Below are positions 1 through 42,149 of a stretch of DNA of 42,149 nucleotides, piece by piece. The notes beneath the pieces were generated by a model, which had not been told where the DNA came from, searched no databases, and worked only from the letters and a program-made list of their open reading frames with translations. A program made the position numbers and the translations under genes. Within the stretch, counting starts at the first letter, position 1; each line of letters begins with the position of its first letter. Source of the DNA: Gemmatimonadales bacterium (GTDB lineage: Bacteria; Gemmatimonadota; Gemmatimonadetes; Gemmatimonadales; JACORV01); contig JAUYOW010000151.1 of the NCBI GenBank assembly GCA_030697825.1, positions 1-42,149 on the forward strand, given 5' to 3'.

Positions 1-1728
<1,728 letters not shown>

Positions 1729-1745
1729 GGTCCGCCTGTATCTGC

Positions 1746-1840
1746 GAGCCGGGAGCCGGGAGCCGGACCATCGGTGTCCGTTCGGGCATCCGAGAGCCGA
1801 ATCGAGCACCCAAGGTACGGCTCCCGGCTCCCCGCTCCCT
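1746..1840. repeat. GGGAGCC-rich element with 13-bp inverted ends between riboswitch and metH start
   Basis: The plus strand carries GAGCCGGGAGCCG at 1746-1758 and its exact reverse complement CGGCTCCCGGCTC at 1818-1830. Each arm continues as an imperfect 7-bp tandem of GGGAGCC or GGGAGCG type. The block fills most of the 157 bases between the aptamer and the metH ATG. A related tandem, CCCGCTC repeated three times, occurs at 29221-29246, so this is probably a dispersed intergenic repeat family of this genome. Confidence 0.6.
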
Positions 1841-1866
1841 CATAACGTCAAAACCGGCGGCGCCTG

Positions 1867-1894
1867 AAAAGCTGGCACCACCGGGCCGGCTTTT
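1867..1894 (-). promoter_or_regulatory. Hairpin overlapping the 3' arm of the SAM-II pseudoknot
   Basis: On the minus strand AAAAGC (1894-1889) can pair with GCUUUU (1872-1867), extended by GGC/GCC after one C-A mismatch. The 5' arm overlaps the GCUAAAAAGCCG stretch that the riboswitch needs for its pseudoknot, so the two folds exclude each other. It may be the expression platform. The U run is only four long, so a plain terminator is doubtful. Confidence 0.4.
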
Positions 1895-1939
1895 TAGCGG
1901 GATGTTTAACGTGGCCGCAATATGCCGTAAATCGCCACG
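1886..1939 (-). promoter_or_regulatory. SAM-II riboswitch aptamer in metH leader
   Basis: Read on the minus strand, P1 pairs CGUGGC (1939-1934) with GCCACG (1915-1910). The loop between holds GAUUUACGGCAUAUUGC and the 3' tail GUUAAACAUCCCGCUAAAAAG, both very close to the known SAM-II aptamer (GAUUUAACCGUAUUGC and GAUAAAUGUAGCUAAAAAG). The pseudoknot is supported by two pairings: UUUA (1931-1928) with UAAA (1908-1905), and CGGC (1927-1924) with GCCG (1890-1887). The second replaces the CC/GG pairing of the reference sequence, which is compensatory change. SAM-II elements bind S-adenosylmethionine and usually shut off translation of methionine genes, so the position before metH makes sense. I made the comparison from memory of the reference sequence. 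Confidence 0.85.
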
Positions 1940-1992
1940 ACGTCGGTTGTCGAGAACCAATCTAGCGCGGCGGGGCGCCGGGCGCCACGGCC

Positions 1993-3387
1993 CTATTCTC
2001 CGGGGGCTGCGGCGATGGTCGCCAGACGGCGTTCGACTTCCTCCCGCGGCAGCCAGCGGCCCCCCACCATCACCCCCGCCTGGCGCCGGAAGTTGCCGAT
2101 GTCGGCCAGCGGGTCGGCATCGAGCAGGACGAGGTCGGCGCGCTTGCCCGCCTCGACCGTGCCGAACTCCCGCTCCGCGCCGAAGAAGCGGGCGACGTTG
2201 CGCGTCCCTGTTTCCAGCGCCTGGTAGGGTGTGAGGCCTGCCGCCACGTAGCTCCTGAGCTCCCGGTGGATCGAGAAGCCGGGCACATTCATCACCTGCG
2301 GGGCGTCGGAGCCGAGGAGGATGCCGACGCCGGCCGCGTGCAGCTCCCGGATCAGCCGCTTGCGGATCGCCAGGAACCGCTCGGCCCGCTCGGGGGTCCA
2401 TGCGCCCTGCGAGCGGAAGTTGGTGAGCTGCTGGATCCACTGCCGCACCATCGCCGCAGGCAGGTATTCCATCCCGGGCCAGCGGGCCATCTCCTCCGGC
2501 GGCTCGGAGCCGACGTAGCTCTCCATGAGCGCCTCGGTCGGCACGACCCACACGCCGGCCTCGCGGGTGATGCGTGCCGCCTGTGCGATGCGGCTTTCGT
2601 TGACGCGCCCGGCGAGGTTGAGGCCGAACCACTGCGACGGGCCCCGGGGCATGCCGGCCAGCCACTCCAGGTAGCCATCAAGGTGGTCGATGCTGGCGTA
2701 GCGGGCCTCGAGCGCGCGCTCCAGGCCCACCTCGAGCGGCACGTGGCCCGAAAAGCGAATCCCCACGCGCTGCGCTGTGGCGGCCATGGTGTCGAACGCG
2801 ACGCGCGGAACGCCCGGGTGGATCTTGAGGAAATCGTAGCCGGCGGCGCGCTGCTCCTCCACCATGCGGCGCGCGACCTCGGGGCTCGTGGCCGAGTTGC
2901 CGTTGAAGGACGGGCCCGAGGTGTAGATGGTCGGGCTCAGTATCTCGCCGCGCGCCGCGCGATCCCGGAGCGTCAGGTGGGACGGCCCGCCCAGCATCCC
3001 GCGGATCGTCGTGACGCCGTTGGCCAGGTAGAGGAACAGGACCCGCTCGACCCACGCCGGCGACGCGTTGCCTCCCGGGATGTGGGCGTGCATCTCGGCG
3101 ACGCCGGGCACCAGGTACCGGCCGCGTCCGTCGATCCGGAGCGCGTCATCGGGCACGCGCACGCGGGCGGCGGGGCCGATCTCGGCGATCCGGCCATCGC
3201 GCACGACCACCGTCTGGTTCGCGAGCACCCGCTCGCGGTCCATCGGGACGACGTTGACGTTCGTGAAGGCGACGACCGTGGGCGGCTCTTGGGCGCCCGA
3301 GGGAACCGCGACGGCGAGCGCCGCGGCCGCGACAAAGAGGGTGATCGGTCGGTGGTTCAGCTGAACCACCGTCGCCCCGCCCACCAT
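1993..3387 (-). CDS. Secreted amidohydrolase (imidazolonepropionase-like family)
   Basis: Metal-dependent hydrolase of the amidohydrolase superfamily, substrate unknown. After a hydrophobic signal segment (about residues 14-32, ending PSGAQ) comes the small beta domain. The metal ligands follow: MHAHI (His100, His102), Lys188 in FLKIHPG, His215 in SGHVP, His235 in IDHLDGY and Asp361 in LLGSDA. The closing part, GKRADLVLLDADP, is typical of the family. The 464-residue length is usual. The first possible start (ATG 3387) overlaps the 3' end of the small membrane protein gene by 31 bp; a start a few codons in, such as the GTG in VVQLNHRP, would leave a cleaner signal peptide. Probably periplasmic; these enzymes often cleave cyclic imides or dipeptides. 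Confidence 0.88.
   Translation of the reverse strand: MVGGATVVQLNHRPITLFVAAAALAVAVPSGAQEPPTVVAFTNVNVVPMDRERVLANQTVVVRDGRIAEIGPAARVRVPDDALRIDGRGRYLVPGVAEMHAHIPGGNASPAWVERVLFLYLANGVTTIRGMLGGPSHLTLRDRAARGEILSPTIYTSGPSFNGNSATSPEVARRMVEEQRAAGYDFLKIHPGVPRVAFDTMAATAQRVGIRFSGHVPLEVGLERALEARYASIDHLDGYLEWLAGMPRGPSQWFGLNLAGRVNESRIAQAARITREAGVWVVPTEALMESYVGSEPPEEMARWPGMEYLPAAMVRQWIQQLTNFRSQGAWTPERAERFLAIRKRLIRELHAAGVGILLGSDAPQVMNVPGFSIHRELRSYVAAGLTPYQALETGTRNVARFFGAEREFGTVEAGKRADLVLLDADPLADIGNFRRQAGVMVGGRWLPREEVERRLATIAAAPGE
3351..3370. repeat. Perfect 20-bp palindrome
   Basis: GGTGGTTCAGCTGAACCACC reads the same on both strands. It sits at the junction of two overlapping minus-strand genes: it contains the stop codon of the 47-residue membrane protein and the early codons of the amidohydrolase. 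It could be an operator or an RNA hairpin controlling the second gene, or chance. Confidence 0.7.
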
Positions 3388-3500
3388 CCGACGAAGATCC
3401 CGACGACGGACCCGATGACGACCCCCGCCATTCCGCCCAGCGCCTGACCGACGGCGCCGACGACGGTCGGACCGACAACCCAGGTGAACAGCTTCCGCAT
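3357..3500 (-). CDS. Small glycine-rich membrane protein (47 aa)
   Basis: A short gene from ATG 3500 to TGA 3357. The product starts MRKLFTWVVGPTVVGAVGQ and is one long hydrophobic stretch with regularly spaced glycines (GxxxG and GxxG spacing, glycine-zipper style), ending in a basic tail GRRWFS. One or two inner-membrane helices are likely. It follows yggU by 5 bp and overlaps the amidohydrolase start by 31 bp, so it is probably co-transcribed with both. Function unknown. Evidence is position, reading-frame fit and membrane character; I do not recognise a named family. Confidence 0.6.
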   Translation of the reverse strand: MRKLFTWVVGPTVVGAVGQALGGMAGVVIGSVVGIFVGWWAGRRWFS

Positions 3501-3505
3501 CCCCT

Positions 3506-3778
3506 TCACGGGGCGCTCCCGAGGAGGAGGTGGACGGCCTCCGCGGTGGTGAGGCCCTCGACTTCGAGTGTCTTGCGCCGCCCCGTCGCGCCGCTCGCGA
3601 TCCGGAAGGCGCTCTTCGGCACGCCGAGTCGCTCGGCGAGGAACCGGAGCAGCTCGGCGTTCGCGGCGCCGTCCACCGGCGGGGAGGCGACCCTGACCTT
3701 TACGGCGTCGCCATGGCGGCCCGCCACCTCGGTGCGCTTGGCGCGCGGCTGCACCTGGACGGTGACGCGCGCGGTCAC
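3506..3778 (-). CDS. yggU: DUF167 / YggU family protein
   Basis: A 90-residue protein of the DUF167 family, a small alpha/beta fold often found next to yggT; its biochemical role is not settled. Visible family features are the opening TVQVQPRAKRTEV, the central VRVASPPVDGAANAELLRFL and the RIASGATGRRKTLEVEG segment. I place the start at GTG 3778 because it overlaps the yggT stop as GTGA, which is the coupling seen across this genome, and because the domain begins there. An open frame extends upstream into yggT but is antisense-like and has no family similarity. Length is normal for the family. Confidence 0.88.
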   Translation of the reverse strand: MTARVTVQVQPRAKRTEVAGRHGDAVKVRVASPPVDGAANAELLRFLAERLGVPKSAFRIASGATGRRKTLEVEGLTTAEAVHLLLGSAP

Positions 3779-4347
3779 AGGCTCCGAAGGATGAAGGAGC
3801 GCAGCAACGAGAGCAGGAACCAGGCGACCAGCGGTGAGAAGTCGAACGGGCCGAACGCGGGCAGCACGCTTCGCAGCGGACCCAGGAACCACTCGGTGAG
3901 GGCGACGAACGGCCGCATCCAACGGGTGTGGCGCGACGCGCCGACCCACGAGCCGATCACGCGCACGATGAGCGCGAGCATCAGCAGGCTGAAGGTCCAG
4001 TCGATGAGCAGGGCGAGGATCGGCCGCGCGCCGCCGGTGGCGGCGCCCAGCAGCATGAAGATCTGCCGGACGATCCACTCGACCGCCGTGATGGCGAGGA
4101 TGCCGCCAAAGACGGCGGTGGCGACGAGCCACCACGGGGCGTTCTGGGGGTTCCCGCCGCCGCGCAGCAGCCGGCGCTCGAAGGGCCTGAGCAGCGGGTC
4201 GGTCAGGTCGCGGATGAGACGGGCCGGCCGGCCGAAGGGGTTGAGGGTCCGGCGCTGTACGGCCATCGCTCCCAGCGCGCCGAGCACGGCGAGGCTGGCG
4301 GCGCCGAAGACGGCGTAGCGAAGGAGAAGGAGGGTTGCGTCGATCAC
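3775..4347 (-). CDS. yggT: YggT family membrane protein
   Basis: A 190-residue inner-membrane protein of the YGGT family. It has two repeats of the family motif: NPFGRPARLIRDLTDPLLRP (about residues 36-55) and a second with WMRPFVALTEWFLGPLRSVLP. Around them are about five hydrophobic helices. Start is GTG 4347, with AGG upstream. The stop overlaps the GTG of yggU by four bases, so the two are translationally coupled. YggT proteins have been linked to osmotic shock tolerance and, in other bacteria, to cell division or chloroplast division relatives; the role here is unproven. Confidence 0.88.
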   Translation of the reverse strand: MIDATLLLLRYAVFGAASLAVLGALGAMAVQRRTLNPFGRPARLIRDLTDPLLRPFERRLLRGGGNPQNAPWWLVATAVFGGILAITAVEWIVRQIFMLLGAATGGARPILALLIDWTFSLLMLALIVRVIGSWVGASRHTRWMRPFVALTEWFLGPLRSVLPAFGPFDFSPLVAWFLLSLLRSFILRSL

Positions 4348-4431
4348 GCCTGGGACCTCTAGTTGACCTCATGGTGGTGACGGCCTGGTGAGGGCCATTC
4401 TCAGCTTACGCGCTCAGAGGAGGCGCCGGCG

Positions 4432-4704
4432 GTGGCCAATCTCATGCCGCTTGAGCGCATTCAGCAAAGAATCTACTGGATACGAGGTCAGAAGGTCATG
4501 TTGAGCCCAGACTTGGGGGAGCTGTACGGCGTCGAACCGCGCGTGATTTCAAAGAAGGGGCGCGCGGGCGTTCGCCATGCGCCGTACGCCTTCACGGAAC
4601 AAGGCGTCGCGATGCTTTCAAGTGAGGCCGACGCAGACATCGGCAGCACGCAGAAACTCTTGGGTCTCGCCCGTCTTGGTAGCTGCCTAACGACCTGCCG
4701 ATAA
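4432..4704 (+). pseudogene. Internally deleted ORF6N-domain gene remnant
   Basis: The translation keeps both ends of an ORF6N domain, a phage and mobile-element DNA-binding domain. The first is IRGQKVMLSPDLGELYGVE (residues 18-36) and the second HAPYAFTEQGVAMLSS (about 49-64). About 40 residues that normally lie between them (the KRNIERFPEDF region) are missing and replaced by VISKKGRAGVR. After MLSS the frame departs from the family and runs into the integron attC site, where it stops. A good ribosome site (AGAGGAGG) precedes GTG 4432; ATG 4444 is the other start. This looks like a dead gene trimmed by deletion and by integration next to it. Confidence 0.75.
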
Positions 4705-4749
4705 GCTGCGGGCGCCGCAGCGACCGTCAGCTTGATCGGCTTGTTAGGC
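4685..4749 (-). mobile_element. attC recombination site of an integron gene cassette
   Basis: On the minus strand the 65-bp site starts with core GCCTAAC (4749-4743) and ends with the complementary core GTTAGGC (4691-4685). Inside, GCCGAT-C-AAGCTG pairs with CAGCTT-ATCGGC, leaving one unpaired C in the 5' half. The classical aadA attC has the same extra C at the same place, and this fixes the polarity. The tip is a GCTGC/GCAGC hairpin. The terC stop codon lies inside the site, as is common for cassette genes. Recombination would occur between G and TT of GTTAGGC. Confidence 0.88.
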
Positions 4750-5809
4750 GGCTCATTCGACGCCGCTCCGCTAGTACGGATGCTGCCACGCCCGCTGCCA
4801 GGATCGAGAGGACCACAGTCAGCAAGTACAAGTTGAAGTGCTTCCCGAGGGCGAGCTTCAGCCATTCGGCAAGCAACATCTTCACGCCCACTACCATCAG
4901 GACCAGTGCGAGCGAGACCTTCAGGTATCGGAACTTCTTCACCATCCCGGCCAGGGCGAAATAGAGCGACCGGAGACCCAGGATCGCGAATACGTTGCTG
5001 GTGAAAACTAGGAATGGGTCGCTCGTAATGGCAAAGATCGCCGGGATCGAGTCCACCGCGAAGATAACATCTGTCGTCTCAACCATGACGAGTGCCAGCG
5101 CGAGAGGCGTAAGAAGCAGTGTCCCCGGTCGAGCCGCCTCGACGACCTCGTCGGGCACTGCGGGCGCACCGGGGATCTCGCTCTCGTACGATGCAGGCGC
5201 GCCCGCGCGAACGATGAAGTGCTCCCCGTGGAACCTGGCGCTAACCGGAAATAAGCGTCGTGTCAACCGGACCACGACATTCTGGTTTGGATCGGTGTGT
5301 TCCGTCTTGAGGAAGAGCATCTTGATTGCTGTAAGGATCAAGAAGATTGCAAAGAGGTACAGAACCCAGTGGAACTCAGCGATTAGCTTCGCCCCGAGAG
5401 CGATCATCGCGCCGCGCAGGAGTAGAGCGCCCAGGATGCCCCAGAACAACACGCGGTGCTGGTAGAGCGGCGGCACTGCGAAGGAACTGAAGATCATGGC
5501 GATCACGAAGATGTTGTCCACGCTGAGCGACTTCTCGACGATGTAGCCGGTCAGGTACTTCTCCGTTGCCGTTGAGCCGTCGTTTGGCAGTCCATCGACG
5601 GCGTCCGCCACTGAGCCAAGGCCGAACCACTGGGCGTCGTAGGAGAAGTACACGAACACGGCAAACGCCACCCCCAAGGCCAGCCACACCGCGGACCAGG
5701 CGAGGGCTTCTTTGACGGTGACGACGTGGGCCTTGCGGTGAAAGACCCCCAGGTCCAGTGCCAGCATCAGCAGGACAAACGCGATGAATGCTATCCAGAT
5801 CCAGATCAT
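4727..5809 (-). CDS. TerC family membrane protein (Alx/TerC type)
   Basis: A 360-residue integral membrane protein of the TerC family, members of which are linked to tellurite resistance, pH response (Alx) and manganese export. Family features are GVFHRKAHVVTVKEALAWS near residue 22-40, EKSLSVDNIFVIAMIF around residue 92, and the second repeat VETTDVIFAVDSIPAIFAIT near residue 243, each with acidic residues inside membrane helices that are typical metal-binding positions. About nine helices are expected. Start is ATG 5809 with AAGG seven bases upstream. The last codons (SRLTSRSS) are encoded by the attC site. Codon use is less GC-rich than in neighbouring genes. Substrate cannot be read from the sequence. 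Confidence 0.92.
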   Translation of the reverse strand: MIWIWIAFIAFVLLMLALDLGVFHRKAHVVTVKEALAWSAVWLALGVAFAVFVYFSYDAQWFGLGSVADAVDGLPNDGSTATEKYLTGYIVEKSLSVDNIFVIAMIFSSFAVPPLYQHRVLFWGILGALLLRGAMIALGAKLIAEFHWVLYLFAIFLILTAIKMLFLKTEHTDPNQNVVVRLTRRLFPVSARFHGEHFIVRAGAPASYESEIPGAPAVPDEVVEAARPGTLLLTPLALALVMVETTDVIFAVDSIPAIFAITSDPFLVFTSNVFAILGLRSLYFALAGMVKKFRYLKVSLALVLMVVGVKMLLAEWLKLALGKHFNLYLLTVVLSILAAGVAASVLAERRRMSRLTSRSS

Positions 5810-5940
5810 GCCGAACCTTACTCCGTCCTGGGCTCGAGCCGCCTAACTAGTAATTGAACAGAACTGTCTAGCGCTGCACCAGCGAGGGGTGCAGGTGATG
5901 ACGCCGGCGCTCGCCCGTCCGCCGCCAGGTCCACGTCCTT

Positions 5941-5966
5941 AACCCGGAGCGTCGGCGGATCGGGTT
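5941..5966. terminator. Possible weak hairpin downstream of the VWA gene
   Basis: AACCCG (5941-5946) is complementary to CGGGTT (5961-5966), with a 14-base loop and no clear U run. A second hairpin, TGCACC/GGTGCA, lies at 5875-5893. The rest of 5848-5980 shows no gene. Confidence 0.25.
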
Positions 5967-5980
5967 CCGCTAGGGATGAG

Positions 5981-7279
5981 CTAGGACACCCGGCGGGTCT
6001 TCCGCTTCATGAAGTCCATCAGGATGAACTGACCGAGGGTCATCGTGGTCGTGAAATACGCCTTCCCGCGGCAGATCTCCGCCACCTTCTTCACGAAATC
6101 CACCAGCGAGCGGTCGCGCGCGAGCATGAACGTATTGATCATGATCCCGTTGCGCTTGCAGAGCGCGACCTCCCGGTAGGTCGCCGCGAGGATCTTGGGG
6201 TCGAGGCCGACCGAGTTCACGTAGACCCGCCCGTTGGGCATCGTGAGCGCCGAGGGCTTGCCGTCGGTGATCATGACGATCTGCCGCATGTCCTTGCGCT
6301 GCGCGGTGAGGAGCCGCCGCGCCAGCTTGAGCCCCTCGGCGGTGTTGGTGTGGTACGGCCCCACCTGCGCCTGCGCCAGCCTGGACAGCGGGATCTCCTC
6401 GGCGGAGTCGTGGAAGAGGACGACCTTCAGCGTGTCGCCGGGGAACTGGGTGCGGATGAGGTGGGTGAGGGCGAGCGCGACCTTCTTGGCCGGGGTGAAG
6501 CGGTCCTCGCCGTAGAGCACCATGGAGTGCGAGCAGTCGAGCATCAGCACCGTGGCCGCGCTGGAGCGGTACTCGGCCTGGTGCACCATGAGGTCGCCGT
6601 ACTCGAGGTTCAGCGGCACGCCGGGCCCCTCGCGCTTGATCGCCGAGAGCAGGGTGGCGTTCACGTCGAGGTTCATCGTGTCGCCGAACTCGTAAGGCTT
6701 GCTCGCGGCCTCGGCCTCGACGCCGGTCGCCAGGTACGGGGTGTCGTGGCTCCCGTAGCTCGAGCGCCCGATGCTGCCCAGCAGGTTGCGCAAGGCGCGG
6801 TAGCCGAGGAAGTCGAGGCCTTTCTGGGTCAGGTTGAACTGCACCTGCTGGGCCGCGTCGCGCGCTTGGCGCTCGTGCCCGGTGACCTCCTCGTGCCCGC
6901 CCGGCATGCGCGGCGCCTCGGTGACGTTGAGGTACCCGTCGCTCGCGAGGCGCTGCACGATCTGGTCCAGCAGCTCCGCGATCTGTTGCTTGAGCTCGGC
7001 GTCCTTCTCCGCATCACCGGTGCTCTCGCCGCGCATGATGGCCAGCATATCCGGCGTCAGCAGCCCGGAGTCCTTCAGCGCCTGGAGGATCGCCTCCTTC
7101 AACGCGTCCATCGAGTGCTCGGTCTCGTCACCCCCGAAGTCGCCCCAGTAGGGGTGTGAAGAGGCCCCGCCCGCGAACCCCGACTGGAGGAGGAAGTCGG
7201 CGAGCTGGTCGAGCAGCTCCTGGAGATTGACCGCGTCGGCGAGCTGCGCGACGTACTTGGAGAACGTGGTGGTGCGCAC
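5981..7279 (-). CDS. VWA-domain protein (MoxR partner type)
   Basis: A cytosolic protein of about 432 residues with a C-terminal von Willebrand A domain. The metal-ion-dependent adhesion motif DCSHS is at about residue 248, followed by the VWA fold elements [15 protein letters not shown] and [13 protein letters not shown]. The N-terminal half is helical and charged. Proteins like this normally work with a MoxR/magnesium-chelatase-type AAA ATPase to insert metals or remodel complexes; such an ATPase is encoded at 12501-13970, on the same strand but not adjacent. I prefer GTG 7279 as start because a longer frame to 7327 would overlap the divergent MFS gene; an AGGAG lies only two bases before this GTG, so the start is uncertain. 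Confidence 0.85.
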
Positions 7280-7314
7280 TTCTCCTAAGCTGGCCACGGC
7301 CCCACATTCCGGCA

Positions 7315-8535
7315 ATGCCCGGTGCATCCCCGTCCCCGTTCGCGTCCCTCCGCCACCGGAACTACCGCCTCTTCTTCACCGGCCAGACGATCAGTCTCAT
7401 CGGTACGTGGATGCAGAGCCTGGGGCAGGGGTGGCTGGTCCTCCAGCTCACCAACTCGGCCTTCGCGGTGGGGCTGGTGAGCGCGCTGGGCTCGCTGCCG
7501 GTGCTCCTCTTCTCGCTCCCCGCCGGCGTCTACGTGGACCGGACCAACAAGCACCGCGTCGTCATGGTCGCCCAGTCGCTGCTGCTGGTGCTGGCGCTGG
7601 TGCTGGGCATCCTGGCCGCGCGCCACGACGTCGCCCCGTGGCAGGTGGGGCTGATCGCCACGCTGGTGGGCCTGGTCTTCGCGTTCGAAGTGCCGGCTCG
7701 CCAGTCGTTCATGGTGGACCTGGTGGGGAAGGACGATCTGATGAACGCCATCGCGCTCAACTCGTCGGCCTTCAATGCCACCCGGGTGTTGGGGCCGGCC
7801 GTGGCGGGGCTGCTCATCAGCGCGGTGGGCGTGGCGGTGTGCTTTCTGCTGAACGCGGCGTCATACGTGGCGGTGATCGTCGGCCTGGCGCGCATGAAGC
7901 TCCCGCCGCACCCCCCCGCCGAGTCCACCACCAACGGCTGGGAGCGGTTCAAGGAAGGCGCGCGGTTCGCGATCGGCGACCGGAGGATACGCGCGCTCAT
8001 CCTCATGACCGCGATCCTCAGCGTGTTCGGCTTCCCGTACGTGGTGCTCATGCCGGTCTTCGCGCGCGACGTGCTGCACGTCGGGGCGCGGGGCTTCGGG
8101 CTGCTCACCGCGTCGATCGGCGTGGGCGCGCTGGTCTCGGCGCTGGGCCTCGCGGTGCTCGGGCCGCGGATGCGCAAGGGGAAGATCATCCTCTGGTCGG
8201 GCCCGGCATTCGCGCTCGCGGTGGGCGGGTTCGCGCTCTCGCGGTGGTTCCCGCTGGCGATGCTTGCGCTGGCCCTTAGCGGCGTGGCGATGGTGCTGGA
8301 GAACGCGGTGACGAACACCCTGCTCCAGACGCTGACGCCCGACGCCCTGCGCGGCCGGGTGATGGGTTTCTGGACCTTCGTGTTCGTGGGCTTCGCGCCG
8401 ATCGGGTCGCTGCAGGTGGGCCTGATGGCGGGGCGGTTCGGGGCGCCGGCGGCGGTCGCGGTCGGGGCCGCCGTTTGCTTCGTGAGCGCGGTCGTGATGT
8501 GGCGGGTCGTGCCCGAGGTGACGAGGCTGCGCTAG
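7315..8535 (+). CDS. MFS transporter, EntS-like (MFS_3)
   Basis: A 406-residue major facilitator exporter with about twelve helices. The N-terminus FRHRNYRLFF-type start (here LRHRNYRLFFTGQTISLIG), the GTWMQSLGQGWLVLQLT helix and the loop motif VYVDRTNKHRVV are hallmarks of the MFS_3 group that includes the enterobactin exporter EntS. The motif DALRGRVMGFW near residue 342 is also conserved. Start ATG 7315 is the first in frame and faces the VWA gene head to head with about 35 bp between, so the two genes may share a control region. Substrate unknown. Confidence 0.9.
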   Translation: MPGASPSPFASLRHRNYRLFFTGQTISLIGTWMQSLGQGWLVLQLTNSAFAVGLVSALGSLPVLLFSLPAGVYVDRTNKHRVVMVAQSLLLVLALVLGILAARHDVAPWQVGLIATLVGLVFAFEVPARQSFMVDLVGKDDLMNAIALNSSAFNATRVLGPAVAGLLISAVGVAVCFLLNAASYVAVIVGLARMKLPPHPPAESTTNGWERFKEGARFAIGDRRIRALILMTAILSVFGFPYVVLMPVFARDVLHVGARGFGLLTASIGVGALVSALGLAVLGPRMRKGKIILWSGPAFALAVGGFALSRWFPLAMLALALSGVAMVLENAVTNTLLQTLTPDALRGRVMGFWTFVFVGFAPIGSLQVGLMAGRFGAPAAVAVGAAVCFVSAVVMWRVVPEVTRLR

Positions 8536-8681
8536 CGTAGTGTCCCAAGGAGTTGCTTTCGGAAGTCCGAGGCGCTCGGTCCGAGTCGCTTCGGCGGCAG
8601 GCTGACAGAGTACGTTAGGCGCCGTGACGTTGCTTGAACGACAGCCGGGTTTCGGCCGCGACCAAAGATGCCAGGCCCGAA

Positions 8682-8710
8682 TTGCGCAAGCAAGGACACC
8701 ACACTAGACT
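8682..8710 (+). promoter_or_regulatory. Possible promoter for the lipoprotein pair
   Basis: TTGCGC (8682-8687), 17-base spacer, TAGACT (8705-8710). It would start transcripts near 8717, some 45 bases before the lipoprotein ATG. Matches are moderate. Confidence 0.35.
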
Positions 8711-8762
8711 AGATTTCCTCCAGGATTCGAGCGAATTGGCTGAAAGGCGGCCCCGGGGAGCA

Positions 8763-10256
8763 ATGCGGAAGCGACAGCTTGGCGGCGCATTCGTGCTGAC
8801 GTTGCTGGTATCGGGGTGTGGTGACGCCGGGAGGCTCCTGGTGTCGAGCGAGACGGTTCTGCCGAGTCTCTGCCGAGCCTGTGATCTGCTCGTCGATGCG
8901 CGACCCTTCGCGGCTTCACGGGCGCACCCTGACTCGGCCGGCGCGTTGACGTATCTGGGCGAGTTCGAGATCGTGGCGGACCCCGGGTCCGATGTCGCGT
9001 TGAGCTGGACGGTCGATGGTGCCGGTTCGACGGAGCTGCGACGACCGATCCGTCTGGTTGCGTCGGTCGAGGGTGTGACCCGCGAGCTGTGGCTCGAGGC
9101 AGATGGCGAGCCTGTCCCGGTCCACCGCTTCGAAGCCCGTGGCGTGATCACGATCCGGTACGCCCTCCCGCGAGAGGTGAACGGTCCGCCGGTGGGTGGT
9201 GAGCCGCGGCTCACCCAACTGGTGCGTGGTGGCGCTCGCGTGGTCCGGGCGGAAACGCCGTGGGTAGCCGAAAGTCGTTGGCAGTTGGCGCTCGCGGCGG
9301 CGCAGGAAGGCGAATGTCCGGTGCCGGCGCCGGGCACGCACTGTGGAGTGACCGTTACGATCACACCCTACGTGACCGGTGGGCCGTTTGGGGGCTTCCA
9401 GAGCGATCCCGGTACCGGGGCGTCGTCCACGATTCGCGTGGGCTTCTCACCTACGGTCAGCCGAGTGACGATCACGGTGCTCGACCCGGATTTTGCCGGC
9501 AATCGGATGGTGGCCCTCGACGCGAACGGCAATACGATCGGGTCCGTCGCTTTCGCTGGCGACAACAGTCCTGGACAGTTCACGACGTCCACCCGAACGG
9601 TCAGCGCCATCGGCATCGCCGCGGTGCTCTTGGTTCCCGCCTCAGGTGATTACGTGGCGTACGATGGGCTCTCGTTCCTGAAAGATTGCGCGTTGTTCGA
9701 CGGTGCGGTGGACGATCCGCTGCTGCTCGATCCGGCGGTGCAGCGACTGCTCCTTGGCCTGGCGCAGCGGAGCGGGTTTGCACAGCCGCTGGCGAACCGG
9801 GTCGAACGCGGCGGGTATATTGTCGAGCGGGGCGGCCGGACTGAGTTCGTGGAGCACCAGTATCTTCTGGAACCAAATCTTTGCGCGCTGGTGTCCGATC
9901 CCGCTGTCATCCGGGATCTCATGAGTGACCCCGCGGTCACAGTATTGGGGCAGGTGCACACGCATGCGGTACACTCGGGCGTCTTCCCGAATCCGGGGAA
10001 CTGTCTCCAAGTGAGGCTGCAGGGCAACGGGTTCGTGACGCAGACGCGGCCGGAGCCCCGACTCCGGTTCGATCCGGGACCGAGCCGGGCAGATCTGGGG
10101 CCGTGGAAAGACGGCATCGCTCCTTTCCCGGGTTATGTGCTCGATCCGGAGCGCGTGTATCGCTTCGAACGCTCCTCGCCGACCGGCGGCCGGCCAACGC
10201 AGCGTGACTTCAGGGTGAACACGGGGGGCAACGCATGTATCGCCACCGGTTTCTGA
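8763..10256 (+). CDS. Large lipoprotein of unknown function, JAMM-like C-terminal region
   Basis: A 497-residue exported lipoprotein. I start it at ATG 8763, after GGGGAG, because this gives a clean lipoprotein signal: KRQ, a hydrophobic stretch and lipobox LVSGC with Cys19 or so. The upstream in-frame extension lacks signal character. The first half looks like beta-sandwich domains (LGEFEIVADPGSDVALSWTV and repeats around VSRVTITVLDPDFAGN). The last 150 residues contain VERGGYIVERGG and GQVHTHAVHSGVFPNPGNC, resembling the Glu and His-x-His of JAB/JAMM metalloproteases, but the aspartate expected about ten residues after the histidines is absent. Overlaps the next gene by 22 bp. Family not recognised. 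Confidence 0.7.
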   Translation: MRKRQLGGAFVLTLLVSGCGDAGRLLVSSETVLPSLCRACDLLVDARPFAASRAHPDSAGALTYLGEFEIVADPGSDVALSWTVDGAGSTELRRPIRLVASVEGVTRELWLEADGEPVPVHRFEARGVITIRYALPREVNGPPVGGEPRLTQLVRGGARVVRAETPWVAESRWQLALAAAQEGECPVPAPGTHCGVTVTITPYVTGGPFGGFQSDPGTGASSTIRVGFSPTVSRVTITVLDPDFAGNRMVALDANGNTIGSVAFAGDNSPGQFTTSTRTVSAIGIAAVLLVPASGDYVAYDGLSFLKDCALFDGAVDDPLLLDPAVQRLLLGLAQRSGFAQPLANRVERGGYIVERGGRTEFVEHQYLLEPNLCALVSDPAVIRDLMSDPAVTVLGQVHTHAVHSGVFPNPGNCLQVRLQGNGFVTQTRPEPRLRFDPGPSRADLGPWKDGIAPFPGYVLDPERVYRFERSSPTGGRPTQRDFRVNTGGNACIATGF

Positions 10257-10690
10257 TCGCGGGAGTCTGCTCGCTCCTGTGGTGCTGGCCCGCGACCGCA
10301 GCGGCGCAGGGCTCTACGAGGGCGTGTGGGGAGCTTTCGCACGCCGAGCTCGACCTGGAGGCGCTCGCGCATCTCTTTTTCGAGGACGAGTTCGCCTGGT
10401 TCCGGGACGATATCGGCATTGCGCAGCTGGATCCCGCCGCCCCGCGATCTGTGGTCACCGACCCGCGGACGTGCCGGGTTGTCGTCAGAGCGGTGCGGAA
10501 TGCGCTCCGCGACATCTACGACCACGCTCCGCCGCTCAACTCCTTCGACTACGCGATCTTTCAATACGGCCCGTACTACGCCGTGCTCTTGCAGTCGAAA
10601 CCGGTGGAGGGCGTGCAGATCGCCGGGTACAGCGACCTACTCATTTTCCGCGCCGCCACACTCGAGTACTTAGGGAGTATCCTCGTGTAG
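10235..10690 (+). CDS. Small secreted protein of unknown function
   Basis: A 151-residue protein with a typical signal peptide (residues 1 to about 25, ending ATAAAQG). The mature part has two or three cysteines (RACGELS, DPRTCRVV) that could form a disulfide, and a stretch FDYAIFQYGPYYAVLLQSKP near residue 105 that resembles secreted enzyme-inhibitor or NTF2-like folds, though I cannot assign it. Its start overlaps the end of the upstream lipoprotein gene by 22 bp, so the two are coupled and probably act together in the periplasm or at the outer membrane. Confidence 0.7.
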   Translation: MYRHRFLIAGVCSLLWCWPATAAAQGSTRACGELSHAELDLEALAHLFFEDEFAWFRDDIGIAQLDPAAPRSVVTDPRTCRVVVRAVRNALRDIYDHAPPLNSFDYAIFQYGPYYAVLLQSKPVEGVQIAGYSDLLIFRAATLEYLGSILV

Positions 10691-10704
10691 CGCCGGCGCC
10701 GCAC

Positions 10705-10728
10705 GCGGCGGGGGGGCCCACCCGCCGC
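10705..10728. terminator. GC-rich hairpin after the lipoprotein pair
   Basis: GCGGCGGG (10705-10712) pairs exactly with CCCGCCGC (10721-10728) around an 8-base loop, 15 bp after the stop codon. No U run follows. The remaining sequence to 10902 holds no gene that I can see. Confidence 0.4.
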
Positions 10729-10902
10729 CGGCAGACTCCTCCTTCGTCCGGTTCGGTACCGTTTACCGGCAGTTGCTAGATCCTCCAAACGGACGCACGT
10801 TCGAATCGCCTAACCCCAAGGGGCGCTTGTACCTTTCGATCCGATCGAGCCGGCCGATTTCGGCGCCCAAGGCGAGCGGCGCCGGCCGGGTCCGGTCCTG
10901 CG

Positions 10903-11535
10903 CTAGGCCCAGCCGTGCCGGCGCGCGGCGCTGACGATCAGGTCGGCGGCGCCGTCGTTGCCGAGAAAGCCGGTGTTGAGCACCAGGTGATAGCGAGCCG
11001 GGTCCTGGCGAGGCAGGCCGTAGTGGCGCTCGACGTACCGGTCGCGCGCCGCGTCCGTCTGATCGAGCGTCCGGGAGGCGTCCTGCTCGGTCAGGCCGAC
11101 GCGCGCCATCACCTCGCGGATGCGCGCGTCCCGTGGCGCCACGATGTAGGCGTGGAGCGCGTCCTGCGCGCTCGAGCGCGCCAGCACCGCCTGGGCGCCG
11201 CGCCCCACCATGACCGCGCGGCCGTGCGCCGCCGCCTCCGCGATCACCCGCTCGGCTGTGCGCACCATCGCTTCCTCGTCCGGCTCGTCCCCGGTCGCCG
11301 CGGCGGGCACGAACGTCTCCGGTGAGGCGGTGGCGAGTGCGCGCACCAGCCGCTCCATCAGCGACGGGGCGCGCTCCTCGCGCGCGGCAACCGTCTCAAC
11401 GGGCAGGCCGGCACGCTTGGCGACCTCGCCCACGAACTGGTTGTCGATCAGCGTCCACCCCAGCGCGTTCGCCACCAGCCCGGCGACCGCGGAACCGCCG
11501 GCGCCGTACTGCCGGGTGATGGTCACGACCGCCAT
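10903..11535 (-). CDS. Cytidylate kinase-like family protein
   Basis: A 210-residue P-loop-related protein of the cytidylate-kinase-like family (Cytidylate_kin2). The N-terminal motif ITRQYGAGGSAVA replaces the usual Walker loop, then WTLIDNQFV, the GRGAQAVL motif near residue 111, IVAPRDARIREVM, and the lid-like DQTDAARDRYVERHY. It probably transfers phosphate between nucleotides or another small substrate, but this branch has not been biochemically defined to my knowledge. It starts eight bases after the stop of the SPFH gene and forms an operon with it and the AAA ATPase. Confidence 0.85.
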   Translation of the reverse strand: MAVVTITRQYGAGGSAVAGLVANALGWTLIDNQFVGEVAKRAGLPVETVAAREERAPSLMERLVRALATASPETFVPAAATGDEPDEEAMVRTAERVIAEAAAHGRAVMVGRGAQAVLARSSAQDALHAYIVAPRDARIREVMARVGLTEQDASRTLDQTDAARDRYVERHYGLPRQDPARYHLVLNTGFLGNDGAADLIVSAARRHGWA

Positions 11536-11543
11536 CGCCGGCT

Positions 11544-12464
11544 TCAGCGCGGCCGGAGGTTCCGGCGCAGCGCCCCAACGTCCAACAGCGGCATGCCGCC
11601 TTCGGTCGGCACCAGCACCACCAGGTTGTTCGACTGCCGCATGTCGTGGAGCACCTCGAGGTACTGCTTGGTCAGCGCCTCGGGCGTCAGGGTCTGGTTG
11701 AGGACCCGCTGCTGCTCGGCCTGGAGCCGCGCCACTTCGACCCGGTGGCGCTCGGTCTGGATCTGCTGCTCCTGGGCGATCTTGTTGTTTATCGCCTGAA
11801 CCACCTGCGGCGGCGGCTGGAGGTCGCGCAGGAAGAACGCCGTCACCGTGGCGATGCGGAACACGCCGCCGCCGGCACGCGGCCGCGTCACCAGCGCCGT
11901 ATCGACCTCCGCCTCCATCACCGAGGCGATCCGGTTGCGCTGGCCGATGTCGTTGATCGTGAACTGCACCATCCCGTCACGCACCCCGTTGCGGATGGCG
12001 TTCCGCACCGCGCTGTGGATCTGCCGCTCGATTCCGATCTCCTTGAAGATCGCCGGCGCGTCCTGCGGGTCGATCTGCCACCGGAGCGCGACGTCCACCG
12101 TCATCCCCATCTGCTCGCTGGAGAGCGCCGCGATCTGCTCGGCTTCGTCGGCCTCGGGGTACTGTTCCTCGCGAGTGGAGAAGCGCTCAACGTACGACCA
12201 CGGCGTGACGAACCGGATGCCCGACACCAGCGGTGCCAGGTCCACCCGTCCGAAGGCGTGCCGGACCCCTACCTGGCCCGCTCCGATGACTACGATCATC
12301 GAGCCCAGGACGAAGCCCCCGCCGATCACCGCCAGCACGAGCGAAAAGGTCCGCACGATGCCGGCGGCGGGCCGCGCCCCACCCTGGCTCTTCGCGACGC
12401 CCGCGATGACCATCATGAGGGCGCCGGCCAGGATGAACGCCGCGCCCAGGATCAGCTTTGCCAT
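11544..12464 (-). CDS. SPFH/Band 7 (prohibitin-like) membrane protein
   Basis: A 306-residue protein with two N-terminal membrane helices (about residues 4-24 and 40-62) followed by an SPFH domain: GQVGVRHAFGRVD, LVSGIRFVTPWSYVERFSTR and the VDVALRWQID beta strand. A helical region rich in Glu, Arg and Gln (KIAQEQQIQTERHRVEVARL) follows, typical of oligomer-forming flotillin/prohibitin tails. Start ATG 12464 has GAGGG seven bases ahead. It lies 36 bp after the AAA ATPase. Such proteins scaffold membrane microdomains or hold proteases; the link to a MoxR-like ATPase suggests a membrane chaperone complex. Confidence 0.9.
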   Translation of the reverse strand: MAKLILGAAFILAGALMMVIAGVAKSQGGARPAAGIVRTFSLVLAVIGGGFVLGSMIVVIGAGQVGVRHAFGRVDLAPLVSGIRFVTPWSYVERFSTREEQYPEADEAEQIAALSSEQMGMTVDVALRWQIDPQDAPAIFKEIGIERQIHSAVRNAIRNGVRDGMVQFTINDIGQRNRIASVMEAEVDTALVTRPRAGGGVFRIATVTAFFLRDLQPPPQVVQAINNKIAQEQQIQTERHRVEVARLQAEQQRVLNQTLTPEALTKQYLEVLHDMRQSNNLVVLVPTEGGMPLLDVGALRRNLRPR

Positions 12465-12500
12465 ATCGGTACCCTCGTTGCGGGTGGGGTGCGCTGCGGG

Positions 12501-13970
<1,470 letters not shown>

Positions 13971-13982
13971 GAGGGGAACATA

Positions 13983-14012
13983 GGCGCCAAGGCGCCAAGA
14001 CGCCAAGGCGCC
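13983..14012. repeat. GGCGCCAA tandem/palindromic tract
   Basis: GGCGCCAA occurs twice in direct contact, then GACGCCAA and GGCGCC. Each unit contains the GGCGCC palindrome, so the tract can fold. It lies just before the ATPase start, in the 95-bp gap to the molybdopterin enzyme gene. Confidence 0.7.
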
Positions 14013-14065
14013 TCGCACGGGCTCGGCCGCTAGGATTCGACGCGCCCCTAGCGCGAGCGCTGGCG

Positions 14066-16168
14066 TCAGTCGGCGGGCGCGACCTCGACCAGGTTGTCGT
14101 AGAAGGTCGCGCCGCCGCCCATGTCGGTCAGGGCGACCGACGTGGTCTCGTTCGCGTTCATCCCGTCCGCCGCGAACCTGCCCCACCAGATCGACGGCGC
14201 CTGTACCACCCCGCGCTTCACTTCCGCGGTCACCACCGCCACCGCCCGGAAGCCGCCACGGTCGTTGTAGCACCGCACCGTCAGGCCCTCGGTGACTTGC
14301 CGCGACGCGGCGTCGTGGGGATGGATGCGCAGAGTGGGCGCCCCAGCCTTCTTCCGCAGCGAGTCCACGTTCACGAAGGTCGAGTTCAGGAACTGGTGTG
14401 CCGGCGGCGAGATGAGTGCGAGTGGATACCGCGTCGCCAGTGATGGATCCGCCTCGCGAGACTCACGCGGCGGCAGATACGTTGGCACCGGGTCGAGCCC
14501 CTTCTGCGCCAGCCGCTCCGAATAGAACTCGCACTTGCCGGAGGGCGTCGCGAACCCGCCCTCGGCGTACGGCGCCCAGGGGGTCGGGAGGTTGAGCCGC
14601 GCCCAGCCGTGCTCGAGCAGCCGCTCGAAGGTGATGCCCTCCAGGTGCTGGTGGCCGCTCGCGAGCGCCTGGCGGATCATCTCTTCGTCGCTGTCGCGGA
14701 AGCACGGATCGTCGAAGCCCATGCGAGCGGCGAGGCGGCGGAAGATCTCCGAGTTCGGCAGCGACTCGCCCACCGGCGCGATGCTCGGCTGGTTCAGCGT
14801 CACGTAGTAGTGGCCGTAGGCCAGGTGCACGTCCCAGTGCTCCAGCTGCGTGGTGGCCGGCAGCACGAGGTCGGCGAACTGCGCGGTGTCGGTGAGGAAG
14901 TGCTCGAGCACGACGGTGAAGAGGTCCTCGCGCGCCAGCCCGCGGCGCACTCGCGTCCGGTCCGGCGCGATCGCGCCCGGGTTGGAGTTGTAGACGACCA
15001 GCGCTTGCACCGGCGGCCCGCCCACGCCGGCATCGGGCGCGGTGAGCGCCTCGGCGACCAGGCTCATGTTGATGGTGCGCGTGCCGGGCGGGATCAGTTC
15101 GAACCGCTCTAGCGCCGCCTTGTTGAATTTGTGCGCCGCCGAGGTCGACAGCTGCACGCCGCCGGCGGGGTGGCGCCAGTGGCCGGCCACGGCCGGCAGC
15201 GACGCGATGCACCGCACCGCCATGCCGCCGCCCGCATGACGCTGGAGTCCGTAGTTGACCCTGATGAACGCCGGCTTTGCGGCAGCGTATTCGCGCGCCA
15301 GCCGCACGATGTCCTCGGATGGCAGTTCGCAGATCGCAGCCACGCGCTCCACGGGATACTCGCGGACCCGTGCCTCGAGCCGGTCCGCGCCGAGGGTATG
15401 CCGTTCGAGGTAGTCGCGGTCGGCGAGCCCTTCGGAGAACAGTACGTGCATCATCCCCAGCGCGAGCGCCGCATCCGTGCCCGGGCGGATCATGAGGTGG
15501 CGGTCGCACTGCGCCGTGGTGCGGGTGGTGAGGGGATCGATCGCGATCACCGGCGCGCCTCGTTCGCGCGCGGCGCGGACGAAGGGCCAGAGGTGCGGGT
15601 TGGACGTGAGCGTGTTGGTGCCCCACAGGATTACGAGCTTCGAGTCGCCCACCGCCTCGGTGTCGGTACCGACGTTCTGGCCGACCGTCATCTGCATGCC
15701 GACCGAGCCCGCCGTCGAGCAGATGGTGCGGTCCAGCAGCGAGGCGCCGAGTCTGTGGAAGAACCTCCGGTCCATCGAGGAGCCCTGGATGAAGCCCATC
15801 GTCCCGGCGTAGGAATACGGAAGGATCGCCTGCGGCCCATGCTCGTCGCAGACCCGCCGCAGGCGCTGCGCGATCTCGTCGAGCGCCTCGTCCCACGAGA
15901 CGGGCGCGAACCTCCCCTCGCCCTTCGCGCCGACGCGACGCAGCGGACTGGTGAGGCGATCCGCGTGATAGGTGCGCTCGAGGTAGCGATCGACCTTGGC
16001 GCAGAGGAAGCCGCGGGTCACCGGATGATCCGGGTCGCCGCGCAGGTCCACGGCACGCCATGCGCCTTCGGCGGTACGCTCGATAGTGACGAGCATCGCG
16101 CAGGTGTCGGGGCAGTCGTGCGGGCAGGCGCCGCGAACGACGCGGCGCAGCGGTGCGGTGGGAGGCAT
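14066..16168 (-). CDS. Molybdopterin oxidoreductase with N-terminal Fe4S4 site
   Basis: A 700-residue enzyme of the DMSO reductase superfamily. Cys15, Cys19, Cys23 and Cys56 (CPHDCPDTC and GFLCAK) bind a 4Fe-4S cluster. The bis-MGD binding parts include VILWGTNTLTSNPH, VIAIDPLTTRT and the C-terminal dinucleotide-binding domain with LRIHPHDAA. No twin-arginine signal is seen before the cysteines, so it is probably cytoplasmic. I start at ATG 16168, after GGGAGG-like sequence context, because the longer frame adds a non-conserved stretch. No partner electron-transfer subunit is adjacent. Substrate unknown; the metal ligand is not clear from sequence (TICSTAGSVG is the likely region). Confidence 0.9.
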   Translation of the reverse strand: MPPTAPLRRVVRGACPHDCPDTCAMLVTIERTAEGAWRAVDLRGDPDHPVTRGFLCAKVDRYLERTYHADRLTSPLRRVGAKGEGRFAPVSWDEALDEIAQRLRRVCDEHGPQAILPYSYAGTMGFIQGSSMDRRFFHRLGASLLDRTICSTAGSVGMQMTVGQNVGTDTEAVGDSKLVILWGTNTLTSNPHLWPFVRAARERGAPVIAIDPLTTRTTAQCDRHLMIRPGTDAALALGMMHVLFSEGLADRDYLERHTLGADRLEARVREYPVERVAAICELPSEDIVRLAREYAAAKPAFIRVNYGLQRHAGGGMAVRCIASLPAVAGHWRHPAGGVQLSTSAAHKFNKAALERFELIPPGTRTINMSLVAEALTAPDAGVGGPPVQALVVYNSNPGAIAPDRTRVRRGLAREDLFTVVLEHFLTDTAQFADLVLPATTQLEHWDVHLAYGHYYVTLNQPSIAPVGESLPNSEIFRRLAARMGFDDPCFRDSDEEMIRQALASGHQHLEGITFERLLEHGWARLNLPTPWAPYAEGGFATPSGKCEFYSERLAQKGLDPVPTYLPPRESREADPSLATRYPLALISPPAHQFLNSTFVNVDSLRKKAGAPTLRIHPHDAASRQVTEGLTVRCYNDRGGFRAVAVVTAEVKRGVVQAPSIWWGRFAADGMNANETTSVALTDMGGGATFYDNLVEVAPAD

Positions 16169-16271
16169 GAACAATGTTAGGCGAGAAGCCCGGCGCAGGC
16201 AACGAAGCGGCGGCCGGCAATCCACAGGCCGGAGAAACGTAACAGATTGTCAAGCATCGAGTTGACTGGCG

Positions 16272-16285
16272 GTGACATGGGTCAC
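16272..16285. promoter_or_regulatory. Inverted repeat in divergent promoter region
   Basis: GTGAC-atgg-GTCAC is a 5-bp dyad with a 4-base spacer between the divergent molybdopterin oxidoreductase and small lipoprotein genes. It may be a regulator site. Apart from this and the promoter below, 16169-16449 shows nothing distinctive. Confidence 0.35.
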
Positions 16286-16337
16286 ATTGTGGGGGAAAAG
16301 TTGGGGCCAGCGGTTATCCCGACGGAGAGCCTAACCC

Positions 16338-16365
16338 TTGACAGGGCCGTAGGTTTGGGTACTTT
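16338..16365 (+). promoter_or_regulatory. Sigma-70 type promoter for small lipoprotein
   Basis: TTGACA (16338-16343), 16-base spacer, TACTTT (16360-16365). The -35 is perfect and the -10 fair. The transcript would have a leader of about 75 bases. Confidence 0.5.
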
Positions 16366-16449
16366 TGGCCCCGGTAGAGGCCGGCGGCAGCGGCGCGCGG
16401 ACCTCGGAAATGCTACCGCTGGCATACTCTCATTCTCATAGGAGAAGCG

Positions 16450-16638
16450 ATGAAGCGCTTGGTTCTAGCCGTTGCGGTCCTCGGTCTGATGGCGTGCAAG
16501 AAGCCCGAGGCGGCGCCCGCCGCTGACACGACGGCCGCGCCGGCCGCGGCGCCGGCTATGGATTCGACGATGATGGGCGACACGGCGCACCTGGCCGACA
16601 CGTCCAAGATGATGGGCGAAACGAAGAAGGCGAACTAA
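16450..16638 (+). CDS. Small Ala/Met-rich lipoprotein (62 aa)
   Basis: The protein begins MKRLVLAVAVLGLMACKKPE: a short lipoprotein signal with lipobox LMAC (Cys16). The mature part is low-complexity, rich in Ala, Pro, Thr and Met (PAADTTAAPAAAPAMDSTMM and a repeat of the MMGDTAHLADTSKMMGET type). The repeated Met-Met and His might bind metal, but this is a guess. A strong ribosome site (AGGAGAAGCG) precedes ATG, a promoter lies 85 bp upstream and a strong terminator follows 18 bp after the stop, so it is a one-gene transcript. No family recognised. Confidence 0.8.
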   Translation: MKRLVLAVAVLGLMACKKPEAAPAADTTAAPAAAPAMDSTMMGDTAHLADTSKMMGETKKAN

Positions 16639-16656
16639 GCGCGCCTCGCATTTCGA

Positions 16657-16705
16657 CCTCACACGAAGACTCGGGGCTCGCGCTCCGAGTCTTCGTGTTG
16701 TGAGG
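16657..16705. terminator. Strong bidirectional terminator hairpin
   Basis: CCTCACACGAAGACTCGG (16657-16674) pairs with CCGAGTCTTCGTGTTGTGAGG (16685-16705), at least 14 continuous base pairs around a 10-base loop with GC-rich tip. It separates the convergent lipoprotein (plus) and epimerase (minus) genes. Confidence 0.85.
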
Positions 16706-16709
16706 ACTA

Positions 16710-17717
16710 TCATGCCGCGTCGCGGAACCACCGGCCGGTGCGCTCCACCGCTTCAGCCGGCGGCACCACGGGCCTCCATTCCAGCTCGCGCTCCGCGCGC
16801 GACGACACGAACGGGTTGGCGTGGCCGAGGAACTGCACGGCCGCCTTGAACAGCATCATCGGCGAGCCGGGGCGCGCGGCGCGCAGCACGATGTCCGCCG
16901 CGCTGGCGGCCGGCCACGCCAGGAAGCGCGGGACCGCCAGCACGCGCAGCTGCACTCCCAGGCCGCCCGCGAACCGCTCCAGGAACTCGCGCTGGGTGAC
17001 CGCTCCGTCGTTGGCGATGTTGAACGGGCCCTGGACATCCGGGCGGTCGAGCGCCGCGAGCGCCGCGGCGGCGACGTTGCCGGCATAGACGACGCTCAGC
17101 GGGTTCGAGCCGTCGCCGATCACCATTCCTACCCCGCGCCGGAGCGCGCGCGCGACGCGGATGGAGAACTGGCGGTCGCCTTCGCCATAGATCACGCACG
17201 GCCGGAGCGCGACGGCCGAGAGTCGCGGCTCCTCCTCGTGCGCCATCCGCCACACCGCCTGCTCCGCCTCGCGCTTGGAGCGCGCGTAGTGATCGCCGGG
17301 GAAGATCGGGCGATCCGTGCCGAAGGACTCATCGACGCTCCGCTCGCCTCCATCGTAGGTCGTCTTGCGCCCATAGACGGCGACCGACGAGAGGTGCACC
17401 AGGCGAGCGCCGTGGGTCGCGGCCGCGCGCGCCACGGTCTCCGTCGCCGCGACGTTGGTCCGATGGTAGTGCTCCCAGCCCCGACGGGAGAGCACGACGG
17501 CCGCGGCGTGCACCACCGCGTCGGCCCCGCGCACGCCGGCCTCGATCGCCGGGGCATCCGTGATGTCTCCGCGCACCGGCACGGCGCCCATCCCCGCCAC
17601 TCCGGCGGCCGCGGTGTCGCTCCGGGCGAGCGCAGTGACGCGGTCACCCCGGGCCAAGAGGGCAGCGATGACGTGCCGGCCCACCAGCCCTGTTCCTCCG
17701 GTCACGAAGACCTTCAC
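16710..17717 (-). CDS. NAD-dependent epimerase/dehydratase (extended SDR)
   Basis: A 335-residue extended short-chain dehydrogenase. The nucleotide-binding motif VTGGTGLVGRHV is at residues 4-15, the active-site pattern YARSK near residue 147 with an upstream Ser in LSSVAVYG, and the segment RPCVIYGEGD is typical of sugar-nucleotide or 3-beta-hydroxysteroid-like members. I place the start at GTG 17717, which overlaps the ygfZ stop as GTGA and puts the Rossmann motif at the N-terminus. It is the last gene of the eight-gene run that begins with glcD. Substrate unknown. Confidence 0.9.
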   Translation of the reverse strand: MKVFVTGGTGLVGRHVIAALLARGDRVTALARSDTAAAGVAGMGAVPVRGDITDAPAIEAGVRGADAVVHAAAVVLSRRGWEHYHRTNVAATETVARAAATHGARLVHLSSVAVYGRKTTYDGGERSVDESFGTDRPIFPGDHYARSKREAEQAVWRMAHEEEPRLSAVALRPCVIYGEGDRQFSIRVARALRRGVGMVIGDGSNPLSVVYAGNVAAAALAALDRPDVQGPFNIANDGAVTQREFLERFAGGLGVQLRVLAVPRFLAWPAASAADIVLRAARPGSPMMLFKAAVQFLGHANPFVSSRAERELEWRPVVPPAEAVERTGRWFRDAA

Positions 17718-18727
17718 GGGGTTCCCAGCCACTTGGCTCCCTGCACGACGCCGTGGCTGCCGTCGGGCAGTTCGACGTCCGCCCCGTCGGCCACTTCGCG
17801 CCGGATCACCGCCACCCCGACATGGCCTTCCATGACTTCCGACCACGCCACGCTGGTGAGCCGCCCGACCGGCTTGCCGTCCAGCGAGAGCGCCAGCGGG
17901 AGCGGGCCCGCGGGCCCGCGCTCCAGCACTACGCTCGCGAGAGCGCGGTTGGCATGGCCGCGGAAGTGCAGGCGCGCGACCGTCTCCTGGCCCAGGTAGC
18001 AGCCTTTCGTGTAGGAGACCGCGCCGAGCTCGTCGAGTCGAGCCTCCTGGGGCAGCGTCTTGTCGTCAATCTCCGCGCCGAGGCGCGGGATGCCGGCGAG
18101 GATGCGGCATTCCTCGAGCAGGGCGGGCGAAGCTGGGACCGCGCCCCGGGACGCGAGCTCGTCTTGGAGCGCGGCCGCGTGCGCGGCCGGCACGACGCAG
18201 TCGAATCCCGGGGCGCCGCGCGCCACGGCTCGCGCGACCACGAGCTGCCGGCCTGCTACTGTCGCGGCGACGGCGCCGGCGGCGGGTGGGACGGGCCCGC
18301 TGCGCAGCACGCTGGCTATCATCGCGTCGGCGCCGGCGCCGTAGATCCCGACGCTCGCCGTCTCGGCCGAGATGTCGGTGGAGCGGCAGAGGCGGGGCGG
18401 CAACGAGCGGGTGAATGTCTCACGGACTCCTGCGCCGCCCGCGTCAGGCGCCTCGACGAGGATCTCGTCCACCAGCCGCGTGATCCACAGCGGCGTGACG
18501 ACCATGCCCTTCACGGTGAGGAGCGCGCCGAAGAGATGCGCGCCGTCTCCCGCCCGCTCGATATCGCAAGTGACGAGTCCTTGCACGCAGGCCACGCGGC
18601 CTGGGCCCGCGAGGCTGAAGCGTGTCACATCGGTTCGCCGGAAGGTGACGACACCACCTTCGAGCGCCCGGCGTTCCCCACTCGACACGGCGCCTTCGGG
18701 CACGAGCGGGACAGCGGGATCAAACAC
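17714..18727 (-). CDS. ygfZ: YgfZ/GcvT-like folate-binding protein
   Basis: A 337-residue tetrahydrofolate-binding protein related to the T protein of glycine cleavage. The signature KGCYLGQETVAR (about residue 240) contains the conserved cysteine of YgfZ, which helps in repair or assembly of certain iron-sulfur enzymes. In this operon the natural client would be GlcF with its Fe-S clusters; that link is inference. GTG 18727 overlaps the HAD gene by 8 bp, and the stop overlaps the next gene by 4 bp. Confidence 0.92.
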   Translation of the reverse strand: MFDPAVPLVPEGAVSSGERRALEGGVVTFRRTDVTRFSLAGPGRVACVQGLVTCDIERAGDGAHLFGALLTVKGMVVTPLWITRLVDEILVEAPDAGGAGVRETFTRSLPPRLCRSTDISAETASVGIYGAGADAMIASVLRSGPVPPAAGAVAATVAGRQLVVARAVARGAPGFDCVVPAAHAAALQDELASRGAVPASPALLEECRILAGIPRLGAEIDDKTLPQEARLDELGAVSYTKGCYLGQETVARLHFRGHANRALASVVLERGPAGPLPLALSLDGKPVGRLTSVAWSEVMEGHVGVAVIRREVADGADVELPDGSHGVVQGAKWLGTP

Positions 18728-19415
18728 GGGTAGCGGTCTGCACGGGCTGGAGCAGCGCGTCGAGCTCGGCGGGAAGGTGGCCCTCGAACGAGGCCCAGAC
18801 GCGGTCGGCCGCCGCCAGCGCGCCGGCGTGGTGCGAGGTGGTCAGCATCACGCAGCCTGCTCCCAGCGCGCGGGCCGCGTAGAGTCCGGGCAGCGAGTCC
18901 TCGACGACGACGGCGCGGGGCGTCCCTGGCTCGCCGCATGGCGCGCCGAGTCGCGCGAGCGCGAGCCGGTAGCCCGCGGGGTCCGGCTTGGTGATGCCGA
19001 CGTCTTCGGCGCTCACGATGACCTCGACGACGTCCGAGATGCCCGCGCAGGCCAGCCCGAACTCGATCTCGCCGCGAAGCGCTCCGCTCGCGATCGCAAC
19101 CCGCCAGCGCGCGGCGGCGCGGCGCACGAAGCCGGTCACTCCGGGCACGATCGGCAGGTCGCGCGCAGCGAACGCCGCATAGCGCTCCGCCTTCCGGCCT
19201 ACCAGGCGTTTCGCGGTGCGCGGCTCCAGCGGGCGGTTCGCCCGCCGGTACGCTTCCCGGAACGAGGCGTGGTCGTCGAATCCGAGATAGTCGGCGTAAT
19301 AGGTGGGCTCGTCGAGGGTGAGCCCCTCATCGGACAGGACATCGCGGAAGGACGCGAAGTGCAGGGGTTCGTCGTTCACGACGACGCCGTTGAAGTCGAG
19401 CAGCAGAGCGTCCAT
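18720..19415 (-). CDS. HAD superfamily hydrolase, phosphoglycolate phosphatase-like
   Basis: A 231-residue HAD protein of the beta-phosphoglucomutase/phosphoglycolate phosphatase shape. Motif I is LLLDFNGVVVND, motif II is IASG, motif III Lys is in GITKPDP, and motif IV is VVVEDSLPG. The second acidic residue of motif I, normally Asp, is Asn, a variant seen in other family members too but one that could weaken phosphatase activity. ATG 19415 overlaps the preceding stop as ATGA. Next to glycolate oxidase genes a role in making glycolate from 2-phosphoglycolate is attractive but unproven. Confidence 0.88.
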   Translation of the reverse strand: MDALLLDFNGVVVNDEPLHFASFRDVLSDEGLTLDEPTYYADYLGFDDHASFREAYRRANRPLEPRTAKRLVGRKAERYAAFAARDLPIVPGVTGFVRRAAARWRVAIASGALRGEIEFGLACAGISDVVEVIVSAEDVGITKPDPAGYRLALARLGAPCGEPGTPRAVVVEDSLPGLYAARALGAGCVMLTTSHHAGALAAADRVWASFEGHLPAELDALLQPVQTATRV

Positions 19416-20296
19416 CACCCGAAGCGGCTCTCCAGCCAGTCGGCGATCACCGGCCACACTTCAGCACGCGCGGTGCTGGAGACCAGCAGCCGGTTGTGGT
19501 CGAAGTCCTCGGTGAAGCCCTCCGCGCGGCCGCAGTTCATGAAGGTCTTGTCGGCGCTGCCGAACTCGTTCACGAGGTCCTCGCAGATTGATGGCGGCGC
19601 GATCAGCCAGTCGCCACCGCCCGCGAGCGCGAGCACGGGAACCGTGATCCTCCGGCAACCGGCGAAGTAGTCGGTGCCGTCGTCGCCCACCCAGCGGCCG
19701 CGCAGGTTCCAGCGCAGCCACTGCTCCATGATGCCCGCATGCTCGTCTTCCGGCCCCAGCCCCAGAAGCCGCGCCGGGAACCGGCCCAGGGTGCGGGTGA
19801 CGGCCAGCACCGCCGCCGCCATCGGGTACTGCAGGATGCCCAGACCGGTGGGCGCGGGAGTGCCGGCGAGGACGAGACCCACGACGCTGCGCGCAAGATC
19901 GCTCCCCGCTCCCAGGAACGCGACGGCGATCACACCGCCGGCGCTGTGGCCCAGCCAGACGACCCGATCGCGGCCGGTTGCCTCGAGGACGCCACGCACC
20001 AGCGCCGGCGCGTCGCGCCGGATCCAGTCCTCGAAGTGCCACGCGCTGTTCCTCCCGGCCTCCCCCGAGCGGCCGTGGCCGCGCAGCTCCGCGACCCACG
20101 AGTCGAACCCGCGTTCGGCCAGCACCCGCGCCAGCCCGCGCTCGCTCTTCCCACCCATGAAGAAGTCGCGGTTCGAGAATGTGCCGTGCACCAGGAGTAC
20201 CGGCGGTGCGCCTCGCGGCCGCTCGGGAGACGCATGAAAGAGGGCCAGCTCCACGCCGTCGTCGGCGCGGGTGAGGATCGGCGCTACGTCCGTCAC
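19415..20296 (-). CDS. Alpha/beta hydrolase
   Basis: A 293-residue alpha/beta-hydrolase. The oxyanion region is VLLVHGTFSNRDFF, the nucleophile elbow GHSAGG (about residue 105) gives the serine, and a late FDHNRLLVS provides a likely histidine. A cap region around LGIL to GRW lies between. Start GTG 20296 overlaps the glcF stop by 4 bp (GTGA). No signal peptide; cytoplasmic esterase or lipase-like. It sits in the middle of the glycolate operon, but its substrate cannot be told from sequence. Confidence 0.88.
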   Translation of the reverse strand: MTDVAPILTRADDGVELALFHASPERPRGAPPVLLVHGTFSNRDFFMGGKSERGLARVLAERGFDSWVAELRGHGRSGEAGRNSAWHFEDWIRRDAPALVRGVLEATGRDRVVWLGHSAGGVIAVAFLGAGSDLARSVVGLVLAGTPAPTGLGILQYPMAAAVLAVTRTLGRFPARLLGLGPEDEHAGIMEQWLRWNLRGRWVGDDGTDYFAGCRRITVPVLALAGGGDWLIAPPSICEDLVNEFGSADKTFMNCGRAEGFTEDFDHNRLLVSSTARAEVWPVIADWLESRFG

Positions 20297-21666
20297 GTCG
20301 CGTAGGACCAATCGAGCAGCTCCACCGGGTGTCGCACCTCCACGTCGAGGCCGCGGAGCAGCGTGCCGGCGCCGATCTGCATGAGGCAACCGGGGTTCCC
20401 CGTGACGACGACGTCCGGGCGCGCCTTGCCTATCGCCTCGAGCTTCGCGCCAAGCACCTGGTTCGACAGCTCCGGCTCGACCAACGAATAGAGCCCGGCG
20501 CTGCCGCAGCACCGATCACTGCCGTCGAGGGGAACCTGGACGAGGTCGGGGATCGCGTCGAGGATGGCGCGGGGCGCCGCCGCGACCTTCTGCGCGTGCA
20601 GGAGATGGCAAGGCTCATCGTAGGCGACCCGCAACGGCAGCGGATTGCCGCGCCTGGGTCCGCGGTCCGCCAGCACCTCAGTGACGTCGCGCACCCGCGC
20701 GGCGAAGTCGTGAGCGCGGTCCTCGAGCGCTTCCCCGGTGAGCCACTCGCCATACGCCTTCAGCATGGCGCCACAACCGGCGCTGTTGGTCACCACCGTT
20801 ACGCCGGGTGCGGCGCCGTCGAACGCCCTCACGTTCTCGCGCGCCAGCTCGCGCGCCAGGTGCTGGTGGCCCGAGTGCGCGGCGAGCGCGCCGCAGCATA
20901 CCTGGCCGGGCACCTCGCTGGTCACGACGCCGTTCACCGCCAGCGTGCGGATGGTGGCGTCGTGCACGTGGCCGAAGAGGCCGTCCATGACGCAGCCGCG
21001 GAACAGCGCAACCTCGCGCGCGGCGTCGCCGGGGCCCGAGGTGCGCGGCGGCTCGGGTGCGGTATCTCCCGCGCTCCGGCCGTCGGACGGCACGCTCGGC
21101 GCCGGCCGTCGCGCGGCAGACGCCGCGACGCTCGCCGCCCCGCGACCGCTTCTCGTCGCCGCGAGCATCGCCAGCATCGAGGCGAGACGCGGGGCATCCG
21201 GTCCCGCACCGCGCGAGAGCACCTCCGGCAACCGGGTGGCTCGCGCGAGGCGTGAGAGCGCCCACATCGATCTCTGGCGCTCGGGTCGGGCGAGGAGCCA
21301 GAGCCCGGCGCGCACCAGCAAAGGAAGTGGCCGCGTGTGCGTGATCTCGGCCCGCGCGGCCTCGAGTGCCGGACCGAAGAGCACACCCGAGGGGCACACG
21401 CTCTCGCACGCCCGGCACCCGAGACAACGGTCGAGATGCGAGGCCATCTCCGGGTCGTCGGGCGGAAGCTCTCCGCGCTCCAGCGCGCGCATCAGCACGA
21501 TGCGCCCGCGCGGCGAGTCGCTCTCGTCCGAGGTGACCTCATAGGTGGGGCACGCCGGGAGGCAGAACCCGCAGTGCACGCACGCGTCGAGTCCGGCCCA
21601 GGCGTGCGCGTTGGCCCCCTGGCGCGCCGGTGAGATGGCCCGGTCCGTCCGTCCGTCCAGCTTCAT
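20293..21666 (-). CDS. glcF: Glycolate oxidase iron-sulfur subunit
   Basis: A 457-residue subunit of glycolate dehydrogenase. Two 4Fe-4S motifs are visible: CVHCGFCLPACP (about residues 29-40) and CLGCRACESVCP (about 84-95). Two CCG-type domains follow, with GQVCCGALAAHSGH and DRCCGSAGLYSL. Between them a low-complexity Ala/Pro/Ser linker (about 175-210) is longer than usual. ATG 21666 overlaps the glcE stop as ATGA. It passes electrons from GlcD/E flavin to the quinone pool. Confidence 0.95.
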   Translation of the reverse strand: MKLDGRTDRAISPARQGANAHAWAGLDACVHCGFCLPACPTYEVTSDESDSPRGRIVLMRALERGELPPDDPEMASHLDRCLGCRACESVCPSGVLFGPALEAARAEITHTRPLPLLVRAGLWLLARPERQRSMWALSRLARATRLPEVLSRGAGPDAPRLASMLAMLAATRSGRGAASVAASAARRPAPSVPSDGRSAGDTAPEPPRTSGPGDAAREVALFRGCVMDGLFGHVHDATIRTLAVNGVVTSEVPGQVCCGALAAHSGHQHLARELARENVRAFDGAAPGVTVVTNSAGCGAMLKAYGEWLTGEALEDRAHDFAARVRDVTEVLADRGPRRGNPLPLRVAYDEPCHLLHAQKVAAAPRAILDAIPDLVQVPLDGSDRCCGSAGLYSLVEPELSNQVLGAKLEAIGKARPDVVVTGNPGCLMQIGAGTLLRGLDVEVRHPVELLDWSYAT

Positions 21667-22817
21667 GCGACCAGCGGCACCGCGAACACGCCGTTCGGAT
21701 CGAACGTCGCGCGCAGCGCGTCGGTGAGCTGCCGCACGCCGGGCGCGAGCGCGCCCCATACGCCCGCGGCCTCGCGAGTGGGCGCGTCCGCGCGCTCCAG
21801 TGTGACCGGCCAGCCTCGGCCGGCCAGGGCCGCGCGCAGCGCGTGGACGACGGCAGGCGCCACGCTTCCCGCGCCCACGCGCACCGTGCCGCGTGGCACC
21901 GTGACGCTGATGCCGAGGAGGTCGCCAAGATGCGCCCCCGCGAGCGCCACAGCGTCGCCCCACGACGCCGGATCGGAGCCGATGCGGAGGACAACGGGCC
22001 AGCTTCCGACCATTCCCTGCCACTCCGCCCAAGGGGTAGGGTGTAGGGTGTGGGGTGGGGGCGTGATCTCGCGGCAGTCATGCAGCGCCGTCACGGTTCG
22101 GGCCGCGGCGTCGAGCTCCTCTTCCACGCCGCGGGCGGTCCCGATGGCGCGCAGCGCAAGCACCCAGGCGCGGTCGTACCCGACCGCCGCGGAGAGCGGC
22201 GGACTAGTCACCTCGAAGGCGGCGGTAGCAGTCCCGGAGCCGAGCAGTCGAGCGGTGGCTGCGGCGACCGCGGCGAGGGAGCCCGACCACGCGCGCGTCG
22301 CATCCGCCTCGGCGCGGGCGCGCAGGCGCAGGTTAATCTCGGTGATGACTCCGAATCCCCCGTGTCCGCCGATCACGACCTTGGCGAGGTCGAACCCGGC
22401 TACGTTCTTCACCACTCTCCCCCCGATCCGCACCGTGGTCCCGTTGCCCGCCACCACGGTCATCCCGAGAACCTGGTCGCGCGGGGGACCGTAGCCGGCG
22501 GCGAGCGGTCCGCCGCCGCCCGCGGCGAGAGCGCCGCCGAGCGTGCGCCCGGAGATGCCGGGCGGATCGAGCGCCAGCCACGCCCCCTGTTCGGCGAGCC
22601 GCGCTCCCAGCTGGTCGAGCGGACATCCGGCGCCCGCGGTTGCGACGAGGTCGGCGACGTCGAAACGGGACAGGGCGTCGAAGGGCCTGAGATCGAGCAG
22701 GGAAGCGTCGCGAGGCGCGTCCGGCCACCAGGATCCGGCCCCGCGCGGGAAGAGGCGGCGGCCGGCGGCGGCCGCCTCGCGGACTTGCTCCGCTACGCCG
22801 TCGGGTTCGGCGCGCAT
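21663..22817 (-). CDS. glcE: Glycolate oxidase FAD-binding subunit
   Basis: A 384-residue FAD-binding protein related to GlcD. The flavin-binding part contains FPRGAGSWW, PGISGRTLGGALAAGGGGP and GGRVVKNVAGFDLAKVVIG. The C-terminal end is VPLVA. In the middle, EITPPPHTLHPTPWAEWQ is encoded by a CCCTACA-type low-complexity tract that looks like an inserted repeat. ATG 22817 begins MRAEPDGVAEQV and overlaps the small upstream gene by 25 bp. Confidence 0.92.
   Translation of the reverse strand: MRAEPDGVAEQVREAAAAGRRLFPRGAGSWWPDAPRDASLLDLRPFDALSRFDVADLVATAGAGCPLDQLGARLAEQGAWLALDPPGISGRTLGGALAAGGGGPLAAGYGPPRDQVLGMTVVAGNGTTVRIGGRVVKNVAGFDLAKVVIGGHGGFGVITEINLRLRARAEADATRAWSGSLAAVAAATARLLGSGTATAAFEVTSPPLSAAVGYDRAWVLALRAIGTARGVEEELDAAARTVTALHDCREITPPPHTLHPTPWAEWQGMVGSWPVVLRIGSDPASWGDAVALAGAHLGDLLGISVTVPRGTVRVGAGSVAPAVVHALRAALAGRGWPVTLERADAPTREAAGVWGALAPGVRQLTDALRATFDPNGVFAVPLVA
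22033..22061. repeat. G-rich GGGTGTA/GGGTG tract inside glcE
   Basis: The plus strand reads GGGGTAGGGTGTAGGGTG followed by TGGGGTGGGGG. The minus strand codes the proline- and histidine-rich insert of GlcE. The spaced G runs could also form a quadruplex on the non-coding strand. Confidence 0.7.
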
Positions 22818-23185
22818 CGTACCAGCTCGGCCCGCACGGCCGCGACGAAGGTCTTCGCCTCTTCGATCAGCGGACGGGCGTCCTCGGGTCGCCACCCCGC
22901 GAAGCTGCGCTGATCGAGCGTCATCTCGAAGAGGGTCGCGAAGCCGCTTGGCAACTCGGTGCGCACCATTCGGGTGTAGTCGGAGAGTGAGCGCTGCTGG
23001 TGCCACGGTTCGTCCCCCAGCCACACCTTGACCATCGCGGCGCCCATCACTCCGGGGTACGCCGCCTCGATCGCGCGACCGCCCGTGCCCCCGTCGAGAT
23101 GGCGCTGTGCCGCTGACATCCGTCGATCCGCGTCCGCGAGCTGCCCCTCCATCTGTGCCATCCAGCGAGTCGGGATGGCGCTCAC
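22793..23185 (-). CDS. Small protein of unknown function between glcD and glcE, possibly HEPN-like
   Basis: A 130-residue protein. I choose GTG 23185, which overlaps the glcD stop as GTGA; an ATG at 23215 is the other option. The protein is mostly helical: ADADRRMSAAQRHL, EAAYPGVMGAAMVKVWLG and a C-terminal IEEAKTFVAAVRAELV. This layout, and especially the last helix, resembles HEPN proteins, but the RxxxxH catalytic motif is not seen. Its place inside the glycolate operon suggests a helper of the enzyme. Identification is weak; existence as a gene is well supported by the overlaps on both sides. Confidence 0.7.
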   Translation of the reverse strand: MSAIPTRWMAQMEGQLADADRRMSAAQRHLDGGTGGRAIEAAYPGVMGAAMVKVWLGDEPWHQQRSLSDYTRMVRTELPSGFATLFEMTLDQRSFAGWRPEDARPLIEEAKTFVAAVRAELVRCAPNPTA

Positions 23186-24606
23186 GAGTCGCTCCAGGGC
23201 CGCCACTCGCGACACTGCGCGGTCGGGATGACCTTGCCCCGGTTGGCCCGGGCTTCCGGATCGAACGCGCGGCGCGCCGCGGCCATGAGGCCGAGCTCGT
23301 CAGGCCCGAAGACGAGCGGCATGTAGCGCAGCTTGTCTATTCCGACGCCGTGCTCGCCGGTGATGGAGCCGCCCGCCGTGACGCACACTTTCATGATCTC
23401 GCCGCTCGCCGCCTCGACGCGGGCCAACTCGTCGGGGTCGCTCGCATCGAAGGTCAGATTGGGGTGCAGGTTGCCGTCTCCAGCGTGAAAGACGTTGCTC
23501 ACGCGCAGCCGGTGCCGCGCCGCGATGGCCGCGATCGCCTCGAGCACGTCGGGCAAAGCGGTCCGGGGCACCACCGCGTCCTGCACCACCAGGTCGGCGC
23601 TGGCGCGGCCCATGGCGCCGAACGCCTTCTTGCGCCCCTGCCAGAGCCGCTCGCGCTCGGCGGAAGTCGTCGCCTTGCGCACGTCGCGCGCGCCCGAGGC
23701 GCGGCAGATCGCCTCCGCGTGCGTGGCCTCCGCTTCCGCGCCGCCCGGCCGGCCATCCACCTCGACGAGGAGCACCGCGGCGGCATCCGTCGGGTACCCC
23801 GCGGCGTAGATCGATGACTCGACCAGCTGGATCGTGCTCTGGTCCATCATCTCGAGCGCCGCCGGGACGATGCCGGCCGCGATGATGTTCGACACCGCCT
23901 CACCCGCCGCGCGCAGCGAAGTGAAGTCCGCGAGCAGCGTCCGGATCGACGCCGGGATCGGCACGAGGCGCACCGTGATCTCCGTCGCGATGCCGAACAT
24001 CCCCTCGCTGCCCACGAAGAGGCCGACCAGGTCCGGTCCCCACGGCTCCCCCGCCGCGCTCCCCAGCCGCACCAGCTCGCCGGACGGGAGCGCGACCTCG
24101 AGGGAGAGGACGTGGTTCGTCGTTACCCCGTACTTGAGGCAGTGCGGCCCGCCCGCGTTCTCCGCCACATTACCGCCGATCGTGCAGGCTGACTGACTCG
24201 AGGGATCGGGCGCGTACATCAGGTCGAATGGAGCCGCGGCACGGGACAACGTGGCGTTCACCACCCCGGGTTCGACGACCGCGCGGCGGTTGGCGGGGTC
24301 GATCGAGCGGATCTTCCCCAGCCGCGTCAGGGTGATCAGGACCTCGGGCGCCTCGGCCAGCGCCCCGCCCGAGAGGCCCGTCCCAGCGCCCCGGGCCACG
24401 AATGGCACGCCTCGCGCGGCAAGAAGCCTCAGCACCGCGCACACTTCGGCCGTGGAGCCCGGGAAGACGACCACCCCGGGCGTGCGCCGGTGCGTCGGCA
24501 GGCCGTCGGCCGAGAAGGTCGCGAGCTCGGCGCGGGCGGTGCGCACGTAACGCTCCCCGACGATCGCGGCGAGCGCGTCGGGGACCGAGGTGGCGGCAGT
24601 CAACAT
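23182..24606 (-). CDS. glcD: Glycolate oxidase subunit GlcD (FAD-linked oxidase)
   Basis: A 474-residue flavoprotein that oxidises glycolate or a related 2-hydroxyacid such as lactate. The FAD-binding domain has GVPFVARGAGTGLSGGA, PDPSSQSACTIGGNVAENAG and GSEGMFGIATEITVRL. The substrate domain has the metal/His motifs VFHAGDGNLHPN and GSITGEHGVG. Start ATG 24606 begins MLTAATSVPDALAAIVG. It is the first gene of an eight-gene minus-strand run. Only 26 bp separate it from the divergent phosphodiester glycosidase-like gene, so both promoters must be very short or overlap the coding ends. D-lactate dehydrogenase is the alternative reading, but the glcE and glcF partners favour glycolate. Confidence 0.95.
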   Translation of the reverse strand: MLTAATSVPDALAAIVGERYVRTARAELATFSADGLPTHRRTPGVVVFPGSTAEVCAVLRLLAARGVPFVARGAGTGLSGGALAEAPEVLITLTRLGKIRSIDPANRRAVVEPGVVNATLSRAAAPFDLMYAPDPSSQSACTIGGNVAENAGGPHCLKYGVTTNHVLSLEVALPSGELVRLGSAAGEPWGPDLVGLFVGSEGMFGIATEITVRLVPIPASIRTLLADFTSLRAAGEAVSNIIAAGIVPAALEMMDQSTIQLVESSIYAAGYPTDAAAVLLVEVDGRPGGAEAEATHAEAICRASGARDVRKATTSAERERLWQGRKKAFGAMGRASADLVVQDAVVPRTALPDVLEAIAAIAARHRLRVSNVFHAGDGNLHPNLTFDASDPDELARVEAASGEIMKVCVTAGGSITGEHGVGIDKLRYMPLVFGPDELGLMAAARRAFDPEARANRGKVIPTAQCREWRPWSDS

Positions 24607-24632
24607 CCAGACAATCTAGCTATTTTGTCAGG

Positions 24633-25502
24633 GTGTTCGCCGCCGTCGTCGCCGCGTTGCTCCAGGCGCAGTCACCCGCGCCGGCCCTCGAGGTGCGCAT
24701 CGCCGGGGCCTGGATCGGATGGCCGAACTACGCCCCCGGCGCGGCCGTGGCGCGGCCCGGCCTGCTCGATGCCGCCATCGCCTGGGAGGACAGCGCCGAC
24801 GGCCTAGTCACCGGCAGCTTCGTGGTGCGTACCGCGGAAGGAGCACTGCGCAACAGCGTGGCAGTGGTCGAACTCGACCCGCGCCGGTTCCGGTTCGATC
24901 TCGCCCTGCTGCCGCCCGACGGCCGCCGCAGCGCCGCCGATCATCTCGCCGCCGACAGCACGCTGGTGCTGGTATCCAACACCGGGCTGTTCCGGGTCAA
25001 CGGCACTCCGCAGGGGCTGGTGATGCTCGATGGCCGTCGTCGCGGCGCGCTGGCCGGCTGGCTCGACGCCGTCGTGGTGCTCGACAGCGCCGGGGTGCAT
25101 GTCACGGACATCGCGACCGCGGCGCGGGAAATGCCGCCGGGTTCGTCGGGATTCCAGACCCTGCCGTTCCTGGTGCGCGACCAGCGCGTGGTGTTCGGGT
25201 GGACCAACGGGCTGAAGCTCTCGCGCACCCATCGTGACCGCCGCATCACCCTGTGCCTGAATCCGGGGCGGATCCGCCTGTTCCTCAGCAACTTCGAGGT
25301 GTTCGGGGCGACGGCGGGCCGGGTGCCCATCGGGCTCACCATCCCCGAGCAGGCGCTGATCGCCGCGGGGATGGGGTGCGCCGAGGCCGTGGCGCTCGAC
25401 GGCGGCATCAGCTCGCAGATCGCCATCCGGGTGGGGAAACGCGTGGTGCGATGGCCCGGGTGGCGCCGCGTGCCCTTGATGTTGCAGGTCCGCAGGCGAT
25501 AG
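24633..25502 (+). CDS. Phosphodiester glycosidase family protein (NAGPA/DUF2233-like)
   Basis: A protein of about 289 residues. The C-terminal motif CAEAVALDGGISSQIAIR matches the LDGGGSS signature of the NAGPA/DUF2233 family, enzymes that remove phosphodiester-linked sugars. Earlier family features are LVSNTGLFRVNGTPQGLV and the strand-rich core. I start at GTG 24633 because it gives a short hydrophobic N-terminus (FAAVVAALLQAQ), likely a signal peptide; the frame is open upstream but antisense to glcD. A TATTTT box only six bases before the GTG would give a leaderless message. Substrate unknown. Confidence 0.8.
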   Translation: MFAAVVAALLQAQSPAPALEVRIAGAWIGWPNYAPGAAVARPGLLDAAIAWEDSADGLVTGSFVVRTAEGALRNSVAVVELDPRRFRFDLALLPPDGRRSAADHLAADSTLVLVSNTGLFRVNGTPQGLVMLDGRRRGALAGWLDAVVVLDSAGVHVTDIATAAREMPPGSSGFQTLPFLVRDQRVVFGWTNGLKLSRTHRDRRITLCLNPGRIRLFLSNFEVFGATAGRVPIGLTIPEQALIAAGMGCAEAVALDGGISSQIAIRVGKRVVRWPGWRRVPLMLQVRRR

Positions 25503-25533
25503 GCTTTGGCAGGCACATCTTCCCGGAGGCACC

Positions 25534-26856
25534 ATGCGCGTCCGTCTGCCGTTCCTCGCCGCCGCTCTGGCCGTGCTCGCCGCACCGGCCCACGCCCAGA
25601 GCTACCGCGCCATGTGGGGTCCGGGGCCTAACGACATTTGGGCCGTCGGCGGCGCCGGCCTGGTGGCGCATTTCGACGGCCGCGCCTGGAGCCAGCGGCC
25701 GACCGGCTACCAGGCCGACCTCAACGCCGTCTGGGGTGCGGCTCCCAACGACGTCTGGGCGGTGGGCGAGAGCGGCGCGGTCTTCCACTGGAACGGCTCG
25801 GCGTGGCAGGTCACGCGTCTGGGCGAGCATGACTGGGTCTCCATCGGCGGCTGCGCGGCCAACGACGTGTGGATGGTGGGGCAGTCGGAGGACGAGGACG
25901 AGGCGCCCACGCTCCTGCACTGGAACGGCAGCGCCTGGAGCGCCGAGCGGCTCAGCATCCCCTTCCGCGCCGCGGGCATCGCGCTGGCGTGTCCCGACGT
26001 CTGGATCGCCGGCGCCACGTACTTCGATCCGCGTCCCGACCAGCGCCGCAACGCCGGCGTGCTGATGCGGCGCAGCGGCGGCTCCTGGACCATGACCGGC
26101 TGGAACGGCCGCGACATGACGGACCCCGTGGTCGGCGGGGCGTCCTGGACCAGCATCGCACTGGGCGGCGGCTCGACCCTGCTGGCCGGCGTCGGCGACA
26201 ACGGGCCGGTCGCCATCGTGTCGGGCCGCACCGGGGGCTGGCGTCCCCTCCCGGCGCTGTCGGTCCCGGGGGTCGAGCGCGACGGCTACCGCTTCATCCT
26301 CGCCGCCGATGGCACGCCGGTCGCCGTATTCGAGAAGGGGTTCGCCCGGCTGGTGAACGGGCAGTGGGCCGTGACCGCGGCGGGTGACGTCGGCAACGGC
26401 GACAGGTCGGACTCCACCGAGGCGGAGGAGGAGGCGGAGATGGAGCGGCTGGGTCGGCAGCTGACGGCCGACATCGCCGCCGGCCGGCAGCCTTCACAGG
26501 ACGTGATCCGCCGCATGAGCGAGCTCACGCAGGGGATGCAGCAGGTGGTTCAGCGGTCCGCGGCCGCTGGCTTGCGGGCCGAGTTGCTGGCCTTCGGGAG
26601 CCGCGCGGCGGCCTGGCCCACGGTCGGCGGCGACTTCTACGTCGCCGGGGCGAAGATCTTCCGGGTCCGCGGCAACGAGTCGGAGGTCGTGTACGAGGTG
26701 AGGTGCCGCGCCTGCTATTCGGGCCAGCAGCTCCCGCCGGCCACGGCCGCGCCGTCGGCCCCGGCCGCGGCCCCCTCGGCCCCGACACCGTCGCTGCCCG
26801 GGAAGGGCCGCCTGCCGCGCTTGCCGCGCTTGCCGCGCCTGCCCGGCCGGCCGTAG
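25534..26856 (+). CDS. Secreted beta-propeller-like protein with Pro-rich tail
   Basis: A 440-residue exported protein: signal peptide 1-22 (APAHAQ), then repeated blades with the pattern PNDIWAVGGAGLVAHFDG and PNDVWAVGESGAVFHWNG and two or three weaker copies, similar to repeats found in secreted propellers of myxobacteria and related groups. A charged helical segment (STEAEEEAEMERLGRQL, about residues 290-345) follows, then a last strand region with a CRACYS motif and an Ala/Pro-rich end finishing in three PRL repeats. A good ribosome site (GGAGG) lies four bases before ATG. A terminator follows. Possibly surface-located; role unknown. Confidence 0.85.
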   Translation: MRVRLPFLAAALAVLAAPAHAQSYRAMWGPGPNDIWAVGGAGLVAHFDGRAWSQRPTGYQADLNAVWGAAPNDVWAVGESGAVFHWNGSAWQVTRLGEHDWVSIGGCAANDVWMVGQSEDEDEAPTLLHWNGSAWSAERLSIPFRAAGIALACPDVWIAGATYFDPRPDQRRNAGVLMRRSGGSWTMTGWNGRDMTDPVVGGASWTSIALGGGSTLLAGVGDNGPVAIVSGRTGGWRPLPALSVPGVERDGYRFILAADGTPVAVFEKGFARLVNGQWAVTAAGDVGNGDRSDSTEAEEEAEMERLGRQLTADIAAGRQPSQDVIRRMSELTQGMQQVVQRSAAAGLRAELLAFGSRAAAWPTVGGDFYVAGAKIFRVRGNESEVVYEVRCRACYSGQQLPPATAAPSAPAAAPSAPTPSLPGKGRLPRLPRLPRLPGRP

Positions 26857-26879
26857 CGACCCGGTCGGGGGAAACGCGA

Positions 26880-26907
26880 ACGGGCGGTCCCTCGCGGGGC
26901 CGCCCGT
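26880..26907. terminator. Terminator hairpin between propeller gene and sigma factor gene
   Basis: ACGGGCGG (26880-26887) pairs with CCGCCCGT (26900-26907), extended by CCC/GGG inside, with a 4-5 base loop. It lies between convergent genes and probably serves both. Confidence 0.65.
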
Positions 26908-26931
26908 CGTGGTTGCGAAGCTCCGCGTCGG

Positions 26932-27828
26932 CTACGCGGCGTTCCAGAATCGCATCAACGCCGCCCCCTCCGGACAGTCGCGCAGCTTCTCGAAGGCCCG
27001 CTCGCGGATCTGGCGGATGCGCTCCCGCGTGACGCCCATCAGCGCGCCGATCTTCTCGAGGGTCATCGCCTCGGAGCCCGACTCGAGACCGTAGTAGAGG
27101 TAGAGGATCTTGCGCTCGCGCGGCGTGAGATACCTAAGGAAGACCTTGTCGATGAAGCCGCGCATCAGGTTGGAGTCCGTCGTCTCCTCGATCTCGCTGC
27201 CGTCCACGCCGGCGAAGCGCTCACCCAGCGTCGCGGCATCGCGATCGGTACGGTCCACCGGCGCGTCCAGCGACAGCTCGCTCGCCGTCATCCGTCGGGC
27301 TCTGCGCACGTTCTCGACCGAGTCCCCGAGGGCACGCGCGATCTGGTCGTCCGTCGGGTCGCGGCCCAGCTCCTGCGCCAGCACCATCTCGGTCCGCGAC
27401 ATCCGAATGAGCTGCGCGTTCTGGTTGAGCGGGATCCGCACGCTGCGCGTCTGCTCGGCCAGCGCCTTGAGCACCGCCTGCCGCACCCACCACACGGCGT
27501 ACGAGATGAACTTCACGCCCTGGTTCGGATCGAACTTCTTCACCGCCTTGAGCAGCCCCTCGTTGCCGATCGCCACCAGCTCCGACAGGTCGAGCCCGTG
27601 CCCCTGGTACTTCTTCACGTACGAGATGACGAAGCGCAGGTTCGCGGTGACGAGCCGCTCGGCCGCCGCGGGATCGCCCTTTTGTGCCAGCCGAGCCAGC
27701 CGCCGCTCTTCGGCGGCATCGCCTATGAGAGGGAGCCTTTGTATGTCCTGGAGGTACTGATCGAATGCGCCGGACGCGCTCTGACGGAAGAAACTCTTAG
27801 CCTTGATAGTGGTCTTGGCCCGCCGCAT
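26932..27828 (-). CDS. RNA polymerase sigma factor, RpoD/RpoS family (group 2)
   Basis: A 298-residue sigma-70 factor without region 1.1. Region 1.2 is around FDQYLQDIQRLPLIG, region 2 holds NLRFVISYVKKYQGHGLDL, the GNEGLLKAVKKFDPNQGVKF block and ISYAVWWVRQAVLKAL, region 3 includes SELSLDAPV, and region 4 the helix-turn-helix MTLEKIGALMGVTRERIRQI. The -10-contacting and -35-contacting parts are complete, so it should recognise TTGACA/TATAAT-type promoters like those seen in this window. ATG 27828 has AAGGGG seven bases ahead, and a good promoter lies 57-86 bp upstream. Confidence 0.95.
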   Translation of the reverse strand: MRRAKTTIKAKSFFRQSASGAFDQYLQDIQRLPLIGDAAEERRLARLAQKGDPAAAERLVTANLRFVISYVKKYQGHGLDLSELVAIGNEGLLKAVKKFDPNQGVKFISYAVWWVRQAVLKALAEQTRSVRIPLNQNAQLIRMSRTEMVLAQELGRDPTDDQIARALGDSVENVRRARRMTASELSLDAPVDRTDRDAATLGERFAGVDGSEIEETTDSNLMRGFIDKVFLRYLTPRERKILYLYYGLESGSEAMTLEKIGALMGVTRERIRQIRERAFEKLRDCPEGAALMRFWNAA

Positions 27829-27884
27829 GCTCGGTCCCCTTTACGGTTCTCTGACACTGTCGGCGAAGTGGAACTGGGGGGCCC

Positions 27885-27914
27885 ATAATAGGAATGGGTC
27901 GAAAGTCACGTCAA
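27885..27914 (-). promoter_or_regulatory. Promoter of the sigma factor gene
   Basis: On the minus strand TTGACG (27914-27909), 18-base spacer, TATTAT (27890-27885). Leader of about 50 bases to the ATG. The region up to 28080 is much more AT-rich than its surroundings and has no gene. Confidence 0.65.
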
Positions 27915-27924
27915 GGGAACAAAA

Positions 27925-27933
27925 TTATCCACA
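27925..27933 (+). promoter_or_regulatory. Consensus DnaA box
   Basis: TTATCCACA, the perfect R1-type DnaA box, lies 11 bp upstream of the -35 of the sigma factor promoter. A second, weaker relative is TTATCGTAA near 27982. Could regulate the sigma factor by DnaA or be chance. Confidence 0.4.
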
Positions 27934-28080
27934 TCACTAAGTTGTTTCACTCCTGAGCGTTGGAGAAATCGTAAACAATTGGTTATCGTAAAAAGACGAT
28001 GGTAGCTGGAAGATGGCAGGTTAAACGATTGCGGGACAACGTCTTAGGCTCGGACATCGGGCATTCGACGTCAGCCGAGT

Positions 28081-29187
28081 TCACCGGCAGGCGTCGATCG
28101 CGCTCCTTACCACGTCCTCTCCGATGCGCACCGTCCATTCACCGTCGGCACTCTGCGCGATCTCGCCGACTTTTCGCGGCAGGGTGAAGCGCAGCCGGCC
28201 GGCCCGCACTTTCTTGTCGCCCGACATCGCCTCGAGCAGGTCGTCCGCGCGTAGCGCGGCGGGAATGGTCGTAGGTAGGGCGTAGCGCTCCAGCATCGCG
28301 GCCAGCTCCGCGCGGAGTCCGGGCTCGGCCACGCCGCTCGTTTCAGCAATCCAGGCCTCTGCCACCATGCCGATCGCGACCGCCTCGCCGTGCAGCAGGT
28401 CGAAGCCGCTCTTCGCCTCGACGGCGTGACCGATAGTGTGGCCGAAGTTCAGCACCTGCCGGCGGCCGGCCTCGCGCTCATCGTCGGCGACGACGCCCGC
28501 CTTGATCTCCACGCTGCGACGGACGATGGGTTCAAGCACCGAGAGGTCGCGCGCCAGCACGCGCTCGGCATCGGCGAGCGAGGCGGCGTACCCGGCATCG
28601 GCGATGACTCCATGCTTGATCGCCTCCGCCATCCCCGAGGCCAGCTGATGGCGGGGAAGTGTGGCGAGGAGGTCGATGTCGGCGACCACTCCTCGCGGCT
28701 GGTGGAACGCGCCGACCAGGTTCTTCCCGGCGGGCACGTCCACTCCGGACTTCCCGCCGACCGACGAATCGATCATCGCGAGGAGTGAAGTGGGCACCTG
28801 CACGTACGGGATGCCTCGCAGAAAGGTGGCGGCTACGAAGCCGGCGAGGTCGCCGGCCACTCCGCCGCCCAGCGCGATCACGGCGCCGTCGCGGCCGATG
28901 CGAGCGGCGAGCAGGGCGTCGGTCAGCGCGCTCCACGTCTCGCGCGTCTTGTTCCACTCGCCCGCGGCGAAGGTGAAGATCCGCGCCTCGAGGCCGGCCT
29001 CCTTGAGGCGCGCCAGGAGCGCCGCGGCGTGAAGATCGGCAACGTGCTTGTCGGCGATGACGGCGTAGGCGTGCGCGGGGCAGCGATCCCTGAGCAGCGC
29101 CGGCAACTCCGCCAGCGCGCCTCGCCCCACGATCACATCGTACGAGGCGTCACGAGTCTCATGGATGGGGACACGAATGCTCGTCAC
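28081..29187 (-). CDS. aroB: 3-dehydroquinate synthase
   Basis: Second step of the shikimate pathway (DAHP to 3-dehydroquinate), NAD and zinc dependent. The 368 residues are normal length. Family motifs: ALGGGVAGDLAGFVAATFLR (NAD loop), PTSLLAMIDSSVGGKSGVDV, the KNLVGAFHQPRGVV lysine, GMAEAIKHGVI, and the zinc histidines in LNFGHTIGHAVE and LLHGEAVAIGMV. Start ATG 29187. It follows the cobalamin adenosyltransferase gene on the same strand by 61 bp, with a CCCGCTC tandem repeat between them. Confidence 0.97.
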   Translation of the reverse strand: MTSIRVPIHETRDASYDVIVGRGALAELPALLRDRCPAHAYAVIADKHVADLHAAALLARLKEAGLEARIFTFAAGEWNKTRETWSALTDALLAARIGRDGAVIALGGGVAGDLAGFVAATFLRGIPYVQVPTSLLAMIDSSVGGKSGVDVPAGKNLVGAFHQPRGVVADIDLLATLPRHQLASGMAEAIKHGVIADAGYAASLADAERVLARDLSVLEPIVRRSVEIKAGVVADDEREAGRRQVLNFGHTIGHAVEAKSGFDLLHGEAVAIGMVAEAWIAETSGVAEPGLRAELAAMLERYALPTTIPAALRADDLLEAMSGDKKVRAGRLRFTLPRKVGEIAQSADGEWTVRIGEDVVRSAIDACR

Positions 29188-29220
29188 GGCCCCCCGAAGG
29201 CGCGGCGCCGGCGCGAAAGG

Positions 29221-29246
29221 TCCCGCTCCCCGCTCCCCGCTCCCCT
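29221..29246. repeat. CCCGCTC tandem repeat (3 units)
   Basis: Three 7-bp CCCGCTC units followed by CCCC, in the gap between aroB and the adenosyltransferase gene. Same sequence type as the arms of the element in the metH leader (1819-1840). Confidence 0.7.
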
Positions 29247-29248
29247 CG

Positions 29249-29797
29249 TCACCACGTCACATCCTTCTTCCGCGCCCGCTTGTTGGCGAGCCGGGCCAGG
29301 ACGAAGAGCAGGTCCGAGAGCCGGTTCAGGTAGACGATGATCTCCCCCGGCACGGCCTCCTCGTGGGACAGGCGGACCACCGCGCGCTCGGCGCGGCGGC
29401 AGGCGGTGCGCGCCAGATGGAACGCGGCGGCCTTGAGCGTGCCGCCGGGGAGCACGAAGGCGCGTAGCGGCGCCAGTTCCTTCTCCGCCTGGTCTATGGC
29501 GCGTTCGAGCGCGGCCACGCGTTGTTCGGAGACGACGACCTTGTCACGCTGCTTCTGCTTGAGCCGCTGCGGCCGAGGCGTCGCCAGCGCGCCGCCGATG
29601 GTGAAGAGGTCGCGCTGGATGCCGGCCAGGAGCTGGTCGCCGAGCTTCGACGGCGGCGTGGCGCGCACCATGCCTATGGCCGCATTGGTCTCGTCCACGT
29701 CTCCGTAAGAGGCCACGCGGATGTGGTCCTTGGGCACGCGGCCGCCGCCCATGAGACCGGTCTCGCCGGAATCTCCCGTCTTGGTATAGATCTTCAC
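29249..29797 (-). CDS. Cob(I)alamin adenosyltransferase, PduO type
   Basis: Adenosylates cob(I)alamin with ATP. The 182 residues start at GTG 29797 with VKIYTKTGDSGETGLMGGG, the ATP-binding N-terminal motif. Also visible are SYGDVDETNAAIGMVRA, FVLPGGTLKAAAFHLARTACRRAER and the C-terminal LNRLSDLLFVLARLAN, all family signatures including the Arg and Glu residues that bind ATP. A longer frame to 29965 has no family similarity. With metH it shows that this organism uses cobalamin, though no cobalamin riboswitch is seen here. Confidence 0.95.
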   Translation of the reverse strand: MKIYTKTGDSGETGLMGGGRVPKDHIRVASYGDVDETNAAIGMVRATPPSKLGDQLLAGIQRDLFTIGGALATPRPQRLKQKQRDKVVVSEQRVAALERAIDQAEKELAPLRAFVLPGGTLKAAAFHLARTACRRAERAVVRLSHEEAVPGEIIVYLNRLSDLLFVLARLANKRARKKDVTW

Positions 29798-30021
29798 GCC
29801 GGGCAAGGTACGCGTGGCCGGGGGAGGGCGTCCAGCGCCGCGGGCCGCGCCCATCGGCCGCGGCGAGGGGGCCGCCCGTTTGCGTTCGGTGGTCTGGGCG
29901 GCTGTCTCGGGGGGTGATCCGGTGTCGAAGACGGAGTGGTCAGTCGATCGCCGGCTACCTGACACTGGCGTCCGCGGCCGGGATACCGCATCGTCAGGCG
30001 CTACCCATCACCGAAAGAGCC

Positions 30022-32841
30022 ATGTCCGAGCCGTACTCCGAAACCGACACCCGCCAGCAGATCATCGACCGCCGCCTGCGCCTTGCGGGCTGGAACGTGG
30101 ACGATCCGTTGCAGGTGATCCAGGAGCTCGACATCTACGTCGGTGGAGGGAAGCCGGGCGCCGTGCGCGAGCCGCAGAGGGAGTACGCCGGTCACCAGTT
30201 CGCGGATTACGGGCTGCTGCTTCGGGGGAGACCCACCGCCGTCGTCGAGGCCAAGAAGACGAGCCGCGACGCCGAGGTCGGTCAGGAGCAGGCCAGGCAG
30301 TACGCCGAGCTACTCCAGAGGATTCACGGCGGCAAACCACCGTTCATCATGTACACGAACGGCCACGACACCTTCTTCTGGGACTCCGAGCAGTACCCTC
30401 CTGCCAAGGTCGTCGGGTTCCCCACGCCGAGCGATCTGGAATGGCTGGCCGAGCGACGGGCAGGGCGCGGCGCGCTCTCGGTCGAGCTCATCAACCCGGC
30501 CATCGCGGGCCGCGACTACCAGATTGAGGCCGTTCGCACGCTGCTCGATGCGATCGAGTCGGGACGCCGCAAGTTCCTGATGGTCATGGCGACGGGCACC
30601 GGCAAGACGCGAGTCGCCGTGGCGCTGGTGGATGCCCTCATGCGCGCGCACTGGGTCAAGCGCGTGCTCTTTCTGGTGGACCGCATTCCCCTCCAGGAAC
30701 AGGCGCTCGGCGCCTTCAAAGAGCACCTGCCGGCCTCTCCCTTCTGGCCACGCGAGGGAGATGCCGGGTTCGTGCGGGACCGCCGCGTCTACGTCACGAC
30801 CTACCCCACGATGCTGAACCTGATCGAGGCCGGAAAGACGCCGGCCACCTGGATCTCGCCGTTCTTCTTCGACCTCATCATCGCCGACGAAAGCCACCGC
30901 AGCATCTACAACACCTACCAGCAGGTGGTGCGCTACTTCCACGGCCTAACGCTCGGCCTTACGGCAACCCCACGCGATCAGGTCACCCACGACACCTTCG
31001 ATCTGTTCGACTGTCCGACCCACGACCCGACGTTCGCCTACGGTTTCGACGAGGCGGTGCGGCACGACCCGCCCTACCTGTGCGACTTCGAGGTGCTCAA
31101 GGTCCGCACCAAGTTCCAGGTCGCGGGCATTCGCGGGCCGCAGCTCAACGAGCCGGAGAAGGAGCAGCTGGCGCTCGAAGGGCTGGACCCCGAGACGATC
31201 GACTTCGAGGGCACCGACCTCGAGCTGAAGGTCACCAACAGCGGCACCAACGCGTTGATCGTGCGGGAGTTCATGGAGGAGGCCATCAAGGACCCCACGG
31301 GAACGCTCCCCGGCAAGTCCATCATCTTCGCCTGCTCCGTGAAGCACGCGCGGCGTCTCCAGGAGCTGTTCGACCAGCTGTACCCCGAGCACCGCGGCCG
31401 GCTCGCGCGGGTCCTCGTGTCGGACGATTCCAGGGTGTATGGCAAGGGTGGGCTGCTGGACCAGTTCAAGACGCAGGACATGCCCCGGGTGGCCATTTCG
31501 GTGGACATGCTCGACACGGGTGTGGATGTGCTCGAGGCGGTGAACCTGGTGTTCGCCAAACCGGTCTATTCGTACGTGAAGTTCTGGCAGATGATCGGGC
31601 GCGGCACGCGGGTGCTGAAAGCCGATCCCGCGCTGCGCAAGCCGTGGTGCCCGGAGAAGGACAAGTTTCTCATCATCGATTGCTGGGCCAATTTCGAATA
31701 CTTCGAGATGCATCCCAAGGGCCGCGAGCCCGGAACGCAGGTGCCGATGCCGGTGCGGCTGTTCCGCGCCCGGCTCGACAAGCTCGAGGTCGCGCTCGCC
31801 CGGTCGGCGGGCGAAGTGGCCGAAACGATCAAGACCGACCTTCGTGCCGATCTCGAGGCGCTGCCCGCGAACAACGTGGTGGTGCTGGAGCGTCAGGCCG
31901 ACCTGGCGCGCGTGCAGGGTGACGCCTTCTGGGCCCGCCTCGGCCGAGACGATCTCGGCTTCCTCCGGCAAACCATCGCGCCCATTCTGAGGGCCAAGTC
32001 GGACGCCGAGTTCAAGGCGCTGCGATTCGAGACCGACGTCGTCGAGTTCGGCACGGCGCTGCTCGCCGGTAACCGCGACGCGATGGACGTGCTGCGGGAG
32101 ACGATCGTCCAGCAGGTTGCCGAACTCCCGCTCGGCGTCAACTTGGTCCTGAAGGAGCGGGCTCTCATCGAGGCCGTGCTCGCGCCGGCGTGGTGGGCTG
32201 CGGTGTCGGATATCGGCCTGCGCGATCTCGCGGCAAGACTCGCGCCTTTGATGCACTTCAGGCAACAGCGGGAAGGCGCGATGGTCTCGCTCAACCTCGC
32301 CGATATCACGGCCCAGCACGAACGCATCGCCGTGGCCCCCGACGGGCGCGACATGCCGATAGCGGCGTACCGCCGGCGCGTCGAGGAGGCGGTGCGCGCG
32401 CTCCTGGCCGAGAACACGGTGCTGCAGCGGCTCCAGGCAGGCGAGCGGGTCTCCGATGCCGACCTCCGCGCGCTCGCCGAATTGCTCCGGCGGCAGGACC
32501 CCGGCATTGACGAGGAGCGGCTCCGGAAAGTCTACGATTTGCGCACCGCCAGCTTCGTCCAGCTCGTCCGGCACGTGCTGGGCGTCGAGCCCCTTGAGCG
32601 GTGGTCCACTCTGGTGACGCGCGAGTTCGAGGAGTTCATTGCGGCGCACACCACGTACTCGGCGCTCCAGATCCGCTTCCTACAGACCCTCCGTACGTTC
32701 ATTCTCCAACGGGGCAGGCTAGAGCGGCGCGACCTGGTCGAGTCGCCGTTCACGCAGCTGCATCCGCAGGGGGTCCGAGGCGTGTTCCCGCCGCGGGACA
32801 TCGAGGAGATCCTCAGCTTCGCCACTGAGTTGGTCGCCTAG
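30022..32841 (+). CDS. hsdR: Type I restriction enzyme R subunit (EcoEI-like)
   Basis: The motor and nuclease subunit of a type I restriction system; 939 residues. The N-terminal nuclease has Asp62, Glu76-Ala-Lys78 (TAVVEAKKT) and the QxxxY motif Gln90-Tyr94. The helicase has Walker A ATGTGKT (190-196), DESH (289-292), LTATPRD and, in domain 2, SVDMLDTGVD and QMIGRGTR. The C-terminal EcoEI-type domain ends in FPPRDIEEILSFATEL. I start at ATG 30022, where the conserved MSEPYSETDTRQQIIDRRLR begins; GAAAGAG is the ribosome site. All catalytic residues are intact. It is separated from hsdM and hsdS by a regulated promoter and a fic gene. Confidence 0.95.
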   Translation: MSEPYSETDTRQQIIDRRLRLAGWNVDDPLQVIQELDIYVGGGKPGAVREPQREYAGHQFADYGLLLRGRPTAVVEAKKTSRDAEVGQEQARQYAELLQRIHGGKPPFIMYTNGHDTFFWDSEQYPPAKVVGFPTPSDLEWLAERRAGRGALSVELINPAIAGRDYQIEAVRTLLDAIESGRRKFLMVMATGTGKTRVAVALVDALMRAHWVKRVLFLVDRIPLQEQALGAFKEHLPASPFWPREGDAGFVRDRRVYVTTYPTMLNLIEAGKTPATWISPFFFDLIIADESHRSIYNTYQQVVRYFHGLTLGLTATPRDQVTHDTFDLFDCPTHDPTFAYGFDEAVRHDPPYLCDFEVLKVRTKFQVAGIRGPQLNEPEKEQLALEGLDPETIDFEGTDLELKVTNSGTNALIVREFMEEAIKDPTGTLPGKSIIFACSVKHARRLQELFDQLYPEHRGRLARVLVSDDSRVYGKGGLLDQFKTQDMPRVAISVDMLDTGVDVLEAVNLVFAKPVYSYVKFWQMIGRGTRVLKADPALRKPWCPEKDKFLIIDCWANFEYFEMHPKGREPGTQVPMPVRLFRARLDKLEVALARSAGEVAETIKTDLRADLEALPANNVVVLERQADLARVQGDAFWARLGRDDLGFLRQTIAPILRAKSDAEFKALRFETDVVEFGTALLAGNRDAMDVLRETIVQQVAELPLGVNLVLKERALIEAVLAPAWWAAVSDIGLRDLAARLAPLMHFRQQREGAMVSLNLADITAQHERIAVAPDGRDMPIAAYRRRVEEAVRALLAENTVLQRLQAGERVSDADLRALAELLRRQDPGIDEERLRKVYDLRTASFVQLVRHVLGVEPLERWSTLVTREFEEFIAAHTTYSALQIRFLQTLRTFILQRGRLERRDLVESPFTQLHPQGVRGVFPPRDIEEILSFATELVA

Positions 32842-32857
32842 GGAATTGTGGGAGCAC

Positions 32858-32887
32858 TTGACATAAACGTGGTAATAATGATATAAT
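32858..32887 (+). promoter_or_regulatory. Consensus sigma-70 promoter driving fic-hsdM-hsdS
   Basis: TTGACA (32858-32863), 18-base spacer, TATAAT (32882-32887). Both boxes match the consensus perfectly, rare in this GC-rich window. It starts 17 bp after the hsdR stop. Expected transcript start about 32894. Confidence 0.85.
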
Positions 32888-32919
32888 GTTACCACGTTAT
32901 TGGACCCTATTACCACGTT
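32866..32919. promoter_or_regulatory. Three operator half-sites around the fic promoter
   Basis: AACGTGGTAA at 32866-32875 (inside the promoter spacer), its reverse complement TTACCACGTT at 32889-32898 (over the start site) and a second TTACCACGTT at 32910-32919 (early in the transcribed region). Centres are 23 and 21 bp apart, close to two helical turns, so a dimeric or cooperative repressor could bind one face of the DNA. The winged-helix tail of the Fic protein is a natural candidate. Confidence 0.8.
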
Positions 32920-33982
32920 TCCGGGCACGGCATTGACCTCGTTCGAACCCGAATACCTCGAGCGCATCCGCTTCTCCAGCGGCGATGCTGCCACGCTCAG
33001 GACTCTTGGCCAGTTCCGGGGACGCCAGGATCTGTTCAGGCGGCAGGCGCCCGAGGTCCTGGCGGCGCTGCGGGAAGCCGCCGTCATCGAATCCAGCGAG
33101 TCGTCCAACCGCATCGAGGGGATCACGGCGCCGCGCGAGCGGATCGAGGCTCTGATCCTCAAGCCGACCGCGCCCCGCGATCGCTCGGAGGAAGAGATCG
33201 CCGGGTATCGTGACGCGCTGAACCTCATTCACGAATCCGCGCCGGAGATGGCGTTCTCGGCCAACGTCGTTCTCCAGTTGCACGGCATGCTGTACCGCTA
33301 CCACGCGGGCGTGGGTGGGCGGTGGAAGATGGCTCCGAACGAGATAGTGGAGCGCAACGCCGACGGCAGCCTCAGGCGGGTGCGATTCGTCCCGGTTCCG
33401 CCGGTGGCCACGCCAAACTTCATGGAACGGCTGGCCGCTGGATACGCTCGGGCGCATGACCTCCAGCGCGAGCCGCTCGTGCTCGTTCCGCTGGCCGTCC
33501 TCGACTTCCTGTGCGTTCATCCCTTCGCCGACGGCAACGGACGGATGGCGCGACTCATCACGCTGCTGCTGATGTACCAGGCGGGCTACGAAGTCGGCCG
33601 GTACATCAGTCTCGAGCGGATCGTCGAGCAGTCAAAGGAGACGTACTACGAGGCGCTCGAAGCGAGCTCCCAACGTTGGCACGACGGAAAACACGACCCG
33701 CTGCCGTGGATGACCTATCTGTGGGGAGTGCTCCTCCGGGCCTATGGCGAGTTCGAGGAGCGTGTCGGGACGATTCGCACGGGACGCGGTGCCAAGACCG
33801 ACCTGGTCGAGCAGGCGGTGGCACGCCGCACGCGGCCGTTCGGCATCACGGAGATCGAGGCCGAGTGCCCGGGGGTGAGCCGCGACATGGTGCGGCACGT
33901 GCTCCAGCGGCTTCGCGACGAGGGGAAACTCGCGGTACAGGGCACCGGACGCGGCGCGCGGTGGGCGCCGCAGAACCAGTAA
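32900..33982 (+). CDS. Fic family protein with C-terminal winged helix
   Basis: Fic proteins transfer AMP or other nucleotide parts to hydroxyl groups of target proteins. The active-site motif HPFADGNGRMAR is complete at 207-218. The N-terminal inhibitory helix SNRIEG (Ser69, Glu73, Gly74) matches (S/T)xxxE(G/N), so this is a class II, self-inhibited enzyme. About residues 285-355 look like a winged helix (FGITEIEAECPGVSRDMVRH, then VLQRLRDEGKLAVQGTG). The first possible start is TTG 32900, only some six bases after the expected transcript start; TTG 32933 (LTSFEPEYLERI) is an alternative. It is 12 bp ahead of hsdM and in one operon with it. Likely regulates the system or serves as a toxin guarding it. 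Confidence 0.93.
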   Translation: MDPITTFPGTALTSFEPEYLERIRFSSGDAATLRTLGQFRGRQDLFRRQAPEVLAALREAAVIESSESSNRIEGITAPRERIEALILKPTAPRDRSEEEIAGYRDALNLIHESAPEMAFSANVVLQLHGMLYRYHAGVGGRWKMAPNEIVERNADGSLRRVRFVPVPPVATPNFMERLAAGYARAHDLQREPLVLVPLAVLDFLCVHPFADGNGRMARLITLLLMYQAGYEVGRYISLERIVEQSKETYYEALEASSQRWHDGKHDPLPWMTYLWGVLLRAYGEFEERVGTIRTGRGAKTDLVEQAVARRTRPFGITEIEAECPGVSRDMVRHVLQRLRDEGKLAVQGTGRGARWAPQNQ

Positions 33983-33994
33983 GGGAGTCTCGGC

Positions 33995-35551
33995 ATGCTC
34001 ACTTCGGCTCTGCGCTCCAAGGTGGACGCGCTGTGGGACAAGTTCTGGTCGGGCGGGATCGCCAATCCGCTCACCGCGATCGAGCAGATCAGCTACCTGC
34101 TCTTCATGCGGCGGCTCGACGCGCTGGATGAAAAGCGCCGGGGGGACGCCGAGTTCCTGAAGCAGGAGTTCCGGTCGCTGTTTGGCGGCACGTACACCAC
34201 GCGCGCCGGCAAGAAGCGGCCCTGCCAGGAGCTGCGCTGGTCGAAGTTCCGGCATCTGCCCGCCGAGGAGATGCTGGAGCATGTGCGCGACAACGTTTTC
34301 CCGTTCATCAAGACGCTGGAGGACGGCGGCCAGGTCTTCACGCGCTACATGCAGGACGCGGTGTTCATCATCCCCAAGGCGTCGCTGCTGGTCGAGGCGG
34401 TGGGGATCATGGACGATCTCTACGCCGAGCTGGAGCGGGAGCGGCAGGACGCGGGGCAGAGCTTCCAGGACGTGCAGGGCGATCTCTACGAGTATCTGCT
34501 GGCCGAGATCCAGAGTGCCGGCAAGAACGGCCAGTTCCGGACGCCGCGGCACATCATCCAGCTGATCGTGACGCTGGTGGATCCGAAGCTGGGCGAGGAG
34601 GTCTGCGATCCCGCCTGCGGCACCGGCGGCTTCCTGTTAGGCGCCTATCAGCACATCCTGACCCAGCATACCAGCGCCGAGCACCGGTTCATGGGCGAGG
34701 ACGGGATCGAGCGCGGGCTGGTGGGTGACCGGCTCACCGACCCTCGGCAGTGGGAGGCGCTCAAGGAGCGGACCTTCCACGGCTCCGACTTCGACACCAC
34801 GATGGTGCGGATCGGGTTGATGAACCTGCTGCTGCACGGGATTGACCGGCCGAAGCTGGGCTACATGGACACGCTGTCGAAGCGCTATGAGGAGCGGGAG
34901 CGGTACGACGTGGTGCTGGCGAATCCGCCGTTCAAGGGGAGCATAGACAAGGGGGACATTCACGAGGAGCTGCGGCTCAAGACGACGAAGACCGAGCTGC
35001 TGTTCGTGAATCGCATCATCAACCTGCTCAGGGTGGGTGGCAGGGCTGGGGTGATCGTGCCGGACGGGGTGTTGTTCGGCTCGAGCAACGCGCATCGCGA
35101 CCTCAGGAAGATCCTGGTGGATGAGTGCGAGCTACAGGGGATCGTGAAGCTGCCGGCGGGGGTGTTCAAGCCGTACGCCGGGGTGAGCACGGCGGTGCTG
35201 CTCTTCGCCAAGGGTGGCCGGACCGAGCACGTCTGGTACTACGACATGCAGGCCGACGGCTGGTCGCTGGACGACAAGCGGGAGAAGGTGGCCGAGAACG
35301 ACATTCCGGACGCGATCGCGCGGTGGAAGGCGCGGGACCCCACCAAGGACACGGATCGGACGGCGAGGGCGTTCTTCGTGCCGGTGGGGGAGATTCGGGA
35401 GAACAAGTACGACTTGTCGCTCAATCGGTACAGGGAAGTGGCGTACGAGGAGGCGGCGTACGAACCGCCCGCCGTGATCATCCAGCGTCTTCAAGAGATC
35501 GAGGCCGAGATATCGCGCGATCTCGAACAGTTGGAGTCGTTGATCAAGTGA
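33995..35551 (+). CDS. hsdM: Type I restriction-modification methyltransferase M subunit
   Basis: A 518-residue N6-adenine methyltransferase. The N-terminal HsdM_N domain (WDKFWSGGIANPLTAIEQ, about 14-31) leads into the SAM-binding motif DPACGTGGF at 205-213 and the catalytic NPPF at 310-313, followed by VIVPDGVLFGSS. Length and order match HsdM. A GGGAG ribosome site lies seven bases before ATG 33995. The stop codon shares its last base with the hsdS ATG (TGATG), so the two are translationally coupled. It methylates the host sites and, with HsdS, guides HsdR. Confidence 0.96.
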   Translation: MLTSALRSKVDALWDKFWSGGIANPLTAIEQISYLLFMRRLDALDEKRRGDAEFLKQEFRSLFGGTYTTRAGKKRPCQELRWSKFRHLPAEEMLEHVRDNVFPFIKTLEDGGQVFTRYMQDAVFIIPKASLLVEAVGIMDDLYAELERERQDAGQSFQDVQGDLYEYLLAEIQSAGKNGQFRTPRHIIQLIVTLVDPKLGEEVCDPACGTGGFLLGAYQHILTQHTSAEHRFMGEDGIERGLVGDRLTDPRQWEALKERTFHGSDFDTTMVRIGLMNLLLHGIDRPKLGYMDTLSKRYEERERYDVVLANPPFKGSIDKGDIHEELRLKTTKTELLFVNRIINLLRVGGRAGVIVPDGVLFGSSNAHRDLRKILVDECELQGIVKLPAGVFKPYAGVSTAVLLFAKGGRTEHVWYYDMQADGWSLDDKREKVAENDIPDAIARWKARDPTKDTDRTARAFFVPVGEIRENKYDLSLNRYREVAYEEAAYEPPAVIIQRLQEIEAEISRDLEQLESLIK

Positions 35552-36732
35552 TGCGCGCTGCGGCGATCACCGATGTTGCGGAGGTGAATCCGTCGTTGCC
35601 GCGCGCCCTGAGAACGCGCGACGGCGCGGAGGCCGTCCCGTTCCTCCCGATGGCTGCCGTGTCAGAAGACGGGCGCGCGTCCTACCACGAGCGGAGATCG
35701 CTGGCCGAGCTGATCACGGGCCACACGTATTTCGAGCGCGGGGACGTGATCGTTGCCAAGATCACGCCATGCTTCGAGAATGGCAAGGCGGCACACCTGA
35801 TCGACCTACCGGCAGATTTCGGCTTCGGGTCGACCGAATTCCACGTTGTTCGTCCTGGACCCGAGTTGGACGGTCGGTATCTGTTTCATGCTCTTTGGAA
35901 CACTGGTTTCCGGAGGATCGGGGCGCGATACATGACCGGTACTGCGGGGCAGAAGAGGCTACCGGCAGACACACTCAGGCGGCATCGGGTCCCCCTGCCT
36001 TCTCTCGCCGAGCAGCGGCGGATCGCGGCGGTGTTGGACAAGGCGGATGGGATTCGGCGGAAGCGGCGGGAGAGCCTGCGGCTACTGGACGAGTTCCTGC
36101 GCTCGGCATTTCTGGAGATGTTTGGGGATCCGGTGAGGAATGAGAAGGGGTGGCCGACGATGCCACTGGCGGAGCTTGGTCGGGTCGTCACTGGGTCCAC
36201 TCCACCGACCGACGACGTCGACAACTACTCGGATGCAGGTCTTCCGTTCATCAGACCAGCGCAGTTGGACGAGGCCTCGCCTATCACAGCGTCTGACAGG
36301 CACGTCGCGCCCAAGGGCCAGCGCCTCGTCGAGGTTCTGCCCGCAGGAGCTGTGCTATTCTGCGGCATTGGCGCGACGATCGGGAAGAGCGGGTACACGG
36401 CCGTACCAGTGTGCGTCAATCAGCAGATTCATGCCGTGATACTGAATCGCGACACCATGACTCCGGCGTATCTGTTGATGGTACTTCGGCAAGCTCGAAC
36501 GGCGATCGTGAGCCGCGCGACTGCTACGACGCTGCCGATACTCAAGAAATCGGCGTTCGAACGACAACGCGTTCCGACACCTCCCATCGGGCTTATTGAA
36601 CGATATGCGAGGCTCTATGACAGGGCCGTTGCGGTCCTCAATCGCTCGATGCAGGCGGGCGCCCACGCAGCCGACCTCTTTGACTCGCTGGCGCAGCGGG
36701 CGTTTGGTGGGGAGGGGCAGCGAAGCTCATGA
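35551..36732 (+). CDS. hsdS: Type I restriction-modification specificity subunit
   Basis: A 393-residue DNA-recognition subunit. Two target-recognition domains are visible, one around residues 1-150 ending in RHRVPLPSLAEQRRIAAVLD, the other around 190-350 (PLAELGRVVTGSTPPT to KKSAFERQRVPTPP), each followed by a helical spacer. The spacer KADGIRRKRRESLRLLDEFL is typical. Start ATG 35551 overlaps hsdM. The second half has lower GC than the first, as expected when recognition domains are exchanged by recombination. The recognised sequence cannot be predicted. Confidence 0.93.
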   Translation: MRAAAITDVAEVNPSLPRALRTRDGAEAVPFLPMAAVSEDGRASYHERRSLAELITGHTYFERGDVIVAKITPCFENGKAAHLIDLPADFGFGSTEFHVVRPGPELDGRYLFHALWNTGFRRIGARYMTGTAGQKRLPADTLRRHRVPLPSLAEQRRIAAVLDKADGIRRKRRESLRLLDEFLRSAFLEMFGDPVRNEKGWPTMPLAELGRVVTGSTPPTDDVDNYSDAGLPFIRPAQLDEASPITASDRHVAPKGQRLVEVLPAGAVLFCGIGATIGKSGYTAVPVCVNQQIHAVILNRDTMTPAYLLMVLRQARTAIVSRATATTLPILKKSAFERQRVPTPPIGLIERYARLYDRAVAVLNRSMQAGAHAADLFDSLAQRAFGGEGQRSS

Positions 36733-36782
36733 GGCTCCCACCAGGGACACGGCCTCGCGGCCCGTCGCCCGTCTCGGCTGCT

Positions 36783-38777
36783 TCACCACTTTGTGCTAGT
36801 GCGCTCCGCGACCTCGAGCCGAGCCTTGTCGGGCACGTCGCGGATCTCGCTTCGATAGCTGGGGAGGGCCCAGCTCCAGACTAGCGCGAACGGAGGAATG
36901 ACAAGCCCTGAAAGTGGAAGAATCAGGCTGAGCAGATCCCGTCGACTCCCGCCTTCCCAGGCCCAGCCAAACAGCTCCCGCACGCCCCAGGCCGTGCTCA
37001 GGCCCAGAAGTAGGCAACCAAGCACCCGCAGCAGCAGCCGATTCCTCGCGGCACGCTCCAATCTGATTTCGACTTCCTCCCGGGCGATATCCTCGATCCG
37101 TTTTCGCGAGGTTTCCACTTGCGCCTTTTCATCGAGGGCCTGCGCGACTATCACCCGAGCTTCCCCATGATCAGCGACAAGCTTCGCGGTGGCTCGTTGG
37201 TAGGCACGCTCGATCTTGAGCCTAAGCTCCGGATCGTTCCGCTTTGCGCCGGCCATTCGCGCCGCGTGTATCTCCCGTGCGAGCTCCTGGACAGTTTCCT
37301 TGGGTAGTTCCTTCACATCCCGATGTATCTCGTCCAGCCATCGCAAGTCTTCGACAGCGTACGTGGCCTGAGAGACCTCTACTTCGTTGGAAATGAGTCT
37401 GGCTAGGATCGGGCCAAATTGCACTGCGTCAACCTTCGTTCCCGACTGGTCCACGGCCAGGATCTGGAGCAACGGGTCGAGCGACACCCACAAGGGGGTA
37501 CCCGTCGGGCCGGCCCATCGAAGGGCGAGGTCGTGCATCGTCAGGTCAAGCGTCAGAACCCATGCGCGATCGCCACGCTCCAGTAGGTGTCGGACCACGC
37601 CGGTCACAGCGGCATCGTGGCGGGCTAGGTGAATCGGTTTCGGTCGGTGCCGCCGCTCGCGCCAATGAGTCTGGATCTGAGTGACAAGCTGCTTGTCTTC
37701 CTCAGCACCTGCGGCTGCCTTCGCCACGTCTGGCTCGTCGAGCAGAGTAATCCGTAGCTGATCCCCGATGCCTACTGGGGGATCCATGATCTGATCGAAG
37801 AACCTCTGATAGTCGGCCCTGTCTCTGCAGTAGCGCCCTACGGCCGTCTTTATCCATGGGTCCTCAGAGTCTTCAAGCACAGCCGTTCCGTATCGGTCGA
37901 TTACCCGCAGCGTGTCCGTTGTCCAGCGACTGACGACGCGTCGGTACTCTTCACGCGTCGGGTAGCAATAGAACAGCTGCGCATTGATCGCTCGCAGTGC
38001 CTCTCCAAGCGCTTGGAATGCAGCAGCCGGCCTGCTGGCTTCGAGGGCGATGGCCAACAGAGCATTGGTATCGAGAAAGACCATGCTATCGCGGAGTTCC
38101 CGGGTGCTGATCGGATCGGCGCCAATCCCTGCACACACCAGCCGCGACGCAAAGGTTGCCATCCCCAGCGACCAGAGATGCTCCGTGTCCTCGGGGAGAC
38201 TGCTGTCCAAGAAGCGCTTGAATCCGGATATCAGCGCATCAACCCGTGCTTGCAGACCCACGTTGGTCGCCGTCGTCTTGACGACGGAACCGAGACTTGG
38301 ACCAGCCGCGCCAATGATGGGCGTCTTGCGGGTGATCGCGGCCACCCATCGGTCGCCGTAAGTCACGAAAAACGACACGCATGCGTCGTCAAACCACCTA
38401 GCCAGCTGCGATCGATCTAGGTCAGCTGGAAAATGGCGATCCAGGATGGATAGAACTCGCTCTCTACGCCTTATGACTTGGGCTCCAAGTTCTTCCCAGC
38501 TCTTCCGCCTCAGCCTCCATTTCCTGTAGGTGGGCTCAACGACCCCTTGTTGTTCAAGCAGTCGCAGCGCTTCGAGAATCTCCTGTCTAGGCGGCGACCC
38601 CCCGGCAACCATCTCGGTCACTGAGCGACAGACTCGATCGACCGAGACTCGTGAATCGCGCCCGGCGAGGAGGAGAGCCTTCGCTGCAAGCTGGGCATAG
38701 GCGCGTGTTCGAAGAGGCTCCGCAACACTACTGTATCGGAGGTGAGCCGCGATTACTTCTTGCCGAAGAAGATCCAT
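36783..38777 (-). CDS. Uncharacterised PIN-like nuclease with winged helix and two C-terminal membrane helices
   Basis: A 664-residue protein of unknown family, convergent with hsdS. Residues 15-105 look like a winged-helix or TPR-like helical domain (LEALRLLEQQGVVEPTYRKW). The centre carries a PIN-like core: Asp236 in VFLDTNALL, Glu276/277 in YPTREEYRR, Asp388 in ARHDAAVTGVVRHLLE and Asp411/416 in VLTLDLTMHDLAL, the four acidic positions expected of PIN nucleases but with wide spacing. A long charged helix (about 490-580) may form a coiled coil, and two hydrophobic helices (about 582-602 and 615-637) anchor the C-terminus. ATG 38777 is preferred; TTG 38810 is the first possible start. GC is low, suggesting transfer. 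Confidence 0.75.
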   Translation of the reverse strand: MDLLRQEVIAAHLRYSSVAEPLRTRAYAQLAAKALLLAGRDSRVSVDRVCRSVTEMVAGGSPPRQEILEALRLLEQQGVVEPTYRKWRLRRKSWEELGAQVIRRRERVLSILDRHFPADLDRSQLARWFDDACVSFFVTYGDRWVAAITRKTPIIGAAGPSLGSVVKTTATNVGLQARVDALISGFKRFLDSSLPEDTEHLWSLGMATFASRLVCAGIGADPISTRELRDSMVFLDTNALLAIALEASRPAAAFQALGEALRAINAQLFYCYPTREEYRRVVSRWTTDTLRVIDRYGTAVLEDSEDPWIKTAVGRYCRDRADYQRFFDQIMDPPVGIGDQLRITLLDEPDVAKAAAGAEEDKQLVTQIQTHWRERRHRPKPIHLARHDAAVTGVVRHLLERGDRAWVLTLDLTMHDLALRWAGPTGTPLWVSLDPLLQILAVDQSGTKVDAVQFGPILARLISNEVEVSQATYAVEDLRWLDEIHRDVKELPKETVQELAREIHAARMAGAKRNDPELRLKIERAYQRATAKLVADHGEARVIVAQALDEKAQVETSRKRIEDIAREEVEIRLERAARNRLLLRVLGCLLLGLSTAWGVRELFGWAWEGGSRRDLLSLILPLSGLVIPPFALVWSWALPSYRSEIRDVPDKARLEVAERTSTKW

Positions 38778-38827
38778 GCGATGGCAGATCCGTGTGCAGG
38801 ACGCTACCAAGATAAGCTGCGCGTAAG

Positions 38828-38983
38828 GTGGCCCGCACCCGGCGCCGCGCGTCGTGGCAGAGGAGGTTCGCCAGCTCCAGCTCCGTCCAGGGCGATACGC
38901 ACCTGAGCACGCTCCGCGCGCTGGCCGGGGAGACGTCGATTGAGGGCGTGATCGAGAAGCTGGGTCGAAGAGACAGTGTCTGA
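38828..38983 (+). CDS. Possible small ORF (51 aa)
   Basis: GTG 38828 to TGA 38983. The product is basic at first (VARTRRRASWQRRF) and then has a regular helix-like end (LSTLRALAGETSIEGVIEKL). No clear ribosome site and no family recognised. It could be the tail of a lost gene in the 337-bp gap between the PIN-like gene and the next operon. Confidence 0.25.
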   Translation: MARTRRRASWQRRFASSSSVQGDTHLSTLRALAGETSIEGVIEKLGRRDSV

Positions 38984-39025
38984 GCGGGCGACAACGGTGC
39001 CCTGAGCGGCTCCCCGAAGGCGGTC

Positions 39026-39085
39026 TTGACTAAGGCTTCCAGGGCACGGACATTCCGGGGGTTAGCTTGTGACCAGGTTCACAAG
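39026..39085 (+). promoter_or_regulatory. Promoter with operator for the small protein/SDH_sah pair
   Basis: TTGACT (39026-39031), 17-base spacer, GACATT (39049-39054), followed by the dyad CTTGTGA-ccaggt-TCACAAG (39066-39085), which would start a few bases after the transcript start and could block it when bound. Promoter match is moderate; the dyad is exact over 7 bp. Confidence 0.45.
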
Positions 39086-39114
39086 CGGAAACCCCGCCCG
39101 TTAGGAGGCTCGCG

Positions 39115-39318
39115 ATGTCCGAGGGTCCAGGCACGGCTCCGGCGTCCCAGCGCGAGGAGGATCTCGCAGAGATGATCCGGAAGGCCCAGGAAAACCCGGG
39201 AGTCAGGGAAGTGATGGAGGTCTACTCGCGCGCCCAAGCGACGCTGACGCAGGCGCAGCCGTACCTCCGAGCGGGTGACCGATCCATCCAGTCGGTGAGC
39301 GATCGAACATCGGGATAG
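39115..39318 (+). CDS. Small helical protein (67 aa) paired with SDH_sah protease
   Basis: ATG 39115 is preceded by TAGGAGG, one of the best ribosome sites in the window. The product has a disordered start and an amphipathic helix from about residue 12 to 50 (EEDLAEMIRKAQENPGVREV, then MEVYSRAQATLTQA), ending in a polar tail. No catalytic motif. It is 11 bp ahead of the protease gene and certainly in one operon. Might be an adaptor, a substrate or an antitoxin-like inhibitor; not a recognised family. Confidence 0.75.
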   Translation: MSEGPGTAPASQREEDLAEMIRKAQENPGVREVMEVYSRAQATLTQAQPYLRAGDRSIQSVSDRTSG

Positions 39319-39329
39319 GCGACCTCGCC

Positions 39330-40319
39330 ATGCCAACATGGAGCGGCATCCTCAACGAGCTTCTGAATACGCGAGCCCCATCAGGTCAGCCTGACTTCGA
39401 TGGGGTTCGGCGCAAGTATCTCGCCAGCCTGCACGCCCACACCGGTCGCAGCGTCATCCTCTACGCCACGAAGTGGACGCAGGGGGCGACCAACGTTGAT
39501 CCGGATACGATTTCCATCAACGATGAGGACCTTCAGGGGTTGATGGAGGTCATTCACGGCCTCCCCGACGCCCCGCTCGACCTCATCGTGCACAGTCCCG
39601 GTGGGTCGGCTGAAGCCACGGAGATGGTCGTCCAGTACCTGCGCTCCAAGTTCTCGCACATCCGGGCGATCATCCCGCAGGCAGCGATGTCAGCTGCGAC
39701 GATGCTGGTCTGTGCCGCCGACGAGATTGTCATGGGCAAGCACTCCGCCCTCGGGCCGATTGACCCGCAGTTCATCATCGGCGGTCCATTCGGCCGGAGC
39801 TCCGTGCCCGCGCAGGCGATCCTCGACCAGTTCGACCTAGCCCGGGAGGAGTGCAAGGATCCGGCCAAGCTCGGCGCTTGGCTCCCGATGCTGAGCCAGT
39901 ACGGTCCCGCGCTCCTCAAGCAGTGCGAGAACGCGCTCGCCCTCGCCGAGGACCTCGTCGCCGAGTGGCTGGCGCGGTGGATGTTCAAGGGAAAGTTGGA
40001 CGCCGAAACGATTGCGCGGTCCATCGCCGGGCAGCTGCGCGACCACGGCAGCTTCAAGAGTCACGGCCGCCACATTACGCGAGATAAAGCGCAGGCGATG
40101 GGGCTTGCGATCGTGCCTCTGGAAGCCGATCAGCAGTTTCAGGATCTGGCGCTGTCGGTGTTTCACGCCACGACGCACACGTTCGGTGCTACCGCGTGCG
40201 TCAAGATCATCGAGAACCACTTGGGCAAGGCCTTCGTGAAACTCCAGCAAGCGATACAGGTTCCGATCATGATGCCGCAGGCACCGCAGCCTGTGGCACC
40301 TGTCCCTCAGGGGCCGTGA
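39330..40319 (+). CDS. SDH_sah / ClpP-SppA-like serine protease
   Basis: A 329-residue protein of the serine dehydrogenase proteinase family (SDH_sah), related to SppA and ClpP. The oxyanion motif HSPGGS is at 88-93 (LIVHSPGGSAEATEMV), the nucleophile Ser121 in QAAMSAATMLVCAADEI, and GKHSALGPIDPQF follows as in the family. There is no signal peptide or membrane helix before the domain, so it is soluble. The C-terminal end is Pro/Gln-rich (MMPQAPQPVAPVPQGP). Length is normal. It shares an operon with the 67-residue protein and lies among defence-type genes. Substrate unknown. Confidence 0.88.
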   Translation: MPTWSGILNELLNTRAPSGQPDFDGVRRKYLASLHAHTGRSVILYATKWTQGATNVDPDTISINDEDLQGLMEVIHGLPDAPLDLIVHSPGGSAEATEMVVQYLRSKFSHIRAIIPQAAMSAATMLVCAADEIVMGKHSALGPIDPQFIIGGPFGRSSVPAQAILDQFDLAREECKDPAKLGAWLPMLSQYGPALLKQCENALALAEDLVAEWLARWMFKGKLDAETIARSIAGQLRDHGSFKSHGRHITRDKAQAMGLAIVPLEADQQFQDLALSVFHATTHTFGATACVKIIENHLGKAFVKLQQAIQVPIMMPQAPQPVAPVPQGP

Positions 40320-40359
40320 ACAGTGTCGGGGAGATCGGTGTGGTCATAGGGTCTCGCAA

Positions 40360-40635
40360 CTATGTCAGACTCATGCCGGAGTCGTCCATTGGGCGGGGCC
40401 GGCCGTGTTGTGGGCTGTCAACAATTGCCTGACGCTGCGCCGGGCGGCGCGACATCTTGGCGTCGAGCGTGATCAGAAACCAGCCGCTCTCCTTGATGCC
40501 TGCGAATATCACCTCGTCCGTCGCAGCAGCACCGAATTCATTGGGTGAATGGCGAAACTGACAGTCTTCCTGGTCGAGGGCCTGCAGCGCGCGCGCGAGC
40601 TGTGGCGGGAAGTTCGCGTCCAGCAGGAAGATCAA
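40360..40635 (-). CDS. DUF5615 PIN-like toxin, probably shortened
   Basis: A 91-residue protein starting IFLLDANFPPQLARALQAL after a TTG start at 40635 that overlaps the antitoxin stop as TTGA. The FLLDAN Asp, the DEVIFAGIKESG segment and WFLITLDAKMSRRPAQRQAI are the core of the DUF5615 PIN-like family, which pairs with DUF433 antitoxins. Family proteins usually go on for 30 or more residues after the RQAI region; here the sequence becomes unlike the family (VDSPQHGRPRPMDDSG) and stops. A late frameshift or truncation is likely, so toxicity may be lost. Confidence 0.75.
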   Translation of the reverse strand: MIFLLDANFPPQLARALQALDQEDCQFRHSPNEFGAAATDEVIFAGIKESGWFLITLDAKMSRRPAQRQAIVDSPQHGRPRPMDDSGMSLT

Positions 40636-41354
40636 GCGGCGTGAGCGAGCTGGGCCTCGAAATCGATCGCGGCGCCCACTTGGGCCGACGTGAGCTCGAA
40701 CGCCCGCCCCACCGTTCTGGCGGGGTTCCCCGAGGCGTAGAGGGCCAGGATGTCGGTACGGATCCGGGTGCCGACGAGGACTGGCGCACCGAACGAGATG
40801 TGGGGATCCAGGACGATCGGCACGTCGCGCCCGCACGGGAACCAACGCTCCGCCAGCGAGGTCGTCGCGTCGAAATCGATCTCCTCCACGTAGTGCGCGA
40901 GTATTCTCCCCGCGATCAGCTGGAGCGTCGCGCGCCTACCGCTCACTTGCAGCAAGTCAGGCTGCGACTCTACTGCCGAGACGCCGACGAAGACCTGCTC
41001 GTGATCGGTGAAGACCCGCCGGTCCGCGAACGGATGAGCGGTGCCGAACAGCTCCCCAATTCGGCGGGCGGCGACCCGAACCCGCTGTAAGGGCACACCC
41101 TTGTTGACGAACCCCATTACGACGCGCAACTCCATGAGCTCGAGGAAGGACAGCGAAACCGTGTCGTCGATCGTGGGGAGGTCTGTGCGAACGACCGGAG
41201 GCTGCCGGGTGCGACGCGGCGAGCGGCCGGACTTGAGCCAGTAAGTGTATCCACGCACCCACCGGCCTAGCCTCGTTGGCGTCAAGCGAAGAAGGCGGGC
41301 AGCCTCGGCCCGGCTGTAGATGCCTACTCCCAGGGGGACGTGTGGACCGCTCAG
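40632..41354 (-). CDS. DUF433-domain antitoxin with MerR-like N-terminus
   Basis: The C-terminal DUF433 domain (IVLDPHISFGAPVLVGTRIR, then DILALYASGNPARTV, about 170-225) and a middle domain with MGFVNKGVPLQRVRVAARRI are clear. The N-terminus is a helix-turn-helix, GIYSRAEAARLLRLTPTRL, then GRWVRGYTYW. The first standard start (TTG 41285) would cut this helix in half. The conserved part continues upstream, where the only fitting start is CTG 41354, four bases after a full AAGGAGG. I therefore give CTG 41354 (240 residues) as the likely start. It is coupled to the toxin gene by a TTGA overlap. Confidence 0.8.
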   Translation of the reverse strand: MSGPHVPLGVGIYSRAEAARLLRLTPTRLGRWVRGYTYWLKSGRSPRRTRQPPVVRTDLPTIDDTVSLSFLELMELRVVMGFVNKGVPLQRVRVAARRIGELFGTAHPFADRRVFTDHEQVFVGVSAVESQPDLLQVSGRRATLQLIAGRILAHYVEEIDFDATTSLAERWFPCGRDVPIVLDPHISFGAPVLVGTRIRTDILALYASGNPARTVGRAFELTSAQVGAAIDFEAQLAHAA

Positions 41355-41392
41355 GGGGCCTCCTTGGTGGGACTAGTTCGACGGCCGCCAGA

Positions 41393-41398
41393 ATAATA
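41393..41398 (-). promoter_or_regulatory. -10 box of the toxin-antitoxin promoter
   Basis: TATTAT on the minus strand, 38 bp upstream of CTG 41354, with a poor -35 (CTGGCG) at 17 bp. The transcript would start near 41386 and include the AAGGAGG site, which supports the upstream start of the antitoxin. Confidence 0.45.
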
Positions 41399-41502
41399 GG
41401 GCTCCACGGCATCCGCGCCAGCCGGGCAGGCCCCTCAGCTCGAGGTCCCAAGGGTCGCGGACCAGCTCGATCTCGGGGGCCCGCCCAGATCGGTCCCCGA
41501 CG

Positions 41503-42149
41503 CTAGGCGACGCTGGCGACAGCCGGCATCTCGTCCCACTCGCGATCATCCAGGAGCCGTCCACCAGCCTTCGGCGTGCGCCCACCAACCTGCTTGAAGA
41601 AGAAGGCGACTCCCGCATCAAGGCATTGGTCTCTGATGCTTCGAGCCCAGCCAGGATCCAGCCGCCGATAGCCGATTCCGCTCTCGCCTCCCACGATCAC
41701 CCAGTGGATGTCCGTGAGGTCAAGGCACATCGGACCCAACAGCGGCTCGCACGACAAGAAGCGCACGTCCGCCGGTACCATGCGCAAATGGTCCACGCGG
41801 CGCACCACATCCTGGTTCTCGACCGATGTGCCGATCCAGATGTGATCGGGAATCGGTCGCCCCGCGAACAGGTCCCCGTTCCGTTTCCAGAATCGCAGCG
41901 CCCGGGCCGGCCGCTTCGTGAGCACCTGGTAGATGTGTCGGTCCACACTCAGCATGACTTCGAACACCTGCCGCACAAATGCTTCGGGGATATCCGCGTG
42001 GAACAGGTCGGACATGGAGTTGACGAAAACGAGACGCGAGTCCCTCCAGCGATCGGGCTGCGGCAGCCGCTCGGGCCAGAGCCTTACCGCGAACGGATCG
42101 CTTCGGTTCGTCGGGGTATCCACGACCGGGAGGCGGCGGCCGTATACCT
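41503..42149 (-). CDS. DUF5131 family protein (phage Gp37/Gp68-like), cut by right edge
   Basis: At least 215 residues of the DUF5131 family. The segment SRLVFVNSMSDLFHADIPEAF is the family hallmark, with YQVLTKRPARAL, WIGTSVENQDVVRRVDHLR, RFLSCEPLLGPM and WVIVGGESGIGYR following in order. The N-terminal metal-cysteine part (TWNPVTGC-like) lies beyond 42149: the frame stays open to the edge and VYGRRLPVV upstream of GTG 42123 still fits the family, so this GTG is not the real start. The family is radical-SAM-like and often sits beside three-Cys-motif partner genes and in mobile DNA. Role unknown. Confidence 0.85.
   Translation of the reverse strand, partial: VYGRRLPVVDTPTNRSDPFAVRLWPERLPQPDRWRDSRLVFVNSMSDLFHADIPEAFVRQVFEVMLSVDRHIYQVLTKRPARALRFWKRNGDLFAGRPIPDHIWIGTSVENQDVVRRVDHLRMVPADVRFLSCEPLLGPMCLDLTDIHWVIVGGESGIGYRRLDPGWARSIRDQCLDAGVAFFFKQVGGRTPKAGGRLLDDREWDEMPAVASVA

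Follow-up and report, generated by a model that had tools for sequence, protein, structure and literature searches.

Introduction

The E. coli-type glc operon carries glcDEF together with glcG, glcB and glcA, and tight gene overlap is commonplace in compact bacterial operons. In PMC10581226, glcDEF genes are reported in Gemmatimonadota and are taken as evidence of bacterial use of glycolate, a common algal exudate. The HEPN survey PMC3710099 describes a family (HEPN-T, Cpin_6617; Table 1) that is without the RNase motif and occurs as a fusion with a ferredoxin-domain dyad. The same source describes MtlR, which is encoded within mannitol operons and acts as their repressor, apparently with no promoter binding. 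The RNase motif is missing in a large fraction of MtlR proteins, and the authors suggest that they bind RNA (PMC3710099).

We analysed a window of 42,149 nucleotides, by which we mean the whole stretch of contig JAUYOW010000151.1 that was examined. A minus-strand run of eight genes (24606-16710) encodes, in this order, glcD, a small gene, glcE, glcF, an alpha/beta hydrolase, a HAD protein, ygfZ and an epimerase.

Results

An eight-gene run with a small gene between glcD and glcE

The frames, starts and stops of the eight genes were recomputed, with inferred start codons, and the features of the run are as follows.

23182..24606, minus strand: glcD-like FAD subunit; 474 aa; Pfam FAD_binding_4 and FAD-oxidase_C; TIGR00387 464.5 bits
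22793..23185, minus strand: small HEPN-like gene; 130 aa; GTG start; strong matches in 14 genomes; AF2 pLDDT 91.4
21663..22817, minus strand: glcE-like FAD-binding subunit; 384 aa; ATG start; Pfam FAD_binding_4; NF008439 139.7 bits
20293..21666, minus strand: glcF-like Fe-S subunit; 457 aa; ATG start; Fer4-type and two CCG stretches; NF008434 257.5 bits
19415..20296, minus strand: alpha/beta hydrolase; 293 aa; GTG start; Pfam Abhydrolase_1
18720..19415, minus strand: HAD-family hydrolase; 231 aa; ATG start; Pfam Hydrolase/HAD_2; best NCBIfam TIGR02009, below cut-off
17714..18727, minus strand: ygfZ, Fe-S cluster assembly/insertion protein; 337 aa; GTG start; TIGR03317 90.6 bits
16710..17717, minus strand: NAD-dependent epimerase/dehydratase family protein; 335 aa; GTG start; Pfam Epimerase
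16655..16705 (limits approximate), no strand assigned: hairpin straight after the epimerase stop, from a fold of window positions 16640-16712, minus strand

The initial annotation described these genes as overlapping one another by a few bases, mostly as GTGA or ATGA, and recomputation bears this out, with four of the seven overlaps being of the 4-base type (glcD/small gene, GTGA; glcE/glcF, ATGA; glcF/hydrolase, GTGA; ygfZ/epimerase, GTGA). The remaining overlaps comprise 1 base between the hydrolase and HAD genes (TGATG), 8 bases between HAD and ygfZ, and 25 bases between the small gene and glcE, whose start lies within the 3' end of the small gene. Because in-frame GTG codons also occur 21 and 30 bases upstream of the small gene, the N-terminus of its product may be up to 10 residues longer. 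An alternative upstream GTG at 19457 would extend the HAD protein to 245 aa.

The eight genes probably form a single transcription unit that encodes a GlcDEF-type oxidase along with the products of the downstream genes. The hairpin (-36.9 kcal/mol, z -5.9; as good in 0 of 200 shuffles) is the probable end of the transcript, and the following gene on this strand, which encodes a molybdopterin oxidoreductase, begins 484 bases beyond the epimerase gene, past this structure. A T run is absent 3' of the hairpin, a scan for terminator consensus gave no site, and a scan for promoter consensus likewise gave none.

This locus shares with the E. coli-type glc operon, and with the glcDEF genes reported in Gemmatimonadota, the order of glcD, glcE and glcF and the domains of their products. 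Malate synthase is encoded elsewhere in the genome, which is compatible with glycolate oxidation. In contrast to the E. coli-type operon, glcD and glcE are separated by a small gene; ygfZ and the HAD, hydrolase and epimerase genes lie downstream; and all three subunits score below NCBIfam equivalog cut-offs. GlcD (FAD_binding_4 plus FAD-oxidase_C) reaches 464.5 bits with TIGR00387 (cut-off 567.9) and 507.5 with NF008408 (cut-off 897), GlcE (FAD_binding_4) reaches 139.7 bits with NF008439 (cut-off 284), and GlcF (Fer4-type plus two CCG domains) reaches 257.5 bits with NF008434 (cut-off 333). Therefore, we use the name 'GlcDEF-type'. Domains and gene order place the enzyme among flavin/Fe-S 2-hydroxyacid oxidases of this type, and its substrate is probably glycolate. 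The genome has no match to PF03928, which we take to be the family linked to GlcG.

The initial annotation had suggested possible roles linked to the oxidase for two downstream gene products. YgfZ falls within the YgfZ/CAF17-like proteins (TIGR03317, 90.6 bits against a cut-off of 49), and linkage of ygfZ to glc genes is widespread across the order. However, the proposal that it is a helper dedicated to GlcF is not supported, since this gene is the sole YgfZ match in the genome and its product probably also serves other Fe-S proteins. Similarly, the suggestion that the HAD protein feeds glycolate to the enzyme finds no support in its score of 30.8 bits with TIGR01449 (phosphoglycolate phosphatase), for which the cut-off of 180 is strict and was passed in just 1 of 14 control genomes. 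A higher-scoring candidate on a different contig (80 bits) is also below this cut-off.

The small gene is conserved at one junction

The small gene is real and under purifying selection, and is not a chance frame. The frame is conserved in relatives at 36-80% protein identity, dN/dS values against four relatives are 0.11, 0.32, 0.29 and 0.22, and 18 of the 130 positions are invariant among 13 small proteins, including P5, R7, W8, Y43, V54, W55, W61 and W98. As had been suggested at the outset, the product does not correspond to a known GlcDEF subunit. No match was found in NCBIfam, PADLOC or PDB sequences (phmmer and profile), and Pfam searches with 13 members up to E 10 gave seven families, each in one member and none credible (best E 0.025). 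PHROGs yielded nothing usable, the lone match (E 0.049) being for the Bacterium HR33 ortholog, and a scan of viral contigs gave 26 pattern matches with 0 confirmed. A scan of genome contigs with one conserved peptide pattern returned 115 stretches and 8 relatives, and because it relied on this single pattern, relatives outside the phylum could be missed. Within the open-licence literature searched, we found neither a description of the small gene nor a paper that brings HEPN together with glycolate oxidase.

Strong matches to the small gene are present in 13 of 395 Gemmatimonadota genomes, and matches to GlcE in 275 of the 395. Each carrier genome has one match at a constant location, and in 14 of 14 genomes with a strong match the gene is flanked by glcD and glcE, such that its conservation beside glcDEF in other genomes, a check proposed in the initial annotation, is established for these carriers. 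One further phylum match (G375; E 7.7e-4) has five internal stops and no glc gene at its locus, and was treated as chance; it was left out of the carrier count and is absent from the 14 matches of a larger profile run over the order. As far as searched, the small gene is confined to one Gemmatimonadales lineage and is absent from relatives nested therein. Given that these nested relatives and most GlcE-bearing Gemmatimonadota are missing the gene, the enzyme can generally do without it.

Of the 13 surveyed carriers, 12 offer a start codon whose overlap with the glcD stop is exactly 4 bases, and the thirteenth (G018) has a 1-base TGATG overlap. On the other side, 12 of 13 likewise offer a glcE start overlapping the small gene's 3' end, the exception being G003 (nearest at +62). 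Among 71 surveyed operons without the small gene, 64 have a glcE start codon in 4-base overlap with the glcD stop, which places the small gene at that junction. This location amid subunit genes with overlapping starts favours co-production with the subunits.

A single gain and several losses of the small gene would be compatible with the tree. Non-carriers were inspected for a relic, and in those of family f3 forward ORFs in the gap reach at most 66 residues. Longer gap ORFs in non-carriers of other families (G037 and G311) show no resemblance by eye to the small protein, and neither do the N-terminal 25-30 residues of GlcE (RxRALLG-like). A first pass for residues tracking the small gene gave 2 sites in GlcD, 9 in GlcE and 11 in GlcF, compared with means below 0.1 for random sets of seven, 0-1 for two clade controls, and 1, 3 and 7 sites, respectively, for a third control of six nested non-carriers. 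Set against the nested non-carriers, 2, 1 and 1 sites were counted with 1 in a YgfZ control, which is background, and these residues were not retained as evidence.

A predicted fold near HEPN proteins

AF2 models of the window protein, a confident helical bundle (pLDDT 91.4), and of the Bacterium HR33 ortholog (pLDDT 93.1) were both built from the same nine sequences. For each model, HEPN appears in the title of five among the top seven VIA-align rows (Z 9.1-10.4 for the window protein and 9.8-10.9 for HR33). The best chain is HEPN 2hsb, whose Z values of 10.4 and 10.9 are below the 13 advised by the tool for helical bundles, and 1wol and 3o10 are also among the HEPN structures near the predicted fold. 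Foldseek gave no E-value below 0.001 with either model and its rows also include unrelated helical bundles, and no Pfam HEPN family was matched up to E 10 by the 13 small proteins. From the modelled fold, we infer that the small protein is a putative member of the HEPN superfamily.

The catalytic HEPN RNase motif Rx4-6H is not conserved in the small protein. R22 and H29 (R-x6-H, helix 1) occur in 7 of 13 proteins and are missing in the other 6; the remaining R-x4-6-H strings are scattered, and three proteins are without any such further string. The protein is probably non-catalytic, and the recurrence of R-x6-H at one column pair makes a lost or variable nuclease-like motif possible.

The only notable non-orthologous profile match among the 395 genomes (G387; E 1.5e-5 per genome) is to the C-terminal domain of a nitrite/sulfite-reductase-type protein, to which the small protein aligns weakly (hhalign probability 19%, down to 10.5% with more sequences). 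Considered with the ferredoxin fusion of HEPN-T, this match provides a parallel for HEPN modules on redox proteins. With HEPN-T as described in PMC3710099, the small protein shares the absence of a conserved Rx4-6H and a link to a redox protein, and its predicted helical bundle is nearest to HEPN structures. It differs in that its gene stands alone within glcDEF instead of being fused to ferredoxin domains, and sequence similarity is marginal.

Discussion

The most likely reading, on which our confidence is close to evenly balanced, is that the small protein is a fourth, accessory component of the GlcDEF-type oxidase, either a subunit or an assembly factor, that is specific to one lineage. The 'new accessory subunit' of the initial annotation remains plausible. 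The gene would have been acquired at the glcD/glcE overlap, most simply in one event, by an ancestor of one Gemmatimonadales lineage, and its product would be made in step with GlcD and GlcE through coupled translation. The small protein may bind one or both FAD subunits and might stabilise or assemble the oxidase complex. Possible contact regions are the conserved IPTRW segment at its N-terminus and, in helices 1 and 2, the invariant residues. More tentatively, we hypothesize that this undescribed fourth glycolate-oxidase component is a non-catalytic HEPN-fold adaptor on a flavin/Fe-S enzyme, recruited a single time through insertion where the glcD stop and the glcE start overlap.

The main rival, which we regard as unlikely, holds that the small protein is an operon regulator resembling MtlR: a HEPN protein without catalytic activity would bind RNA or some partner, and in this way repress or fine-tune glc expression. 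Its patchy loss fits a regulator. Like MtlR as described in PMC3710099, which is non-catalytic in many cases, the product would be a small HEPN protein from an operon for carbon use, and its Rx4-6H is likewise not conserved (R22/H29 in 7 of 13). However, the small gene lies between two subunit genes, and the overlapping starts available on each side in 12 of 13 carriers favour a product made with the subunits; moreover, there is no MtlR-type sequence match in Pfam or NCBIfam. Improbable as well is a general housekeeping or small-molecule-binding helical protein, for instance one that carries a substrate or cofactor, with no more than a passenger's place in the operon. Unrelated helical bundles are also found by Foldseek, but a single match per carrier genome, always in the same place, argues against a passenger. 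Very unlikely is the toxin of a HEPN toxin-antitoxin or defence pair trapped in the operon, for although the fold is HEPN-like, HEPN toxins are among the similar structures and 7 of 13 proteins carry an R-x6-H string, this string is missing in 6 of 13, glcD and glcE flank the gene in 14 of 14 carriers and so leave no adjoining antitoxin gene (no HEPN-MNT nucleotidyltransferase), two orthologs have no PADLOC match, and the viral contig scan contains no confirmed relative.

If the small protein is an accessory component of the oxidase, HEPN modules may serve more widely, in ways so far uncharacterised, as redox-enzyme adaptors, of which the domain fused to nitrite/sulfite-reductase-type proteins would be a second case. 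The protein would then suggest that a HEPN-like fold has a role other than that of an RNase or a toxin, and a lineage-specific extra component that is found at one junction in some relatives and wholly missing from it in others would constitute a natural experiment on what GlcDEF assembly needs.

A GlcDEF-type operon carries an additional small gene

The window is the complete contig C151 of a draft genome (3,369,619 bases, 333 contigs, 98% complete). The features relevant here are as follows:

24606-16710, minus strand: run of eight genes (glcD, small gene, glcE, glcF, alpha/beta hydrolase, HAD, ygfZ and epimerase; frames recomputed)
23185-22793, minus strand: small gene, 130 residues
24636-25502, plus strand: gene for a NAGPA-type phosphodiester glycosidase, running divergently from glcD

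Domain searches agree with the gene identities assigned in the initial annotation, namely the FAD subunits GlcD and GlcE, the Fe-S subunit GlcF, an alpha/beta hydrolase, a HAD hydrolase, YgfZ and an epimerase/dehydratase. Because GlcD, GlcE and GlcF do not reach the NCBIfam equivalog cut-offs, we use the label 'GlcDEF-type'. Glycolate is the likeliest substrate; malate synthase is encoded elsewhere in the same genome. In PMC10581226, glcDEF is already reported from Gemmatimonadota, as three subunits. The genome of the window encodes another protein that contains two CCG domains (G000:C329:17861-18562). Comparison of 23 GlcE starts revealed an N-terminal extension of 25-30 residues with an RxRALLG-like helix in most GlcE proteins of family f3, and all six from family f1, including that of the window, lack it.

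Successive genes of the run overlap by 4, 25, 4, 4, 1, 8 and 4 bases, with four of the seven overlaps being of the GTGA or ATGA type. A strong hairpin directly follows the stop codon of the last gene (epimerase), the next gene start in the same direction lies 484 bases away, and about 30 bases probably separate the likely start codons of glcD and the divergent glycosidase gene. Together, the tight overlaps, the terminal hairpin and the arrangement of flanking genes make a single transcript likely. The complete eight-gene order recurs at locus L028, and at L029 except for a hydrolase match. A lipoprotein-like ORF of 62 residues (16450-16638, plus strand) converges on the terminal hairpin, which could form a shared end for both transcripts. 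Nearby lies a molybdopterin oxidoreductase gene (14066-16225, minus strand), DMSO-reductase-like by its best NCBIfam matches, which fall below the cut-offs shown.

Downstream of glcF, ygfZ is found at 26 of 39 f3 loci, 4 of 6 f2 loci and 0 of 5 loci of other families, counting loci whose sequence continues for 500 bases or more beyond glcF; short flanks make these counts lower bounds. All longer f1 loci (L028-L030) also have it. This glcF-ygfZ linkage is widespread in Gemmatimonadales and independent of the small gene. YgfZ had been suggested to serve GlcF, but a role limited to GlcF is unlikely because the genome has no other YgfZ match. Nor did the proposal that the HAD protein supplies glycolate gain ground, as its gene is not recognisable as a phosphoglycolate phosphatase.

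The small gene is real and occupies the glcD/glcE junction

Searches of NCBIfam, PADLOC and PDB sequences returned nothing for the small protein, and Pfam gave nothing credible. A one-sequence search located the gene in 9 of 61 near genomes, counting the window's own. A profile search of the phylum matched 15 of 395 genomes (13 strongly, E <= 3.4e-47, and two weakly), and a 13-sequence profile applied to the order matched 14 of 288, all strongly and one of them new. Named records with the gene are mostly titled Gemmatimonadota, Gemmatimonadetes or Gemmatimonadales, and one is Bacterium HR33. The gene is real, with dN/dS of ~0.11-0.32 in four comparisons using the window as reference. It is far from universal among genomes with GlcE, which is matched at E 1e-25 or better in 275 of the 395 genomes, although the weaker of these matches may include other FAD proteins.

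The suggested linkage to glcDEF withstood the check set in the initial annotation, with the small gene lying between glcD and glcE in all 14 strong carriers. Junctions were surveyed at 86 loci (6 of f1, 64 of f3, 6 of f2 and 10 of other families), a non-random draw from listed GlcE matches that comprises 13 carriers, two loci without a glcD match, and 71 non-carriers in which glcD and glcE are both present. A glcE start codon overlapping the glcD stop codon by 4 bases is available in 64 of the 71 non-carriers. Among carriers, it is the small gene that has a start codon with this same overlap (12 of 13; the remaining one overlaps by 1 base). The small gene therefore occupies the place held by glcE in non-carriers.

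Gain and loss of the small gene

On a tree of GlcD plus GlcF (85 rows, quick method, low deep-node support), the presence of the small gene requires 4 changes versus a shuffled mean of 12.3, with none of 500 shuffles as low. Constraining carriers alone to one clade was rejected (p-AU 0.003). A clade of carriers plus six nested non-carriers, a grouping selected after inspection of the tree, improves on the unconstrained tree by 16 log units (p-AU 0.70). The simplest reading is one gain and several losses, though transfer may also have played a part. The 4-base glcD/glcE overlap is missing in four of the six nested non-carriers (G022, G202, G229 and G274) compared with 3 of 65 others, matching what deletion of the small gene would leave. 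This contrast is only suggestive, because G022 and G202 have irregular frames, and G229 and G274 form a sister pair.

The small protein is probably HEPN-like

AF2 models of the window's small protein (pLDDT 91.4, pTM 0.85) and its HR33 ortholog (93.1, 0.87), both built from the same nine sequences, are confident and all-helical. The top Foldseek PDB matches, all HEPN proteins, were 2hsb and 1wol for one model and 1ufb, whose title does not name HEPN, and 2hsb for the other, all with E > 0.001. VIA-align ranked 2hsb first for both models (Z 10.4, rmsd 3.3, 110 aligned; Z 10.9, 2.8, 105), and five of the seven top rows in each list have HEPN in the title. For helical bundles, Z below ~13 can reflect a common arrangement, and unrelated bundles appear in these lists at Z 7-9. 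We regard membership of the HEPN superfamily as probable.

The 13 aligned small proteins show no conserved HEPN RNase motif (Rx4-6H): R22 and H29 (R-x6-H, helix 1) are present in seven and absent from six. Invariant positions are P5, R7, W8, Q15, A19, G35, R37, A38, Y43, V46, A50, V54, W55, W61, P79, F82, W98 and E109.

A wider pattern is possible. One weak match in the phylum (E 1.5e-5 per genome, ~0.006 over 395) corresponds to the domain at the C-terminus of a protein of the nitrite/sulfite-reductase type. Such C-terminal helical domains occur in some Gemmatimonadota (L026:16-1878 and L066-L071; Pfam context checked for L026); a search of 200 genomes gave matches in 6. Profile comparison with the small protein was weak (19% and 10.5%). 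One of three domains scanned gave a sub-threshold Pfam HEPN match (E 0.066), and their profile matched solved HEPN proteins below threshold (E 0.42 and 0.64), with chance-like dehaloperoxidase matches scoring better. The domain is possibly HEPN-like. Table 1 of PMC3710099 lists HEPN-T (Cpin_6617), without Rx4-6H, fused to a ferredoxin-domain dyad, which we infer to be the same architecture.

Possible role of the small protein

Overlapping starts are available on each side of the small gene in 12 of 13 carriers each. Placed inside the subunit genes in this way, it would be translated along with GlcD and GlcE, which would suit a subunit or assembly factor, and a non-catalytic helical adaptor would be consistent with such a role. 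A search for sites in GlcD, GlcE or GlcF that co-vary with the presence of the small gene gave no help. Regulation of the operon by the small protein is a rival with a precedent in MtlR, the HEPN repressor of the mannitol operon. We consider a subunit or assembly factor of the GlcDEF-type enzyme most likely, in keeping with the new-subunit proposal of the initial annotation. The finding is a real but modest novelty, in which an operon for a known enzyme carries a HEPN-like gene that is new and lineage-specific.

Follow-up and report, generated by a model that had tools for sequence, protein, structure and literature searches.

A putative membrane-tethered PIN-like protein encoded beside a type I restriction-modification operon in Gemmatimonadales

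A gene on the minus strand of the window (the whole 42,149-nucleotide stretch of Gemmatimonadales DNA that was analysed) encodes a 664-residue protein which, with moderate confidence, we consider to be a membrane-tethered ribonuclease of the PIN family, a one-gene effector against phage that restrains itself and is of the abortive-infection type. The gene and its sole detected relative each stand beside a different type I restriction-modification (RM) operon, which makes it probable that the protein is an as yet unnamed anti-virus effector. At the level of sequence, it combines a set of acidic PIN positions with a predicted hydrophobic hairpin, in a defence-rich setting and with a patchy distribution. 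The gene and the parts of its product are as follows:

36783..38777, minus strand: gene of the PIN-like membrane protein, 664 aa; its full-length homologue, 40-42% identical, comes from another Gemmatimonadota family
38502..38657, minus strand: N-terminal helical region, residues 41-92, possible winged helix (visual pattern only)
38103..38492, minus strand: conserved helical region, residues 96-225, 42% identical to the homologue; possible sensor or autoinhibitory part (putative function)
37428..38090, minus strand: PIN-like domain, residues 230-450 (PIN_3 match on the core, acidic set, element order in the model, fold list)
38070-38072, minus strand: D236, acidic PIN position, identical in the homologue
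37947-37949, minus strand: E277, acidic PIN position, identical in the homologue
37614-37616, minus strand: D388, acidic PIN position, identical in the homologue
37545-37547, minus strand: D411, acidic PIN position, identical in the homologue
37041..37232, minus strand: long charged helix, residues 516-579, possible coiled coil (sequence pattern)
36981..37037, minus strand: predicted transmembrane helix 1, residues 581-599 (19-residue hydropathy 1.84 versus 2.22 in the homologue)
36879..36935, minus strand: predicted transmembrane helix 2, residues 615-633 (19-residue hydropathy 2.2 versus 2.25 in the homologue)

The preliminary description of this DNA had placed a 664-residue protein at these positions, and this holds, with the strand now assigned as minus: the open reading frame (ORF) begins with an ATG at 38777 and ends with a stop codon at 36785-36783, and the same interval is packed with stops when read as the plus strand. 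Since the predicted product aligns over its whole length with the homologue from another Gemmatimonadota family at 40-42% identity, the ORF is, on sequence grounds, a true gene rather than a chance ORF. The lower GC content noted earlier was also confirmed (60.5% versus 64.5-66.7% for hsdR, fic, and hsdM). Codon usage is likewise unlike that of the neighbouring genes, with a score of about 0 versus 0.2-0.4, and the true frame still scores best among the frames.

The central part of the protein probably adopts a PIN-like fold, although this is not proven. The domain begins at the motif VFLDTN, and the Pfam model PIN_3 matches residues 233-322, with an E-value of 1.6e-4 when the whole protein is searched and of 4.5e-5 with the core alone. 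At 22.9-24.7 bits, these matches miss the curated cut-off of 27 by 2-4 bits, and no profile reached its curated cut-off in the Pfam search of the 664-aa protein. D236 and D411, the acidic residues named in the preliminary description, are present, and together with E277 and D388 they are identical in the 40%-identical homologue, in which N238 is also kept. The two halves of the PIN-like domain are the best conserved regions between the proteins (49% and 50% identity versus 30-45% elsewhere), although conservation drops in an insertion near residues 301-340.

An AlphaFold model of the core (residues 215-455), built from the two-sequence alignment, is weak (pLDDT 56, pTM 0.47), and a full-length model made without an alignment is poorer (pLDDT 44). 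At this low confidence, the core model places strands at VFLD, LFYC, RIT, and AWVLTLD, followed by a last strand, with helices between them, which corresponds to the PIN order. In a fold search with the same weak model, about 43 of the 50 best PDB matches were nucleases of the PIN/FLAP superfamily, including FEN1, Exo1, XPG/Rad2, HARP RNase P, and VapC and its relatives, none of them individually significant. The best PDB match had an E-value of 0.036, and none fell below 1e-3 in the searches of the PDB and of viral structures; the top viral match, likewise not significant, is named 'PIN like domain'. A sequence search of the PDB returned no protein of the PIN kind, and when profiles were compared with those of four PIN_3 proteins from the window genome, about 20 residues aligned at low probability, covering only the LDTN motif. 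The earlier reading of the protein as a PIN-like nuclease is thus favoured by the sub-threshold PIN_3 match, the acidic set, and a fold list rich in PIN/FLAP members, and stops short of a significant structural match; structure prediction against PIN families, proposed at the time as a check, returned the PIN order of strands and helices at low confidence. Known PIN enzymes have a metal-dependent site, and judging from its sequence the present protein may be a metal-dependent nuclease as well, its catalysis being presumed.

The neighbour of the gene in the window is a type I RM operon that also includes a Fic-domain gene:

29914..32841, plus strand: hsdR, type I restriction subunit, EcoEI-type (Pfam ResIII and EcoEI_R_C; PADLOC REase_I)
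32900..33982, plus strand: Fic-domain gene between hsdR and hsdM (Pfam Fic, 1.4e-12; best PADLOC match SoFic, 1.2e-31)
33995..35551, plus strand: hsdM (Pfam N6_Mtase and HsdM_N)
35551..36732, plus strand: hsdS, specificity subunit, whose start overlaps the hsdM stop (Pfam Methylase_S; PADLOC Specificity_I)

The gene does lie beside hsdS, as first described, and the two are convergent, hsdS ending at 36732 and the PIN-like gene at its stop at 36783. On its other side, positions 39115-40319 of the plus strand hold a 67-aa ORF and then a gene for an SDH-type ClpP-like serine proteinase (39330-40319), divergent from the PIN-like gene. On the minus strand, overlapping ORFs at 40360-41285 encode a DUF433-type protein together with a small PIN_10/DUF5615 protein, arranged like a toxin-antitoxin pair. 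The gene at 41503-42123 (minus strand) encodes a DUF5131 (phage Gp37/Gp68-like) protein with strong PADLOC matches to the candidate models PDC-M41B and PDC-M30B; the contig ends just past this gene, so that the island cannot be followed to its far end.

The sole other carrier found, genome G128, belongs to another family of the same class, and its homologue adjoins another type I RM operon, divergent from hsdR. Between the two loci, the RM proteins (HsdR 29% and HsdM 33% identical) are less alike than the PIN-like proteins (40%), which suggests that gene and operon do not simply travel as one cassette. Flanking the homologue and its RM operon are a Dsr1-like SIR2 protein (L007:4630-8019, minus strand) and a Lamassu/ABC-3C pair consisting of LmuB (DUF3732) and MC3 (L007:17552-19866, minus strand). 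Farther off in the same defence island, a 505-aa protein combines a SAP domain with a sub-threshold match to the FokI cleavage domain (L007:632-2149, plus strand). The role of defence effector proposed earlier gains from this second locus, with its different type I RM operon, Dsr1, and Lamassu/ABC-3C, and from the absence of the window island in relatives. Counting neighbours in defence islands, which had been suggested as a check, places 2 of the 2 known copies beside type I RM operons; as only two members of the family were found, the context argument for defence rests on n=2 loci. With two loci, and with defence genes clustering with RM operons anyway, a functional tie to RM is not established.

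Such a tie is what the first alternative assumes. By analogy with PrrC, the PIN protein might guard restriction by monitoring the adjoining type I RM enzyme, or the anti-restriction proteins of phages, and be unleashed when RM is blocked; we regard this as unlikely. Each of the two known copies has a type I RM operon next to it, even though these operons differ to the extent given above. The window's genome assembly has a single HsdM_N locus, the hsdM of this operon (G128 has three), and PrrC, an RM-linked anticodon nuclease, is a precedent (PMC12707154). Type I RM operons are, however, common in defence islands, which gives adjacency a high base rate. The arrangement also differs between the loci, convergent with hsdS in one and divergent from hsdR in the other, so that the gene is not co-transcribed with RM. 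Moreover, the RM lineages are unlike each other, so that no conserved physical partner suggests itself, and a membrane anchor would be unexpected in an RM-bound guard. It is rather unlikely that the protein is a membrane-anchored PIN counterpart of PrrC, which would sense anti-restriction at the membrane, abort infection, and work in turn with type I RM lineages that are unrelated to each other.

The anchor itself is likely: hydrophobic segments are predicted at the C-terminus of both homologues and point to a two-helix membrane hairpin, in agreement with the two membrane helices of the preliminary description. The charged helix upstream (residues 516-579) is helical in the full-length model, whose confidence is low (pLDDT 44), and has one moderately hydrophobic heptad phase, which leaves the proposed coiled coil plausible but not established. 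At the other end, residues 1-95 are 37% identical to the homologue; the winged helix described there was recognised by no Pfam model and stays a visual impression. The hairpin might itself be the effector, making a pore or disrupting the membrane, with the PIN-like domain serving as an RNA-binding sensor or regulator. SLATT two-helix domains are predicted to form pores in conflict systems (PMC7159879), and the C-terminus of the homologue weakly matches the calcium uniporter family MCU (sub-threshold, E 0.048). This match lies far under the cut-off and occurs in one homologue only, though, and the membrane part belongs to the regions of lower conservation (33% identity versus 49-50% in the PIN halves), whereas all four acidic residues are kept; we therefore hold a pore-type effector to be clearly improbable.

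Another alternative is a toxin of a toxin-antitoxin pair, VapC-type toxins making up the majority of bacterial PIN proteins. Here it is very unlikely: VapC has about 130-150 aa, whereas the present protein has 664 aa and carries helical and membrane regions besides, and no neighbouring small gene common to the two loci was recognised. The search for an antitoxin shared by both loci gave no convincing small ORF and only scattered short GC-rich matches, uncorrected statistically; it compared genes that the two loci share, and a non-homologous antitoxin would escape it.

The PIN-like gene is rare and patchy in its distribution. Overlapping samples of 395 genomes phylum-wide, 394 from the class, 121 from the family to which the homologue belongs, and 288 from the order of the window genome yielded G128 as the one further carrier. 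No homologue was found in plasmids, phages, or IMG/VR viral contigs, and the GTDB pattern scan returned only the G128 contig (Gemmatimonadetes bacterium SB0664_bin_10, VXQO01000082.1; locus L007); since such scans rely on short exact stretches, they may have missed distant relatives outside the phylum. Weak matches at L003-L006, L011, and L012 were rejected as chance, lying in wrong frames or inside unrelated genes, for instance those of a PHP/DNA polymerase X type protein at L011 and of GroEL at L012.

The window island starts right after a cluster of rpoD-like, aroB, and cobO genes (26932-29965, minus strand), with a boundary near 29914. This locus is conserved in synteny in five family relatives of the window genome; beyond it, the stretches compared contain no RM or PIN gene, and ordinary genes where read. 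As the island is absent from the conserved locus of these five relatives, it was probably gained by horizontal transfer. A membrane-bound housekeeping ribonuclease outside defence, analogous to RNase Y or YacL, is already disfavoured by the patchy distribution and barely credible: membrane-tethered RNases with housekeeping roles are known and the island directly follows ordinary genes, but the gene is carried by only two sampled genomes, is missing in genus and family relatives, and sits within an inserted island with atypical codon usage.

In the mechanism that we infer for the membrane-tethered PIN effector, covering RNA target, self-restraint, sensing, and abortive infection, the predicted C-terminal hairpin of both homologues would fix the protein at the inner membrane with its nuclease in the cytoplasm. 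The N-terminal helical region may silence the PIN domain and sense infection, no antitoxin being recognised beside either copy. Upon infection, the site formed by D236, E277, D388, and D411 would cut RNA, probably tRNA or mRNA, and phage production would stop; this step is modelled on VapC and other PIN families, and on DS-3 as a validated PIN system. On this reading the gene travels in defence islands, and it occurs beside type I RM operons.

As the preliminary description had supposed, no described family has this layout: no Pfam, NCBIfam, PHROGs, or PADLOC family spans the full protein, and PADLOC-DB 2.0.0 gave no profile for the window protein (E 0.1) or its homologue (E 0.001). A membrane-anchored PIN defence protein was not found in the open-access literature either. 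RNase Y and YacL are membrane-tethered bacterial nucleases with N-terminal anchors, encoded by widely conserved housekeeping genes; the present protein is likewise predicted to be a nuclease held at the membrane by helices, but those enzymes differ in the position of their anchors and in domain content. With VapC and PIN_3 proteins (PF13470) it shares the start motif, the acidic positions, and a sub-threshold profile match, yet it is far larger, has no recognised antitoxin, and carries an N-terminal helical region and a C-terminal hairpin. PARIS (AriA/AriB), in which a nuclease effector cuts tRNA in answer to phage anti-restriction (PMC12707154), works in a way that parallels the guard alternative, but consists of two genes whose products form one large complex, and its nuclease is not described as PIN. 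PrrC is embedded in EcoprrI and activated upon its inhibition by T4 Stp (PMC12707154). Both known copies of the present gene resemble it in encoding a ribonuclease, here a predicted one, at a type I RM locus. PrrC, however, lies within the RM operon and is nucleotide-regulated, whereas the present protein is PIN-like, apparently membrane-anchored, and separately transcribed; regarding homology to PrrC, Pfam and NCBIfam gave only sub-threshold PIN or chance matches.

The nearest tested precedent is DS-3 (DefensePredictor), a one-protein PIN defence system without antitoxin whose catalytic mutants no longer protect and which is thought to be auto-inhibited until infection (PMC13092281). The present protein would share with it the single gene, the PIN ribonuclease, the lack of a cognate antitoxin, and possibly the auto-inhibition thought to act in DS-3. 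The PIN domain of DS-3 is in contrast described as split between the N and C terminus, and the account consulted mentions neither a membrane hairpin nor RM linkage for DS-3 (PMC13092281). Validation of PIN ribonucleases as anti-phage proteins that act alone is only recent. Given the DS-3 precedent, the new element is thus the membrane-anchored layout rather than single-gene PIN defence. If correct, a nuclease fixed at the membrane raises the question of what is sensed, be it DNA entry, membrane damage, or anti-restriction proteins, and its recurrence beside two different type I RM operons bears on how restriction disarmed by phages is backed up.
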